A program made the position numbers and the translations under genes. Positions 1 through 42,661 of a stretch of DNA of 42,661 nucleotides are shown one piece after another (position 1 is the first letter of the stretch; the number at the start of each line of letters is the position of its first letter). Source of the stretch: Acidimicrobiales bacterium (GTDB lineage Bacteria > Actinomycetota > Acidimicrobiia > Acidimicrobiales > RAAP-2); the NCBI GenBank assembly GCA_017883135.1, contig JADGOE010000019.1, positions 1-42,661 on the forward strand, in the 5' to 3' direction. The notes beneath the pieces were generated by a model. It had not been told where the DNA came from and made no database searches. It saw nothing but the letters and a program-made list of their open reading frames with translations.

Positions 1-94
1 CACCGGCTGGCTGACGAGAGCTTGCGCTCGGTTACGTCATGATCACTCCCTTGTGCTCATGGCGTCCGAGCTGCTGGACGCACGTGGATCCAGG

Positions 95-215
95 CTTAGG
101 TAGGCGACTACCAGGCACAATAGTGCGCTCTGGGGGCCGGTTCCCGGGACACTCCGTCGGAGATCTCATCTGCGAGGTAGCCAGCGGGGGTCGGTTCCCT
201 GCCCTGGCTCCCGAA
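95..215 (+). other. hairpin-rich leader upstream of the small membrane ORF and ClC gene
   Basis: No gene is seen in positions 1-261. The stretch folds into several short stems in a row: GGTAG-GCGA-CTACC at 99-112 (a GNRA tetraloop), GCAC-AATA-GTGC at 115-126, CTCC-GTC-GGAG at 152-162, and an outer GCCAG/CTGGC stem at 180-208 enclosing a GGGG/CCC stem. Consecutive small hairpins just before a Shine-Dalgarno at 251 are compatible with a structured 5' leader, but I could not match it to a riboswitch class by eye. In GC-rich DNA some of these stems are expected by chance. Confidence 0.25.
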
Positions 216-261
216 TCCCCCTACGCTTCACACCACGGGATGGAACAGATGGAGGAGATCC

Positions 262-351
262 GTGTACTACGTCGGCGCCGTCGTCTTCGCACTCCTCTCC
301 ATCGTGTTGGTGATCGTGTTCGTTCGCAAGTTCCGGCAGTCCAATGAGTGA
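262..351 (+). CDS. 29-residue single-pass membrane peptide upstream of ClC
   Basis: A GTG-started ORF of 29 codons reads VYYVGAVVFALLSIVLVI followed by VFVRKFRQSNE. It has one hydrophobic segment at about residues 4-22 and a short positively charged C-terminus, predicted to face the cytoplasm. A strong Shine-Dalgarno (GGAGGAG at 251-257) sits just upstream. Its TGA (349-351) lies inside the first codons of the ClC gene, whose ATG at 344 has no good ribosome site of its own, so ClC translation probably depends on this ORF. It could be a small accessory subunit or a coupling leader peptide. It lacks the PEKF ending typical of KdpF. I do not recognise a family. Confidence 0.5.
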   Translation: MYYVGAVVFALLSIVLVIVFVRKFRQSNE

Positions 352-1764
352 CGCTGGTCAGGTTGCACCTCCCGACCCGCAGGCCATGCTCCGGACCCGG
401 AGCTACGTGCAGCTGCTGGTGCTGGCCGCCGTCATCGGGGTGCCGGTCTCCGCCGTGGCCTATGCATTCCTCAAGCTGGTCAGCGTGCTCCAGCAGTGGA
501 CCTTCACCACCCTCCCCGAGGAGATCGGCTTTCAGGGGGCGCCGGCCTGGTGGCCGCTCCCCCTCCTCGCGCTGGCCGGGCTCTTGGTGAGCTTGACCAT
601 CAACTACCTGCCGGGTCGGGGGGCCACTCGCCGGCCGATGGGTTCCACACGGGCGGTACCCCAGACCCGAGGGACCTGCCCGGGGTGTTCCTCGCAGCAC
701 TGGCCACCTTGAGCCTGGGCGTCGTCCTCGGGCCCGAGGCACCGCTCATCGGCATCGGCGGCGGTCTGGGGGTACTCGCCGTCCATCTGGCCAAGCGGGA
801 CGCGCCGCCTGCAGCGGCCGCGGTGATGGCTGCGGCGGGGAGCTTCGCCGCAATCAGCACGCTGTTCGGATCTCCCCTTGCCGCCGCCTTCTTGTTGATG
901 GAGGCCGCAGGCCTCGGTGGCCCGATGCTCGAACTGGTATTGGTCCCCGGCCTTCTGGCCGCCGGCATCGGAACGCTCACCTTCATCGGGCTCAACTCCC
1001 TGACCGGGTTCGGCACGTTCTCACTGGCCATCCCCGGCCTTCCTCCCTTCGGTCACCCGACGATCGCCATGTTCGGGTGGGCACTGGCGTTCGGTCTGGC
1101 GGCCTCCCTGTTGGGCACCGGCATCCGCCTGGTGGGGCTCGGCGTGCGACCCGCCGTCGAACGGCGCATGGTCCTCCTCACTCCGGTGGTGGGCCTGGCA
1201 GTTGCCGGGCTGGCCATCGCCTTCGCCGAGGCGACGGGGCGGAGCGCCGCCGAGGTCCTCTTTTCGGGACAGTCGGCCCTCCCCGGGCTCGTCCAACACG
1301 CAGCCGGCTGGTCGGTCGGGGCACTGGTGCTGCTGATCGTGTGCAAGGCGATCGCCTACGGGCTCTCGCTCTCGAGCTTCCGGGGCGGCCCGGTCTTCCC
1401 GTCCATGTTCATCGGGGCCGCGGGTGGGATCGCCGCGTCCCATCTGCCCGGGCTCTCACTGGTGCCCGGGGTGGCCATGGGCATCGGGGCGATGTGCACG
1501 GTGATGCTCAAACTTCCCCTGACCTCGACGCTGCTCGCCACGTTGCTGCTCTTCAGCGACGGTCTGGCGGTGATGCCACTGGTCATCGTGGCGGTGGTGG
1601 TCGCCTATGCCGTCACCGCAAGGCTCCCGCAGTCACCGTCGGACCTCCGGCGCAACACCAAAGCGCCGCGGGCGCCGGCTGCACCCATCGGGGTCGGATC
1701 ACCGCGAGAGCCCGAGACGGCTCGCGACCCGGCACCTCCGGCGACCTTGACCGCCGATGACTGA
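344..1764 (+). CDS. ClC-family chloride channel or H+/Cl- exchanger, interrupted by an apparent -1 frameshift
   Basis: Integral membrane ClC protein. The first part (344 to about 617) reads through SYVQLLVLAAVIGVPVSAV and ends in LPGRG. The rest is in another frame (about 618-1764), beginning GGHSPADGFHTGG, with LGPEAP (the ClC gating-glutamate loop) and SFRGGPVFPSMFIG (the GGxFxP region). Adding one G to the six-G run at 618-623 joins the two as LPGRGGHSPADG, the usual actinobacterial ClC sequence, and gives a 473-residue protein. This is therefore either a sequencing error in a homopolymer or a genuine frameshift. The start at 344 overlaps the small membrane ORF. The C-terminal 50 residues are hydrophilic and rich in Pro, Ala and Arg. 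Context with glutamate decarboxylase suggests charge balance during acid stress (inference). Confidence 0.85.
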
Positions 1765-1836
1765 TCCGACCGGCTACTCCGACGATGGCGGCCGGGGGAG
1801 CGCCACCGTTGACACTCCGATGCCACGAGGTGTCCG

Positions 1837-2481
1837 ATGGTGAATCTCGACCTCTTCCTGATCGGCCTGACCGTCACGCTCGAGCCGATTCCGATCACCG
1901 CCTTCATCCTGGTGCTCAGCGCCAAGGGAGGCACGCTCAAGGGGCTCGCCTACATCCTCGGCTGGCTGCTCTCCCTGGTGATCGTGATAGCCGGCACGAT
2001 TGTGGTCACCGGTGGTAAACCGCCGGCGCCCAGCACCGCTCCGTCCACCGGCGTCCTCGCCGCCAAGATGGCACTCGGCGTGGCGCTGATCGTGATCGGC
2101 GTTCGCCAGAGCCGCCGGGTCGGGAGGCCGCGCAAGCCGCCCACCTGGATGTCCAAGCTCGATCGGCTGTCCATCTGGACCGCTGCGGGGATGGGGATCC
2201 TCCTCCAACCCTGGGTGCTGGTCGGGGCAGGGGCCGCAACGGTGGCCCAGATGCACGTCTCCTCCGTCGACTCCTGGGCACTGCTGGTGGGATTCTGCCT
2301 GGTGTGCACGGCCAGCCTGCTCGCGATGGAGCTGTACGCCACCTTCTCCCGTGAAGGACAACGGAAGCTGACCGGGTTGCGTATGTGGGTGGACACCCAT
2401 CGCGACCAGACCATCGTGGTGCTCTCGTTGGTCCTCGGCTTCTGGATGGTCGGGCACAGCATCTACCTGATCGTCGCGTGA
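1837..2481 (+). CDS. GAP / SfLAP-family membrane protein (LysE-like fold)
   Basis: A 214-residue polytopic membrane protein with about six hydrophobic segments. The N-terminus, including LEPIPITAFILVLSAKGG, resembles the actinobacterial GAP family (peptidoglycolipid or sulfolipid addressing proteins), which is related to LysE exporters and linked in mycobacteria to export of cell-envelope lipids. The segment WTAAGMGILLQPWVLVGAGA is in the position of the second internal repeat. A central cytoplasmic loop with RQSRRVGRPRKPP separates the halves. The ATG follows GAGGTG with suitable spacing. Its substrate here cannot be read from the sequence. It is co-directional with ClC and the next gene and is probably in the same transcript. 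Confidence 0.7.
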   Translation: MVNLDLFLIGLTVTLEPIPITAFILVLSAKGGTLKGLAYILGWLLSLVIVIAGTIVVTGGKPPAPSTAPSTGVLAAKMALGVALIVIGVRQSRRVGRPRKPPTWMSKLDRLSIWTAAGMGILLQPWVLVGAGAATVAQMHVSSVDSWALLVGFCLVCTASLLAMELYATFSREGQRKLTGLRMWVDTHRDQTIVVLSLVLGFWMVGHSIYLIVA

Positions 2482-2533
2482 TGCCGAACTTCGTGACCAC
2501 CGCCGGCGCGCGCACCGCCATGGAGGCAGCCGC

Positions 2534-3685
2534 GTGATCATCCTCCGAATCGGTGCGGTCCTACTCGGCACGTTCCTGGTGATGTCCGTGCTCATCTCCG
2601 CCCTGGAGACGGTGGTCCTCCCCCGCAACGGGTTCACCAGCATCGCCCGCTTCGTGTTCGCGGTGGCCGACCGGATCCTCGTCCATGACTGGCGCAAGGA
2701 GGAGCGCCGGGCCAATCTGCGCGCCCTGTACGCTCCGATCGCCCTGGTCAGCCTCCCCCTGGGGTGGATGATCTCCGTCACCGTCGGCTTCTCCTTCATC
2801 TTCTGGGGTCTCAAGACCGGCTCGTTCCAGCGGTCCGTCGAGGTGAGCGGATCGTCGCTGTTCACACTGGGCTTCGCCGAACCGAGCGGCAACGGCCGGA
2901 TCTGGCTCACCTTCGTCGAGGCGACCATCGGGCTCGGCCTGGTCGCCCTGCTGATCAGCTACCTGCCCACCATCTACTCCGCCCACCACGGGAGGGAGAA
3001 GGGGATCAGCGTCCTGCGCCCGTTCGCCGGCACCCCGCCCTCACCGATCGACCTGCTCGCCAACCTCCAGCGCCTGGGGGCCATGGACAACCCCGAGATG
3101 TGGACGACTACGGCCAGCTGGATGCTCGAGCTGGACCAGACCCACACCGCGTTCCCGGCGCTCTGCTACTTCCCCGAGGCGTCCGCGGACCAGTCGTGGG
3201 TCGCCTCGGTGGGGACGATGCTGGATGGGGCCGCACTGTTGTTGTCGGCGTCGGACTACAGCACCGAGGAGAACGCTGCCCAGGAGATCAAGGGGCCGAT
3301 GATGGCCATGGCCTACGGGATGCCCACCCTGGTGAGGATCGGGTTGGCCGCCGCCCTTCCCATCCCGCAGCCTGTCCTGGTGGTCGACCTGATCGCCTTG
3401 GCATCGGGGCCGGCTCCGGACATCTCCATCCGCAGGGAGGAGTACATCGCCGCGCTGGACCGGCTCCATCCACTGTTGCAGGTTCCCGAGGAAAGGCGCG
3501 AAGCATGCTGGCGACGATTCGCCTGCCTCCGTTCGGGCTACGACCAGGCCATCAGGGGACTGGCCGGCCTGACCATGGCAACCCCCGCCCCGTGGACCAC
3601 CGATCGCCCGGCCGAGGTGGGGCGACCACGGGTGTTCACCAACCGTCCGATCAACGTGGACTGGGCCCTCCCCGAACCGGACTGA
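2534..3685 (+). CDS. potassium-channel-like membrane protein with a degenerate selectivity filter
   Basis: A 383-residue protein with hydrophobic segments near residues 5-27 and 68-93 and a pore-like region ending at about 150. Residues 105-117 (SGSSLFTLGFAEP) followed by RIWLTFVEATIGLGLVALLISYLP match the layout of the two-transmembrane ion-channel domain (pore helix, filter TVGYGD, inner helix). Here the filter reads TLGFAE, so K+ selectivity is doubtful. The cytoplasmic C-terminal 230 residues are soluble and match no domain I recognise. The GTG start follows GGAGG at 2522. It ends 25 bp from the facing glutamate decarboxylase gene. An alternative reading is a non-conducting membrane sensor of unknown function. 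Confidence 0.6.
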   Translation: MIILRIGAVLLGTFLVMSVLISALETVVLPRNGFTSIARFVFAVADRILVHDWRKEERRANLRALYAPIALVSLPLGWMISVTVGFSFIFWGLKTGSFQRSVEVSGSSLFTLGFAEPSGNGRIWLTFVEATIGLGLVALLISYLPTIYSAHHGREKGISVLRPFAGTPPSPIDLLANLQRLGAMDNPEMWTTTASWMLELDQTHTAFPALCYFPEASADQSWVASVGTMLDGAALLLSASDYSTEENAAQEIKGPMMAMAYGMPTLVRIGLAAALPIPQPVLVVDLIALASGPAPDISIRREEYIAALDRLHPLLQVPEERREACWRRFACLRSGYDQAIRGLAGLTMATPAPWTTDRPAEVGRPRVFTNRPINVDWALPEPD

Positions 3686-3710
3686 TCCCGCCGGCTCCGG
3701 ACCGGGTGGC

Positions 3711-5111
3711 CTACAGGTGGCTGAAGCCCCCCGACTCCTCCTTGGTCATCGCCACCGACACCGGATGCTTGGCGAAGTGGTCGATGGATTGGCGGATGGC
3801 GTCGAGGAGGAGGAACGCCAGGTCCCTGCTGACGCCTTGGCGCACCAGGATCCGCTGGACCGAGATGTCCGACACCGACCCGGTCAGCGGGTAGGCCGGA
3901 ACCTGCCAGCCCTTCACCCTCAGCCGGTCGGCGATGTCATAGAGGGTGTACCCGGGGTCCTCTCCCTCGCGGATCCGCCATGCGACCGAGGGGATACCCG
4001 TCTCGGGGTTGGAGTCGCACAGTAGTTCGAAGGGCCCGAGCTTCACGATCTCCTTCGCCAGGAACTCGCCCGTCTCGTAACACGAGTCGTGAACGTGCCG
4101 GTAGCCCTCGCGGCCCAGGCGCACGAAGTTGTAGTACTGGGCAACGATCTGACCTGCGGGTCGCGAGAAGTTGATCTGAAAGACGGGCATGTCGCCGCCC
4201 AGGTAGGTGACGTGGAAGATCAGGTCGTCGGGCAGTTCGGAGCCGTCGCGCCAGAGCACCCACCCCACCCCCAGGGGGGCCAACCCGAACTTGTGCCCCG
4301 AGGTGCTGATCGACTTCACCCGGGGGATCCGGAAGTCCCATACGACTCCGGGAGCGCAGAACGGGGCCAGAAAGGCCCCGCTGGCGCCGTCGACGTGGAT
4401 GTCGATGTCGAGCCCGGTCTCCTCGTGGAGCTTGTCGAGGGCCTGTGACAGCTCGAGCACCGGCTCGTAGGAGCCCGTGTAGGTGACACCGAAGGTGGGG
4501 ACCACCACGATGGTGTTCTCGTCCGCCTGGGCCAGCATCTGCTCGACATCCATGCAGTAGCGGCCGGGAGCCATCGGGATCTCCCGCATCTCCACGTCCC
4601 AGTACTTGGCGAACTTGTGCCACACCACCTGCACCGGACCGCACACCATGTTGGGCTTGTCGGTCGGCTTGCCCTCGGCCCGCCGCCTGTCCCGCCAGCG
4701 CCACTTGGCCGCCATGCCGCCGAGCATGCACGCCTCGGACGATCCGATGGCCGAGCACCCGACCGCTCCGCCTTTCGAAGGGGCGTTCCACAGGTCGGCC
4801 AGCATCTGGACGCAGCGCCGTTCGATCTCGGCGGTCTGGGGGTACTCGTCCTTGTCGATCATGTTCTTGTTGATCGACAGGTCCATCAACTGGTGGACCT
4901 CGTCCTCCTCCCAGGTCTGGCAGAAGGTGGCCAGGTTCTGCCGGGCGTTGCCGTCCAGAAGGAGCTCGTCGGAGATGGCCTGGAAGGCATCCGCGGACCG
5001 CATCTCACGGGAGGGGAAGCGGTCGGCCGGCAGGGTGGTCAGCAGATCCTGAGCGGCGTACACCGAGTCGAGGAGGTCCTCACGAACGGATTCGTGCTTG
5101 TGCAGTGGCAT
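3711..5111 (-). CDS. gadB: glutamate decarboxylase
   Basis: PLP-dependent enzyme converting glutamate to GABA and CO2 with consumption of a proton. The 466-residue length equals that of E. coli GadB. The cofactor lysine is K274 in STSGHKFGL, and [14 protein letters not shown] carries the aspartate facing the pyridine nitrogen. The penultimate residue is His465 (ending GGFSHL), in the position of the E. coli GadB histidine that closes the active site at neutral pH. I chose this ATG over an upstream in-frame one (5183) because AAGGAG lies 9 nt before it and the length then fits the family. No GadC-type glutamate/GABA antiporter is visible in the window. Convergent with the channel-like gene. 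Family assignment is secure; an acid-resistance role is inference. Confidence 0.93.
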
Positions 5112-5240
5112 GGTCCCGGACTCCTTGGTCTCTGGATGGCGTGCGGTCTCTCGGTAGACGATCAGGCACGGGTGCCCCGGCACCGGCAGTCGGCACTCGG
5201 AGTTCTGGCAGCGAGCCCCGCACCCGCGGGCCGAAGACGG

Positions 5241-6632
5241 TCAGACCCCGCTGATGGCGTGGACCTGGTTGGTGGCGATGGCCCGGGTCAGGGACTCGAA
5301 GTCCTTCTGGTTCTGGTCGGCGTAGGACGACGCGAACTTGCACATGGCGACGTCGAACCGATCACCGGCCCCGAGGTAGGAGCCGATGGCGATGGCATCG
5401 CCCGAACGGGCGTGGGCACGGGCGAGGGTCCAGCCGCACATCTGCGCGTAGACCTCCAGGCCCTCCGGCACCATCTCGTCGATGGTCGCCGACAGCTTCC
5501 AGTCCCAGAGCTGGCGCATGTAGAAGTCGCGGACCACTCCGTCCTCCCCCTGGATCTGGTCCCACCCGAGGAAGATGTCGCTGGCGCTCTGCATGAGGCG
5601 CTGGCCCTCGACCACCCGTCGGCCCTGGTTGGAGTACTCGCTCGTGGCCAGAAAGGGCTCGCCCACGGCCGCCTCCGCCTCCTTGACCTGAAGGACGAGG
5701 GGATCTCCGTGGTCGCGCCCGACGAACAGCGCGACCCAGCACCGGGTGCCGACGCTGCCGACCCCCACCACCTTGCGAGCCAGGTCGGCGAACTCGTACC
5801 GCTCCAACAATCGCTGGCGATCCCCCGAAAGGGTCTGGCGGTAGTCGGACAAGCCGTTGAACAGGCTCGTCAGGGTCCCGATGGAGTACGGATCGGACAA
5901 GACGTCTTCGGCGGGCACCATCAGGGGCGGATCGTTGATGAACTGCAACCTGCCATCTACTTCGACCGTCAACTTGGCCAGCGCTGCCAGATGGTCCTTC
6001 GACTGCGCCTTGGTGACCCGTCGTTGGAAGTTCTCCATCACCTTGCGGCCGGCCTGGCCGCTCCACTTTGCCACCAGCATGTCTGCGTCCAGCTTGGAGT
6101 ACCAGATCTCGAGGTTCCGCATTCCGGCAAACTCCCGGATCGCCTCGCGATAACCACGGGAGGTCTGGGCGACGAGGGAACTGCGCAGCTTGTCATCGAA
6201 CTCACGACCGCGTGCCGCGATCTCGAAGCTCGCGGCCAGGCGCTTCAGGTCCCACTCGAACGGCCCGGGGATCGTCTCGTCGAAGTCATTGACATCGAAG
6301 ACCATGTCCCGTTCCGGCGAGGCGAACCCGCCGAAGTTGGACAGGTGGGCATCGCCGCACAGCTGCACGTCGAGGTGGGAGTGGACCTCGTGGGCCAGGT
6401 CGGCAGCCATCACCGCCGCAGCGCCCCGAAAGAAGGCGAATGGCGACGCGGCCATGCGGCCGTAGCGTATGGGGACCAGGTCGGGGAGCCTGGTGGTGGC
6501 CTGCAGTGCCAGAATCTCCAACGGATCGGTGCGATCGGGAGGCGGTTGCCACTCGCCGTGCAGGGTACGCGACACCCGGGCCCGCGCCTGGCGCCCGGCG
6601 GCGGCTCGTGCTTCCGGGGTGAGTCGCTTCAT
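5241..6632 (-). CDS. DUF2252-family protein
   Basis: A 463-residue soluble protein of the DUF2252 family, common in actinobacteria and without an established biochemical role. Recognisable blocks are IRYGRMAASPFAFFRGAA near residue 57, QLCGDAHLSNFGGFASPE near 90, DVNDFDETIPGPFEWDLKRL near 113, and the C-terminal GWTLARAHARSGDA. The GDAHLSNFG and DVNDFDE blocks resemble the catalytic and metal-binding loops of aminoglycoside-phosphotransferase-like kinases, so a phosphotransferase fold is plausible (inference). It lies between the LapA-domain gene and gadB on the same strand with gaps over 100 bp, so co-transcription is uncertain. The 5112-5240 gap below it holds only a weak GGTGC/GCACC hairpin at 5171-5184. 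Confidence 0.85.
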   Translation of the reverse strand: MKRLTPEARAAAGRQARARVSRTLHGEWQPPPDRTDPLEILALQATTRLPDLVPIRYGRMAASPFAFFRGAAAVMAADLAHEVHSHLDVQLCGDAHLSNFGGFASPERDMVFDVNDFDETIPGPFEWDLKRLAASFEIAARGREFDDKLRSSLVAQTSRGYREAIREFAGMRNLEIWYSKLDADMLVAKWSGQAGRKVMENFQRRVTKAQSKDHLAALAKLTVEVDGRLQFINDPPLMVPAEDVLSDPYSIGTLTSLFNGLSDYRQTLSGDRQRLLERYEFADLARKVVGVGSVGTRCWVALFVGRDHGDPLVLQVKEAEAAVGEPFLATSEYSNQGRRVVEGQRLMQSASDIFLGWDQIQGEDGVVRDFYMRQLWDWKLSATIDEMVPEGLEVYAQMCGWTLARAHARSGDAIAIGSYLGAGDRFDVAMCKFASSYADQNQKDFESLTRAIATNQVHAISGV

Positions 6633-6742
6633 CGCGCCATCATCTCACCCCGGTGGGAGACCCGCTCAGTGCTCGCGACCGGCGCGAGCGGGCAGCTCGA
6701 CTGCACCAGGGGCACAGGACACACGAGCACGGTGTGAGGAAC

Positions 6743-7027
6743 CTACGGTTTCGCCGCCTTCTTGCGCCGCTCGCCGAGCAGGATCACCAGTCGGTCGACC
6801 AGAGCTCCTAGGACGGCGGCGATCAGCAGCACCCAGATCAAGCTGATGTGGGCGTTGAAGAAGAGGAAGCTGACGGTCACGGGCTGGCTGTTGCCGAGCA
6901 CGAAGGAGATCAGCAGGATGAGGCCGACCACTGCCACCACGATCCGGGTGATCTCGCGGACGTCACGCTTCTTGGCCCGCGACTGGCCCGGCGATCCTGA
7001 ACTCGACGATCCTGAAGTACTGGCCAT
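6743..7027 (-). CDS. LapA-domain small membrane protein
   Basis: A 94-residue protein with a Ser/Gly-rich and then basic N-terminus (KKRDVRE), two transmembrane segments at about residues 26-43 and 52-75, and a basic C-terminal tail (GERRKKAAKP). This matches the LapA / DUF1049 small membrane proteins (lipopolysaccharide assembly protein A domain). In E. coli LapA works with LapB in envelope homeostasis, but actinobacteria lack LPS, so the role here is unknown. The ATG at 7027 has GAGGAG 8 nt upstream and is preferred over an in-frame start at 7114. Same strand as nuoN, which ends 134 bp upstream. Confidence 0.75.
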   Translation of the reverse strand: MASTSGSSSSGSPGQSRAKKRDVREITRIVVAVVGLILLISFVLGNSQPVTVSFLFFNAHISLIWVLLIAAVLGALVDRLVILLGERRKKAAKP

Positions 7028-7117
7028 CGCCCACTCCTCGCCCTCGCCCAACACGACCGTGCGCCTCACCGACAGTACCCCGGGCAACCCCGGGTCCGCG
7101 GGGATCGCGGCCACACG

Positions 7118-7165
7118 CCCGCCGGCGGGTCAGGGTACGCAGGTCAGGAGAGTCAGCAGGGTCAG
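7118..7165. repeat. GC palindrome and four spaced GTCAG units between nuoN and the LapA gene
   Basis: Just past the nuoN stop the + strand has GTCAG at 7129, 7143, 7152 and 7161, next to the perfect 12-bp palindrome CCCGCCGGCGGG at 7118-7129; CCCGGG-containing repeats follow at 7077-7094. The set could act as a transcription stop or an mRNA-end stabiliser for the long nuo transcript, but no T-run follows, so this is only a candidate. Confidence 0.25.
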
Positions 7166-8829
7166 GGAAAGAGGAGGGTCGCCTGGTGGGCGAAGTCGAG
7201 TATGGGCCCCGGGACGATCCCGAACACCACGGTGAAGGCCACCGACACGCCGATGACCAGCGCGGTCAACCCCGGGATCGCGACCGGGCCCCGGTCGATG
7301 ACCGCCGTGGTCGCAGGCGCGTCGGTCAGGACCTGCAGGCTCGACACCGCACCGCCGGAGTCGATCGGACCCCCGACCGTGGGGGCTCCTCGCGAGGGGT
7401 CCGACACCGTCGTCCCGCCCTCGCCCAGGATGGCGTCGTCGGGCACGTCGCCGACGATGCCCACCGGAGAGAACATGGTGACGGCCAGCCGCAGATAGAA
7501 GAAGGCGGCGATCGCCGCCGACACCATCGCCACCACAGCCAGGACGTAGCCTTGGGTGGCCACCTGGGCGCTCACCACCCCGAACTTGGCGAGGAACCCG
7601 GTGGTGAACGGCGCCCCTGCCTGGCCGAGGAGGAGCACGGCGAACGCCAGTGCCACCACCGGCTGTTTCCGGGCCAATCCCCGGTAGTCGGAGATCTGGT
7701 TGCCGGTGTCGCCGTCCCGTGCCATCACCGTGATGACGGCAAACGACCCGACGACCAAGAACGTGTAGGTGAACACGTAGTACAGCGAGGCGGACACCCC
7801 GCGTGCGGTGGCGGCCTCCATCCCGAGCAGGATGAAGCCCACATGGTTGATGGAGGAGTACGCCATCATCCGCTTCACGTCCCGTTGCATCAAGGCCACC
7901 ACGGCGCCGACCAGAAGGCTGAGGACGGCCAGAGCCCAGATGATCGGCTGCCAGTCGGCTCGCACCGTGCCGAAGGACGAGACGAACACCCGGAGCAGGG
8001 CGGCGAAGGCCCCGGCCTTGGCCACCGCGGCCATAAACCCGGTGACCGGTGACGGGGAGCCCTGATAGACGTCAGGCGACCACATGTGGAACGGCACTGC
8101 CGCGATCTTGAACCCGAAGCCGACCAACAGCAGGGCCAGGCCGGCCAGCAGCACACCGTTGGCGGCGATCACGGTCTTGGACAGGTAGTCGGCGATCTGG
8201 GGCAGGTTGCTCGATCCGGTGGCCCCGTAGGTGAGGGCGATCCCGTAGACGAACACCGCCGAGGAGAAGCCCCCGAGGACGAAGTACTTGAGGGCTGCCT
8301 CGCCGGACTCGGCCCGCTTGTGGTTGAAGGCGGCCAGCACGTAGAGGGCGATGGAGAGGATCTCTAGGCCGAGGAAGATCACGATGAGATCGTTTGCCGC
8401 GCCCATCATCATGGCCCCCGAAGCCGACATCATGGCCAGCACATGGAATTCCGGTCCCTCCACACCCTCGCGACGGAGGTACCCGTCGGCGATCAGCGCC
8501 GTGAGCAGCATGGCGATCGCCACCACGATCTGGATGAACACGTCGAAGCCGTCGAAGGCGATGGCGCCGGCGATCGTCACCTGGGCACCGTGGGTGCTCA
8601 CCTCGTTCCACTGGAACAGTGCGGCCACCAGCGCCGCGATCGACGCCGCCGAGGCGACCAGGGTTCCCGTGCCCACGCCCAGCACCTTGCGGAACAGTGA
8701 GGACACGATCATCAGGGCCAGTGCCCCTCCCATCATGATCAACATGGGGAGGATGCTCAGGTAGTCGACGTGGGGAACGTGGATGGTCGGACCGGCCGAG
8801 CTGGTGGCCAGCAGGAGGAGGGAGGACAT
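7162..8829 (-). CDS. nuoN: NADH-quinone oxidoreductase subunit N
   Basis: Antiporter-like membrane subunit of complex I (555 residues, about 14 transmembrane helices) forming one of the proton channels in the membrane arm. IFLGLEILSIALYVLAAFNH carries the conserved TM5 glutamate, and FHMWSPDVYQGSPSPVTGF is the hallmark loop of the NuoL/M/N family. A hydrophilic insertion near residues 455-500 (VGDVPDDAILGEGGTTV onward) is longer than in E. coli. I use the ATG in TGATG, overlapping the nuoM stop; a GTG one codon upstream is equally possible because GGAGG serves both. Last gene of the nuo operon. Confidence 0.95.
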   Translation of the reverse strand: MSSLLLLATSSAGPTIHVPHVDYLSILPMLIMMGGALALMIVSSLFRKVLGVGTGTLVASAASIAALVAALFQWNEVSTHGAQVTIAGAIAFDGFDVFIQIVVAIAMLLTALIADGYLRREGVEGPEFHVLAMMSASGAMMMGAANDLIVIFLGLEILSIALYVLAAFNHKRAESGEAALKYFVLGGFSSAVFVYGIALTYGATGSSNLPQIADYLSKTVIAANGVLLAGLALLLVGFGFKIAAVPFHMWSPDVYQGSPSPVTGFMAAVAKAGAFAALLRVFVSSFGTVRADWQPIIWALAVLSLLVGAVVALMQRDVKRMMAYSSINHVGFILLGMEAATARGVSASLYYVFTYTFLVVGSFAVITVMARDGDTGNQISDYRGLARKQPVVALAFAVLLLGQAGAPFTTGFLAKFGVVSAQVATQGYVLAVVAMVSAAIAAFFYLRLAVTMFSPVGIVGDVPDDAILGEGGTTVSDPSRGAPTVGGPIDSGGAVSSLQVLTDAPATTAVIDRGPVAIPGLTALVIGVSVAFTVVFGIVPGPILDFAHQATLLFP

Positions 8830-10463
8830 CACGGGGTTCCTCCGGTTGTGACGGCAGCCGCCGGCCCGAGGTCAGCGGGGGGTCTCGCCGGTGCGATGGC
8901 CGAGGAGGCACCCGGATGCTGCTGTGCCGCGGCCACCGGCCGGGGCTCGAGCCCGGCGGGCACCTTGGTGTTGGTCACACGATCGACGTGGACGACCAGT
9001 TGGTTCACCGACGGGGTGATCCGGTCCAGCACCGGTTTGGGGAACACGCCCAGCGCCACGATGAGGATGATCAACGGAGCGACGATGAGGCGCTCGTTCC
9101 AGCCCAGGTCCCGGGTCTTGGTGTCCTCGGTGGTCGGCGCGCCGTGGAACACCTGTTGGTAGGCCCACAGCAGGTAGACCGCTGCCACGATCACACCGCC
9201 GGTGGCCGCCACCGCCCACCACCGATGGGCCACGAACGTCCCGGTCAGGATGAGGAACTCGCCCACGAACCCGTTCAGGCCCGGCACGCCGATGGAGGCC
9301 ATCATGGCGACGGTGAAGATCCCGGCGAGCACCGGGGCCGGAGACTGCAGACCCTTGAGGGAGGAGACCTGCCAAGTCTGGCGACGCTCGTAGATCCAGC
9401 CGACGAGGATGAACATGGTGGCGATGACCAGACCATGGTTGACCATCTGGAGCACACCCCCGCTCAGACCCTGGCTGTTGAGTGCGAACGTCCCCAGAGC
9501 GATGAAGCCGATCTGGGCGAGCGACGAGTAGGCGAGCAGGCGCTTCAGATCGCGCTGGGCGCAGGCCACCAGGGCCCCGTAGACGATGCCGATCACCGCC
9601 AAGGTCAGGAGCAGCGGCGCCAGGGTGCGGCTGGCCTGGGGGAACAGATTGAGATCGAACCGGACGATGCCATAGGTACCGAGCTTGGCCATCACCGCCA
9701 CCAGCAGGATCGACCCGGCGGTGGGCGCCTCGGCGTAGGCATCGGGCGACCAGGTGTGGAAGGGGAAGATCGGCGCCTTCACCGCGAACGCAGCGGTGAA
9801 GGCGAGGAACAGCAGCACTCCCTCGGTCCCGCTGAAGTGGGTGTGCATCAGCGCCGGTAGCTCGAAGGTCAGCACACCGGTCTGTGACTGGTGGATGAAC
9901 GCCACCGCCAAGATGCCCACCAGCAGGAATGCGGACCCGGCGAAGGTGTAGACGAAGAACTTGATTGCGGCATAGCCACGCCGGGCGTATCCCCATCCTC
10001 CGATCAGGAAGTAGGCCGGGACCAGGGTCAGCTCGAAGAACAAGAAGAACAGCACCAGGTCGAGCGAGACGAAGCTCCCCATGCATGCCGACTCCAACAG
10101 CAGCAGCCACCCCACGAACGACCGCGGATCCCGTCGGGCCCGGGCCCCGAGCATCGTGAGGGGGAAGAGCACCGCGGTCAGAAGCACCAGGAACAGCGAG
10201 ATGCCGTCGATGCCCAGTGACCAGTGGATGCCCAGGTCCTTTGCCCAGACGTGGTCGGACGCCAGTTGGAAGCCGCCGAACCCGGCCTTGAACTTGAAGG
10301 CGATGGTGCCGGCGATGCACAGGGTGACCACCGACACCGCGACGCCCAGCGCCTCGTGGAACCACGCCGCCACCGCGTGGCGCGGGACGATCGCCACCAG
10401 GACGCTCCCGATGGCCGGCACCAGCACCAGCACGGTGAGGAAGGGGAAGGGGGTGTGTGTCAT
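8829..10463 (-). CDS. nuoM: NADH-quinone oxidoreductase subunit M
   Basis: Antiporter-like proton-channel subunit of complex I (544 residues). FFLFFELTLVPAYFLIGGWG contains the conserved TM5 glutamate, and PFHTWSPDAYAEAPTAGS is the family signature. The C-terminal 60 residues are hydrophilic and rich in Pro and Ala (PRPVAAAQQHPGASS), an addition absent from the compact E. coli protein. The ATG at 10463 forms TGATG with the nuoL stop, and the gene ends in the nuoN start, so translation is coupled at both ends. Confidence 0.95.
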   Translation of the reverse strand: MTHTPFPFLTVLVLVPAIGSVLVAIVPRHAVAAWFHEALGVAVSVVTLCIAGTIAFKFKAGFGGFQLASDHVWAKDLGIHWSLGIDGISLFLVLLTAVLFPLTMLGARARRDPRSFVGWLLLLESACMGSFVSLDLVLFFLFFELTLVPAYFLIGGWGYARRGYAAIKFFVYTFAGSAFLLVGILAVAFIHQSQTGVLTFELPALMHTHFSGTEGVLLFLAFTAAFAVKAPIFPFHTWSPDAYAEAPTAGSILLVAVMAKLGTYGIVRFDLNLFPQASRTLAPLLLTLAVIGIVYGALVACAQRDLKRLLAYSSLAQIGFIALGTFALNSQGLSGGVLQMVNHGLVIATMFILVGWIYERRQTWQVSSLKGLQSPAPVLAGIFTVAMMASIGVPGLNGFVGEFLILTGTFVAHRWWAVAATGGVIVAAVYLLWAYQQVFHGAPTTEDTKTRDLGWNERLIVAPLIILIVALGVFPKPVLDRITPSVNQLVVHVDRVTNTKVPAGLEPRPVAAAQQHPGASSAIAPARPPADLGPAAAVTTGGTP

Positions 10464-12391
10464 CAGGACCACCACAACCGGGTCAGCATGAATCCGAGCA
10501 CAAACACGGTGCCCACCACGATCCCCAGCACGTAGTTGCGCACATAGCCGGTCTGGGTCCGACGGACCACCGAGCCCGACCCCCGGACCACCGAGGCGAT
10601 CCCGTTGACCGCTCCGTCGATCACCTTCGGATCGACCACCTCCGCGCAGAACGCAGCCAAGCGCTCGGACGGGCGGCCGAACACGGCGTCGTAGAGCTCG
10701 TTGATGTACCAGGCCCCCTTGAGGAAGGCTGCTTCGAGGGCAGGTCGTTCGGCCCGGGTCATCCACAGCCGGAGCCCGATGAACACGAACACGATGGCGA
10801 CGACGGCATCGACGGTGGACAGCGTCCAGATCGCCGAGCTTCCCAAATGATCGTTGTAGAGGTTGGTACCGAACACCGGATCGATCCAGCCGGCAAGCGA
10901 GAACCGGCTGGAGGAGATCGCCATCACACCGGCCACCGCCGCGAAGAACGCCAGGATCCACAAGGGAACGGTCATGATCCGCCCCGACTCGTGGGGCTCG
11001 GGGATGGCACCGCCCGCGTGATGGGCACCCGGCAGGTCGGCCTCGGCGTCGATGGCCACCTCGGCCGACCACCGGTCCTTGCCGAAGAAGGCCAGTCCGG
11101 TCAAGCGGCTCATGTAGTAGGCGGTGAGCGCAGCGGTGACGATGCCGACCCCCCAGAGGGCCGGGTGCGCCGCCCAGGTGTTCTCGAGCACATCGCCCTT
11201 GGCCCAGAACCCGGACAATGGCGGGACCGCTGCGATGGCCAGCCAGCCGATGCCGAAGGTGATGAACGTGATCGGCATGTAGTGCCGGAGGTTGCCCATC
11301 CGCTTCAGGTCCTGCTCGTCGTGGAGGCCGTGGATCACCGAGCCGGCACCGAGGAAGAGCAGGCCCTTGAAGAAGGCGTGGGCCACCATCAAGAAGATGG
11401 CCGCCTCGTAGGCGCCGCACCCGATGGCCAAGAACATGTACCCCAGCTGGGAGACGGTCGAATAGGCGAGCACCTTCTTGATGTCGCTCTGGGCACAGGC
11501 GATGGTGGCGGCCACGAACGCGGTGGCAGCGCCGACGATCGCGACAACCAACGCGGCGTCGGGGGACGCGTGGAGCAACGGGTTCACCCGGCACAGCAGG
11601 TACACCCCGGCGGTCACCATGGTGGCCGCGTGGATGAGGGCCGACACCGGCGTGGGACCCTCCATGGCGTCGGCCAGCCACGGGAAGAGCGGTATCTGGG
11701 CCGACTTGCCCACCACACCGACCAACAACAGCAGGCAGATGGCGGTGATGTTGGCCGGACCGATCTTGTCGATGTTGGCAAAGATCGTGGAGTACTCGAG
11801 CGAATGCACCTTGTCGTAGGTCAAGAAGATGGCCACCAGAAACCCGGCGTCACCGATCCTGTTGTAGACGAAGGCCTTCTTGCCGGCACTTGCCGCCGAG
11901 TCACGGGTGAACCAGAACGAGACGAGCCAGTAGGAGCAGGCCCCCACCCCTTCCCATCCCACGAAGGTGACCAGCATGTTGCTGCCCAGGACCAAGATGA
12001 GCATCGAGGCGACGAACAGGTTCATGTAGAGGAAGAACTTGGAGTAGTCCTTGTCCCCCTTCATGTACCCGATGGAGTAGAGGTGGATCAGCATGCTGAT
12101 CCCGGTGATGAACAGGACCATGGTCATCGACAGGGGGTCGACGAACAGGCTGGCATGGACCTGCAGGCGGTCGACGGGGATCCACGTCCACAGGTCCTGA
12201 GTGAACGTGCGCACCGGGGACTGCACCTTCAGCAGATCGAGATAGACCCCGACCGACACCAGGAACGATGCCCCGATGAAGAAGGTGGCGACCCCGCCAG
12301 CCACCGGATCACTGAGCCGCCGGCCCCACAGAAGCTGGATGGCGAAGCCGGCCAGTGGCAGCAGGATGATCAGATAGGTCAACTGCAGCAT
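10463..12391 (-). CDS. nuoL: NADH-quinone oxidoreductase subunit L
   Basis: Largest antiporter-like subunit of complex I (642 residues), at the distal end of the membrane arm. FVGWEGVGACSYWLVSFWF holds the conserved TM5 glutamate, FPWLADAMEGPTPVSALIHA is the signature loop, and the C-terminal third contains the long amphipathic lateral helix followed by a last membrane segment. Length is close to the usual 610-650. The ATG starts 7 bp after the nuoK stop, one of only two non-overlapping junctions in this operon. Confidence 0.95.
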   Translation of the reverse strand: MLQLTYLIILLPLAGFAIQLLWGRRLSDPVAGGVATFFIGASFLVSVGVYLDLLKVQSPVRTFTQDLWTWIPVDRLQVHASLFVDPLSMTMVLFITGISMLIHLYSIGYMKGDKDYSKFFLYMNLFVASMLILVLGSNMLVTFVGWEGVGACSYWLVSFWFTRDSAASAGKKAFVYNRIGDAGFLVAIFLTYDKVHSLEYSTIFANIDKIGPANITAICLLLLVGVVGKSAQIPLFPWLADAMEGPTPVSALIHAATMVTAGVYLLCRVNPLLHASPDAALVVAIVGAATAFVAATIACAQSDIKKVLAYSTVSQLGYMFLAIGCGAYEAAIFLMVAHAFFKGLLFLGAGSVIHGLHDEQDLKRMGNLRHYMPITFITFGIGWLAIAAVPPLSGFWAKGDVLENTWAAHPALWGVGIVTAALTAYYMSRLTGLAFFGKDRWSAEVAIDAEADLPGAHHAGGAIPEPHESGRIMTVPLWILAFFAAVAGVMAISSSRFSLAGWIDPVFGTNLYNDHLGSSAIWTLSTVDAVVAIVFVFIGLRLWMTRAERPALEAAFLKGAWYINELYDAVFGRPSERLAAFCAEVVDPKVIDGAVNGIASVVRGSGSVVRRTQTGYVRNYVLGIVVGTVFVLGFMLTRLWWS

Positions 12392-12398
12392 CGTCCCG

Positions 12399-12704
12399 TC
12401 AGCCCTTCATCAGATGGAGGTCGTCGGCGGTGGTGTTGGCCCGGCGGCGGAAGATGGCGACCACGATCCCCAGACCGACCACGACTTCGGCCGCCGCCAC
12501 CACCAGCACGAAGAAGACCAGCACCTGACCACCGATGTCGTGGAGCATGCGGGCGAAGGTCACGAAGGTCAGGTTGGCGGCGTTCAACATCAGTTCCACG
12601 CACATGAACATCACCAGCACGTTGCGCCGGATCAGCACACCGAGGGCACCGATGGAGAACAGGACCACCCCCAACGACAGGTACCAGCCCGCATTGATGG
12701 TCAT
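12399..12704 (-). CDS. nuoK: NADH-quinone oxidoreductase subunit K
   Basis: A 101-residue, three-helix membrane subunit of complex I, the MnhC/MrpC-like protein next to the antiporter subunits. Membrane glutamates typical of NuoK are present in [17 protein letters not shown] (TM2) and [16 protein letters not shown] (TM3), where they belong to the central proton path. The length is canonical. Its ATG overlaps the nuoJ stop as ATGA. Confidence 0.95.
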
Positions 12705-13438
12705 GTCCCCACCTCCTCGGTCGAACCGATCGCGTCGGAGGTCAGGCGAGCACCGGGACGCTCCGGGTCCCCCGAGCGGGAGCCTGGTGCCGGTGCCGGT
12801 GCCGGCGTGGTCTCCCCGGTCGCGTCGAGCTGCCCAGCGCCGTGCCGGCTCTCGTCCGACCCGGTCGGCGACGGAGGCCTGCGGGCCAGCACCACGGCAC
12901 CCACCACCGCGATGATCAGGAGTGCCGCGGTCGCCTCGAAGGGGAAGAGATAGGTGGTGTAGAGCGACTTGCCCAGCAGGTTCACGTTGGGCTGTCCGGT
13001 GTCGAGCCCGGCCACGTGCGGAGCACCGGTGACCCACCGCGAGACCTGGCCCAACAACAGCAGGCCGGTGGTGCCGAGGGCGATCAGGCCGATGGCCATG
13101 GGCCGCTGACCCCGCAGGGGTTCGACGGCGATGTTCTCCTCGCGGTCGACCCCGAGGAACATGATGACGAACAAGAACAGGACCACGATGGCACCGGCGT
13201 AGACGATGACCTGCACCGCCGCCAGAAAGCTGTCCTGCTGCAGCACGAACAGCACCGCCACGCCGAACAGGGTCATCACCAGCATCAGTGCAGAGTGAAC
13301 CGGGTTGCGGGCCACCACCACCCCGATGGCGCCAGCCAGCACGATGGCTGCCGCGACCGAGAACGTTCCGACGTCCACCCACGACGGGTGGCCGGTCGTC
13401 GAGGCGACGGAGACCAGGGCTCCGATCAGGCCGATCAT
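12701..13438 (-). CDS. nuoJ: NADH-quinone oxidoreductase subunit J
   Basis: Membrane subunit of complex I (245 residues) with five hydrophobic segments; the segment [20 protein letters not shown] is the conserved TM3 that carries the pi-bulge involved in coupling. After the last helix, about residue 190, there is a 55-residue hydrophilic tail with the Pro/Ala repeat PAPAPAP, longer than the usual NuoJ C-terminus. It overlaps nuoI upstream and nuoK downstream by ATGA. Confidence 0.93.
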
Positions 13439-14352
13439 CGACGGCCGCCCGGTCCGGTGCCGGCAGTCGCGCCACTATCGGCCGATGGTGCTTCCCGCAA
13501 CGCGACGGCGGGGAGGTCCCGTTCGGAGTTGCCGGCCACCACCGCCGCTGCGTAGTCGGTGTCGGCCTGATCCCGGTGCTTCCTTCCGGCGCCGGGAGCG
13601 AACCGCTGAGCCTTCTCCAGCATCCGGCCGATGGCTCCTCGCGGACCGCGCTTCGCCGCGGGCATGTCGACCGGGCGGAGGTGGCGCTCGAGGGTGTCGC
13701 GCAGCTGCCGACTTCCGGTGGTGGCGTCGTCACGGTGGGCGCTCTGCCCGCCCTCAGGTGACCGCACGCCGAACCCCAGCTCCCCCGACCACTGCACCCG
13801 GCCCTCGAACCCGGCGCAACCGCCGGGCGCCGTGGCCCGCATCCATCCCGAGGTGTGCAGGTCGTCACCGTCACGCCAGTCCTCCCAGGGCATGTGCTTC
13901 GGCTTGCCCTCGTCGTCCACCAGCAGCTCGTTCTTCGTGTAGATGGCGTCGTTCCGGTTGGTGAAGGAGAACTCCATCAGCTTCGACTCGGTGATCGCCT
14001 CGGTCGGACAGGCCTCCACGCACAGATCGCAGTGGATGCAGCGCAGGAAGTTGATCTCGTACACGTAGCCGTACCGCTCGCCTGGCGACACCGGGTGGTC
14101 CGGCGGATTGTCGAGGCCGCGCACGTAGATGCAGTCGGCCGGGCAGACACCTGCGCACAGCTCGCATCCGATGCACTTCTCCATACCGTCCTCGTACCGG
14201 TTGAGGACGTGGCGACCGTGCTGGCGAGGCTGCTTGGGCCGCTTCTCCTCGGGGTACTGGCGTGTGACCGGAGGCCGGCCGAGGTGTTCGAGGGTCAGCT
14301 TGAACCCGCCGAGGAAGTTCTGCCGTTGATGCGGTGGTTCGGGGACAGCCAT
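13435..14352 (-). CDS. nuoI: NADH-quinone oxidoreductase subunit I with long C-terminal extension
   Basis: Peripheral ferredoxin-like subunit carrying clusters N6a and N6b, which pass electrons from NuoG to NuoB. Two CxxCxxCxxxCP motifs are clear: C60, C63, C66, C70 and C105, C108, C111, C115. The recognisable NuoI fold ends near residue 165, but the protein continues to 305, about 140 residues of charged sequence containing [14 protein letters not shown] and [12 protein letters not shown], whereas most NuoI are roughly 160-220 residues. The start is the ATG of TGATG with the nuoH stop; an adjacent GTG is possible. The extension is in frame up to the nuoJ start, so it is not an annotation artefact. 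Confidence 0.93.
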
Positions 14353-15650
14353 CACCGCTCACCTCCTTCGGTCGACGGTGGCGTCGGCAGGTCCGAGCCG
14401 GCCGGTTCGGCGGGGAAGGCTGCCGGCTCCGACGGGCGTGTCCAGAGCCGGATCCCGACCGGCGGCACGATGGCCCGGTCCCGCTCACGATCGGCGCCGA
14501 TGGAGAACGACCGTCCGATCAGCACGGCGGCGCCGATGACCGCCACCACCATCCCCAGCCCCCACCATCCGTCGACCACGAAGCCGGCCACGACCATCAG
14601 CCAACCCAGCGACAGCGGGATCAGTCGTTTCCATCCGAGGTCCATCAACTGGTCGTACCGGAGCCGGGGCAGCGCGGCCCGCAACCAGACGAACACGAAC
14701 AGGAAGGCGATGGTCTTGCCCATGAACCACAGGATGGGCCACAGCCACTGGAGATGGGCGATGTGTGGCACCGGCCCGTCGGGGCCACCGAAGAACAAGG
14801 TCACCGTGATGGCCGACATGGTGATGGTGTTCATGAACTCGGACAGGTAGAACAGGGCGAATCGGATCGACGAGTACTCGGTGTTGAAGCCGCCGACGAG
14901 CTCCGAGTCGGCCTCCACCAGGTCGAAAGGCGGGCGGTTGGTCTCCGCGATGATGGCGACGAAGAAGATGACGAAGGGGACGATGGCCAGGCGGATCACG
15001 TTCCACTGCCAGAGGTGGGCGGCCTGGGCGTTGACGATGGCCCGGGTGCTCAGCGAGCCGGTGATCAACACCACCATGACCACCGTCATGCCGAGGGCGG
15101 CCTCGTAGGAGATCATCTGAGCGGAGGCCCGCACCGAGCCGAGTAGCGGGTACTTCGAGCCCGAGGACCACCCGGCCAACATGATCCCGTAGACCCCGAT
15201 CGACGACATGGCCAGCAGGAAGAGGATCCCCATGGGGGGATCGGCCAGCTGCAGTTCGAAGGTGTGCCCGGCCACGGTCACCTCGCCGCCGATGGGCACG
15301 ATGGCGAAGCTCAGGAACGCAGGGATGATGGTCAGGTAGGGCGCAAGCTTGAAGACGAAGTGGTCGGCCTGGTCGGGGAGCAGGTCCTCCTTGAAGAAGA
15401 GTTTGATCCCGTCGGCCAGCGTCTGGGCGAGTCCGAACGGCCCGGCGCGGTTGGGACCGATGCGGCTCTGCATGTCGGAGATGACTTTTCGCTCGAACCA
15501 GATCATCAACATGACCGCAACCATCAAGGCGGTGAAGACGACCAGCACCTTGATCAGCACGATGAGGAGGACCACCCACCCGCTCCCGTTGCTGAACAGG
15601 GGATCGCCCGAGCCGAACAGGGGATGGAGCACCGAGGTCACCGTGCTCAT
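14352..15650 (-). CDS. nuoH: NADH-quinone oxidoreductase subunit H
   Basis: Membrane subunit of complex I (432 residues) that forms much of the quinone-binding chamber with NuoD and NuoB. FERKVISDMQSRIGPNRAGP is the NuoH signature near residue 52, and AETNRPPFDLVEADSELVGGF contains the glutamate-rich cytoplasmic loop lining the path to the proton channels. About eight transmembrane helices precede a 55-residue hydrophilic tail. It overlaps nuoG (ATGA) and nuoI (TGATG). Confidence 0.96.
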   Translation of the reverse strand: MSTVTSVLHPLFGSGDPLFSNGSGWVVLLIVLIKVLVVFTALMVAVMLMIWFERKVISDMQSRIGPNRAGPFGLAQTLADGIKLFFKEDLLPDQADHFVFKLAPYLTIIPAFLSFAIVPIGGEVTVAGHTFELQLADPPMGILFLLAMSSIGVYGIMLAGWSSGSKYPLLGSVRASAQMISYEAALGMTVVMVVLITGSLSTRAIVNAQAAHLWQWNVIRLAIVPFVIFFVAIIAETNRPPFDLVEADSELVGGFNTEYSSIRFALFYLSEFMNTITMSAITVTLFFGGPDGPVPHIAHLQWLWPILWFMGKTIAFLFVFVWLRAALPRLRYDQLMDLGWKRLIPLSLGWLMVVAGFVVDGWWGLGMVVAVIGAAVLIGRSFSIGADRERDRAIVPPVGIRLWTRPSEPAAFPAEPAGSDLPTPPSTEGGER

Positions 15651-18367
15651 GGCGTCTCCATCCGCAGGACGACCACCGGGGCACCGATGTCGATCAGATC
15701 ACCGACGGTCCCTTCCTCCATCGGGGCGTTGAATTCGGTGGCCACCACCTTGCGGGGGAGCGAGGCATCGGGAAGGGCCGTCAGCACCGCCGAGGCCGTG
15801 GCCGTGCGCACCCGGAGCGTGCCACCGGGCGGCACGCCCAGGTCATCGAGGTCGTGGGGGTTCACCCGCAGCGGTGCCGTGGCCACCAGGCCGGCCAGGA
15901 CGGGCACCGCGCTGACGGCAGCTCCGAGGTCGTAGAGGGTGCGTGAGGCCACCAGGCGCAGCGAGTACCTGTCGATCGGAGTGACATGGGGCACGTCCAG
16001 CTCGACGGGGCCGACCAGCAGTTCCGGCCGGGCAGGGCCGGTGACGTTCGCCTCCTCTGCGCCACCTCGCACACCGGCAGCGGTCGGCGACTCGACCAGG
16101 CCGGCGTGGAGGGGCGCTCCCTGTCGTTCCACCGACTCGACGCCCGGAACGGCGATCGGGTCGAGCGGGAGTGCGTGCCGCCGGGTCATCGTCACCGCGC
16201 TGGCCGAAAGAGGGGCCACCACCCCGTCGGCGGCGCCACGGGCGTCGAGCACCGCCCGGGTGATGCCGCGATGCGAGACTGCCAGCCGTTCCACCTCGTC
16301 CCAGACCGCACCCACCGAATCGAAACCGAGGTCGGCGTCGAGGTGGACCGCCAACTCGCCGGCGATCATCCAGTCGGCCCATGCCTGGCCAGGTGGCACC
16401 AGCTTCTGCCCGAGGCGAGTGATGCGCCCTTCGATGTTGGTGGTGGTGCCAGGACGTTCGTGGGCTTCGGCCGCCGGAAACACCACATCGGCGCGCTCGG
16501 TGATGGGTCCCGGCGCCGAGGCCACCGCCACCACGAACTCGGCGCCGTCGATGGCCCGTTCGGCAAGCCGGCGATCGGGGAAGTCGGTCAACGGATCGGC
16601 GCCGAGCACCACCAGGGCGCGGACGCGTGCTCCGTCGGCCTGATCGCCGGCGGCTGCGGCGAGGATGCCCGCCGTGTCGCGGCCGCGCGTCTCGGGGACC
16701 GAGCCCCAGGCATGGCTGAACCAGGCACGTCCGCCGTCGAGCGTCACCCTGCCCGGCAGCATTCCCGGAGCCAACCCCATGTCCAGGGCGCCGAGCACGT
16801 TGCCCCTGCGGAGTGCGGGGAGGAAGCGGGCATTGGGCAGGCCCCGGGCAAGCACTTGTACCGCCTCGGCCACCAGCGCCCCGTCCTCGGCCACCGACGG
16901 ACGGCCGGCGATGACCACCACACTGGCCGCTCCTGCCAACCGCCTGGCCTCGGCAAGTGCCTTCGGATCGGCGGCGCCGGCACTTCCGGCGCTCGGGGCC
17001 ACGGTGCCGACCAGTGCCTGGGCCAGGCCGGTGGCGCCGCCCGGCTCGTACCGGAGGGAGGCCTTGGCGTAGGGAGTGAGCGACGTGGCCTGGGGCGAGA
17101 GCTCGACCACCGAGAGACCGCCGTCCACGATGGCGGACCGCAGTCGGAGGAAGAGCACCGGGAGCTCTTCGCGCAGGTCGCCCGAGAGCACGATCACCGT
17201 GTCGGCGGCAGCGGTCTGGTCGATGGTAGCCCGGGGCAGTCCGACGACCACCTCGGCGGGAAGCCCGTCGCCCATCTGTGCGTCGACCGAGTCGGTGCCG
17301 AGGACCCCTTTGGCCAACTTGGCCCAGGAGTAGGCGCCCTCATTGGTGAGACGGGCTCCCCCCACGAACCCGATGGACCCGGCCCCACCTGCAGCGGCGG
17401 CCTCCCGCAGACCCTTGGCCGCCACGGCCAGCGCCTCGTGCCACGACGCCGGGACCAGCGCGCCTTCCTTGCGGACGAGCGGCTCGGTCAATCGCTCGTC
17501 GCGGTTGACCGCGTCGAAGGCGAAGCGTCCCTTGTCGCACAACCACCCCTGGTTCACCGGGTCGACATCGATGCCGAGGAGCCGCGTGACCCGGTTGGAG
17601 GAGGACTGCACCGCCACCCGGCACCCCACCGCGCAGGTGGTGCAGGTCGACTCCACCTGGTCCAGATCCCACGGACGGGCGGCGAACCGGTAGGGGGCTG
17701 CGGTCAACGCTCCCACCGGGCAGATCTGGACCGTATTGCCCGAGAAGTAGGACGAGAACGGCAGCTCGGGGAAGATGTTGACCTGAATCCCCTCCCCGCG
17801 CCCGATGAAGTCGATCATGGCCTCGCCCGCCACCTCACCGGCGAATCGGGTGCAGCGACTGCACTGGATGCAGCGCTCCCGATCGAGGAGCACCAGCTCG
17901 GAGATGGGGATCGGCTTCTCGAAGTGCCGCTTCTCCTCGACGAATCGGGTCTCGCCCGGACCGTAGGCGAGTGTCTGATCCTGCAAGGGGCACTCGCCGC
18001 CCTTGTCGCACACCGGGCAGTCGAGCGGATGGTTGATCAACAGGAACTCGAGGACGCCGTCCTGGGCCTTCTTGACCTTGTCCGAGTCGGTGGTGACCGA
18101 CATCCCCGGCTGGACCTCGAGGAAGCAGCTGGGTTGTAGCGAGGCGCCACGGGGGCCGCTCACCTCGACCAGGCACATCCGGCAGACACCGACCGACTCC
18201 ATGCGCGGGTGATAGCAGAACCGTGGGATGAAGGTGCCTGCCCGCTCGGCGGCCGCGATCACCAGCTCCCCCTTCTCGGCACTGACCTCGCGGCCGTCGA
18301 GCAAGAACGAGATCATCTCTACCGCGGCTTCCTCGCCCGGGCCCCGGGGTGCGGTCTGCTCACTCAT
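15647..18367 (-). CDS. nuoG: NADH-quinone oxidoreductase subunit G
   Basis: Large iron-sulfur subunit of the peripheral arm (906 residues). Ligands visible by position: [2Fe-2S] N1b at C51, C62, C65, C81; N5 at H113, C117, C120, C126; N4 at C166, C169, C172, C216; and the extra cluster N7 at C242, C245, C249, C277 in TCTTCAVGC and WLCDKGRF. The molybdopterin-oxidoreductase-like domain follows from about residue 280, and a C-terminal MopB-type beta-barrel covers the last 110 residues. N7 is found only in some bacteria, and all four of its ligands are intact here. The ATG overlaps the nuoF stop by 8 nt. Confidence 0.96.
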   Translation of the reverse strand: MSEQTAPRGPGEEAAVEMISFLLDGREVSAEKGELVIAAAERAGTFIPRFCYHPRMESVGVCRMCLVEVSGPRGASLQPSCFLEVQPGMSVTTDSDKVKKAQDGVLEFLLINHPLDCPVCDKGGECPLQDQTLAYGPGETRFVEEKRHFEKPIPISELVLLDRERCIQCSRCTRFAGEVAGEAMIDFIGRGEGIQVNIFPELPFSSYFSGNTVQICPVGALTAAPYRFAARPWDLDQVESTCTTCAVGCRVAVQSSSNRVTRLLGIDVDPVNQGWLCDKGRFAFDAVNRDERLTEPLVRKEGALVPASWHEALAVAAKGLREAAAAGGAGSIGFVGGARLTNEGAYSWAKLAKGVLGTDSVDAQMGDGLPAEVVVGLPRATIDQTAAADTVIVLSGDLREELPVLFLRLRSAIVDGGLSVVELSPQATSLTPYAKASLRYEPGGATGLAQALVGTVAPSAGSAGAADPKALAEARRLAGAASVVVIAGRPSVAEDGALVAEAVQVLARGLPNARFLPALRRGNVLGALDMGLAPGMLPGRVTLDGGRAWFSHAWGSVPETRGRDTAGILAAAAGDQADGARVRALVVLGADPLTDFPDRRLAERAIDGAEFVVAVASAPGPITERADVVFPAAEAHERPGTTTNIEGRITRLGQKLVPPGQAWADWMIAGELAVHLDADLGFDSVGAVWDEVERLAVSHRGITRAVLDARGAADGVVAPLSASAVTMTRRHALPLDPIAVPGVESVERQGAPLHAGLVESPTAAGVRGGAEEANVTGPARPELLVGPVELDVPHVTPIDRYSLRLVASRTLYDLGAAVSAVPVLAGLVATAPLRVNPHDLDDLGVPPGGTLRVRTATASAVLTALPDASLPRKVVATEFNAPMEEGTVGDLIDIGAPVVVLRMETP

Positions 18368-19664
18368 AGGGGCAACCGCCTTCCTTGATGTGGACGAGGA
18401 ACTCGTCGCGGAACATCTCGATGGCCGAGCCGATCGACGAGGGGATCGACGGGCCGAGCACGCAGATGGTGGTCTGCTGTGGCGGCCAGGTCAGCCCGGG
18501 GGCGATGTTGTCGCACGCATCGAGGAGCAGTTCGAGGTCCTCTTCGCGCCCGTGGCCCGTCTCGATGCGCTCCATGATCTTCTCCAACCAGCCTGATCCC
18601 TCCCTGCAAGGGGTGCACTGGCCGCAGGATTCGCGTGAGAAGAACTTGGTGATCCGCCACGATGCCCGGACGGCGCAGGTGTGGTCGTCCATGACGACCA
18701 CCGACCCCGAGCCGAGCATGGAGCCGGCGCCGGCGACCTCGTCCTGTCCGAGGGGCAGATCGATCTGGTCGGGCCCGAACCAGGGCGCGGACACACCGCC
18801 GGGGATGAACGCCTTGAGGTCGCGACCATGGGGGATGCCGCCACCCAGGACCGGGGCGTTGATCAGATCGTTGAAGGTGGTCTTGACCATCTCGAGCTCG
18901 AACACGCCCGGGTTGTTGACGTGGCCGGCCAGGGCGAAGAGGCGTGTTCCTGCAGACCGTCCCTCGCCCAGGGCGGCAAATGCCGCACCGCCGTTCAGCA
19001 GGATCCAGGGGAGATTGGACATGGTCTCCACGTTGTTGACCACGGTGGGCTCGCCATAGAGCCCGATGGCAGCCGGAAAGAACGGCGGCTTGATCCGGGG
19101 GAACCCACGCTTGCCCTCGAGCGACTCCAACAGTGCGGTCTCCTCGCCGCAGATGTAGGCCCCCGCACCCGGATGCACGACGACGTCCACCGAGAACCCC
19201 GACCCGAAGATGTCACTTCCCGCTGCGCCGCCGGCATAGGCGTCGTTGAGCGCGGTCTGCACCCGCTCGAGGCCCAGGGCGAATTCGCCGCGGATGAAGA
19301 TGAACACCTGGCTCACCTGCAAGGCGTAGGCGGCGATGAGCACGCCTTCGACGAGCTGGTGAGGATCCCGCTCGATGAGCAGGTGGTCCTTGAAGGTGGC
19401 CGGCTCGCTCTCGTCTCCGTTGACCACCAGGTAGGTCACCGGGTTCTTCCGCAGCATGGCCCACTTGCGACCGGCGGGGAACCCGGCCCCGCCTCGGCCG
19501 AGCAGGCTGGCCGCGTCGACCTCCTGGGCCACGGCTTCGGGCGTCATGGTCAGGGCCTTGCGCAGGCCGTCGTAACCACCGGTTGCCAGGTAGCGCTCGA
19601 GCGTGTGGGAATCGGCATACTGCAGGCGGCCGGTGACGATCTTCGGGGAATCGGTGATGGCCAC
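18360..19664 (-). CDS. nuoF: NADH-quinone oxidoreductase subunit F
   Basis: NADH-binding flavoprotein subunit (434 residues), entry point of electrons into complex I. GRGGAGFPAGRKW near residue 57 and GAGAYICGEETALLESLEG near 166 form the FMN and NADH site. ESCGQCTPCREG and the later TTICVLG supply the four cysteines of cluster N3. The start is a GTG sharing one base with the TAG of nuoE. Standard length. Confidence 0.96.
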   Translation of the reverse strand: MAITDSPKIVTGRLQYADSHTLERYLATGGYDGLRKALTMTPEAVAQEVDAASLLGRGGAGFPAGRKWAMLRKNPVTYLVVNGDESEPATFKDHLLIERDPHQLVEGVLIAAYALQVSQVFIFIRGEFALGLERVQTALNDAYAGGAAGSDIFGSGFSVDVVVHPGAGAYICGEETALLESLEGKRGFPRIKPPFFPAAIGLYGEPTVVNNVETMSNLPWILLNGGAAFAALGEGRSAGTRLFALAGHVNNPGVFELEMVKTTFNDLINAPVLGGGIPHGRDLKAFIPGGVSAPWFGPDQIDLPLGQDEVAGAGSMLGSGSVVVMDDHTCAVRASWRITKFFSRESCGQCTPCREGSGWLEKIMERIETGHGREEDLELLLDACDNIAPGLTWPPQQTTICVLGPSIPSSIGSAIEMFRDEFLVHIKEGGCPYE

Positions 19665-20371
19665 TACGACCCCCCTTCGGCGGTCGCCGACTTGGCTGCC
19701 GCCCGCTCGGACTGGGCCTGGGCCATGGCTGCTCGCTCAGCGGCCACCTGAGCCCGGTCGGCCTGCAGCCCGACGCTCCGACGGACCCGGGTCAGGGTGC
19801 CGTGGTCGGGGATCTCCTCCGAGCGGGCACCCGAGCGCAGCTCGGCTACCAGCCGGTCGAAGGACTCGGGGGTCTGGGCCCCGACGAAGCGGTGGTTGAC
19901 CTGCGCACACGGAGCGCGGTCGCAGTCGGCCAGGCACTCCGCCTCCTCGAGGGTGATCACCCCGTCGGTGGTGGTACCGCCGGCATTCACCCCGAGCGAG
20001 GACTCCGCGTGCTCCAACAACTCGGCGGCGCCGTTCAACAGGCAGGCGATGTTGGTGCACAACGACACCACGTAGGTGCCCACCGGCTCGGTGTGCAGCA
20101 TGTCGTAGAACGAGGCGGTGCCGAGCACCTCGGCCGGAGTCACCCCGACCAGCCCGGCGATGTCGGTCATCGCCTCAGGGGTGAGCCAGCCGTGTTGGCT
20201 CTGGGCCAGATGGCACAGTGGGATGAGTGCCGAGCGCGGCTCGGGGTAGAGGGCGATGATCTCCCTGGCAGCTGCCAGGGCGCCCGCGGACAGGTGCCGG
20301 GGGGCTGCGCTGCTCGACGCGGCGTCCCGACCCTGAACAGCCGCACCGCCAGTAGGCGAGGCCTTGGTCAC
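19664..20371 (-). CDS. nuoE: NADH-quinone oxidoreductase subunit E
   Basis: Thioredoxin-like [2Fe-2S] subunit (235 residues) holding cluster N1a next to NuoF. Ligands are C105 and C110 in CTNIACLL, and C146 and C150 in ECLADCDRAPC. The N-terminal 25 residues are low in complexity and the last 45 form an Ala/Glu/Arg-rich tail absent from short NuoE proteins. The GTG start is read from the GTGA overlap with the nuoD stop; the same frame is open further upstream but has no better start. Confidence 0.94.
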   Translation of the reverse strand: MTKASPTGGAAVQGRDAASSSAAPRHLSAGALAAAREIIALYPEPRSALIPLCHLAQSQHGWLTPEAMTDIAGLVGVTPAEVLGTASFYDMLHTEPVGTYVVSLCTNIACLLNGAAELLEHAESSLGVNAGGTTTDGVITLEEAECLADCDRAPCAQVNHRFVGAQTPESFDRLVAELRSGARSEEIPDHGTLTRVRRSVGLQADRAQVAAERAAMAQAQSERAAAKSATAEGGS

Positions 20372-21819
20372 CGGTCCACCTCCCCCATCACCGGATCGAC
20401 GGAAGAGCAGACGGCCACCGCGTCGGCCAGCAGGCCACCGCGCATCATCAGTGGCAGGCCCTGCAGGTTGACGAAGCTCGGTCCGCGGATGTGCATCCGG
20501 TAGGGCTTGGGCGATCCGTCCGACACCAGGTAGCACCCGAGCTCGCCCCGAGGTGACTCGGTAGCGACGTACACCTCGCCCTCGGGAACCCTGAACCCCT
20601 CGGTGAACACCTTGAAGTGGTGGATGAGGGCCTCCATCGACTCGTCGATCCGGCCGCGAGGGGGTGGGGTGACTTTTTTGTCCTGCACCCGATAGTCCCC
20701 CGTCGGCATCTTCTCCACGACCTGGCGGATGATCCGAATCGACTCGCGAATCTCGTTCAGGCGAATCGAGTACCGGTCGAAGTTGTCCCCGAACGTGCCG
20801 ACGATGACGTCGAAGTCGACCTCGTCGTAGCGCAGGTAGGGCATGGCCCGGCGCAGGTCCCACGGCACACCGGTGGACCGCAGGATCGGACCGGTCAGGC
20901 TGAGGGCAAGAGCCTCCTCGGCCGACAACGTGCCGATTCCCTCCGAACGCTGCCGGAACACCGGCTGCCCGGTCAGCAGCTCGTCGTACTCGTCGGTGCG
21001 CGGCAGGACCGTGTCGCAGATGATGGTCACGTCGTCCTCCCAGCCGTCGGGCAGGTCGGCCGCAGTGCCGCCCGGGCGGATGAAGTTGTGGTTCATCCGG
21101 AGCCCGGTGGTCTTCTCGAAGAAGGCCAGGATCATCTCGCGCTCGCGGAAGCCGTAGATCATCATCGACGTCGATCCGATGTCCATGCCGTTGGTCGCCA
21201 TCCACATGAGGTGGGACGACACCCGGTTCAGCTCGACCAGCAGCATCCGGATCCAATCGGAGCGCGGCGGCATCTCCACGCCCAGCAGGGCCTCGACTGC
21301 CAGCGACAGGACCAGCTCGTTGTGGAGCGGCGACAGGTAGTCCATCCGGGTGACGTTGGTCGACCCCTGCACGTAGGTCAGCTCTTCGGCCGTCTTCTCC
21401 ATGCCGGTGTGGAGATAGCCGATCACCGGCTTGGTCCGCAGCACTGTCTCCCCGTCCAGCTCGAGCATCAAGCGGAGCACTCCGTGGGTGGAGGGGTGTT
21501 GGGGCCCCATGTTGATGATCATGGTCTCGTCATCGCTCCGCTCGACGTCGATGTCGGACGGATCGATGGCCACCCCCTCGGGAAGCCGGAGGACGGCGCC
21601 GACCTCCCGACGGAGCTCACCGGCATCGGTGGTCGAGCGGGCGCTCAGCTCCTGGCTTCCCTCCGACGTCTCGATGATCAGACCCTTGGGGGTCCCATCG
21701 GGCGCCGGGCTGAGGAAGGCGTCTCCCGACACCGGCGGGGGCTGCACCGTGTCGATGTGGGGGACCGATCCCTGCGCATCGGGGTCCTCGGGGTGGGGAG
21801 TGGGCTCGGCTTCGCTCAT
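20368..21819 (-). CDS. nuoD: NADH-quinone oxidoreductase subunit D
   Basis: The 49-kDa-type subunit (483 residues) that with NuoB forms the quinone reduction site. INMGPQHPSTHGVLRLMLE (about 102-120) carries the histidines near the quinone head group, and GYLHTGMEKTAEEL and SPRGELGCYLVSDG are further family blocks. About 95 residues precede the conserved domain, a longer N-terminus than usual and rich in Pro, Asp and Ser. It is separate from nuoC, not fused as in E. coli. The ATG overlaps the nuoC stop (ATGA). Confidence 0.95.
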   Translation of the reverse strand: MSEAEPTPHPEDPDAQGSVPHIDTVQPPPVSGDAFLSPAPDGTPKGLIIETSEGSQELSARSTTDAGELRREVGAVLRLPEGVAIDPSDIDVERSDDETMIINMGPQHPSTHGVLRLMLELDGETVLRTKPVIGYLHTGMEKTAEELTYVQGSTNVTRMDYLSPLHNELVLSLAVEALLGVEMPPRSDWIRMLLVELNRVSSHLMWMATNGMDIGSTSMMIYGFREREMILAFFEKTTGLRMNHNFIRPGGTAADLPDGWEDDVTIICDTVLPRTDEYDELLTGQPVFRQRSEGIGTLSAEEALALSLTGPILRSTGVPWDLRRAMPYLRYDEVDFDVIVGTFGDNFDRYSIRLNEIRESIRIIRQVVEKMPTGDYRVQDKKVTPPPRGRIDESMEALIHHFKVFTEGFRVPEGEVYVATESPRGELGCYLVSDGSPKPYRMHIRGPSFVNLQGLPLMMRGGLLADAVAVCSSVDPVMGEVDR

Positions 21820-22343
21820 CTCGGCCCCGGCGCGCCCTTGAATTGGACAGGAACCCGGCCGACCCCGTAGTCCTTGCGCAACGGATGGCCTTCCCAATCC
21901 TCGGGCAGGAGGATTCGGGTCATGTCGGGGTGGCCGGTGAAGACGATGCCGAACAGGTCGTACGCCTCGCGCTCCATGGCCTCGACACCGGGGTACAGCT
22001 CGACGAGCGACGACGCAACCGCGTCCGACTCGGGAACCTGCACCCGGATCCGCACCCGTCGGGCCTGGCTGAGGGAGAGGAGATTGACCACGAGCTCGAA
22101 CCGCGCGGGCACCACTCCGTCGGGCAGACGACGGCCCGGGTGGGTCAGGTAGTCGACGGCACAGAGGTCGGCGCACATCTCGAACCCGCCGTCGCGATAC
22201 CCGCGTACCACCTCGACGTACTGATCGCGTGCGGGGAAGACCACGTCCTGGCGGGGCCGGGCCGCGGTCCGCGTCGAACTGCCACCCGCCCCACTGACCT
22301 CTGGCTCCCCATCGGCGACGTCGGTGCCGCGCTCCGCGGTCAC
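21816..22343 (-). CDS. nuoC: NADH-quinone oxidoreductase subunit C
   Basis: The 30-kDa-type subunit (175 residues) of the connecting domain. [20 protein letters not shown] followed by [13 protein letters not shown] is the diagnostic C-terminal signature. The first 30 residues are poorly conserved. GTG start in a GTGA overlap with nuoB. Confidence 0.94.
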
Positions 22344-23008
22344 AAGGGTTCACCCACGCTGCGCGCGATGACCGGGTTGCGCCGCGGCGTGCCGAGGTGG
22401 ACCGCGTCCGGCCGATCCGGGTTCCATCCCTCTGTGGCCTCTGCCGCCCTCGTGCGCCCGTCGTCGGTGTCGCCACCCTGGTCCGCGGCCAGGCCGGCCA
22501 GGTCCAGACTGCCGGCTGCGCCCGGTTTGGCCGGGCCACGTCGGGCGATGTCGTCGGTCCGCACCTTCTCGTGCAGTGTCAAGATGGCGTGCATCAGCGT
22601 CTCGGGAGTGGGGGGGCACCCGGGGGCGTAGACGTCGACCGGGACGACCTGGTCCACCCCCTGGACGATGGCGTAGTTGTTGAACATGCCGCCGCTGCTC
22701 GCGCACACCCCCATCGACAGCACCCACTTGGGTTCCATCATCTGGTCGTAGACCTGGCGGAGCACCGGCGCCATCTTCTGGGACACCCGGCCGGCCACGA
22801 TCATCAGGTCGGCCTGTCGGGGCGAGGCCCGGAAGACCTCCATCCCGAAACGGGCGAGGTCGAAGTCGGCGGCGCCCACCGACATCATCTCGATGGCGCA
22901 GCAGGCCAGGCCGAAGGTGGCCGGCCACATGGAGTGGGTCCGTGCCCACTTGACCAGGTCCTCGAGGCGGCCGGTCAGAAAATTGTGCTGGAGGTCTTCG
23001 AGACCCAT
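22340..23008 (-). CDS. nuoB: NADH-quinone oxidoreductase subunit B
   Basis: Subunit carrying the terminal [4Fe-4S] cluster N2, the direct electron donor to quinone. The tandem cysteines C36-C37 ([11 protein letters not shown]) plus C102 ([10 protein letters not shown]) and C131 (APGCPPTPE) are all present. The conserved domain ends near residue 155, then about 65 residues of hydrophilic tail follow, longer than usual. The start has a strong GGAGGAAGG ribosome site about 7 nt upstream, and 20 bp separate it from nuoA, which may allow independent initiation. Confidence 0.95.
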
Positions 23009-23028
23009 GAGCGCCGCCTTCCTCCGCT

Positions 23029-23595
23029 CTACGCCGCTCGACCGGGCCCGGTGGGCGCGTCGTGCGGCTCTGCGGTCGTCGGGGCGTCCGCACCGGCGTC
23101 GCCGGACCGTGCCGGGTCGGTGGGTGACGGGGTTCCGACCGCCCGGGTGGACCGGCCGGGTCCCCCCGGTCCGGAGGTGATGCGGGCGATGGTCGACTCG
23201 GAGGTCCGCGAGGGCATGGCGCCGACCAACCGCTTGGCCGGGCCCCAGCTGAGCGCACCGTTGCTCACCAGGAACACGAAGGAGACGAACACCACGGCTG
23301 CGAAGACGAACACCTCGACCAGACCGAAAGAGCGCAGCTGGCGGAAGATCACTGCCCAGGGGTACAAGAAGACGATCTCGATGTCGAAGATGATGAAGAT
23401 CATGGCCACCAGGTAGAAGCGCACCGGAAAGCGGGTGGGCGGTTCGATGCCCGGCACGATGCCGCATTCGTAGGGCGCGATCTTTGCCGCCGTAGGGCGC
23501 TTGTTCGGGCCGAGAAGGGCCGACGCCACAAAAGAGATCACAGCAAAGAGGAGCCCGAGGATGAGGAGGATCAGGATCGGCAGATAATCGTCCAC
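23029..23595 (-). CDS. nuoA: NADH-quinone oxidoreductase subunit A
   Basis: First gene of the nuo operon. A three-helix membrane subunit (188 residues) with [12 protein letters not shown] carrying the conserved cysteine of the TM1-2 loop and [16 protein letters not shown] with the membrane Asp/Glu residues. After about residue 125 a 60-residue Pro/Gly/Ala/Thr-rich hydrophilic tail follows, making it longer than the usual 115-150. The start is a GTG with no Shine-Dalgarno; GGTAAAAACAAC just before it is the only AT-rich stretch nearby and probably marks the promoter. Divergent from the geranylgeranyl-reductase-family gene across 123 bp. Confidence 0.93.
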
Positions 23596-23705
23596 AGCGC
23601 GTTGTTTTTACCACGCAGCCCTGCCTGGAAGCACATCGAGGAGCTGTCGCCGCCCAGTGCCAAACGGGGCCGCTCCACCCGGTGTCGTCCAGCCCGACGG
23701 GCACC

Positions 23706-23711
23706 TACCAT
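23706..23711 (+). promoter_or_regulatory. candidate -10 hexamer TACCAT for a leaderless transcript
   Basis: TACCAT lies exactly 7 nt before the GTG at 23719, and no Shine-Dalgarno is present. This is the layout expected when transcription starts at the first base of the start codon. No clear -35 is seen. Confidence 0.4.
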
Positions 23712-23718
23712 TGACGCC

Positions 23719-25137
23719 GTGAGTTCCCCTCCGTCCCACGATCCCGCAGGCACGCCGAACGGCGCCGGCGACGTGGGGTCCATCGGATCCGCCGCGGCCG
23801 GCGGTGCCGACCACGTCCACGACGTCCTGGTGGTGGGTGGCGGTCCCTCGGGATCCTCGTGCGCCTACTGGTTGGCCGAGGCCGGGTGGGACGTGGCCGT
23901 GGTGGAGAAGAAGGTGTTCCCCCGGGTGAAGACGTGCGGCGACGGGCTGACCCCGCGCGCGGTCCGCCAGATCGCCGACATGGGGATCGAGGGGGCGCTG
24001 GCCGGAGCCCACCGCTCCACCGGTCTGCGTGCCCACGCCTTCGGCAGGGTCCTCGACCTCCCGTGGCCCGAGCACCCCAGCTTCCCCTCCTACGGCTACG
24101 TGGTCACCCGCCACGACCTCGACGCCCTGGTCAGCGAGCGCGCGGTCAAGGCAGGTGCCATCGTGTGGCAGGGGACCGAGGCGCTCGAGCCGATCATCGA
24201 GGAGCCGGTCCCGGTGTCGGGCGCAGTGGGAACGCTCTCTGCCGGCACGGTTGCCCGGCGCCGGCAACTCCCGACCTCGGTGCTGCCTCGCTGCGTCGGG
24301 GCAGTGGTGAGGGAGAGGGCCTCCGGCGCCACCCGCTCGGTGCGCGCCAGGTACGTGGTGGTGGCCGACGGGGCCAACTCGCGCTTCGGCCGGGCCCTCG
24401 GCACGGAGCGGAACCGCAGCCAGCCCATGGGGATGGCCCTACGCGGGTACTACTCCTCGCCCGGCCACGACCGGCCGTTCCTCGAATCGCACCTCGACAT
24501 CCGCGACGGGGAGGGCAAGGTGGTCCCCGGGTACGGCTGGATCTTCCCGCTGGGCGACGGACGAGTCAACGTCGGTGTGGGCCTGCTCTCCACCGACCGG
24601 CGCTGGAAGGGCGTCAACACCTCGACGCTGATGGACCACTTCGTGGCCTGGGCCCCCAAGGAGTGGGAGCTGTCGCCGTCGACCTGCCTCGGACCCCCCA
24701 GCGGCGGCAAGCTGCCGATGGGTCTGGCCGTCGGCCCCAGGGTGGGGCCCACCACGTTGGTGGTGGGCGACGCCGCCGGCTCGATCAATCCGTTCAACGG
24801 CGAGGGGATCGCCTACGGCTACGAGACCGGTCGGATCGCCGCGGCTTCGCTGGGCGAGGCGCTCTCCGGCGACGGGGTCGAGGCACTGTGGCGTTACGAG
24901 GTCCGGCTGGAGGAGGCGTACGGCCTCTACTACCGGGTGGCCAGGGCCTTCATCCGGGTGATCAGCCGGCCGGAGCTGATGAAATTGTGTGTCGGGACGG
25001 GCATGTACTCCGAGCCGCTGATGACCTGGATCCTCAGGATTATGGCCAACCTGCTCCGTCCGGACGAGACCGGCCCGGCCGAGGCCGCCTACCGGGCCCT
25101 CGCCCTCATCGCCCGCTTGGCCCCCGAGGGTTCTTGA
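23719..25137 (+). CDS. geranylgeranyl reductase family flavoprotein (likely menaquinone side-chain reductase)
   Basis: FAD-dependent oxidoreductase of 472 residues. The N-terminal dinucleotide motif VLVVGGGPSGSSCAYWLAE starts near residue 37, followed by KTCGDGLTPRA (the CGG/CGD block of the family) and the second FAD motif VVGDAAGSINPFNGEGI. Members reduce isoprenoid double bonds, such as MenJ in mycobacteria, which saturates one unit of menaquinone. Location divergent from nuoA supports a role in preparing the quinone used by complex I (inference). I use GTG 23719 because upstream in-frame sequence lacks conservation and a TACCAT hexamer precedes it by 7 nt. An archaeal-type lipid reductase is the alternative. 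Confidence 0.82.
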   Translation: MSSPPSHDPAGTPNGAGDVGSIGSAAAGGADHVHDVLVVGGGPSGSSCAYWLAEAGWDVAVVEKKVFPRVKTCGDGLTPRAVRQIADMGIEGALAGAHRSTGLRAHAFGRVLDLPWPEHPSFPSYGYVVTRHDLDALVSERAVKAGAIVWQGTEALEPIIEEPVPVSGAVGTLSAGTVARRRQLPTSVLPRCVGAVVRERASGATRSVRARYVVVADGANSRFGRALGTERNRSQPMGMALRGYYSSPGHDRPFLESHLDIRDGEGKVVPGYGWIFPLGDGRVNVGVGLLSTDRRWKGVNTSTLMDHFVAWAPKEWELSPSTCLGPPSGGKLPMGLAVGPRVGPTTLVVGDAAGSINPFNGEGIAYGYETGRIAAASLGEALSGDGVEALWRYEVRLEEAYGLYYRVARAFIRVISRPELMKLCVGTGMYSEPLMTWILRIMANLLRPDETGPAEAAYRALALIARLAPEGS

Positions 25138-25145
25138 GCCGCAGG

Positions 25146-25166
25146 CCGGCCGGGTAGGCAGGCCGG
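25146..25166. terminator. weak GC-rich hairpin between convergent genes
   Basis: CCGGCC at 25146-25151 pairs with GGCCGG at 25161-25166 across a 9-nt loop in the 51-bp gap between two convergent genes, and a GGGG/CCCC pair follows within 20 bp. There is no T-run, so this could at best be a factor-assisted or bidirectional stop. Confidence 0.25.
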
Positions 25167-25188
25167 GGGAACTGTGCCCCGGTCCCTT

Positions 25189-27282
25189 CTACTTGCCCAC
25201 CGAGGCGGCCACTCGTCCGACGATCGCGTTGTAGGCCGGGACGAACGCGCTCGAAGGAATCGGGGGGCCGTTGGTCGTGGGCTCCAGACGGGTCATGACG
25301 CGGCCCCCGAAGATGAAGGCCTCCCCCAGCACCTCGGTGCCCTTCGCAGGGAGGGTGATCGTCGTCACGTAGCCGAAGGACTTCACCCCGGTCGGCACCG
25401 GAAGGTCGACCTGTTGCACCTGGGCGGTGGAGCCCGGCACTGCCGCCGCTGCAATGGTGTTGTGGTACTGGCCGAAGCACGCGGTGAAGTTGGGATTGGC
25501 GAAGGGAACTGCCAGGGCGTCGACCTGGGCAGGTGTCCGGAGCGCCGTCGTCACCGACGCCATCTGGATGTTCGGGTCCGACCCGCTCTGGAATGTCGCC
25601 GACGGGACGACGGAGATCAGGCCGGAGATGCCCGCGGCGCCGAACAGTTCCGAGATCGCCGGAGCCGAGGAGCCCAGACACGCGGCGAGTGACCGGCCGG
25701 CCGCAACCTGGACGGCGACGGAGGTCAGGGGCAGGACGGACACCTGAGCAGGTGACGTGGTCGGGACCCATCCGGCGGGCAAGTCGCCGAGGCGCAGGTT
25801 GACCGAGGCCGCCAGCGCGGCGCCGGCCAGCGTCGGGCTGGGCGTCGTCGTGGTCGTCGTCGAGTTGTTGTTCTTCTTGGTGGCGAAGTAGGCGATCCCT
25901 CCGATGAGCGCAACCACGACGAGGATCAGCAACGCTGTCCGCGCAGAGCGGCTGCTCTTGGAGGTTGGCTTCTCCTTCGAAGCCGACGTCCCCTTCGGGG
26001 CAGTGGCCGTGGGTTGGTCCGGCGCATCCGCTTTGGAGTCGTCCCACTGCGCCTGCCCGGTGGCCGGGTCGATGGGCGGCTTCCAGGCAAATGCTGCGGG
26101 CGCTGCCGCGTCTGCGGGCGCCGCCGGCGCTCCGGGTGCCGGCTCGTCTACTGGCGTCTCCGGAGGGGGCAGGGGCAGGGTCGCCTTGAGCGGAACGGGA
26201 TCGATCGGAGGTTCGGCGGGCGGTTCCGACGGTGCCAGAGCTCCAGGCGGAGGAATGGGCGCGTCTGCAGGCGGGCGGGCCTTCCGCCAGCCCCTGGTCC
26301 TCTTGGGTGGCGAGTCGACGACGGGCGCAGGCTCGTGGCCCAGCGGTGGGTCGTCCCACGCCGTAGCAGCGGGCATCGCATCGGTCGACAGCTCCCATCC
26401 GGTCGTTCCGTCGGGCGTGCCGGGTGGCGGAGGTGGGGCCTGCGCCCCAGGAGCAGGCGGGGCGGACCCGGGCGTCGCGGCGGCCTCACGGGGGGGAGGT
26501 GGCGCTGCCGGAGGTCCGACGAACGCCGGTGCCGGCCCACCACCGGCGGCAGCATCAGGGGAGGGTGGTGGTGGTGGAACGGCGCCAAAGGGCGGAGTGG
26601 TCGGTGTCCGGTCGCCCACATCTCCCGAGCCTGCCCCCCTTGCGGCCAGCCCCGGTGCACTTCCGTTGGCGGAGCCCTTGACACGCGCGAACGAAGAAGC
26701 ACCAACCGCCGCGACGGAACCTGCTGCGGCCGAAGTGGAATGCGCTGTGTGGGTGCCGGCACCTTGAGCCGACGCCGGAGGAGGTGGAGGAGGAGGAGAT
26801 GACGAAGCGGCGCCGGCAGACGCAGCGGAGCTCGGAGCTCCCTCCCGGTCTTCCCTTGCTTCCCTTGCGGATGGGGACCCTGCAGTAGAAGCACCGGCAG
26901 TCGCGACGGAAGAAGCAGCCGGGCCCTTGTACCGTGCGAGCCACGCGGGGAGGGCCTGGTCGAGATAGGCCGCCTGTCCAGGCGAGACGGTTGCCGTCGG
27001 GAGCAGGAAGCGGATCGACTGGCCTCCCGAGGTGAGCTCCATCACCGCTGCATCCCGCCCGTCCGGCAGCACGATCTTCTCGCTGCAGCTCGCCGAATCG
27101 AGACCGGACCACACCAGCAACCTCTCGATCTGGGGTTGAGGACCCTGCACCGTGATGCCCGCCGCGGTGAACAGCAGGCTGAGGCCTTCGGTGGTCTTCG
27201 TCCCCCGCTCGGCATCGCCTGCCAAGGCCACGCCGCCGAGCTGCATGCCTTCGGGAGGCAGTTCCGTGATTCCGACGGTCAT
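25189..27282 (-). CDS. single-pass membrane protein: PH-like domain, Pro-rich linker, external LPxGW domain
   Basis: Unrecognised 697-residue protein. Residues 1-115 form a compact domain with LLVWSGLDSASCSE, VMELTSGGQSIRFLLP and ending in LPAWLARYKG. Residues about 116-430 are a disordered linker with runs of up to seven prolines. A basic stretch and a membrane segment at about 446-468 (LLILVVVALIGGIAYFATKK) follow, then a Thr run and an external domain (about 485-697) with DLPAGW at 500-505 and cysteines C535 and C602. The domain layout matches the next gene, and the external part also matches the lipoprotein at 37594-38325. Predicted topology is cytoplasmic N-terminus and exported C-terminus. 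The start at MTVG is chosen from GGAGGAG six nt upstream. The external domain is reminiscent of PknH-type sensor domains, not proven. Confidence 0.7.
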   Translation of the reverse strand: MTVGITELPPEGMQLGGVALAGDAERGTKTTEGLSLLFTAAGITVQGPQPQIERLLVWSGLDSASCSEKIVLPDGRDAAVMELTSGGQSIRFLLPTATVSPGQAAYLDQALPAWLARYKGPAASSVATAGASTAGSPSAREAREDREGAPSSAASAGAASSSPPPPPPPASAQGAGTHTAHSTSAAAGSVAAVGASSFARVKGSANGSAPGLAARGAGSGDVGDRTPTTPPFGAVPPPPPSPDAAAGGGPAPAFVGPPAAPPPPREAAATPGSAPPAPGAQAPPPPPGTPDGTTGWELSTDAMPAATAWDDPPLGHEPAPVVDSPPKRTRGWRKARPPADAPIPPPGALAPSEPPAEPPIDPVPLKATLPLPPPETPVDEPAPGAPAAPADAAAPAAFAWKPPIDPATGQAQWDDSKADAPDQPTATAPKGTSASKEKPTSKSSRSARTALLILVVVALIGGIAYFATKKNNNSTTTTTTPSPTLAGAALAASVNLRLGDLPAGWVPTTSPAQVSVLPLTSVAVQVAAGRSLAACLGSSAPAISELFGAAGISGLISVVPSATFQSGSDPNIQMASVTTALRTPAQVDALAVPFANPNFTACFGQYHNTIAAAAVPGSTAQVQQVDLPVPTGVKSFGYVTTITLPAKGTEVLGEAFIFGGRVMTRLEPTTNGPPIPSSAFVPAYNAIVGRVAASVGK

Positions 27283-27444
27283 GTACCACTCCTCCATTGC
27301 CGGAATCCTTCTCCGGCTCGATTCATCGGCTTTGGCAATCCTGCCGTCCCACACGTCGACCCGGCAAGCGCCGTCGGCCATCCGGCGCACACCATGACCG
27401 GCCTTTGCACCCTATTCATACTGTCCTACGGCTGACCATTTCGG

Positions 27445-27457
27445 TCGGACCGTCCGA
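27445..27457. promoter_or_regulatory. 13-bp perfect palindrome TCGGAC-C-GTCCGA
   Basis: The palindrome lies in the 196-bp gap between the two paralogous membrane-protein genes, 21 bp past the stop of the upstream one. On the - strand, TATGAAT and TAGGGT hexamers (27415-27425 region) lie between it and the downstream gene and could be a promoter. It may be an operator or part of a terminator stem; there is no direct support for either. Confidence 0.25.
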
Positions 27458-27478
27458 TCCCCGCCGCCCGGGACCAGG

Positions 27479-29002
27479 TCAGACGACGACACTCTTGCCC
27501 TGGCTTGCCACCCGTTGCTCGAAGGCGGAGACGGATGCCGTCAGGACATCGCTCGGGATCTGGCCTCCAATGGCAAACGCCTGCAGCTGCGCTTCGACCC
27601 GATCGCTCCCGAGGGAGGCCGCCTCGACCTCGACCGCCAGAGGCGTCGACCGGTCGGAAAGCGTGATGCTCATCAACAGGCCCACCGTCTGCTCGCCGGC
27701 AACGGACGTGAGGTGCACCACCCAAGCGGTAGATCGGCCTGGCAGTTCGTTCCCCCCGGTTGCGTCGTTGACCCCGAGTTGCAGCTCCGAGGCCACCGCA
27801 GCAGCCGTGCACTGGGGATACCTGGGGAGGGAGAACAGCGAGAAGTCCTTCAGTTCGTCGGTGTGGGTGCGAACGATGTCGGCAGCCGTCTGGAGTTCCA
27901 ACGCGTAGCCCGACTGGGTGGCCGAAGACGGACCGACGAAGATCGGAGACGAGGACTGAGCAGTCTGGTCTGCGGCCTGTCCGCCGAGCAGAACCGCACC
28001 CTGGTCGTCGGTGACGCCCATGCACCGGGCAAATGTCGTAGTGATCTGCTGCTCGACGGTGCGATCGTGGCGGGAGTTGCCAGCTCCCGAGTTGTTGGTG
28101 GAAACGCTCCATCCACGGGGTAGGTCGCGGCTGGTCAGCATCAAGGAATCGGCCAGGCGTTGGTCGGAAGAGAGCCGTGGAGCCGAAGGGGCCACCGCCG
28201 ACTGCTTGGTGCCCGTAGCCGACAGACCGGACGCCAGCCCGACGGCGGCGATCAGGAGCGCGATCGCCATCAGCAACGTGGCAAGCCGCCGGCGGCGTGT
28301 CCGCCTCGGTGGCGCCTGGCCCATGGGATCTGCGGGGTCGCCGGGGGGGCGGTAAGCGGAGGGCCCAACCCAGTAGGGCCTGTCGCCGTCGGGCATCGGG
28401 CCGTAGGGCATGGGGCCGTAGGGCATGGGGCCGTAGGGCATCGGGCCAGGCACGTCACGGGAAGCGCCACCGGCACCGAACGACGGTGGGTGGGCGCCGA
28501 TCGGACCGGGTGCCTCCGGAGGGCCGGGCAGGATCGGGGGCACGGGGGGAACGGGCGCCGACCGCGACTGCACGGTCTGTTCCGGCCGACGGGCGAGCCA
28601 CGCCCGGAGCGCAGAGATCTGGACCGTCCGCGACGGATCGGTGTCGATCAGGAACTGCATCACCCCGCCTGCTGATGCCAGCTCGACCGGCGTCACCGCG
28701 CGGCCGGCCGGTTGCGACCCTGCCTCTCCGATCGATATCGACGTCACATCAGACCATCGCACCAGTTGCTGATCCGCTCGATCCGGCCTGGCGACCGCAG
28801 CTCCTCGGTCGTCGAACGCGACAACAACCCGCTCCGGGCGGTCCGATCCCGAGCCTGCTCCCCCCACCACGGTGACGCCCTCGAACCGAAATCCGGCTGC
28901 ACTCGGCACGGCCTGGGGCGGAAGTGGAACGGCACCGTCACCAGACGGCTCGGCCGGGTCGGCCCCGCCGGTCGGCCCCTCCTGATCGTCTGTCGTGTTC
29001 AT
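27479..29002 (-). CDS. single-pass membrane protein, paralogue of the 25189-27282 product
   Basis: Unrecognised 507-residue protein with the same plan as its neighbour. Residues about 30-150 form the PH-like domain (LVRWSDVTSISIGEAG, VELASAGGVMQFLI, ALRAWLARRPEQ), then a Pro/Gly linker with four near-identical GPMPYG units, an RRTRRRR stop-transfer stretch, a membrane segment at 240-260 and an external domain. The last has DLPRGW at 293-298 and cysteines C327 and C398. The N-terminal ATG at 29002 has GAGGA upstream; an in-frame start at 29023 is less likely. It starts 33 bp after hemL and may be read from the hem transcript. A sensor or envelope role is inference only. Confidence 0.7.
   Translation of the reverse strand: MNTTDDQEGPTGGADPAEPSGDGAVPLPPQAVPSAAGFRFEGVTVVGGAGSGSDRPERVVVAFDDRGAAVARPDRADQQLVRWSDVTSISIGEAGSQPAGRAVTPVELASAGGVMQFLIDTDPSRTVQISALRAWLARRPEQTVQSRSAPVPPVPPILPGPPEAPGPIGAHPPSFGAGGASRDVPGPMPYGPMPYGPMPYGPMPDGDRPYWVGPSAYRPPGDPADPMGQAPPRRTRRRRLATLLMAIALLIAAVGLASGLSATGTKQSAVAPSAPRLSSDQRLADSLMLTSRDLPRGWSVSTNNSGAGNSRHDRTVEQQITTTFARCMGVTDDQGAVLLGGQAADQTAQSSSPIFVGPSSATQSGYALELQTAADIVRTHTDELKDFSLFSLPRYPQCTAAAVASELQLGVNDATGGNELPGRSTAWVVHLTSVAGEQTVGLLMSITLSDRSTPLAVEVEAASLGSDRVEAQLQAFAIGGQIPSDVLTASVSAFEQRVASQGKSVVV
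28398..28442 (-). repeat. three tandem 15-bp units encoding GPMPY
   Basis: The + strand unit GGGCCGTAGGGCATG occurs at 28398-28412, 28413-28427 and, with one change, 28428-28442, with partial units on both sides. In the protein it gives repeated GPMPY in the linker between the cytoplasmic domain and the membrane segment. Near-perfect DNA identity implies recent expansion, so the copy number may vary between strains. Confidence 0.8.
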
Positions 29003-29035
29003 GTCCGGCAGTCCTCGGTCCACTCCGTACCAGGG

Positions 29036-30355
29036 TCAGTCGGCAAGAGCATCCACGATGGCCTCCGCCGCCACTTCGAGCGCATGGTCCAACTCGGGCA
29101 CGCCATGGGCCATCGACGGAAATGCCACCTCATAGGGCCCGGGAGCGAGCGCCACCCCTCGTGCGAGCATCGCTCGGAAGAACCGCGCGTAGATCCCGGT
29201 GCCCGCCGATGCCATTGCACCGTCGTAGTCGCGGACCGGCCCGGAGCCCTCCGGCACGAAGAACACGCCGAACAGCGGCCCCACCACCGGGACCAGCGCC
29301 TCGAGCGGCCTCCCCTGCCCATCCACACGACCCGACGCCGCCAGCGCGTCGGTCAGCACTCCTTGCAGCGTCGCCGCGAACCTCGCGACCCGGCTCGACA
29401 ATTCGGCGTACGACAAGGGCTCGAGCATCCCCAGCACTGCGAGTCCGGCTGCGGTGGCAAGCGGATTGCCCGACAAAGTGCCTGCTTGGTAGACGGGGCC
29501 GGCCGGGGCCAGCACCGACAGTACGTCGGCTCGACCGCCGAACGCTCCCACAGGAAGCCCTCCCCCGATCACCTTCCCGAAACACCACAGGTCGGGGCGC
29601 ACGCCAGACCACTCGGAGGCACCACCCTCACCGAGCCGGAAGCCGGTGATCACCTCGTCGAAGACCAGCAGCGCCCCCACCGCGTCGCACGCGACGCGCA
29701 ACCCCTCGAGGAAGCCGTCCGACGGCACCACCAGGCCCATGTTCGCGGCCACCGCCTCGACGATCACACACGCCACTTGGTCATCGAGGTCGGGAATCCG
29801 GTTGTAGGGGGCCACCACCGTGTCGGCCACGGCCGGTGCCGGCACGCCGGCGGAGTCCGGAAGGCCGAGCGTCGCCACGCCACTTCCCCCGCCGGCCAAG
29901 AGCCCGTCGGAGTGGCCGTGGTAGCAGCCCGCGAACTTCACGATGCGTGACCTGCCGGTGAAGCCCCGCGCCACCCGGATGACGCTCATGGCCGCCTCCG
30001 TCCCCGACGACACCAGACGAACCTGTTGGCAGCCATCGACCCGGGTACAGATGGCCTCGGCGAGCAAGACCTCTCCCTCGGTGGGTGCCCCGAACGTGGT
30101 CCCCTTCGTGGCTGCTTCACGTACCGCCCGGACCACGGCGGGATCGGCATGACCGAGGATGGATGCCCCGTAGGACTGCACGAAATCGAGCAGCTTGTTG
30201 CCGTCGGCATCCCACACGTAGGCGCCCTCCCCTCGTGCCACGAAGTAGGGGTGGCCCCCCACCGAGCGGAACGATCGGACCGGCGAGTTGACCCCACCCG
30301 GTATGACCTTGCATGCCCGTTCGAACAGCTCTGCCGAGCGGGCGCTCTCAACCAC
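29036..30355 (-). CDS. hemL: glutamate-1-semialdehyde 2,1-aminomutase
   Basis: PLP enzyme making 5-aminolevulinate from glutamate-1-semialdehyde, the product of HemA encoded upstream (439 residues). N-terminal IPGGVNSPVRSF, SGTEAAMSVIRVAR, DEVITGFRLGEGG and the cofactor lysine in FGKVIGGGLPVGAFGG are all typical. The GTG start at 30355 overlaps the end of hemB, and a GAGG lies upstream within the hemB coding sequence. It ends 33 bp before the membrane-protein gene. Confidence 0.96.
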   Translation of the reverse strand: MVESARSAELFERACKVIPGGVNSPVRSFRSVGGHPYFVARGEGAYVWDADGNKLLDFVQSYGASILGHADPAVVRAVREAATKGTTFGAPTEGEVLLAEAICTRVDGCQQVRLVSSGTEAAMSVIRVARGFTGRSRIVKFAGCYHGHSDGLLAGGGSGVATLGLPDSAGVPAPAVADTVVAPYNRIPDLDDQVACVIVEAVAANMGLVVPSDGFLEGLRVACDAVGALLVFDEVITGFRLGEGGASEWSGVRPDLWCFGKVIGGGLPVGAFGGRADVLSVLAPAGPVYQAGTLSGNPLATAAGLAVLGMLEPLSYAELSSRVARFAATLQGVLTDALAASGRVDGQGRPLEALVPVVGPLFGVFFVPEGSGPVRDYDGAMASAGTGIYARFFRAMLARGVALAPGPYEVAFPSMAHGVPELDHALEVAAEAIVDALAD

Positions 30356-31385
30356 CCAGCACCTCGGCCACCTCGCCGGCGAAATAGGTGAGGATGATGT
30401 CGGCTCCGGCCCGCTTCACCGCCGTCAACTGCTCGAGGGCGATGCCGGGACCGTCGATCCACCCGCGCTCGGCAGCCGCCTTCACCATGGCGTACTCCCC
30501 GCTGACGTGGTAGGCGGCCACGGGCACCTCGACGGCGGCGCGCACGTCGGCGATCACGTCGAGGTAGGACATCGCAGGCTTCACCATCACCATGTCCGCG
30601 CCTTCGGCAACATCCAGTGCCACCTCGACCAACGCCTCGCGGCGATTGCGGAAGTCCTGTTGGTAGCCCTTCCGATCACCCCCTTCGGCGATGCTCACGC
30701 CGGCTGCGTCACGAAACGGCCCGTACAGGGCGGAGGCGTACTTTGCGGCGTAGGCGAGGATCGCCGTCTGCTCCTGCCCGCTGCCGTCGAGCGCACTCCG
30801 GACGGCGGCGACCTGGCCGTCCATCATCCCGCTGGGTGCGATCACATCGGCGCCGGCCTCGGCCTGGGAAAGTGCCAGCCGGGCGTAGAGATCCACTGTG
30901 GCGTCGTTGTCCACCTCACCGGTCAGTGGGTCGATCACGCCGCAGTGCCCGTGATCGGTGAACTCGTCGAGGCAGCAGTCGGCGATCAGCACCAGGCTGT
31001 CGCCGAGCGCATCGCGCACCGCGACAAGGGCCCGCTGAGTGATTCCGTCGGGACGCAGCGCGTACGAACCGGTGGCGTCCTTGTCCTCGGGCCGGGGCAG
31101 GCCGAACAGGATGAGGCCCGGGATGCCGAGGGCGCTCAATCGCTTCGACTCGGTGACCAACGAGTCGACGGTGTGTTGGACCACCCCGGGCAACGACGGC
31201 ACCGGGCGCGGATCGTCGAGTCCGTCGGCGACGAACAGCGGTGCAACCAGATCGTCCACCGAGAGCCTGGTCTGCGCCACCAGCCTCCTGAATGCAGCGG
31301 TCCGACGAAGTCGGCGCGGGCGGACGGCCGGAAAACCGGCTGCACCTGCTCGGGGCTCGGTACTGGCGGGGACTTGGCGCGACAC
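30348..31385 (-). CDS. hemB: delta-aminolevulinic acid dehydratase (porphobilinogen synthase)
   Basis: Condenses two 5-aminolevulinates to porphobilinogen (345 residues). Schiff-base lysines are K215 (AYAAKYASALYGPFRDA) and K269 (MVMVKPAMSYLDVI). The active-site metal loop reads ADCCLDEFTDHGHCG: C138 and C148 align with two of the three zinc cysteines, but the middle one is D140, so the metal preference is uncertain. I chose GTG 31385, which puts RPRRLRR near the N-terminus as in the family and follows TAGGCT by 8 nt; the same frame is open to 31508. It lies in a transcription unit with hemL. Confidence 0.93.
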   Translation of the reverse strand: MSRQVPASTEPRAGAAGFPAVRPRRLRRTAAFRRLVAQTRLSVDDLVAPLFVADGLDDPRPVPSLPGVVQHTVDSLVTESKRLSALGIPGLILFGLPRPEDKDATGSYALRPDGITQRALVAVRDALGDSLVLIADCCLDEFTDHGHCGVIDPLTGEVDNDATVDLYARLALSQAEAGADVIAPSGMMDGQVAAVRSALDGSGQEQTAILAYAAKYASALYGPFRDAAGVSIAEGGDRKGYQQDFRNRREALVEVALDVAEGADMVMVKPAMSYLDVIADVRAAVEVPVAAYHVSGEYAMVKAAAERGWIDGPGIALEQLTAVKRAGADIILTYFAGEVAEVLGG

Positions 31386-31393
31386 GGAGTACC

Positions 31394-31399
31394 AGCCTA
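31394..31399 (-). promoter_or_regulatory. candidate -10 hexamer TAGGCT before hemB
   Basis: On the - strand TAGGCT ends 8 nt before the hemB GTG, and no Shine-Dalgarno is present. This suggests a leaderless hemB-hemL transcript separate from the upstream hem genes. Confidence 0.35.
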
Positions 31400-31516
31400 C
31401 GACAGCACGATGGAGGCCACGCCGTCGACCCGATGCCGCAGTCGCCAGGTGAGTCCGGGGGGCATGCGCACCATCCGGGGGAGCGAGCGAGCGCCCGCGG
31501 GCACCCACCGCTCCAT
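31397..31516 (-). CDS. possible 39-residue Arg-rich small protein between hemD and hemB
   Basis: An ATG ORF of 39 codons (MERWVPAGARSLPRMVRM, then PPGLTWRLRHRVDGVASIVLS) starts 12 nt after the hemD stop. It has a good Shine-Dalgarno, AAGGAG, 6 nt before the ATG and overlapping the hemD end. It carries seven arginines and no membrane segment. Its TAG lies inside the candidate hemB -10. It may be a real small protein, a coupling leader, or chance, since the same DNA contains a GGAGCG/CGCTCC hairpin. No family recognised. Confidence 0.3.
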   Translation of the reverse strand: MERWVPAGARSLPRMVRMPPGLTWRLRHRVDGVASIVLS

Positions 31517-31528
31517 CTACTGCTCCTT

Positions 31529-32368
31529 CTACTGCTGTTGCTGTTGCTGTTGCTGTTCGCGGCGGTCTCGCGGTCCGTGGCCCGAACCAGCCAGGACGTC
31601 GAGGAGTGCCTCGACCAGCCCGTCGATGGTCTGCACCTCCGCCTCCACCGTCACGTCGAGCCCGGCCTCTCGGACGGAGGCCGAGGTAATCGGGCCGATG
31701 GTGGCAATCACGGGCGGAATGCCGTCACGACCGAGGAGATCGATCGTGCGGTCCACCGTCGATGACGAGGTGAAGACAACGGCGTCCGCCCGACCAGCCG
31801 AAGCGACCGCCTCGGGACCGGGGTCGCCGGCCTGGGTTCGGTAGGCCACCACTTCGTCGACCGTCCACCCTTTGGAACGGAGCCCGGATGCCAATCCACC
31901 CCGGACCACCTCCGCCCGGGGAAACAGCACGGCGCCGGCAACCGCCACCCTCCCCGGCCGGTCGGGATCGCCAAGGTCCGGACCCGGGAAGGCCTCGGCC
32001 AAGGCCACCGCGGCCGAGACGTCCGGCACCAGGTCGGGGACGATACCGGCGTCGATCAGTGTGCGGGCCGTTCCCTCCCCCACCGCAGCCCAGCGCACCG
32101 ACGGCGGGACCGCGCGCCCACCGATCGAGGCCAGCAACCGGACGGCGGCATTGGAAGAGGTGACGGCCACCCATCGGTACGCGCCCGACGTCAGCCGGCG
32201 GGACGCGTCGGCCAGGGCCGCTCCACCGTCAGAAGGCTCGCCGATGGCGATGACCGGAAGTTCGACCACCTCAGCTCCCAGGGACACCAGGCGATCCACC
32301 AGGCGCGGCGCCTGGGCCCGGGAGCGGGTCACCACCACGGTCCGGCCTGCCAAAGGGAGAGTCTTCAA
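31529..32368 (-). CDS. hemD: uroporphyrinogen-III synthase with a polyglutamine C-terminus
   Basis: Cyclises hydroxymethylbilane with inversion of ring D (279 residues). LAGRTVVVTRSRAQAPRLVDRL begins the first domain; WVAVTSSNAAVRLLA and VVFTSSSTVDRTIDLL are the paired TS(S/N) segments of the two domains. The protein ends in EQQQQQQQQ, eight glutamines from a CAA/CAG run. A TTG start is inferred from a TTGA overlap with the cobA stop, because no ATG or GTG fits the family N-terminus better. In many actinobacteria this domain is fused to CobA; here they are separate but overlapping. Confidence 0.85.
   Translation of the reverse strand: MKTLPLAGRTVVVTRSRAQAPRLVDRLVSLGAEVVELPVIAIGEPSDGGAALADASRRLTSGAYRWVAVTSSNAAVRLLASIGGRAVPPSVRWAAVGEGTARTLIDAGIVPDLVPDVSAAVALAEAFPGPDLGDPDRPGRVAVAGAVLFPRAEVVRGGLASGLRSKGWTVDEVVAYRTQAGDPGPEAVASAGRADAVVFTSSSTVDRTIDLLGRDGIPPVIATIGPITSASVREAGLDVTVEAEVQTIDGLVEALLDVLAGSGHGPRDRREQQQQQQQQ
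31532..31555 (-). repeat. (CAACAG)n trinucleotide run coding polyglutamine
   Basis: Eight consecutive Gln codons alternating mainly CAA and CAG close the hemD gene just before its TAG. Such a short-period repeat can change length by slippage in whole codons without shifting frame. Confidence 0.85.
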
Positions 32369-33099
32369 CCCGAACCTGGGTTCTCGACCGTCGAGCGGAC
32401 ATCCAGGGCGGCGACCCGGCCCACAACGATCACCGACGGAGCCGGCAGCTCGACCGCAGCCAGGGCGTCCAGGGTCGTCCGGATCACCTGTTGCCGCGGG
32501 GTGGTCCCCCAATGGACCACCGCCACCGGGGTGCTCGGTATGCGGCCGCTCTCGATCAACCGGGCGGCGATCTCGGCTCGCTCGGACATCCCCATCAGAA
32601 TGACCAGTGTTCCCCCGGCCGCGCCGAGTGACTCCCAGTCGACCCCGCCGGGCCCGGTGGGCTCCCCGACATGGCCGGTCACCACGGTGACCGAGGTGGA
32701 CAAGGTGCGATGGGTCACGGGGATGCCGGCCGCCGCCGGAGCGGCAAACGCAGACGTCACACCCGGAACCACCTCGTAGTCGATGCCGGCGTCCCGCAAC
32801 GCCTCGGCCTCCTCGCCGCCCCGTCCGAACACGAAGGGATCACCGCCCTTCAGCCGGACCACCTCCCGCCCGGCACGGCCGTACTCGACCAGCAACGCAT
32901 TGATGTCGGCCTGCCGGTTCGGGTCACCGGGACACTTGCCCACGTCGATCAGCTCCGCCCCAGGCGGGGCCAGCTCGAGCAGTTCGCGGGCGATCAACCG
33001 GTCGTACAGGACCACGTCGGCCCCGCCGAGCAACTCGGCACCCCGCAGGGTGAACAGACCTGGGTGTCCGGGCCCCGCTCCCACCAACGACACGGTCAC
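32365..33099 (-). CDS. cobA: uroporphyrinogen-III C-methyltransferase
   Basis: SAM-dependent methylase making precorrin-2, the branch towards siroheme and cobalamin (244 residues). VSLVGAGPGHPGLFTLRG is the N-terminal glycine-rich SAM site, VVLYDRLIARELLELAP follows, and VRLKGGDPFVFGRGGEEAEAL is the family hallmark. GTG start in a GTGA overlap with hemC. No SirC/CysG domains are attached. Confidence 0.93.
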   Translation of the reverse strand: MTVSLVGAGPGHPGLFTLRGAELLGGADVVLYDRLIARELLELAPPGAELIDVGKCPGDPNRQADINALLVEYGRAGREVVRLKGGDPFVFGRGGEEAEALRDAGIDYEVVPGVTSAFAAPAAAGIPVTHRTLSTSVTVVTGHVGEPTGPGGVDWESLGAAGGTLVILMGMSERAEIAARLIESGRIPSTPVAVVHWGTTPRQQVIRTTLDALAAVELPAPSVIVVGRVAALDVRSTVENPGSG

Positions 33100-34097
33100 G
33101 ACGACTCCGCTGACGGACTCCCAGAGGCCCGGTCGCCGTGCGGCGAAGCCCACTCACCAAGATCGCGGCCGCCGGCGTCGTCAAGCAGGAACAGCGCCAC
33201 TGCCCGGCCGAGCGCGTCACCATCCTCGCCGATCTGCTCGTGCCGGAGCACGACCTGGCCGTCCGCGCCCGCCAGCATGCCGGTCAGCCGGATCGGGGCC
33301 CGACCGATCCCGAACCGGGCCGGCGCCTCTTCCGCCGGCACCGCGTGGGCTCCGACCGGCAACGTGCATCCTCCACCCAACTCGGACAGGAAGGCCCGTT
33401 CTGCGCCGACCAGACGATGCACGGCCGGATCGTCGATGGCCGCCAGCGCCGCCCGGGCGACGTGGTCGTCGACCCGGCACTCCGCGGCGAGTGCCCCCTG
33501 TCCCACCTGGGGGAGCATCGCGGCCGGGTCCAGCACCTCGAACTCCATCCCTTCGGGTGGGCTCCAGCCCAGCCGGTCGAGTGCAGCCCGCGCCACCACC
33601 ACGGCCGCCACCCCCCCCACGCCCACCGAAGCCAGCCGGGAAGCCAGGTTGCCCCGAAGGTCGGCGAAGGTCAGGTCAGGTCGGAGATCGGCCAGCTGCA
33701 CGCGGCGCCGGGCCGAACCGGTGGCCACGGTGGACCCGGTCGGCAGGGTCCGGACGCTGGCGCCCACCAGCACGTCACGGGCATCGGCCCGCTCGGGCAT
33801 GCAGGCCAGCACCAGGCCTGGGACGCCGAGCGCCTCCGACGCCGGCAGGTCCTTGGCCGAATGGACGGCGACGTCGGCATCCCCTCGGACCACGGCAGCC
33901 TGCACCTCCTTGACGAACACGCCCTGCCCACCGAGCTGCTCGAGCGGCACATCGACCCGACGGTCCCCTTCGGTCTCGACCACCAGGAACGAGGAGGCGG
34001 TGCCGGCCCGCTCGAGCAGCTCGGCCACCCGGTGGGCCTGCCACAACGCCAGGGGCGAGCCACGGGTGGCCAGGCGCAGTGCGGCCCGATCGGTCAT
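33096..34097 (-). CDS. hemC: porphobilinogen deaminase (hydroxymethylbilane synthase)
   Basis: Polymerises four porphobilinogens (333 residues). ALRLATRGSPLALWQAHRV opens the fold, and C244 in SELGGGCTLPVGAHA is the residue that holds the dipyrromethane cofactor. VHSAKDLP and RRRVQLADLRPDL carry the substrate-binding Lys and Arg residues. The ATG at 34097 gives the canonical N-terminus; upstream in-frame sequence lies inside hemA and is not conserved. The ribosome site is weak. It follows hemA by 23 bp. Confidence 0.95.
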   Translation of the reverse strand: MTDRAALRLATRGSPLALWQAHRVAELLERAGTASSFLVVETEGDRRVDVPLEQLGGQGVFVKEVQAAVVRGDADVAVHSAKDLPASEALGVPGLVLACMPERADARDVLVGASVRTLPTGSTVATGSARRRVQLADLRPDLTFADLRGNLASRLASVGVGGVAAVVVARAALDRLGWSPPEGMEFEVLDPAAMLPQVGQGALAAECRVDDHVARAALAAIDDPAVHRLVGAERAFLSELGGGCTLPVGAHAVPAEEAPARFGIGRAPIRLTGMLAGADGQVVLRHEQIGEDGDALGRAVALFLLDDAGGRDLGEWASPHGDRASGSPSAESS

Positions 34098-34120
34098 GGT
34101 GCAGACCGCCCGATCACTGG

Positions 34121-35404
34121 CTACAGGTCGAACAGCGTCTGGAGCGTCTCGACCAGACGCTCGCCCCGTGGCGTTCCGGCAGCATCCTTGAGGGCGACCG
34201 TCGGCTGGTGGAGCAACTTGGCCACCATGGCCCGGGTCACCGAGTCGACCTGTGCCCACTCGGCGTCCGAAAGGTCCGCACGCTTCGATCGTTGCCTGTC
34301 AAGCTCCGTCCGGCGCGCCTCCTCGGCCCGGGCCCTCAAGGCCGAGACGACGGGTGCGACATCCCTCGCACGGGAGACCAGCCGGTACCGCTCGACCTCG
34401 TCGCTGACGATGCCGGCAGCACCGGCCACTTCCTCCTGCCGCCCGGACAGGGCTTCGGCCACCGCCGAGCGCAGCACGTCCATGTCCAGCAGGACGAGGC
34501 CCTCGATGTCGGCGGCCGAGGGCTCCACATTGCGCGGCACGCCCAGATCGACCACCAGCAGCGGGGCGCCCTGGCCCCGCTCGGCCACCGCACGCTCCAG
34601 CATGGGGCGATCGATGATCGGGTGGGTGGTCCCCACCGTGGTGAAGACCACATCGGCGTCGGCCACCAGCTTGCCGAGACCTTCGAGCGACTCGGTGCGT
34701 ACCTCGCCAGCTGTCGAAGCGGGCAGGCCGGTGGCAACCGCGTCGCTCCGATCCGGTGTGCGATTGGCGATCACCAGGCTGGCGGCACCGTGGCCCACCA
34801 ATGCCTGGGCCACACCCTCTCCCATCTCGCCGGCCCCGACCACCACGATCCGCGCTCCGGCCAGGCCCCCATCACGCCGATCTGCGCCGAGCGCAACCGC
34901 ACCATGGGACAGGGAGGTGATCCCGCGGGCGATCGCCGTCTCCGAGCGGACCCGCTTCCCCGTTTCGACGGCATGGCGGAAGAGCGTCCCGAGTATCGGG
35001 CCCGACACCTGCTCGACCTGTGCCTTCTCCCAGGCCCGGCGCACCTGGCCCAGTACCTCCGATTCACCCAACACGGCGGAGTCGAGGCCGGCCGCCACGG
35101 TGAAGAGGTGCTCGGTCACGTCGTCGTCGAAGCGAATGGTCAGATGCTCGGCCAGCGAGTCGACCGGGCTTCCGCTCACCGTCGCCAAGAACTCCTGAAG
35201 CTCGGCGACGCCGTCATGGAACCGCTCGACCACGGCATAGACCTCGGTCCGCAAGCAGGTGGAGAGGATGACGGCCTCGGAGAGGTTGGACTGATCACGC
35301 AGCCGACCCAGGGCCTTGGGCAGAGCGCTTTCGGTGACCGTCACCCGCTCGAGCAGGTCGAGGGGAGCATGGCGCTGTTCGAGGCCGACGACGATCACCG
35401 ACAC
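34121..35404 (-). CDS. hemA: glutamyl-tRNA reductase
   Basis: First enzyme of the C5 heme pathway, reducing glutamyl-tRNA to glutamate-1-semialdehyde with NADPH (427 residues). The catalytic Cys is C50 in ILSTCLRTEVY, VLGESEVLGQVRRA is the family block, the Rossmann motif is VVVGAGEMGEG, and the helical dimerisation domain covers the last 110 residues. GTG start, with GAGG about 11 nt upstream. The neighbouring rex gene matches the Streptomyces rex-hemACD order, in which Rex controls heme genes by NADH/NAD+ ratio. Confidence 0.95.
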   Translation of the reverse strand: MSVIVVGLEQRHAPLDLLERVTVTESALPKALGRLRDQSNLSEAVILSTCLRTEVYAVVERFHDGVAELQEFLATVSGSPVDSLAEHLTIRFDDDVTEHLFTVAAGLDSAVLGESEVLGQVRRAWEKAQVEQVSGPILGTLFRHAVETGKRVRSETAIARGITSLSHGAVALGADRRDGGLAGARIVVVGAGEMGEGVAQALVGHGAASLVIANRTPDRSDAVATGLPASTAGEVRTESLEGLGKLVADADVVFTTVGTTHPIIDRPMLERAVAERGQGAPLLVVDLGVPRNVEPSAADIEGLVLLDMDVLRSAVAEALSGRQEEVAGAAGIVSDEVERYRLVSRARDVAPVVSALRARAEEARRTELDRQRSKRADLSDAEWAQVDSVTRAMVAKLLHQPTVALKDAAGTPRGERLVETLQTLFDL

Positions 35405-35631
35405 CGGTCCACCGCCTCGGCTCCTCGATGCATCACGGTGTAGATCACTCGATCACGGCCTCTGCTGGCTCGGTCTGGGAATGGCTCTGGGCGTACACGT
35501 CCACACTAAAGAGTAGGGCGGAACCAGCAGACGCCCCGAAGGTTACCGTCAGCCCCTCCAGCATGGCAGGGCTCGAGTCGCCAGCTGCAACGCCCCCGGT
35601 CCCGGGAAGGTCAACGGTGCGACGAACCGCC
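35405..35631 (-). promoter_or_regulatory. rex-hemA intergenic region, probable hemA promoter
   Basis: This 227-bp gap has no credible ORF. On the - strand it contains TACTCTTTAGTGT, the most AT-rich part, as a possible -10 region, and a cluster GTGATC-GA-GTGATC-TACACC-GTGATG about 20-45 nt before the hemA start. I could not find a TTGTGAA/TTCACAA Rex operator. Confidence 0.3.
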
Positions 35632-36381
35632 CTACTCCGGCGATCCGGGGCTCAACCCGATCGACCGGATGACCGGCATCAGGTCCTCCCCCGCCTCCTC
35701 GGCCTGCCGCGAGAGGTAGAAGCTCATCACCTGGAGCTCGATACTCAGATCGACGTAGCGCAGGAGCACGCCCTGAGGGACCTCGAGCACCCGCGGGGCA
35801 AAGTTCAAGATGGACCGGAGTCCGGCACCCAGCATCAGGTCGGCCACCCGCTGGGCCGCCGATGCCGGCGTGGTGATCACGCCGATGGCCAGGGGTGCCT
35901 CTTCGGCGATCAGCGGCAGGTCGTCGGGGTGGCGCACCACGACATCGTCGACTCGCTCACCGATGATGGCCGGGTCGCTGTCGAGCAGCGCCGCCACCCT
36001 GAAGTTGCGGGCGGCAAAGCCATGCGAGCGGGCGAGCGCCCTCCCCAGGTTGCCGATTCCCGCGATGACCACCGGCCAGATCCGATCGAGCCCGAGCCGG
36101 CGGTCGATCTGCTCGATGAGGAAGGCGGCGTCATAGCCGGCTCCCCTGGTGCCGAACGAGCCCAAGAGGGAGAGGTCCTTGCGCACCTTGGCCGCATTGA
36201 CCTGGGCCGCCGATGCGAGCAGCTCCGACGAGACGGTGGTGGTGCCCGACCGCAGTAGCTCCTCGAGGATGCGCTGGTAGACCGGCAGGCGGGCGACCGT
36301 TGCCTCTGGGATGCGGCGGCGGCCCGACACGGCCGCATCCGGCTTCTGGTCGGGTGTCGATGGGGTGAGGTCGAATGGCAC
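35632..36381 (-). CDS. rex: redox-sensing transcriptional repressor Rex
   Basis: Repressor that releases DNA when NADH is high (249 residues). The winged helix (about 24-90) includes VARLPVYQRILEEL and NAAKVRKDLSLLGSFGTRG, the DNA-contacting block of the family. The Rossmann NAD(H) domain has GIGNLGRAL at 108-116 and a C-terminal swapped helix. The GTG at 36381 follows TACGAT by exactly 7 nt and has no Shine-Dalgarno. Known targets in Streptomyces include nuo and rex-hemACD, and both loci are in this window. Confidence 0.94.
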   Translation of the reverse strand: MPFDLTPSTPDQKPDAAVSGRRRIPEATVARLPVYQRILEELLRSGTTTVSSELLASAAQVNAAKVRKDLSLLGSFGTRGAGYDAAFLIEQIDRRLGLDRIWPVVIAGIGNLGRALARSHGFAARNFRVAALLDSDPAIIGERVDDVVVRHPDDLPLIAEEAPLAIGVITTPASAAQRVADLMLGAGLRSILNFAPRVLEVPQGVLLRYVDLSIELQVMSFYLSRQAEEAGEDLMPVIRSIGLSPGSPE

Positions 36382-36388
36382 TGGCTGG

Positions 36389-36394
36389 ATCGTA
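36389..36394 (-). promoter_or_regulatory. candidate -10 hexamer TACGAT before rex
   Basis: TACGAT on the - strand ends 7 nt before the rex GTG, with no ribosome site. The spacing is the same as at the 23719 gene and indicates a leaderless start. No Rex operator is seen nearby. Confidence 0.4.
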
Positions 36395-36495
36395 GGACTC
36401 TGCAGCCCCTGTCCGAAAGCGTGCCCTCATCGGCCGGCAGTGCCAGCGCGCGGAGCCTGCTGGTCCCACCGATCGGGTTCGTGGCTCCGCCGGCG

Positions 36496-37503
36496 CTATG
36501 GTCCGGGCTCCTCGGCCCCACCCCACCAGATCTTGACCCGGCCGCCGGTCGCCGTGAGCCCGAGTCGATGGGCGGCCGACGCCTGGTCGAGGACCAAGGC
36601 CACCTGTCCGTTGGCATCGACCATCAGGCCCATCTCGCCCCTGGCGAGCGCCCCGAACGACTCGACGCGCCGGACCGCCACCGCCGGACCGCCACCGCCG
36701 GGCACTCCCCCTTCGAGGGCAGAACGGCCCAGCTCCGAGCCGTCGACCACCGCCACCCAGGCCAGGTCACCGCACAGAAGCCCGCGGTCCTCGAGAACCT
36801 GAGGACGGAGTCGCAGCTGGACGTTGCCGAATCGGTCGATCCATGTGGCCGACGTGAGCACGACCGATCCGGCGGCCCCGGTCTCGTTCTCGCTCAGGTC
36901 GTCAAGGGCAGGGTCGGCACCCGTCGACAGCGAACCCGGGTCGAGGGTGGTTCCGATGGCGACGGGATCGCCGCCCGAGACCAGGTGGGCGGCGGCGGGA
37001 GCGAAGAGGTCCCTGCCGTCGAAACTCGGGCCGAGGCCGGACCGGTCTGCAGGATCGGCGCCGACCGCCGCCTCGCCTCGCCATCGATTCGTCGGGAGGA
37101 GGGCGACCACCATGTCGGTCCCTCCCAGGGCCACGGCCGCGGGGACCAGTAGCCCGTTGTCCGGTCCGACCAGCCAGCGCGGTCGATCCGGGACCGCCCG
37201 TCCGGGCGACGGGGCCGGGGGTCCGCCGTCACCGGCACGGACACGTATGGCAACGGCCCGCCGATCGGTGCCCACGCCGGGGTCGACCACGGCGAGCACC
37301 ACCCCGGCGCCGAGGTGGGGGACGCTCCGGGCCAGCATGGCCGCACCCGAACCCACGTCGAAGGGTGGGATCTCGTGGGACAGGTCGATCACCGACACCG
37401 CGGGCGCCAGGCGGTGCAGCACCGCATGGACCACGCCGACGAACTCGTCCGCGTTGCCGAAGTCGGAGAGGAAGAAGACGGCCGGTGACGGGGGTCCAAC
37501 CAT
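36496..37503 (-). CDS. SAM hydrolase / SAM hydroxide adenosyltransferase family protein (DUF62)
   Basis: A 335-residue protein of the fluorinase/chlorinase-related family that usually hydrolyses S-adenosylmethionine to adenosine and methionine. Family blocks are FLSDFGNADEFVGVV at the N-terminus, VIDLSHEIPPFDV, VVDPGVGTDRRAVA, WLVGPDNGLL, FDGRDLFAPAAAHL, and the C-terminal domain with WIDRFGNVQL. Two Gly/Pro-rich insertions near residues 90-105 and 260-270 lengthen it beyond the usual 260-290. No fluorinase-specific features are apparent, so the hydrolase is the likely activity. It ends 114 bp from rex. Confidence 0.85.
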   Translation of the reverse strand: MVGPPSPAVFFLSDFGNADEFVGVVHAVLHRLAPAVSVIDLSHEIPPFDVGSGAAMLARSVPHLGAGVVLAVVDPGVGTDRRAVAIRVRAGDGGPPAPSPGRAVPDRPRWLVGPDNGLLVPAAVALGGTDMVVALLPTNRWRGEAAVGADPADRSGLGPSFDGRDLFAPAAAHLVSGGDPVAIGTTLDPGSLSTGADPALDDLSENETGAAGSVVLTSATWIDRFGNVQLRLRPQVLEDRGLLCGDLAWVAVVDGSELGRSALEGGVPGGGGPAVAVRRVESFGALARGEMGLMVDANGQVALVLDQASAAHRLGLTATGGRVKIWWGGAEEPGP

Positions 37504-37593
37504 GTCAGCCCACCGTGACTCGCCCTCGAGGGCAGGCAGCCGCCCAACCTGCCCCGTCCCGCCGCGACCCAGGGCGCACGCCGCTCGAACCGA

Positions 37594-38325
37594 TCAGAGC
37601 TTGGCCATCGCTTTGGCCACCATCTGCTCGAACAGCGTGGTCGAACTCGATCCACTGCGCCAGCTGACCGAGGTGCCGTACGCACCCTTCACCCCGAAGA
37701 AGACATCGAGGTATGCATGCTGCCCGTTGTTCGCGATGTCCATCTTCGAGGCAAATCCCGCGTCACCGAGGGTGGGCATGGAAATGGGGCTCACGGTGAG
37801 GCGTGCCGATTGGCCGGCCTGCGTCAGTGTTCTGCCGTTGCACGAGGCGAAGCTGGCCCGGAGCGCACTTGCCGACTTGGCACCCCTGCCCGGTGCGAAC
37901 GATCCCACCGTTTGGAGGGCCGCAGTCGGCTCACTCTTCGGACCGAGGAACACGGCATCGACGCGGTGGTCGGAGCCCTTGGCCAGCACCACATCGGCCA
38001 CGCAGGTCGGTGTGTTCTTCGTGCTGGCCGCGTTCGGGGCCGAATCGAGCGTCCAGCCGGCCGGGAACTCTGCGACGGTCAGCAGCTTCGGCTCCAAGAC
38101 GGCGAGCTCCGCGGGCGAAAGTGTCGTGGTCGGCGCCGGTTTGGTGGTGGCGGTAGTGGTCGGCGAGGATGTCGAGCTTCCGCAGCCGGCGAAGAGCCCA
38201 CAGGCCACGAACAGTGCCACAGCGACGAACGAACCCCGTAGCGGAGCGCCAGATCTCGATCGGACCGACCGCACGGACCCGGCACGCGAACGGTCGGTAG
38301 GTGGTCCGGCCCGACCGGTACTCAT
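37594..38325 (-). CDS. lipoprotein with external LPxGW-type domain
   Basis: Unrecognised 243-residue exported protein. After an Arg-rich n-region, SFVAVALFVACGLFAGC gives a lipobox with C48 as the modified cysteine, then a Ser/Thr/Pro spacer. The mature domain has LLTVAEFPAGW at 81-91, C108, DAVFLGPKSEPTAALQT at 123-139 and C162, the same order as in the two membrane proteins at 25189-29002 (LPxGW, Cys, FxGP, Cys). The likely location is the outer face of the cytoplasmic membrane. The ATG overlaps the proC stop as ATGA, so it is co-translated with proC, although no functional link is evident. Confidence 0.75.
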   Translation of the reverse strand: MSTGRAGPPTDRSRAGSVRSVRSRSGAPLRGSFVAVALFVACGLFAGCGSSTSSPTTTATTKPAPTTTLSPAELAVLEPKLLTVAEFPAGWTLDSAPNAASTKNTPTCVADVVLAKGSDHRVDAVFLGPKSEPTAALQTVGSFAPGRGAKSASALRASFASCNGRTLTQAGQSARLTVSPISMPTLGDAGFASKMDIANNGQHAYLDVFFGVKGAYGTSVSWRSGSSSTTLFEQMVAKAMAKL

Positions 38326-39113
38326 CGGCCCAGCTGCTTTGAACGTTCCGTTGCAGCGGCCACCGCTTCGATGAATGCGGACCGCACCGCCTTGAACTCG
38401 AGCGTGCGCACGGCTGCTGCCGTAGTTCCCCCGGGCGAGGTCACCGCGGCCCGGAGCTCGGCCGGTTCCTGATCGGTCTCACTCATCATGCGGGCGGAAC
38501 CAAGCATGGTGCCCACGACGAGTTGGCGGCTCACGTCACGGGTCAGGCCTGCGGCGACCCCGCCATCGATCATCGCCTCGGCCACCAGAAACATGTAGGC
38601 GGGGCCAGATCCCGAAACCCCGGTCACGGCATCCAAGTGATGCTCGGGCAGCCGTACCACGGTGCCCACCGCTGCGAGTACTCCTTCCGCCCAATCGAGG
38701 TCAGCCGACGTTGCCGAGCTGCCCCCTGACATCCCGGCGACGCCGGCACCGATCAACGACGGTGTGTTGGGCATTGCCCGCACCACCACGCTGCCCGGTT
38801 CGAGGGCAGCTTCGAGCCTGGCGGAGGACAGCCCCGCCACGATGGACAGCACCCGCCTCACCCCCCCTGCGGCGAGCGTACGCAGGACGGATTCGGCCAG
38901 TTCCGGCTTGACCGCCAGCACGGCGTCGTGCGCGGGGATCGGACCGTCCACGACCGTCAATCCTGGGTGGGCAGCGGACAGCACTTCGCGCAGGGTCGGG
39001 TCGGGATCGCACACTGCCAGCTCTTCGACCGGGGCCCAGCCGGCAGCAAGGAGACCGGCCACCAGCGCGGAGCCCATCTTTCCGCCCCCGACCATCAAGA
39101 GCTTGGGTGCCAT
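38322..39113 (-). CDS. proC: pyrroline-5-carboxylate reductase
   Basis: Last step of proline synthesis, using NAD(P)H (263 residues). LLMVGGGKMGSALVAGLL is the N-terminal dinucleotide site; AVKPELAESVL and VVVRAMPNTPSLIGAG follow; and DAVTGVSGSGPAYMFLVAEAM with TSPGGTTAAAVRTLE forms the C-terminal dimer and active-site region. Standard length. TAGCGT ends 6 nt before the ATG. Confidence 0.95.
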   Translation of the reverse strand: MAPKLLMVGGGKMGSALVAGLLAAGWAPVEELAVCDPDPTLREVLSAAHPGLTVVDGPIPAHDAVLAVKPELAESVLRTLAAGGVRRVLSIVAGLSSARLEAALEPGSVVVRAMPNTPSLIGAGVAGMSGGSSATSADLDWAEGVLAAVGTVVRLPEHHLDAVTGVSGSGPAYMFLVAEAMIDGGVAAGLTRDVSRQLVVGTMLGSARMMSETDQEPAELRAAVTSPGGTTAAAVRTLEFKAVRSAFIEAVAAATERSKQLGR

Positions 39114-39119
39114 GCCGGA

Positions 39120-39125
39120 ACGCTA
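39120..39125 (-). promoter_or_regulatory. candidate -10 hexamer TAGCGT before proC
   Basis: TAGCGT on the - strand ends 6 nt before the proC ATG, and no Shine-Dalgarno is present, so a leaderless or nearly leaderless transcript is likely. Confidence 0.35.
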
Positions 39126-39201
39126 CCAGCGAGCAGATTGGCGCCCGGATACCGTCGTCGGCGTCATGCGGTCGACCCGGCCTGCTCGACGGCGGCCGCC
39201 C

Positions 39202-39720
39202 TCAACCCGCTGGCGTCCGGTCAGAAGCGGATCGGCGCCGAAACCGCCCTTCGTAGCCGATGGACATCGCTGTCGGGAAGCACTCGTCGGTGTACGCCAA
39301 CGATGCCCCCACGATCCGATCCAGCTCCTCGTCGTCCACTCGGTCCACCGGCACCCGTCCGACCAGGTAGACGGCGTCCTCGGCTCCCAGGGCAAAGGAC
39401 ATCCCGATCAGGTCGGCGTTCCTCTTCAACAGGTACTCCCAGGTCGCCTCGATGTTCGTTTCGGGGGCGGGCATGAACTGCGTCTCGTGGCGGAGGGTCC
39501 TCTGGCGCAAGGTCAACCAGACCGTCACGAACTCCTTTTCATCACCGGTCAAGCGGAGGTACCAACGAGGGGCACCCGTCACCGGGTCCCCACCCTGCTG
39601 GCGATCGACCGCGACCAGTGCGCCGCCGGCCGCCAACTCGCGGTCGGCCCACGCATCGATGACCGTGCAGACCCCTGCGCGCTCCTCAGGCCCGAGTATT
39701 CCGCCCCACTCGTCGCTCAC
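39202..39720 (-). CDS. YbjN-domain protein downstream of mshA
   Basis: A 172-residue soluble protein of the YbjN / bacterial sensory-transduction-regulator family. RWYLRLTGDEKEFVTVWLTLRQRTLRHETQFMPAP is the beta-strand core, and EEYLLK-like EATWEYLLKRNADLIGMSFAL with AVYLVGRVPVDRVDDEELDRIVG is the C-terminal half. GTG start in a GTGA overlap with mshA. The same pairing occurs in mycobacteria, which suggests a role tied to mycothiol synthesis or its control, but the biochemical function is unknown. Confidence 0.82.
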   Translation of the reverse strand: MSDEWGGILGPEERAGVCTVIDAWADRELAAGGALVAVDRQQGGDPVTGAPRWYLRLTGDEKEFVTVWLTLRQRTLRHETQFMPAPETNIEATWEYLLKRNADLIGMSFALGAEDAVYLVGRVPVDRVDDEELDRIVGASLAYTDECFPTAMSIGYEGRFRRRSASDRTPAG

Positions 39721-40979
39721 GAGCACTCGACGAGCCGGCCCACCGTCAGCTCGTCGTAGATCCCACTGAGCAGGTGGGCCGCCCTGGCCCACGTGTAGCG
39801 GCGGGCACGTAGGACCGACCCGGTGCCCAGGCGCTCGGCCAACAGCGGCTCGGCGAGGATCTGGCGCACCCACGCTGCGAAAGCCTCGGGGGAGGGATCC
39901 TCGACCAGATAGCCGGTCCGGCCGTGGTCGATGAGGCTGCGCAGCCCACCGACGTCCGAGGCCACCACCGGGGTTCCGCAGGCAGCCGCCTCGAGGGCCA
40001 CCAACCCGAAGGACTCGGACCGGCTGGGCACCAGACAGACGTCGGCGGCCCGGTAGTGGGTGGAGAGGAGCTCGTGGGGGCGGGGCGGCACGAAGAAGAC
40101 CCGTTCCTCGAGGCCGAGTTCACCGACCAGCGAGTGGAGGCGGGCGACCTCGGCCTCACCCTGAGGGCCGCTGGGACCGCCGACCACGACCAGATGGGCG
40201 TCGGAATATCCGGGGATGAGCGCGGCAAGGGTCTCCACCGCCACCGCCACGCCCTTCAGCGGCTGGATCCGGCCCACGAAGAGGAGCAGGGGTCCCTTGT
40301 CCGGCAAGCCAAGTGCCCGGCGGGCCTGGCCCCGGTCACCCGGGCCGAAGAAGGCATGGTCGACACCCGGGGCCACGATGCGGATGCGGGACGGATCAGC
40401 GTGGTACAGGTCGGAGATCTGTGCAGCCTCCACCGAGCACGAGGCCAGCACCGTGTCGGAGCAGCGGATGACTGTGGCCTCGGCTTCGGCACGCCGGTGG
40501 GAAGCGTCCGCCTCGACCTCTTCGGGGCTCGCCTCTGCCTTGACGCGGTCGAGGGTGTGGAAGGTCGAGACAAGGGGGAGGTTCATCTGGTGCTTGATCA
40601 GATGACCGGCCACACCGCTCAGCCAGTAGTTGGCGTGGACGGCCTCGAAGGGCAGGTCCTCGTCGGCCCCGAAGGTCTCCGAGGATCCCATGCGTTTGAG
40701 CACGCCGTCGGTGAACTCGTCGATCACGTCGGGGAGCGACTCCTTGGCGATGGGTGTGGGCGGGCCGGCCGACACGTAGTGCACCCGGAACCCGGGCTCG
40801 ATGCTCAGCGAGGTCGGTAGGTCATCGGACCAGGCCCGGGTGAACACATCACAGACCACACCGGCGCGGGCGAGTGCCGAGGAGAGCTCGCGCACGTAGA
40901 CGTTCATGCCGCCGCCGTCCCCCGTGCCGGGTTGGGCCAGGGGCGAGGTGTGCAACGAAAGTACTGCCAGGCGCCTCAT
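39717..40979 (-). CDS. mshA: D-inositol-3-phosphate glycosyltransferase (mycothiol biosynthesis)
   Basis: GT-B glycosyltransferase joining UDP-GlcNAc to inositol-3-phosphate, the first committed mycothiol step (420 residues). GTGDGGGMNVYVRELS at the N-terminus is the acceptor-side signature, VHANYWLSGVAGHL and LFVGRIQPLKGV follow, and SRSESFGLVALEAAACGTPVVASDVGG is the donor-binding EX7E region. It marks the host as an actinomycetote. TAGGAT ends 9 nt before the ATG. Confidence 0.94.
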   Translation of the reverse strand: MRRLAVLSLHTSPLAQPGTGDGGGMNVYVRELSSALARAGVVCDVFTRAWSDDLPTSLSIEPGFRVHYVSAGPPTPIAKESLPDVIDEFTDGVLKRMGSSETFGADEDLPFEAVHANYWLSGVAGHLIKHQMNLPLVSTFHTLDRVKAEASPEEVEADASHRRAEAEATVIRCSDTVLASCSVEAAQISDLYHADPSRIRIVAPGVDHAFFGPGDRGQARRALGLPDKGPLLLFVGRIQPLKGVAVAVETLAALIPGYSDAHLVVVGGPSGPQGEAEVARLHSLVGELGLEERVFFVPPRPHELLSTHYRAADVCLVPSRSESFGLVALEAAACGTPVVASDVGGLRSLIDHGRTGYLVEDPSPEAFAAWVRQILAEPLLAERLGTGSVLRARRYTWARAAHLLSGIYDELTVGRLVECS

Positions 40980-40988
40980 GCGCCGATG

Positions 40989-40994
40989 ATCCTA
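40989..40994 (-). promoter_or_regulatory. candidate -10 hexamer TAGGAT before mshA
   Basis: TAGGAT ends 9 nt before the mshA ATG, giving a predicted transcription start at or within two bases of the start codon. The gap to the XRE gene is only 29 bp, so read-through is also possible. Confidence 0.35.
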
Positions 40995-41008
40995 CCGGGA
41001 GGCCGTGT

Positions 41009-41596
41009 TCAGCCGGCAGCAGATGCAGAACCGCCGCTCACAGAGGCGCTTCCGTTGTCCCCGGACCCCTGATCGCCGGCAATCGGGGAGTGCGCCGTCC
41101 GCCCTGTGTTCCGTCCTCCCGTGTGGCCATGGACACCCTCGGCATCCCCCGATCGATCTGCGTCGGTCGGGCCCGCTGCACCGGGCGTCGATGCCAGGCC
41201 ATGATCGGCCTCATCGTCGTTCTCGTGCCGGAAGGAGAGGTAGATCCGCAACATCGCCTGGCGCTGCTCTTCGGTCAGATGGTGATCGGCGAAGATGTGT
41301 CGGGAGAGGTCGGTGTCCCCATTGGGCTTCTCGAGGATGCCGGCCTGCACGTAGAGCGTCTCCGCCGAGATGCGGAGGGCCTTGGCGATCTGCTGCAGGA
41401 TCTCCGCCGATGGCCGCCTCAGACCGCGTTCGATCTGGCTTAGATACGGATTCGAGATACCGGCCAGTTCCGACAGCCGGCGCAAGGAGAGTCGGGCCGA
41501 GCTCCGCTGTGCACGAATGAACGAACCCAGCTCATTGAACCGCTCGGGGAGCTCCTTCACGAACTGGGCGCCCTCCGGACGTACCGGCTCCTTCAC
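41009..41596 (-). CDS. XRE-family transcriptional regulator
   Basis: A 195-residue protein with an N-terminal helix-turn-helix (about residues 22-80): GSFIRAQRSSARLSLRRLSE, AGISNPYLSQIERGLRRPSAE, ILQQIAKALRISAETLYVQAG. This matches the actinobacterial group that includes M. tuberculosis Rv0474, also near mshA. Residues 85-125 are helical (EEQRQAMLRIYLSFR), and the last 70 are a low-complexity Gly/Ser/Asp/Thr tail. The GTG start overlaps the stop of the RsiG-like gene (GTGA), so the two are translationally coupled. The target genes are unknown. Confidence 0.85.
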   Translation of the reverse strand: MKEPVRPEGAQFVKELPERFNELGSFIRAQRSSARLSLRRLSELAGISNPYLSQIERGLRRPSAEILQQIAKALRISAETLYVQAGILEKPNGDTDLSRHIFADHHLTEEQRQAMLRIYLSFRHENDDEADHGLASTPGAAGPTDADRSGDAEGVHGHTGGRNTGRTAHSPIAGDQGSGDNGSASVSGGSASAAG

Positions 41597-42135
41597 GACA
41601 ACAGGCCGTCGACCGACGCGCGTCCGGTCTTGTGCCGATCGACCAGCTCGGCCTGGAGCATGTCGATCCGCTCGTGCAGCGCCCGACGATCCGCGGACAA
41701 CCCGTGCTCGAGGGCTTCGAGGCGGCCCGCCAGGTCGCCGAGCGCGTCGGCATCCAGATCGGCCAGCCTGCCGATCTCGTCGGCCCCGAGCACGGCGTCC
41801 AACGCTTCAGTGAGATCTGACTCCTCGGTATCGGGGGCCAACAGCATGGGCAACCGGCCCGGGCCGGGCGGGCGCCCGGGGCCGGAGGACAAGATGCCCG
41901 GAAGTTCGTTCACCAGTGAGGCCAGATCGGGAGGGCTGCCGTCTCCGGGACGATCGAGGTAGGCGTGGACGATGTCCAGTCGGCCCTGGATCAGTCGGCG
42001 CAGGTAGGAAAGGGCCACCTCGGCCTGCTGGCACTCGGTGCGCATGGCCCGGATATCCTCCAGCGACCTGGTCTCGATGCCATCGAGGTAGGTGTCGGTC
42101 AGGAGGCGGCTGAGTTCATCCTTGTGGCTCTGCAT
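41593..42135 (-). CDS. rsiG: RsiG-like c-di-GMP-binding anti-sigma factor candidate
   Basis: A 180-residue, mostly helical protein. Helix 1 contains E39-S43-R46-Q50-D54 (EVALSYLRRLIQGRLD), an exact E(X)3S(X)2R(X)3Q(X)3D motif. A second helix has E143-S147-R150-H154-D158 (EHGLSADRRALHERID), the same motif with Gln replaced by His. In Streptomyces RsiG, two such repeats on an antiparallel coiled coil bind a c-di-GMP dimer, and the complex sequesters sigma factor WhiG; a Rubrobacter RsiG carries one. The helices here are separated by a Gly/Pro-rich loop (about 62-98) and an acidic segment. An ATG start is used; TACCAT lies 8 nt upstream. It overlaps the upstream peptidase gene by 20 nt and the downstream XRE gene by 4. 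No sigma factor is visible in the window. The motif match is direct; the function is inference. Confidence 0.72.
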   Translation of the reverse strand: MQSHKDELSRLLTDTYLDGIETRSLEDIRAMRTECQQAEVALSYLRRLIQGRLDIVHAYLDRPGDGSPPDLASLVNELPGILSSGPGRPPGPGRLPMLLAPDTEESDLTEALDAVLGADEIGRLADLDADALGDLAGRLEALEHGLSADRRALHERIDMLQAELVDRHKTGRASVDGLLS

Positions 42136-42643
42136 CGCGCTCGATGGTACTCCTTGCCGGCCAGGGTCCACGGCCGCTCCGCCCGGCGGGGGCGTAGCGG
42201 TAGACCGCCCGGCCCGCGATGGATGACCGGGGGAGCGGGCCGAAGGACCGGCTGTCCGTGCTGTGGTCGCGGGCATCGCCCACGACCTCGAAGGTGCCGG
42301 CACCAGGCTGAACGGTGGCGATCCTCTTGATCAGGAAGCGCGAAGGCTGCCCGGGATCCCGCACTGCGACAATGGCACCGGGCCTGGGGAAGGGCAGGCG
42401 GGCGCAGGGGAGGCTCACCACCACCAACCGGTCACCCGGCAGCAGCGTGGGCGCCATCGACGTCCCGGCCACCACCACCCGGCGCACGGTCCGGTTCACC
42501 ACGAACGAGACAAGGGCCAGCGAGGCTCCGACGACAGCCAAGCGGGCAGCCCCCGCCTTGCCCAGGGGCCGACCCGACCACAGGCCGGACCTCTGGGCTC
42601 GACGGTCCACGAACCTGGGTAAGGTGACCGGACACGGCAACAT
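42116..42643 (-). CDS. S26-family signal peptidase (SodX-like)
   Basis: Membrane-anchored serine peptidase of 175 residues. A single N-terminal membrane segment (about 32-50) is followed by catalytic Ser62 in AGTSMAPTLLPGDRL and catalytic Lys106 in RFLIKRI. GDARDHSTDSRSFGPL is the C-terminal S26 box. The small size and the DSRSFGPLP...YRYAP ending resemble the nickel-superoxide-dismutase maturation proteases of actinobacteria as well as short type I signal peptidases, so the substrate is open. No sodN is in the window. The TGA lies 20 nt inside the RsiG-like gene. Confidence 0.83.
   Translation of the reverse strand: MLPCPVTLPRFVDRRAQRSGLWSGRPLGKAGAARLAVVGASLALVSFVVNRTVRRVVVAGTSMAPTLLPGDRLVVVSLPCARLPFPRPGAIVAVRDPGQPSRFLIKRIATVQPGAGTFEVVGDARDHSTDSRSFGPLPRSSIAGRAVYRYAPAGRSGRGPWPARSTIERDAEPQG
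42144..42149 (-). promoter_or_regulatory. candidate -10 hexamer TACCAT before the RsiG-like gene
   Basis: TACCAT ends 8 nt before the ATG of the RsiG-like gene, inside the last codons of the peptidase gene. The AAGGAG further upstream is 14 nt from the ATG, too far for efficient use, so an internal leaderless promoter is a reasonable alternative to coupling. Confidence 0.3.
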
Positions 42644-42661
42644 GTCCCAGTCTCTACCAGA

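Follow-up and report, generated by a model that had tools for sequence, protein, structure and literature searches.

The window (the whole stretch of DNA analysed, 42,661 nucleotides, from an Acidimicrobiales bacterium) carries, as a preliminary description had it, two genes spanning 25189-29002, which we call P1 and P2; both lie on the minus strand. Their domains, linkers and neighbours are placed as follows.

23602 to 25137 (start approximate), plus strand: gene for a flavoprotein of the geranylgeranyl reductase family, convergent with and downstream of P1; conserved neighbour
25189 to 27282, minus strand: gene of P1 (697 aa), encoding a PH-fold domain, a linker rich in Pro and Ala, a transmembrane segment and a PknH-sensor-like ectodomain
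25192 to 25836, minus strand: P1 extracytoplasmic PknH-sensor-like domain, with an invariant Cys pair at 25678-25680 and 25477-25479
25879 to 25938, minus strand: single transmembrane segment of P1, from hydrophobicity
25939 to 26922, minus strand: Pro/Ala-rich cytoplasmic linker of P1, about 330 residues, of low complexity and presumably disordered
26041 to 26073, minus strand: P1 linker motif IDPATGQAQWD
26281 to 26304, minus strand: P1 linker basic motif KRTRGWRK
26341 to 26358, minus strand: P1 linker motif WDDPPL
26923 to 27279, minus strand: PH-fold domain at the N-terminus of P1 (119 aa), with a net acidic charge; its identity to the P1-type domains of 16 relatives is 66-94%
27479 to 29002, minus strand: gene of P2 (507 aa), the tandem paralogue of P1
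27482 to 28225, minus strand: extracytoplasmic domain of P2, a paralogue of the P1 one, with a Cys pair at 28022-28024 and 27809-27811
28226 to 28285, minus strand: single transmembrane segment of P2; RRTRRRR just before it suggests that the N-terminus is inside
28385 to 28447, minus strand: 15-bp repeat in the P2 linker, encoding GPMPY/GPMPD four times
28590 to 28927, minus strand: PH-like domain at the N-terminus of P2, assigned through its homology to P1
29036 to 30355, minus strand: hemL, for glutamate-1-semialdehyde aminomutase, immediately upstream of P2 at a distance of 33 nt; conserved neighbour

Both open frames begin with ATG (at 27282 in P1, at 29002 in P2) and end in stops at 25189 and 27479, respectively. 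The P1 start is supported by a GGAGGAG lying 6 bases 5' of the ATG and by the conserved beginning of its relatives, T(V/I)xxxxLPPEGM. A scan for promoters and terminators gave nothing exceeding shuffles, and a Pfam and family look-up of the whole of P1 and P2 yielded no match above a cut-off.

Local alignment of the two N-terminal domains scored 127 (shuffles 29.9 +/- 5.4) and that of the two outer domains 97 (shuffles 36.5 +/- 6.2), with none of 2,000 shuffles as high in either case, and an HMM built solely from 17 P1-type N-domains picked out P2 from 2,166 open frames at E 3.2e-8. Both domains are thus homologous between the two proteins, which bears out the ancient duplication proposed in the preliminary description: by sequence, P1 and P2 are tandem paralogues, the products of an old duplication. 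The shared motifs that had suggested it stand in part, as (V/M)ELxSxGxxxxFL and AWLAR are found literally in both N-termini, but LVxWSxxxS in P2 only (LVRWSDVTS), the aligned place in P1 reading LLVWSGLDS.

The AlphaFold model of the P1 N-domain (pLDDT 83.4) has seven strands and a C-terminal helix, that is, the barrel closed by a helix that defines the PH superfamily fold. Against solved structures (VIA-align), the PH-GRAM domain of MTMR6 came best (Z 11.6, rmsd 1.8 over 89), with ARAP3 (Z 11.0) and SSRP1 (Z 10.7) among the further matches, and the best 50 rows were all PH, GRAM, FERM and PH-like domains. The cytoplasmic PH-like domain that had been proposed is thus recovered, in P1 by its model and in P2 by sequence homology, and the two N-termini are neither unrelated nor disordered. 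A profile of the domain, run over 396 genomes sampled from the phylum with 11 candidates scored per genome (all counts from such genome searches being lower bounds), gave at least two matches outside the class, at E 4.4e-4 and 7.8e-4. Both overlap the Pfam family bPH_6, one at E 2.4e-11, over the cut-off, and the other at E 9.9e-4, with 19.5 bits against a cut-off of 22. For none of the 36 members of the N-domain alignment did a Pfam bPH model match with an E-value of 1 or lower, and one of ten N-domains from a sister genus matched bPH_6 at E 0.065, short of the curated cut-off for bPH families. A PDB sequence search with the two profiles returned only rows at E 0.26 or worse. The P1-type domain is net acidic in all 17 rows (-3 to -7), which argues against phosphoinositide binding, a function of a basic beta1-beta2 pocket in PH domains that have it, and suggests a protein-binding rather than a lipid-binding PH domain.

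Between this domain and the membrane lie the spacers noted from the start, the long proline-rich linker of P1 and the shorter one of P2 with its four GPMP(Y/D) repeats. Three P1 linker patterns recur among relatives, that of WDDPPL in 7 of the 16 full linkers (and in none of 500 composition shuffles), the basic motif in 6 of 16 (shuffle mean 0.00) and [IVLR]DPxTG in 8 of 16 (shuffle mean 0.03), counts that are inflated by shared ancestry among the linkers. A single hydrophobic segment exceeds the threshold in P1, and likewise in P2, which suggests that both are single-pass membrane proteins with the N-terminus inside. As the charge flanking the P1 segment is nearly balanced between the two sides, this orientation rests on the arginines of P2, on the Cys pair and on the absence of a further hydrophobic segment.

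The external domain that had been proposed has, in its model (pLDDT 89.8 in P1), the fold of the sensor of a known receptor. The PknH sensor (4ESQ) was the best structural match, with Z 11.6 and rmsd 3.8 over 170 residues at 12% identity, and it was also first in Foldseek (E 1.1e-5), so that it tops both lists; TiME (Rv3705c) came second at Z 11.0, which under the rule of the tool counts as a tie. One Cys pair is invariant in all 41 ectodomain rows, and the outer domains of P1 and P2 hold no other cysteine. By sequence, the outer domain reached the cut-off of no Pfam family. Membership of the PknH_C family (PF14032) was considered and rejected: none of the 41 ectodomain members matched it at E 1 or better, no match was found in the bacterium's own genome, and hhalign gave a probability of 0.3% against 21 PknH_C domains, with a query alignment that includes the transmembrane segment. 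Judged from the model, the likeness to PknH is one of fold only.

The locus persists across several genera of the family, and one genome from another family has it too; the named carriers here are all metagenome assemblies. Of the 18 named loci, 16 have hemL upstream and 15 have the convergent reductase gene downstream, and every exception is a locus running off its contig. The gene hemB is also linked, beside hemL, with nuo genes beyond in the same order in most loci. Within the six genomes holding both genes, identity to the window is 73-94% for the inner and 44-55% for the outer domain of P1; for P2 it is 43-72% for the outer domain and, in four of the six, 31-49% for the inner one. The P2 inner domain of the fifth genome was found only with the P1 N-domain as query, and in the sixth (G036) no PH domain was found upstream of the P2 transmembrane segment. 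Conservation is therefore reversed between the paralogues, P1 being conserved inside and variable outside, P2 conserved outside and diverged inside. The P1 genes of G067 (L031), split between two frames around ambiguous bases, and of G082, split between two contigs, entered with their domains only. N-domains at the same locus in the sister genus were not recognised by HMMs (E above 2), but profile-profile comparison does recognise them (probability 92.7%, E 4.4e-7). In another genus (G030, L100), the gene between hemL and the reductase encodes no PH domain, with a short inner tail only. A 267-codon frame (row L099), whose cytoplasmic part is not PH, falls within the P1-type clade on a very long branch.

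The same inner module is found on other proteins of the order. It is carried by GH18 enzymes in at least six genomes, is joined elsewhere to another outer domain, and occurs in short PH-transmembrane proteins with little outside, five of nine such loci adjoining a gene for a PilT-type ATPase. Since the module also sits on enzymes and short transmembrane proteins, outside-in signalling is not its general role. The signalling receptor envisaged in the preliminary description thus stands as to its PH-like inner and sensor-like outer parts, but family look-ups of P1 and P2 matched neither a kinase nor a cyclase nor any other output domain, and the adjoining genes include no kinase or regulator. 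The spread of the module over GH18 enzymes and short proteins that have next to nothing outside agrees at least as well with a general docking or regulatory module of the cytoplasm as with a dedicated receptor. One might speculate, with some reserve, that the class holds a modular transmembrane set built on one cytoplasmic PH platform (PknH-like sensors, GH18 enzymes, another outer domain, and short forms beside the PilT-type ATPase), all plugging into a shared cytoplasmic hub through which envelope sensing would be linked with pili and with the hydrolysis of wall or glycan, the PH domain being a receptor-coupled protein-docking module in bacteria.

The architecture of P1 and P2, PH inside, then linker, transmembrane segment and PknH-like domain outside, is well supported; signalling, ligand and partner we infer. 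Our best reading, which we hold at about even chances, is a transmembrane coupler that resembles PknH but lacks its kinase, and in which the PH domain, on the cytoplasmic side, binds a conserved partner protein. The outer domain would bind a small molecule or a wall component in the envelope, and its state would reach the PH domain through clustering or exposure; the PH domain in turn would bind a conserved cytoplasmic protein and not a phosphoinositide. The linker would let the PH domain reach this partner and may carry short binding motifs. Overall, this would be a PknH with a docking domain in place of the kinase. Against it stand the lack of a matched output domain, the likeness to PknH in fold alone, the diverged inner domain of P2 and the PH-less gene of G030. 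P1 would hold the inner interface fixed while varying outside, and P2 would keep its outer domain while the inner one drifts; from these opposite patterns, the pair is probably a co-receptor or two inputs on one pathway.

The main rival, a passive tether or scaffold, is a serious but clearly less likely possibility. The PH domain would dock to a cytoplasmic machine and the outer domain to the wall or an envelope complex, with no signal passed. The GH18 enzymes of six genomes, the short proteins, in five of nine loci beside the PilT-type ATPase gene, and the better conservation of the inner than of the outer domain of P1 all speak for it; however, the best relative of the outer fold is the sensor domain of a receptor, and the P1 outer domain is variable, unlike a structural anchor. 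By analogy, the proteins might instead serve envelope assembly or transport, the outer domain forming rings or channels as is reported for TiME and the PH domain oligomerising as is reported for bacterial PHb rings. TiME, tied with the first structural match, is described as a ring-forming envelope tube (PMC11434571), and PHb domains are likewise described as forming C5 and C12 rings (PMC2817789), but likeness of fold does not show oligomerisation, and we consider this unlikely. The hemB-hemL linkage led us to consider also an ectodomain sensing a tetrapyrrole or a quinone. The near-constant synteny, which one genome of another family keeps, is in its favour, as is the best NCBIfam match of the reductase, menaquinone reductase MenJ, although below the cut-off. 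Housekeeping neighbours, however, often stay put through vertical inheritance, the nuo genes further out keep their order as well in most of the loci, and no binding motif was identified, which makes a heme- or quinone-linked sensor very improbable.

The preferred reading, the kinase-less coupler, has its closest counterpart in PknH of M. tuberculosis, which is laid out as a cytoplasmic domain, a linker, one transmembrane segment and an outer domain. The outer domain of P1 shares the fold of the PknH one, but P1 and P2 have no matched kinase and no sequence or profile match to PknH_C, and they have one invariant Cys pair where the PknH sensor is reported to have two intramolecular disulfides (PMC4118811, which cites Cavazos 2012). 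TiME (Rv3705c) and related PknH-like secreted proteins have a similar outer fold, but, as described, TiME has only an N-terminal hydrophobic helix before the domain and no cytoplasmic PH domain (PMC11434571). With the bacterial PH domains (PHb, DUF304, DUF1200, DUF2244; Pfam bPH), of which bPH_6 is the nearest family found by sequence, the P1 N-domain has the PH fold in common. For several PHb families, a membrane protein whose PH domain faces the cytoplasm is predicted, and it has been proposed that membrane transporters or pores oligomerise by way of PHb domains (PMC2817789); here, the PH domain is joined through a proline-rich linker to a folded ectodomain. A literature search, covering titles and the starts of abstracts and lying mostly outside subscription journals, found no description of this architecture. 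PH domains are familiar membrane-signalling modules of eukaryotes, and to our knowledge little is known of their roles in bacteria. In P1 and P2, a PH domain inside and a PknH-type domain outside together make up a receptor-shaped protein, kept at one chromosomal place in several actinobacterial genera, and the partner of the PH domain offers a testable handle on how these bacteria might link the state of the envelope to the cytoplasm when the receptor has no kinase of its own.

Two genes of the minus strand, encoding the membrane protein P1 and its tandem paralogue P2, lie in the window, which is on contig C30 of a 2.96 Mb genome bin of 126 contigs, in the following order.

hemL: stop at 29036, minus strand, 33 nt before P2
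P2 gene: 29002-27479, minus strand, 507 aa, 196 nt before P1
P1 gene: 27282-25189, minus strand, 697 aa, downstream of P2
geranylgeranyl-reductase-family gene (the reductase): 51 nt beyond P1, convergent to it

Beyond the reductase come nuoABCD. Neighbours were labelled from NCBIfam matches; those of hemL, hemB, cobA, nuoB, nuoC, nuoD and the reductase pass one or more model cut-offs, and those of nuoA and uroporphyrinogen-III synthase stay below theirs. The frame of the latter has a poly-Gln C-terminus, derived from a CAG-type repeat (31533-31557 of the window).

Both proteins consist of an inner N-terminal domain, a linker (long and Pro/Ala-rich in P1, shorter in P2), one transmembrane segment (TM) and an outer domain. 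The AlphaFold model of the P1 inner domain (36 aligned sequences; pLDDT 83.4, pTM 0.74) has strands at 12-19, 30-37, 41-45, 52-56, 62-70, 76-84 and 87-94 and a helix at 100-118, and Gly41 and Trp57 are invariant (36 of 36 rows). The 50 VIA-align matches listed for it are PH, GRAM, FERM and PH-like (SSRP1-type) domains, with Z reaching 11.6; Foldseek gave only three matches at E <= 0.001, one to a PTB domain (E 3.2e-4) and two to SsgB chains, the SsgB matches having TM-scores below 0.4. No member of the alignment is over a Pfam family cut-off. In a sample of 396 genomes of the phylum, the profile matched at least two outside the class (E 4.4e-4 for one, 7.8e-4 for the other), and each match overlaps a bacterial PH domain of the bPH_6 family, which in one case passes the Pfam cut-off and in the other falls just short of it. 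For P2 the folds are assigned by homology.

The ancient duplication proposed in the preliminary description is borne out. P1 and P2 align far above shuffles in their N-domains and also in their outer domains, and an HMM trained on 17 P1-type domains also picks up P2 (E 3.2e-8). In a midpoint-rooted tree of 41 outer domains, the seven P2-type rows, from two genera, form a single clade (support 100/98), adjoining a clade of 23 rows (99/99) made up of P1-type domains and the long-branch row L099; with the P2 clade spanning both genera, the duplication looks older than their split. Judged by residue identity in six genomes with both genes, the paralogues are under constraint at opposite ends.

Identity to the window in the six genomes carrying both genes (P1 inner; P1 outer; P2 outer; P2 inner)
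G067: 94%; 54%; 72%; 49%
G073: 90%; 50%; 60%; 31%
G082: 86% (73 residues only); 55%; 60%; 38%
G042: 92%; 55%; 54%; 36%
G036: 73%; 45%; 46%; not found (no PH domain upstream of the TM)
G052: 74%; 44%; 43%; 31% (only with the P1 inner domain as query)

The 18 named P1 loci come from metagenome assemblies labelled Acidimicrobiaceae, Acidimicrobiales, Actinomycetes or merely bacterium. Sixteen of them have hemL upstream in the same orientation and 15 have the reductase downstream and convergent, the contig ending too early in the two and three exceptions; P2 was found at six. In G378, a genome of another family, a PH-linker-TM-outer-domain protein is encoded between hemL, about 4 kb away, and the reductase. 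At six loci of sister genera (L044, L094-L098) the intervening gene has a diverged N-domain, related to the PH module (the P1-type inner domain) by profile comparison (probability 92.7%, E 4.4e-7; alignment of 10 domains, 6 from these loci), and at a seventh (L100, genome G030) it encodes the outer domain and a short inner tail only, with no PH domain. By profile search the outer domain occurs in at least 121 of 150 family genomes, in some away from the hemL-reductase locus, and in at least 44 of 296 genomes of the class, and the PH module in at least 35 of the 150; an earlier PH profile matched at least 11 of 395 class genomes, 6 of these in other families of the order.

The 16 full P1-type linkers are between 121 and 450 residues long, and Pro makes up 14-27% of them. 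Recurrent in them are the motifs [IVLR]DPxTG (8/16; mean 0.03 in 500 composition shuffles), W(D/E)(D/N)PPL (7/16; mean 0.00) and a basic (K/R)(K/R)xR..RK (6/16; mean 0.00), counts partly owed to common descent. P1 is easily broken in assemblies, since contigs of several relatives (eight loci: L085, L086, L087, L089, L092, L081, L082, L034) start or stop inside it, six of the eight in the Pro-rich linker.

The PH module is also carried by other proteins. In six genomes (G206, G447, G001, G016, G064, G082; loci L109, L115, L228, L229, L231, L232), of which two belong to other families of the order, it is N-terminal to a GH18 domain (GH18 matched at E 1.2e-19 or lower; PH part first detected at E 3.7e-9 to 8.7e-6), and the hydrophobic segment in between is over threshold in two of four measured proteins. 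Four PH-linker proteins of G021 and G034 (L224-L227) have a different outer domain, without a Pfam match, which looks LppX/LprG-like. In other genomes of the class, short PH-TM-type proteins adjoin a PilT-size T2SSE ATPase gene at five of nine loci (L187, L190, L193, L235, L237), four of these with a prepilin peptidase gene nearby, and have no such adjoining gene at L188, L194, L236 and L238 (the last cut off by a contig edge); a role as pilus accessory protein is possible. A PH gene lies near the best-scoring prepilin peptidase in 3 of 11 genomes, those three having been picked for their PH gene; the source genome is among the other eight. Its third PH paralogue (L140/L195; contig C60, 15413-15592, in a 262-codon frame) has a TM followed by a short IHLPFLGG tail, recurrent in relatives, and YdjC-like, SCP2, PIG-L and PspA neighbours. 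This reuse of the module argues for a putative cytoplasmic hub shared by its carriers.

The N-terminus is probably inside the cell, because RRTRRRR precedes the P2 TM, the Cys pair follows the TM and there is no second hydrophobic segment. The PH domain, net acidic and in P1 more conserved than the outer domain, would for these reasons dock on a protein, and the outer domain may sense a ligand or the wall. The explanation we favour, a kinase-less PknH-like transmembrane coupler, stands at about an even chance; a passive tether is its main rival and seems less likely.

In the titles and abstract openings covered by a partial literature search, no PH-TM-PknH-like protein is described. Bacterial PH domains have been reported, some of them in membrane-bound families that place the domain inside the cell, and a pore or oligomerisation role has been put forward (PMC2817789). 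The outer domain model (41 rows; pLDDT 89.8, pTM 0.80) has two invariant Cys (41 of 41 rows), and its best solved structural relative is the sensor domain of PknH (Z 11.6; rmsd 3.8 over 170), described as containing two disulfides and, as a presumed small-ligand site, a V-shaped cleft (PMC4118811). Because profile comparison with 21 PknH_C (PF14032) domains gave a probability of only 0.3%, it is not filed in that family: it would work like PknH_C but is not assignable to it. Next come TiME (Z 11.0), described as an envelope tube (PMC11434571), and an Rv0999 orthologue (Z 10.2), followed by PsbP (Z 9.3), LpqN (Z 7.7) and Mog1 (Z 6.5).
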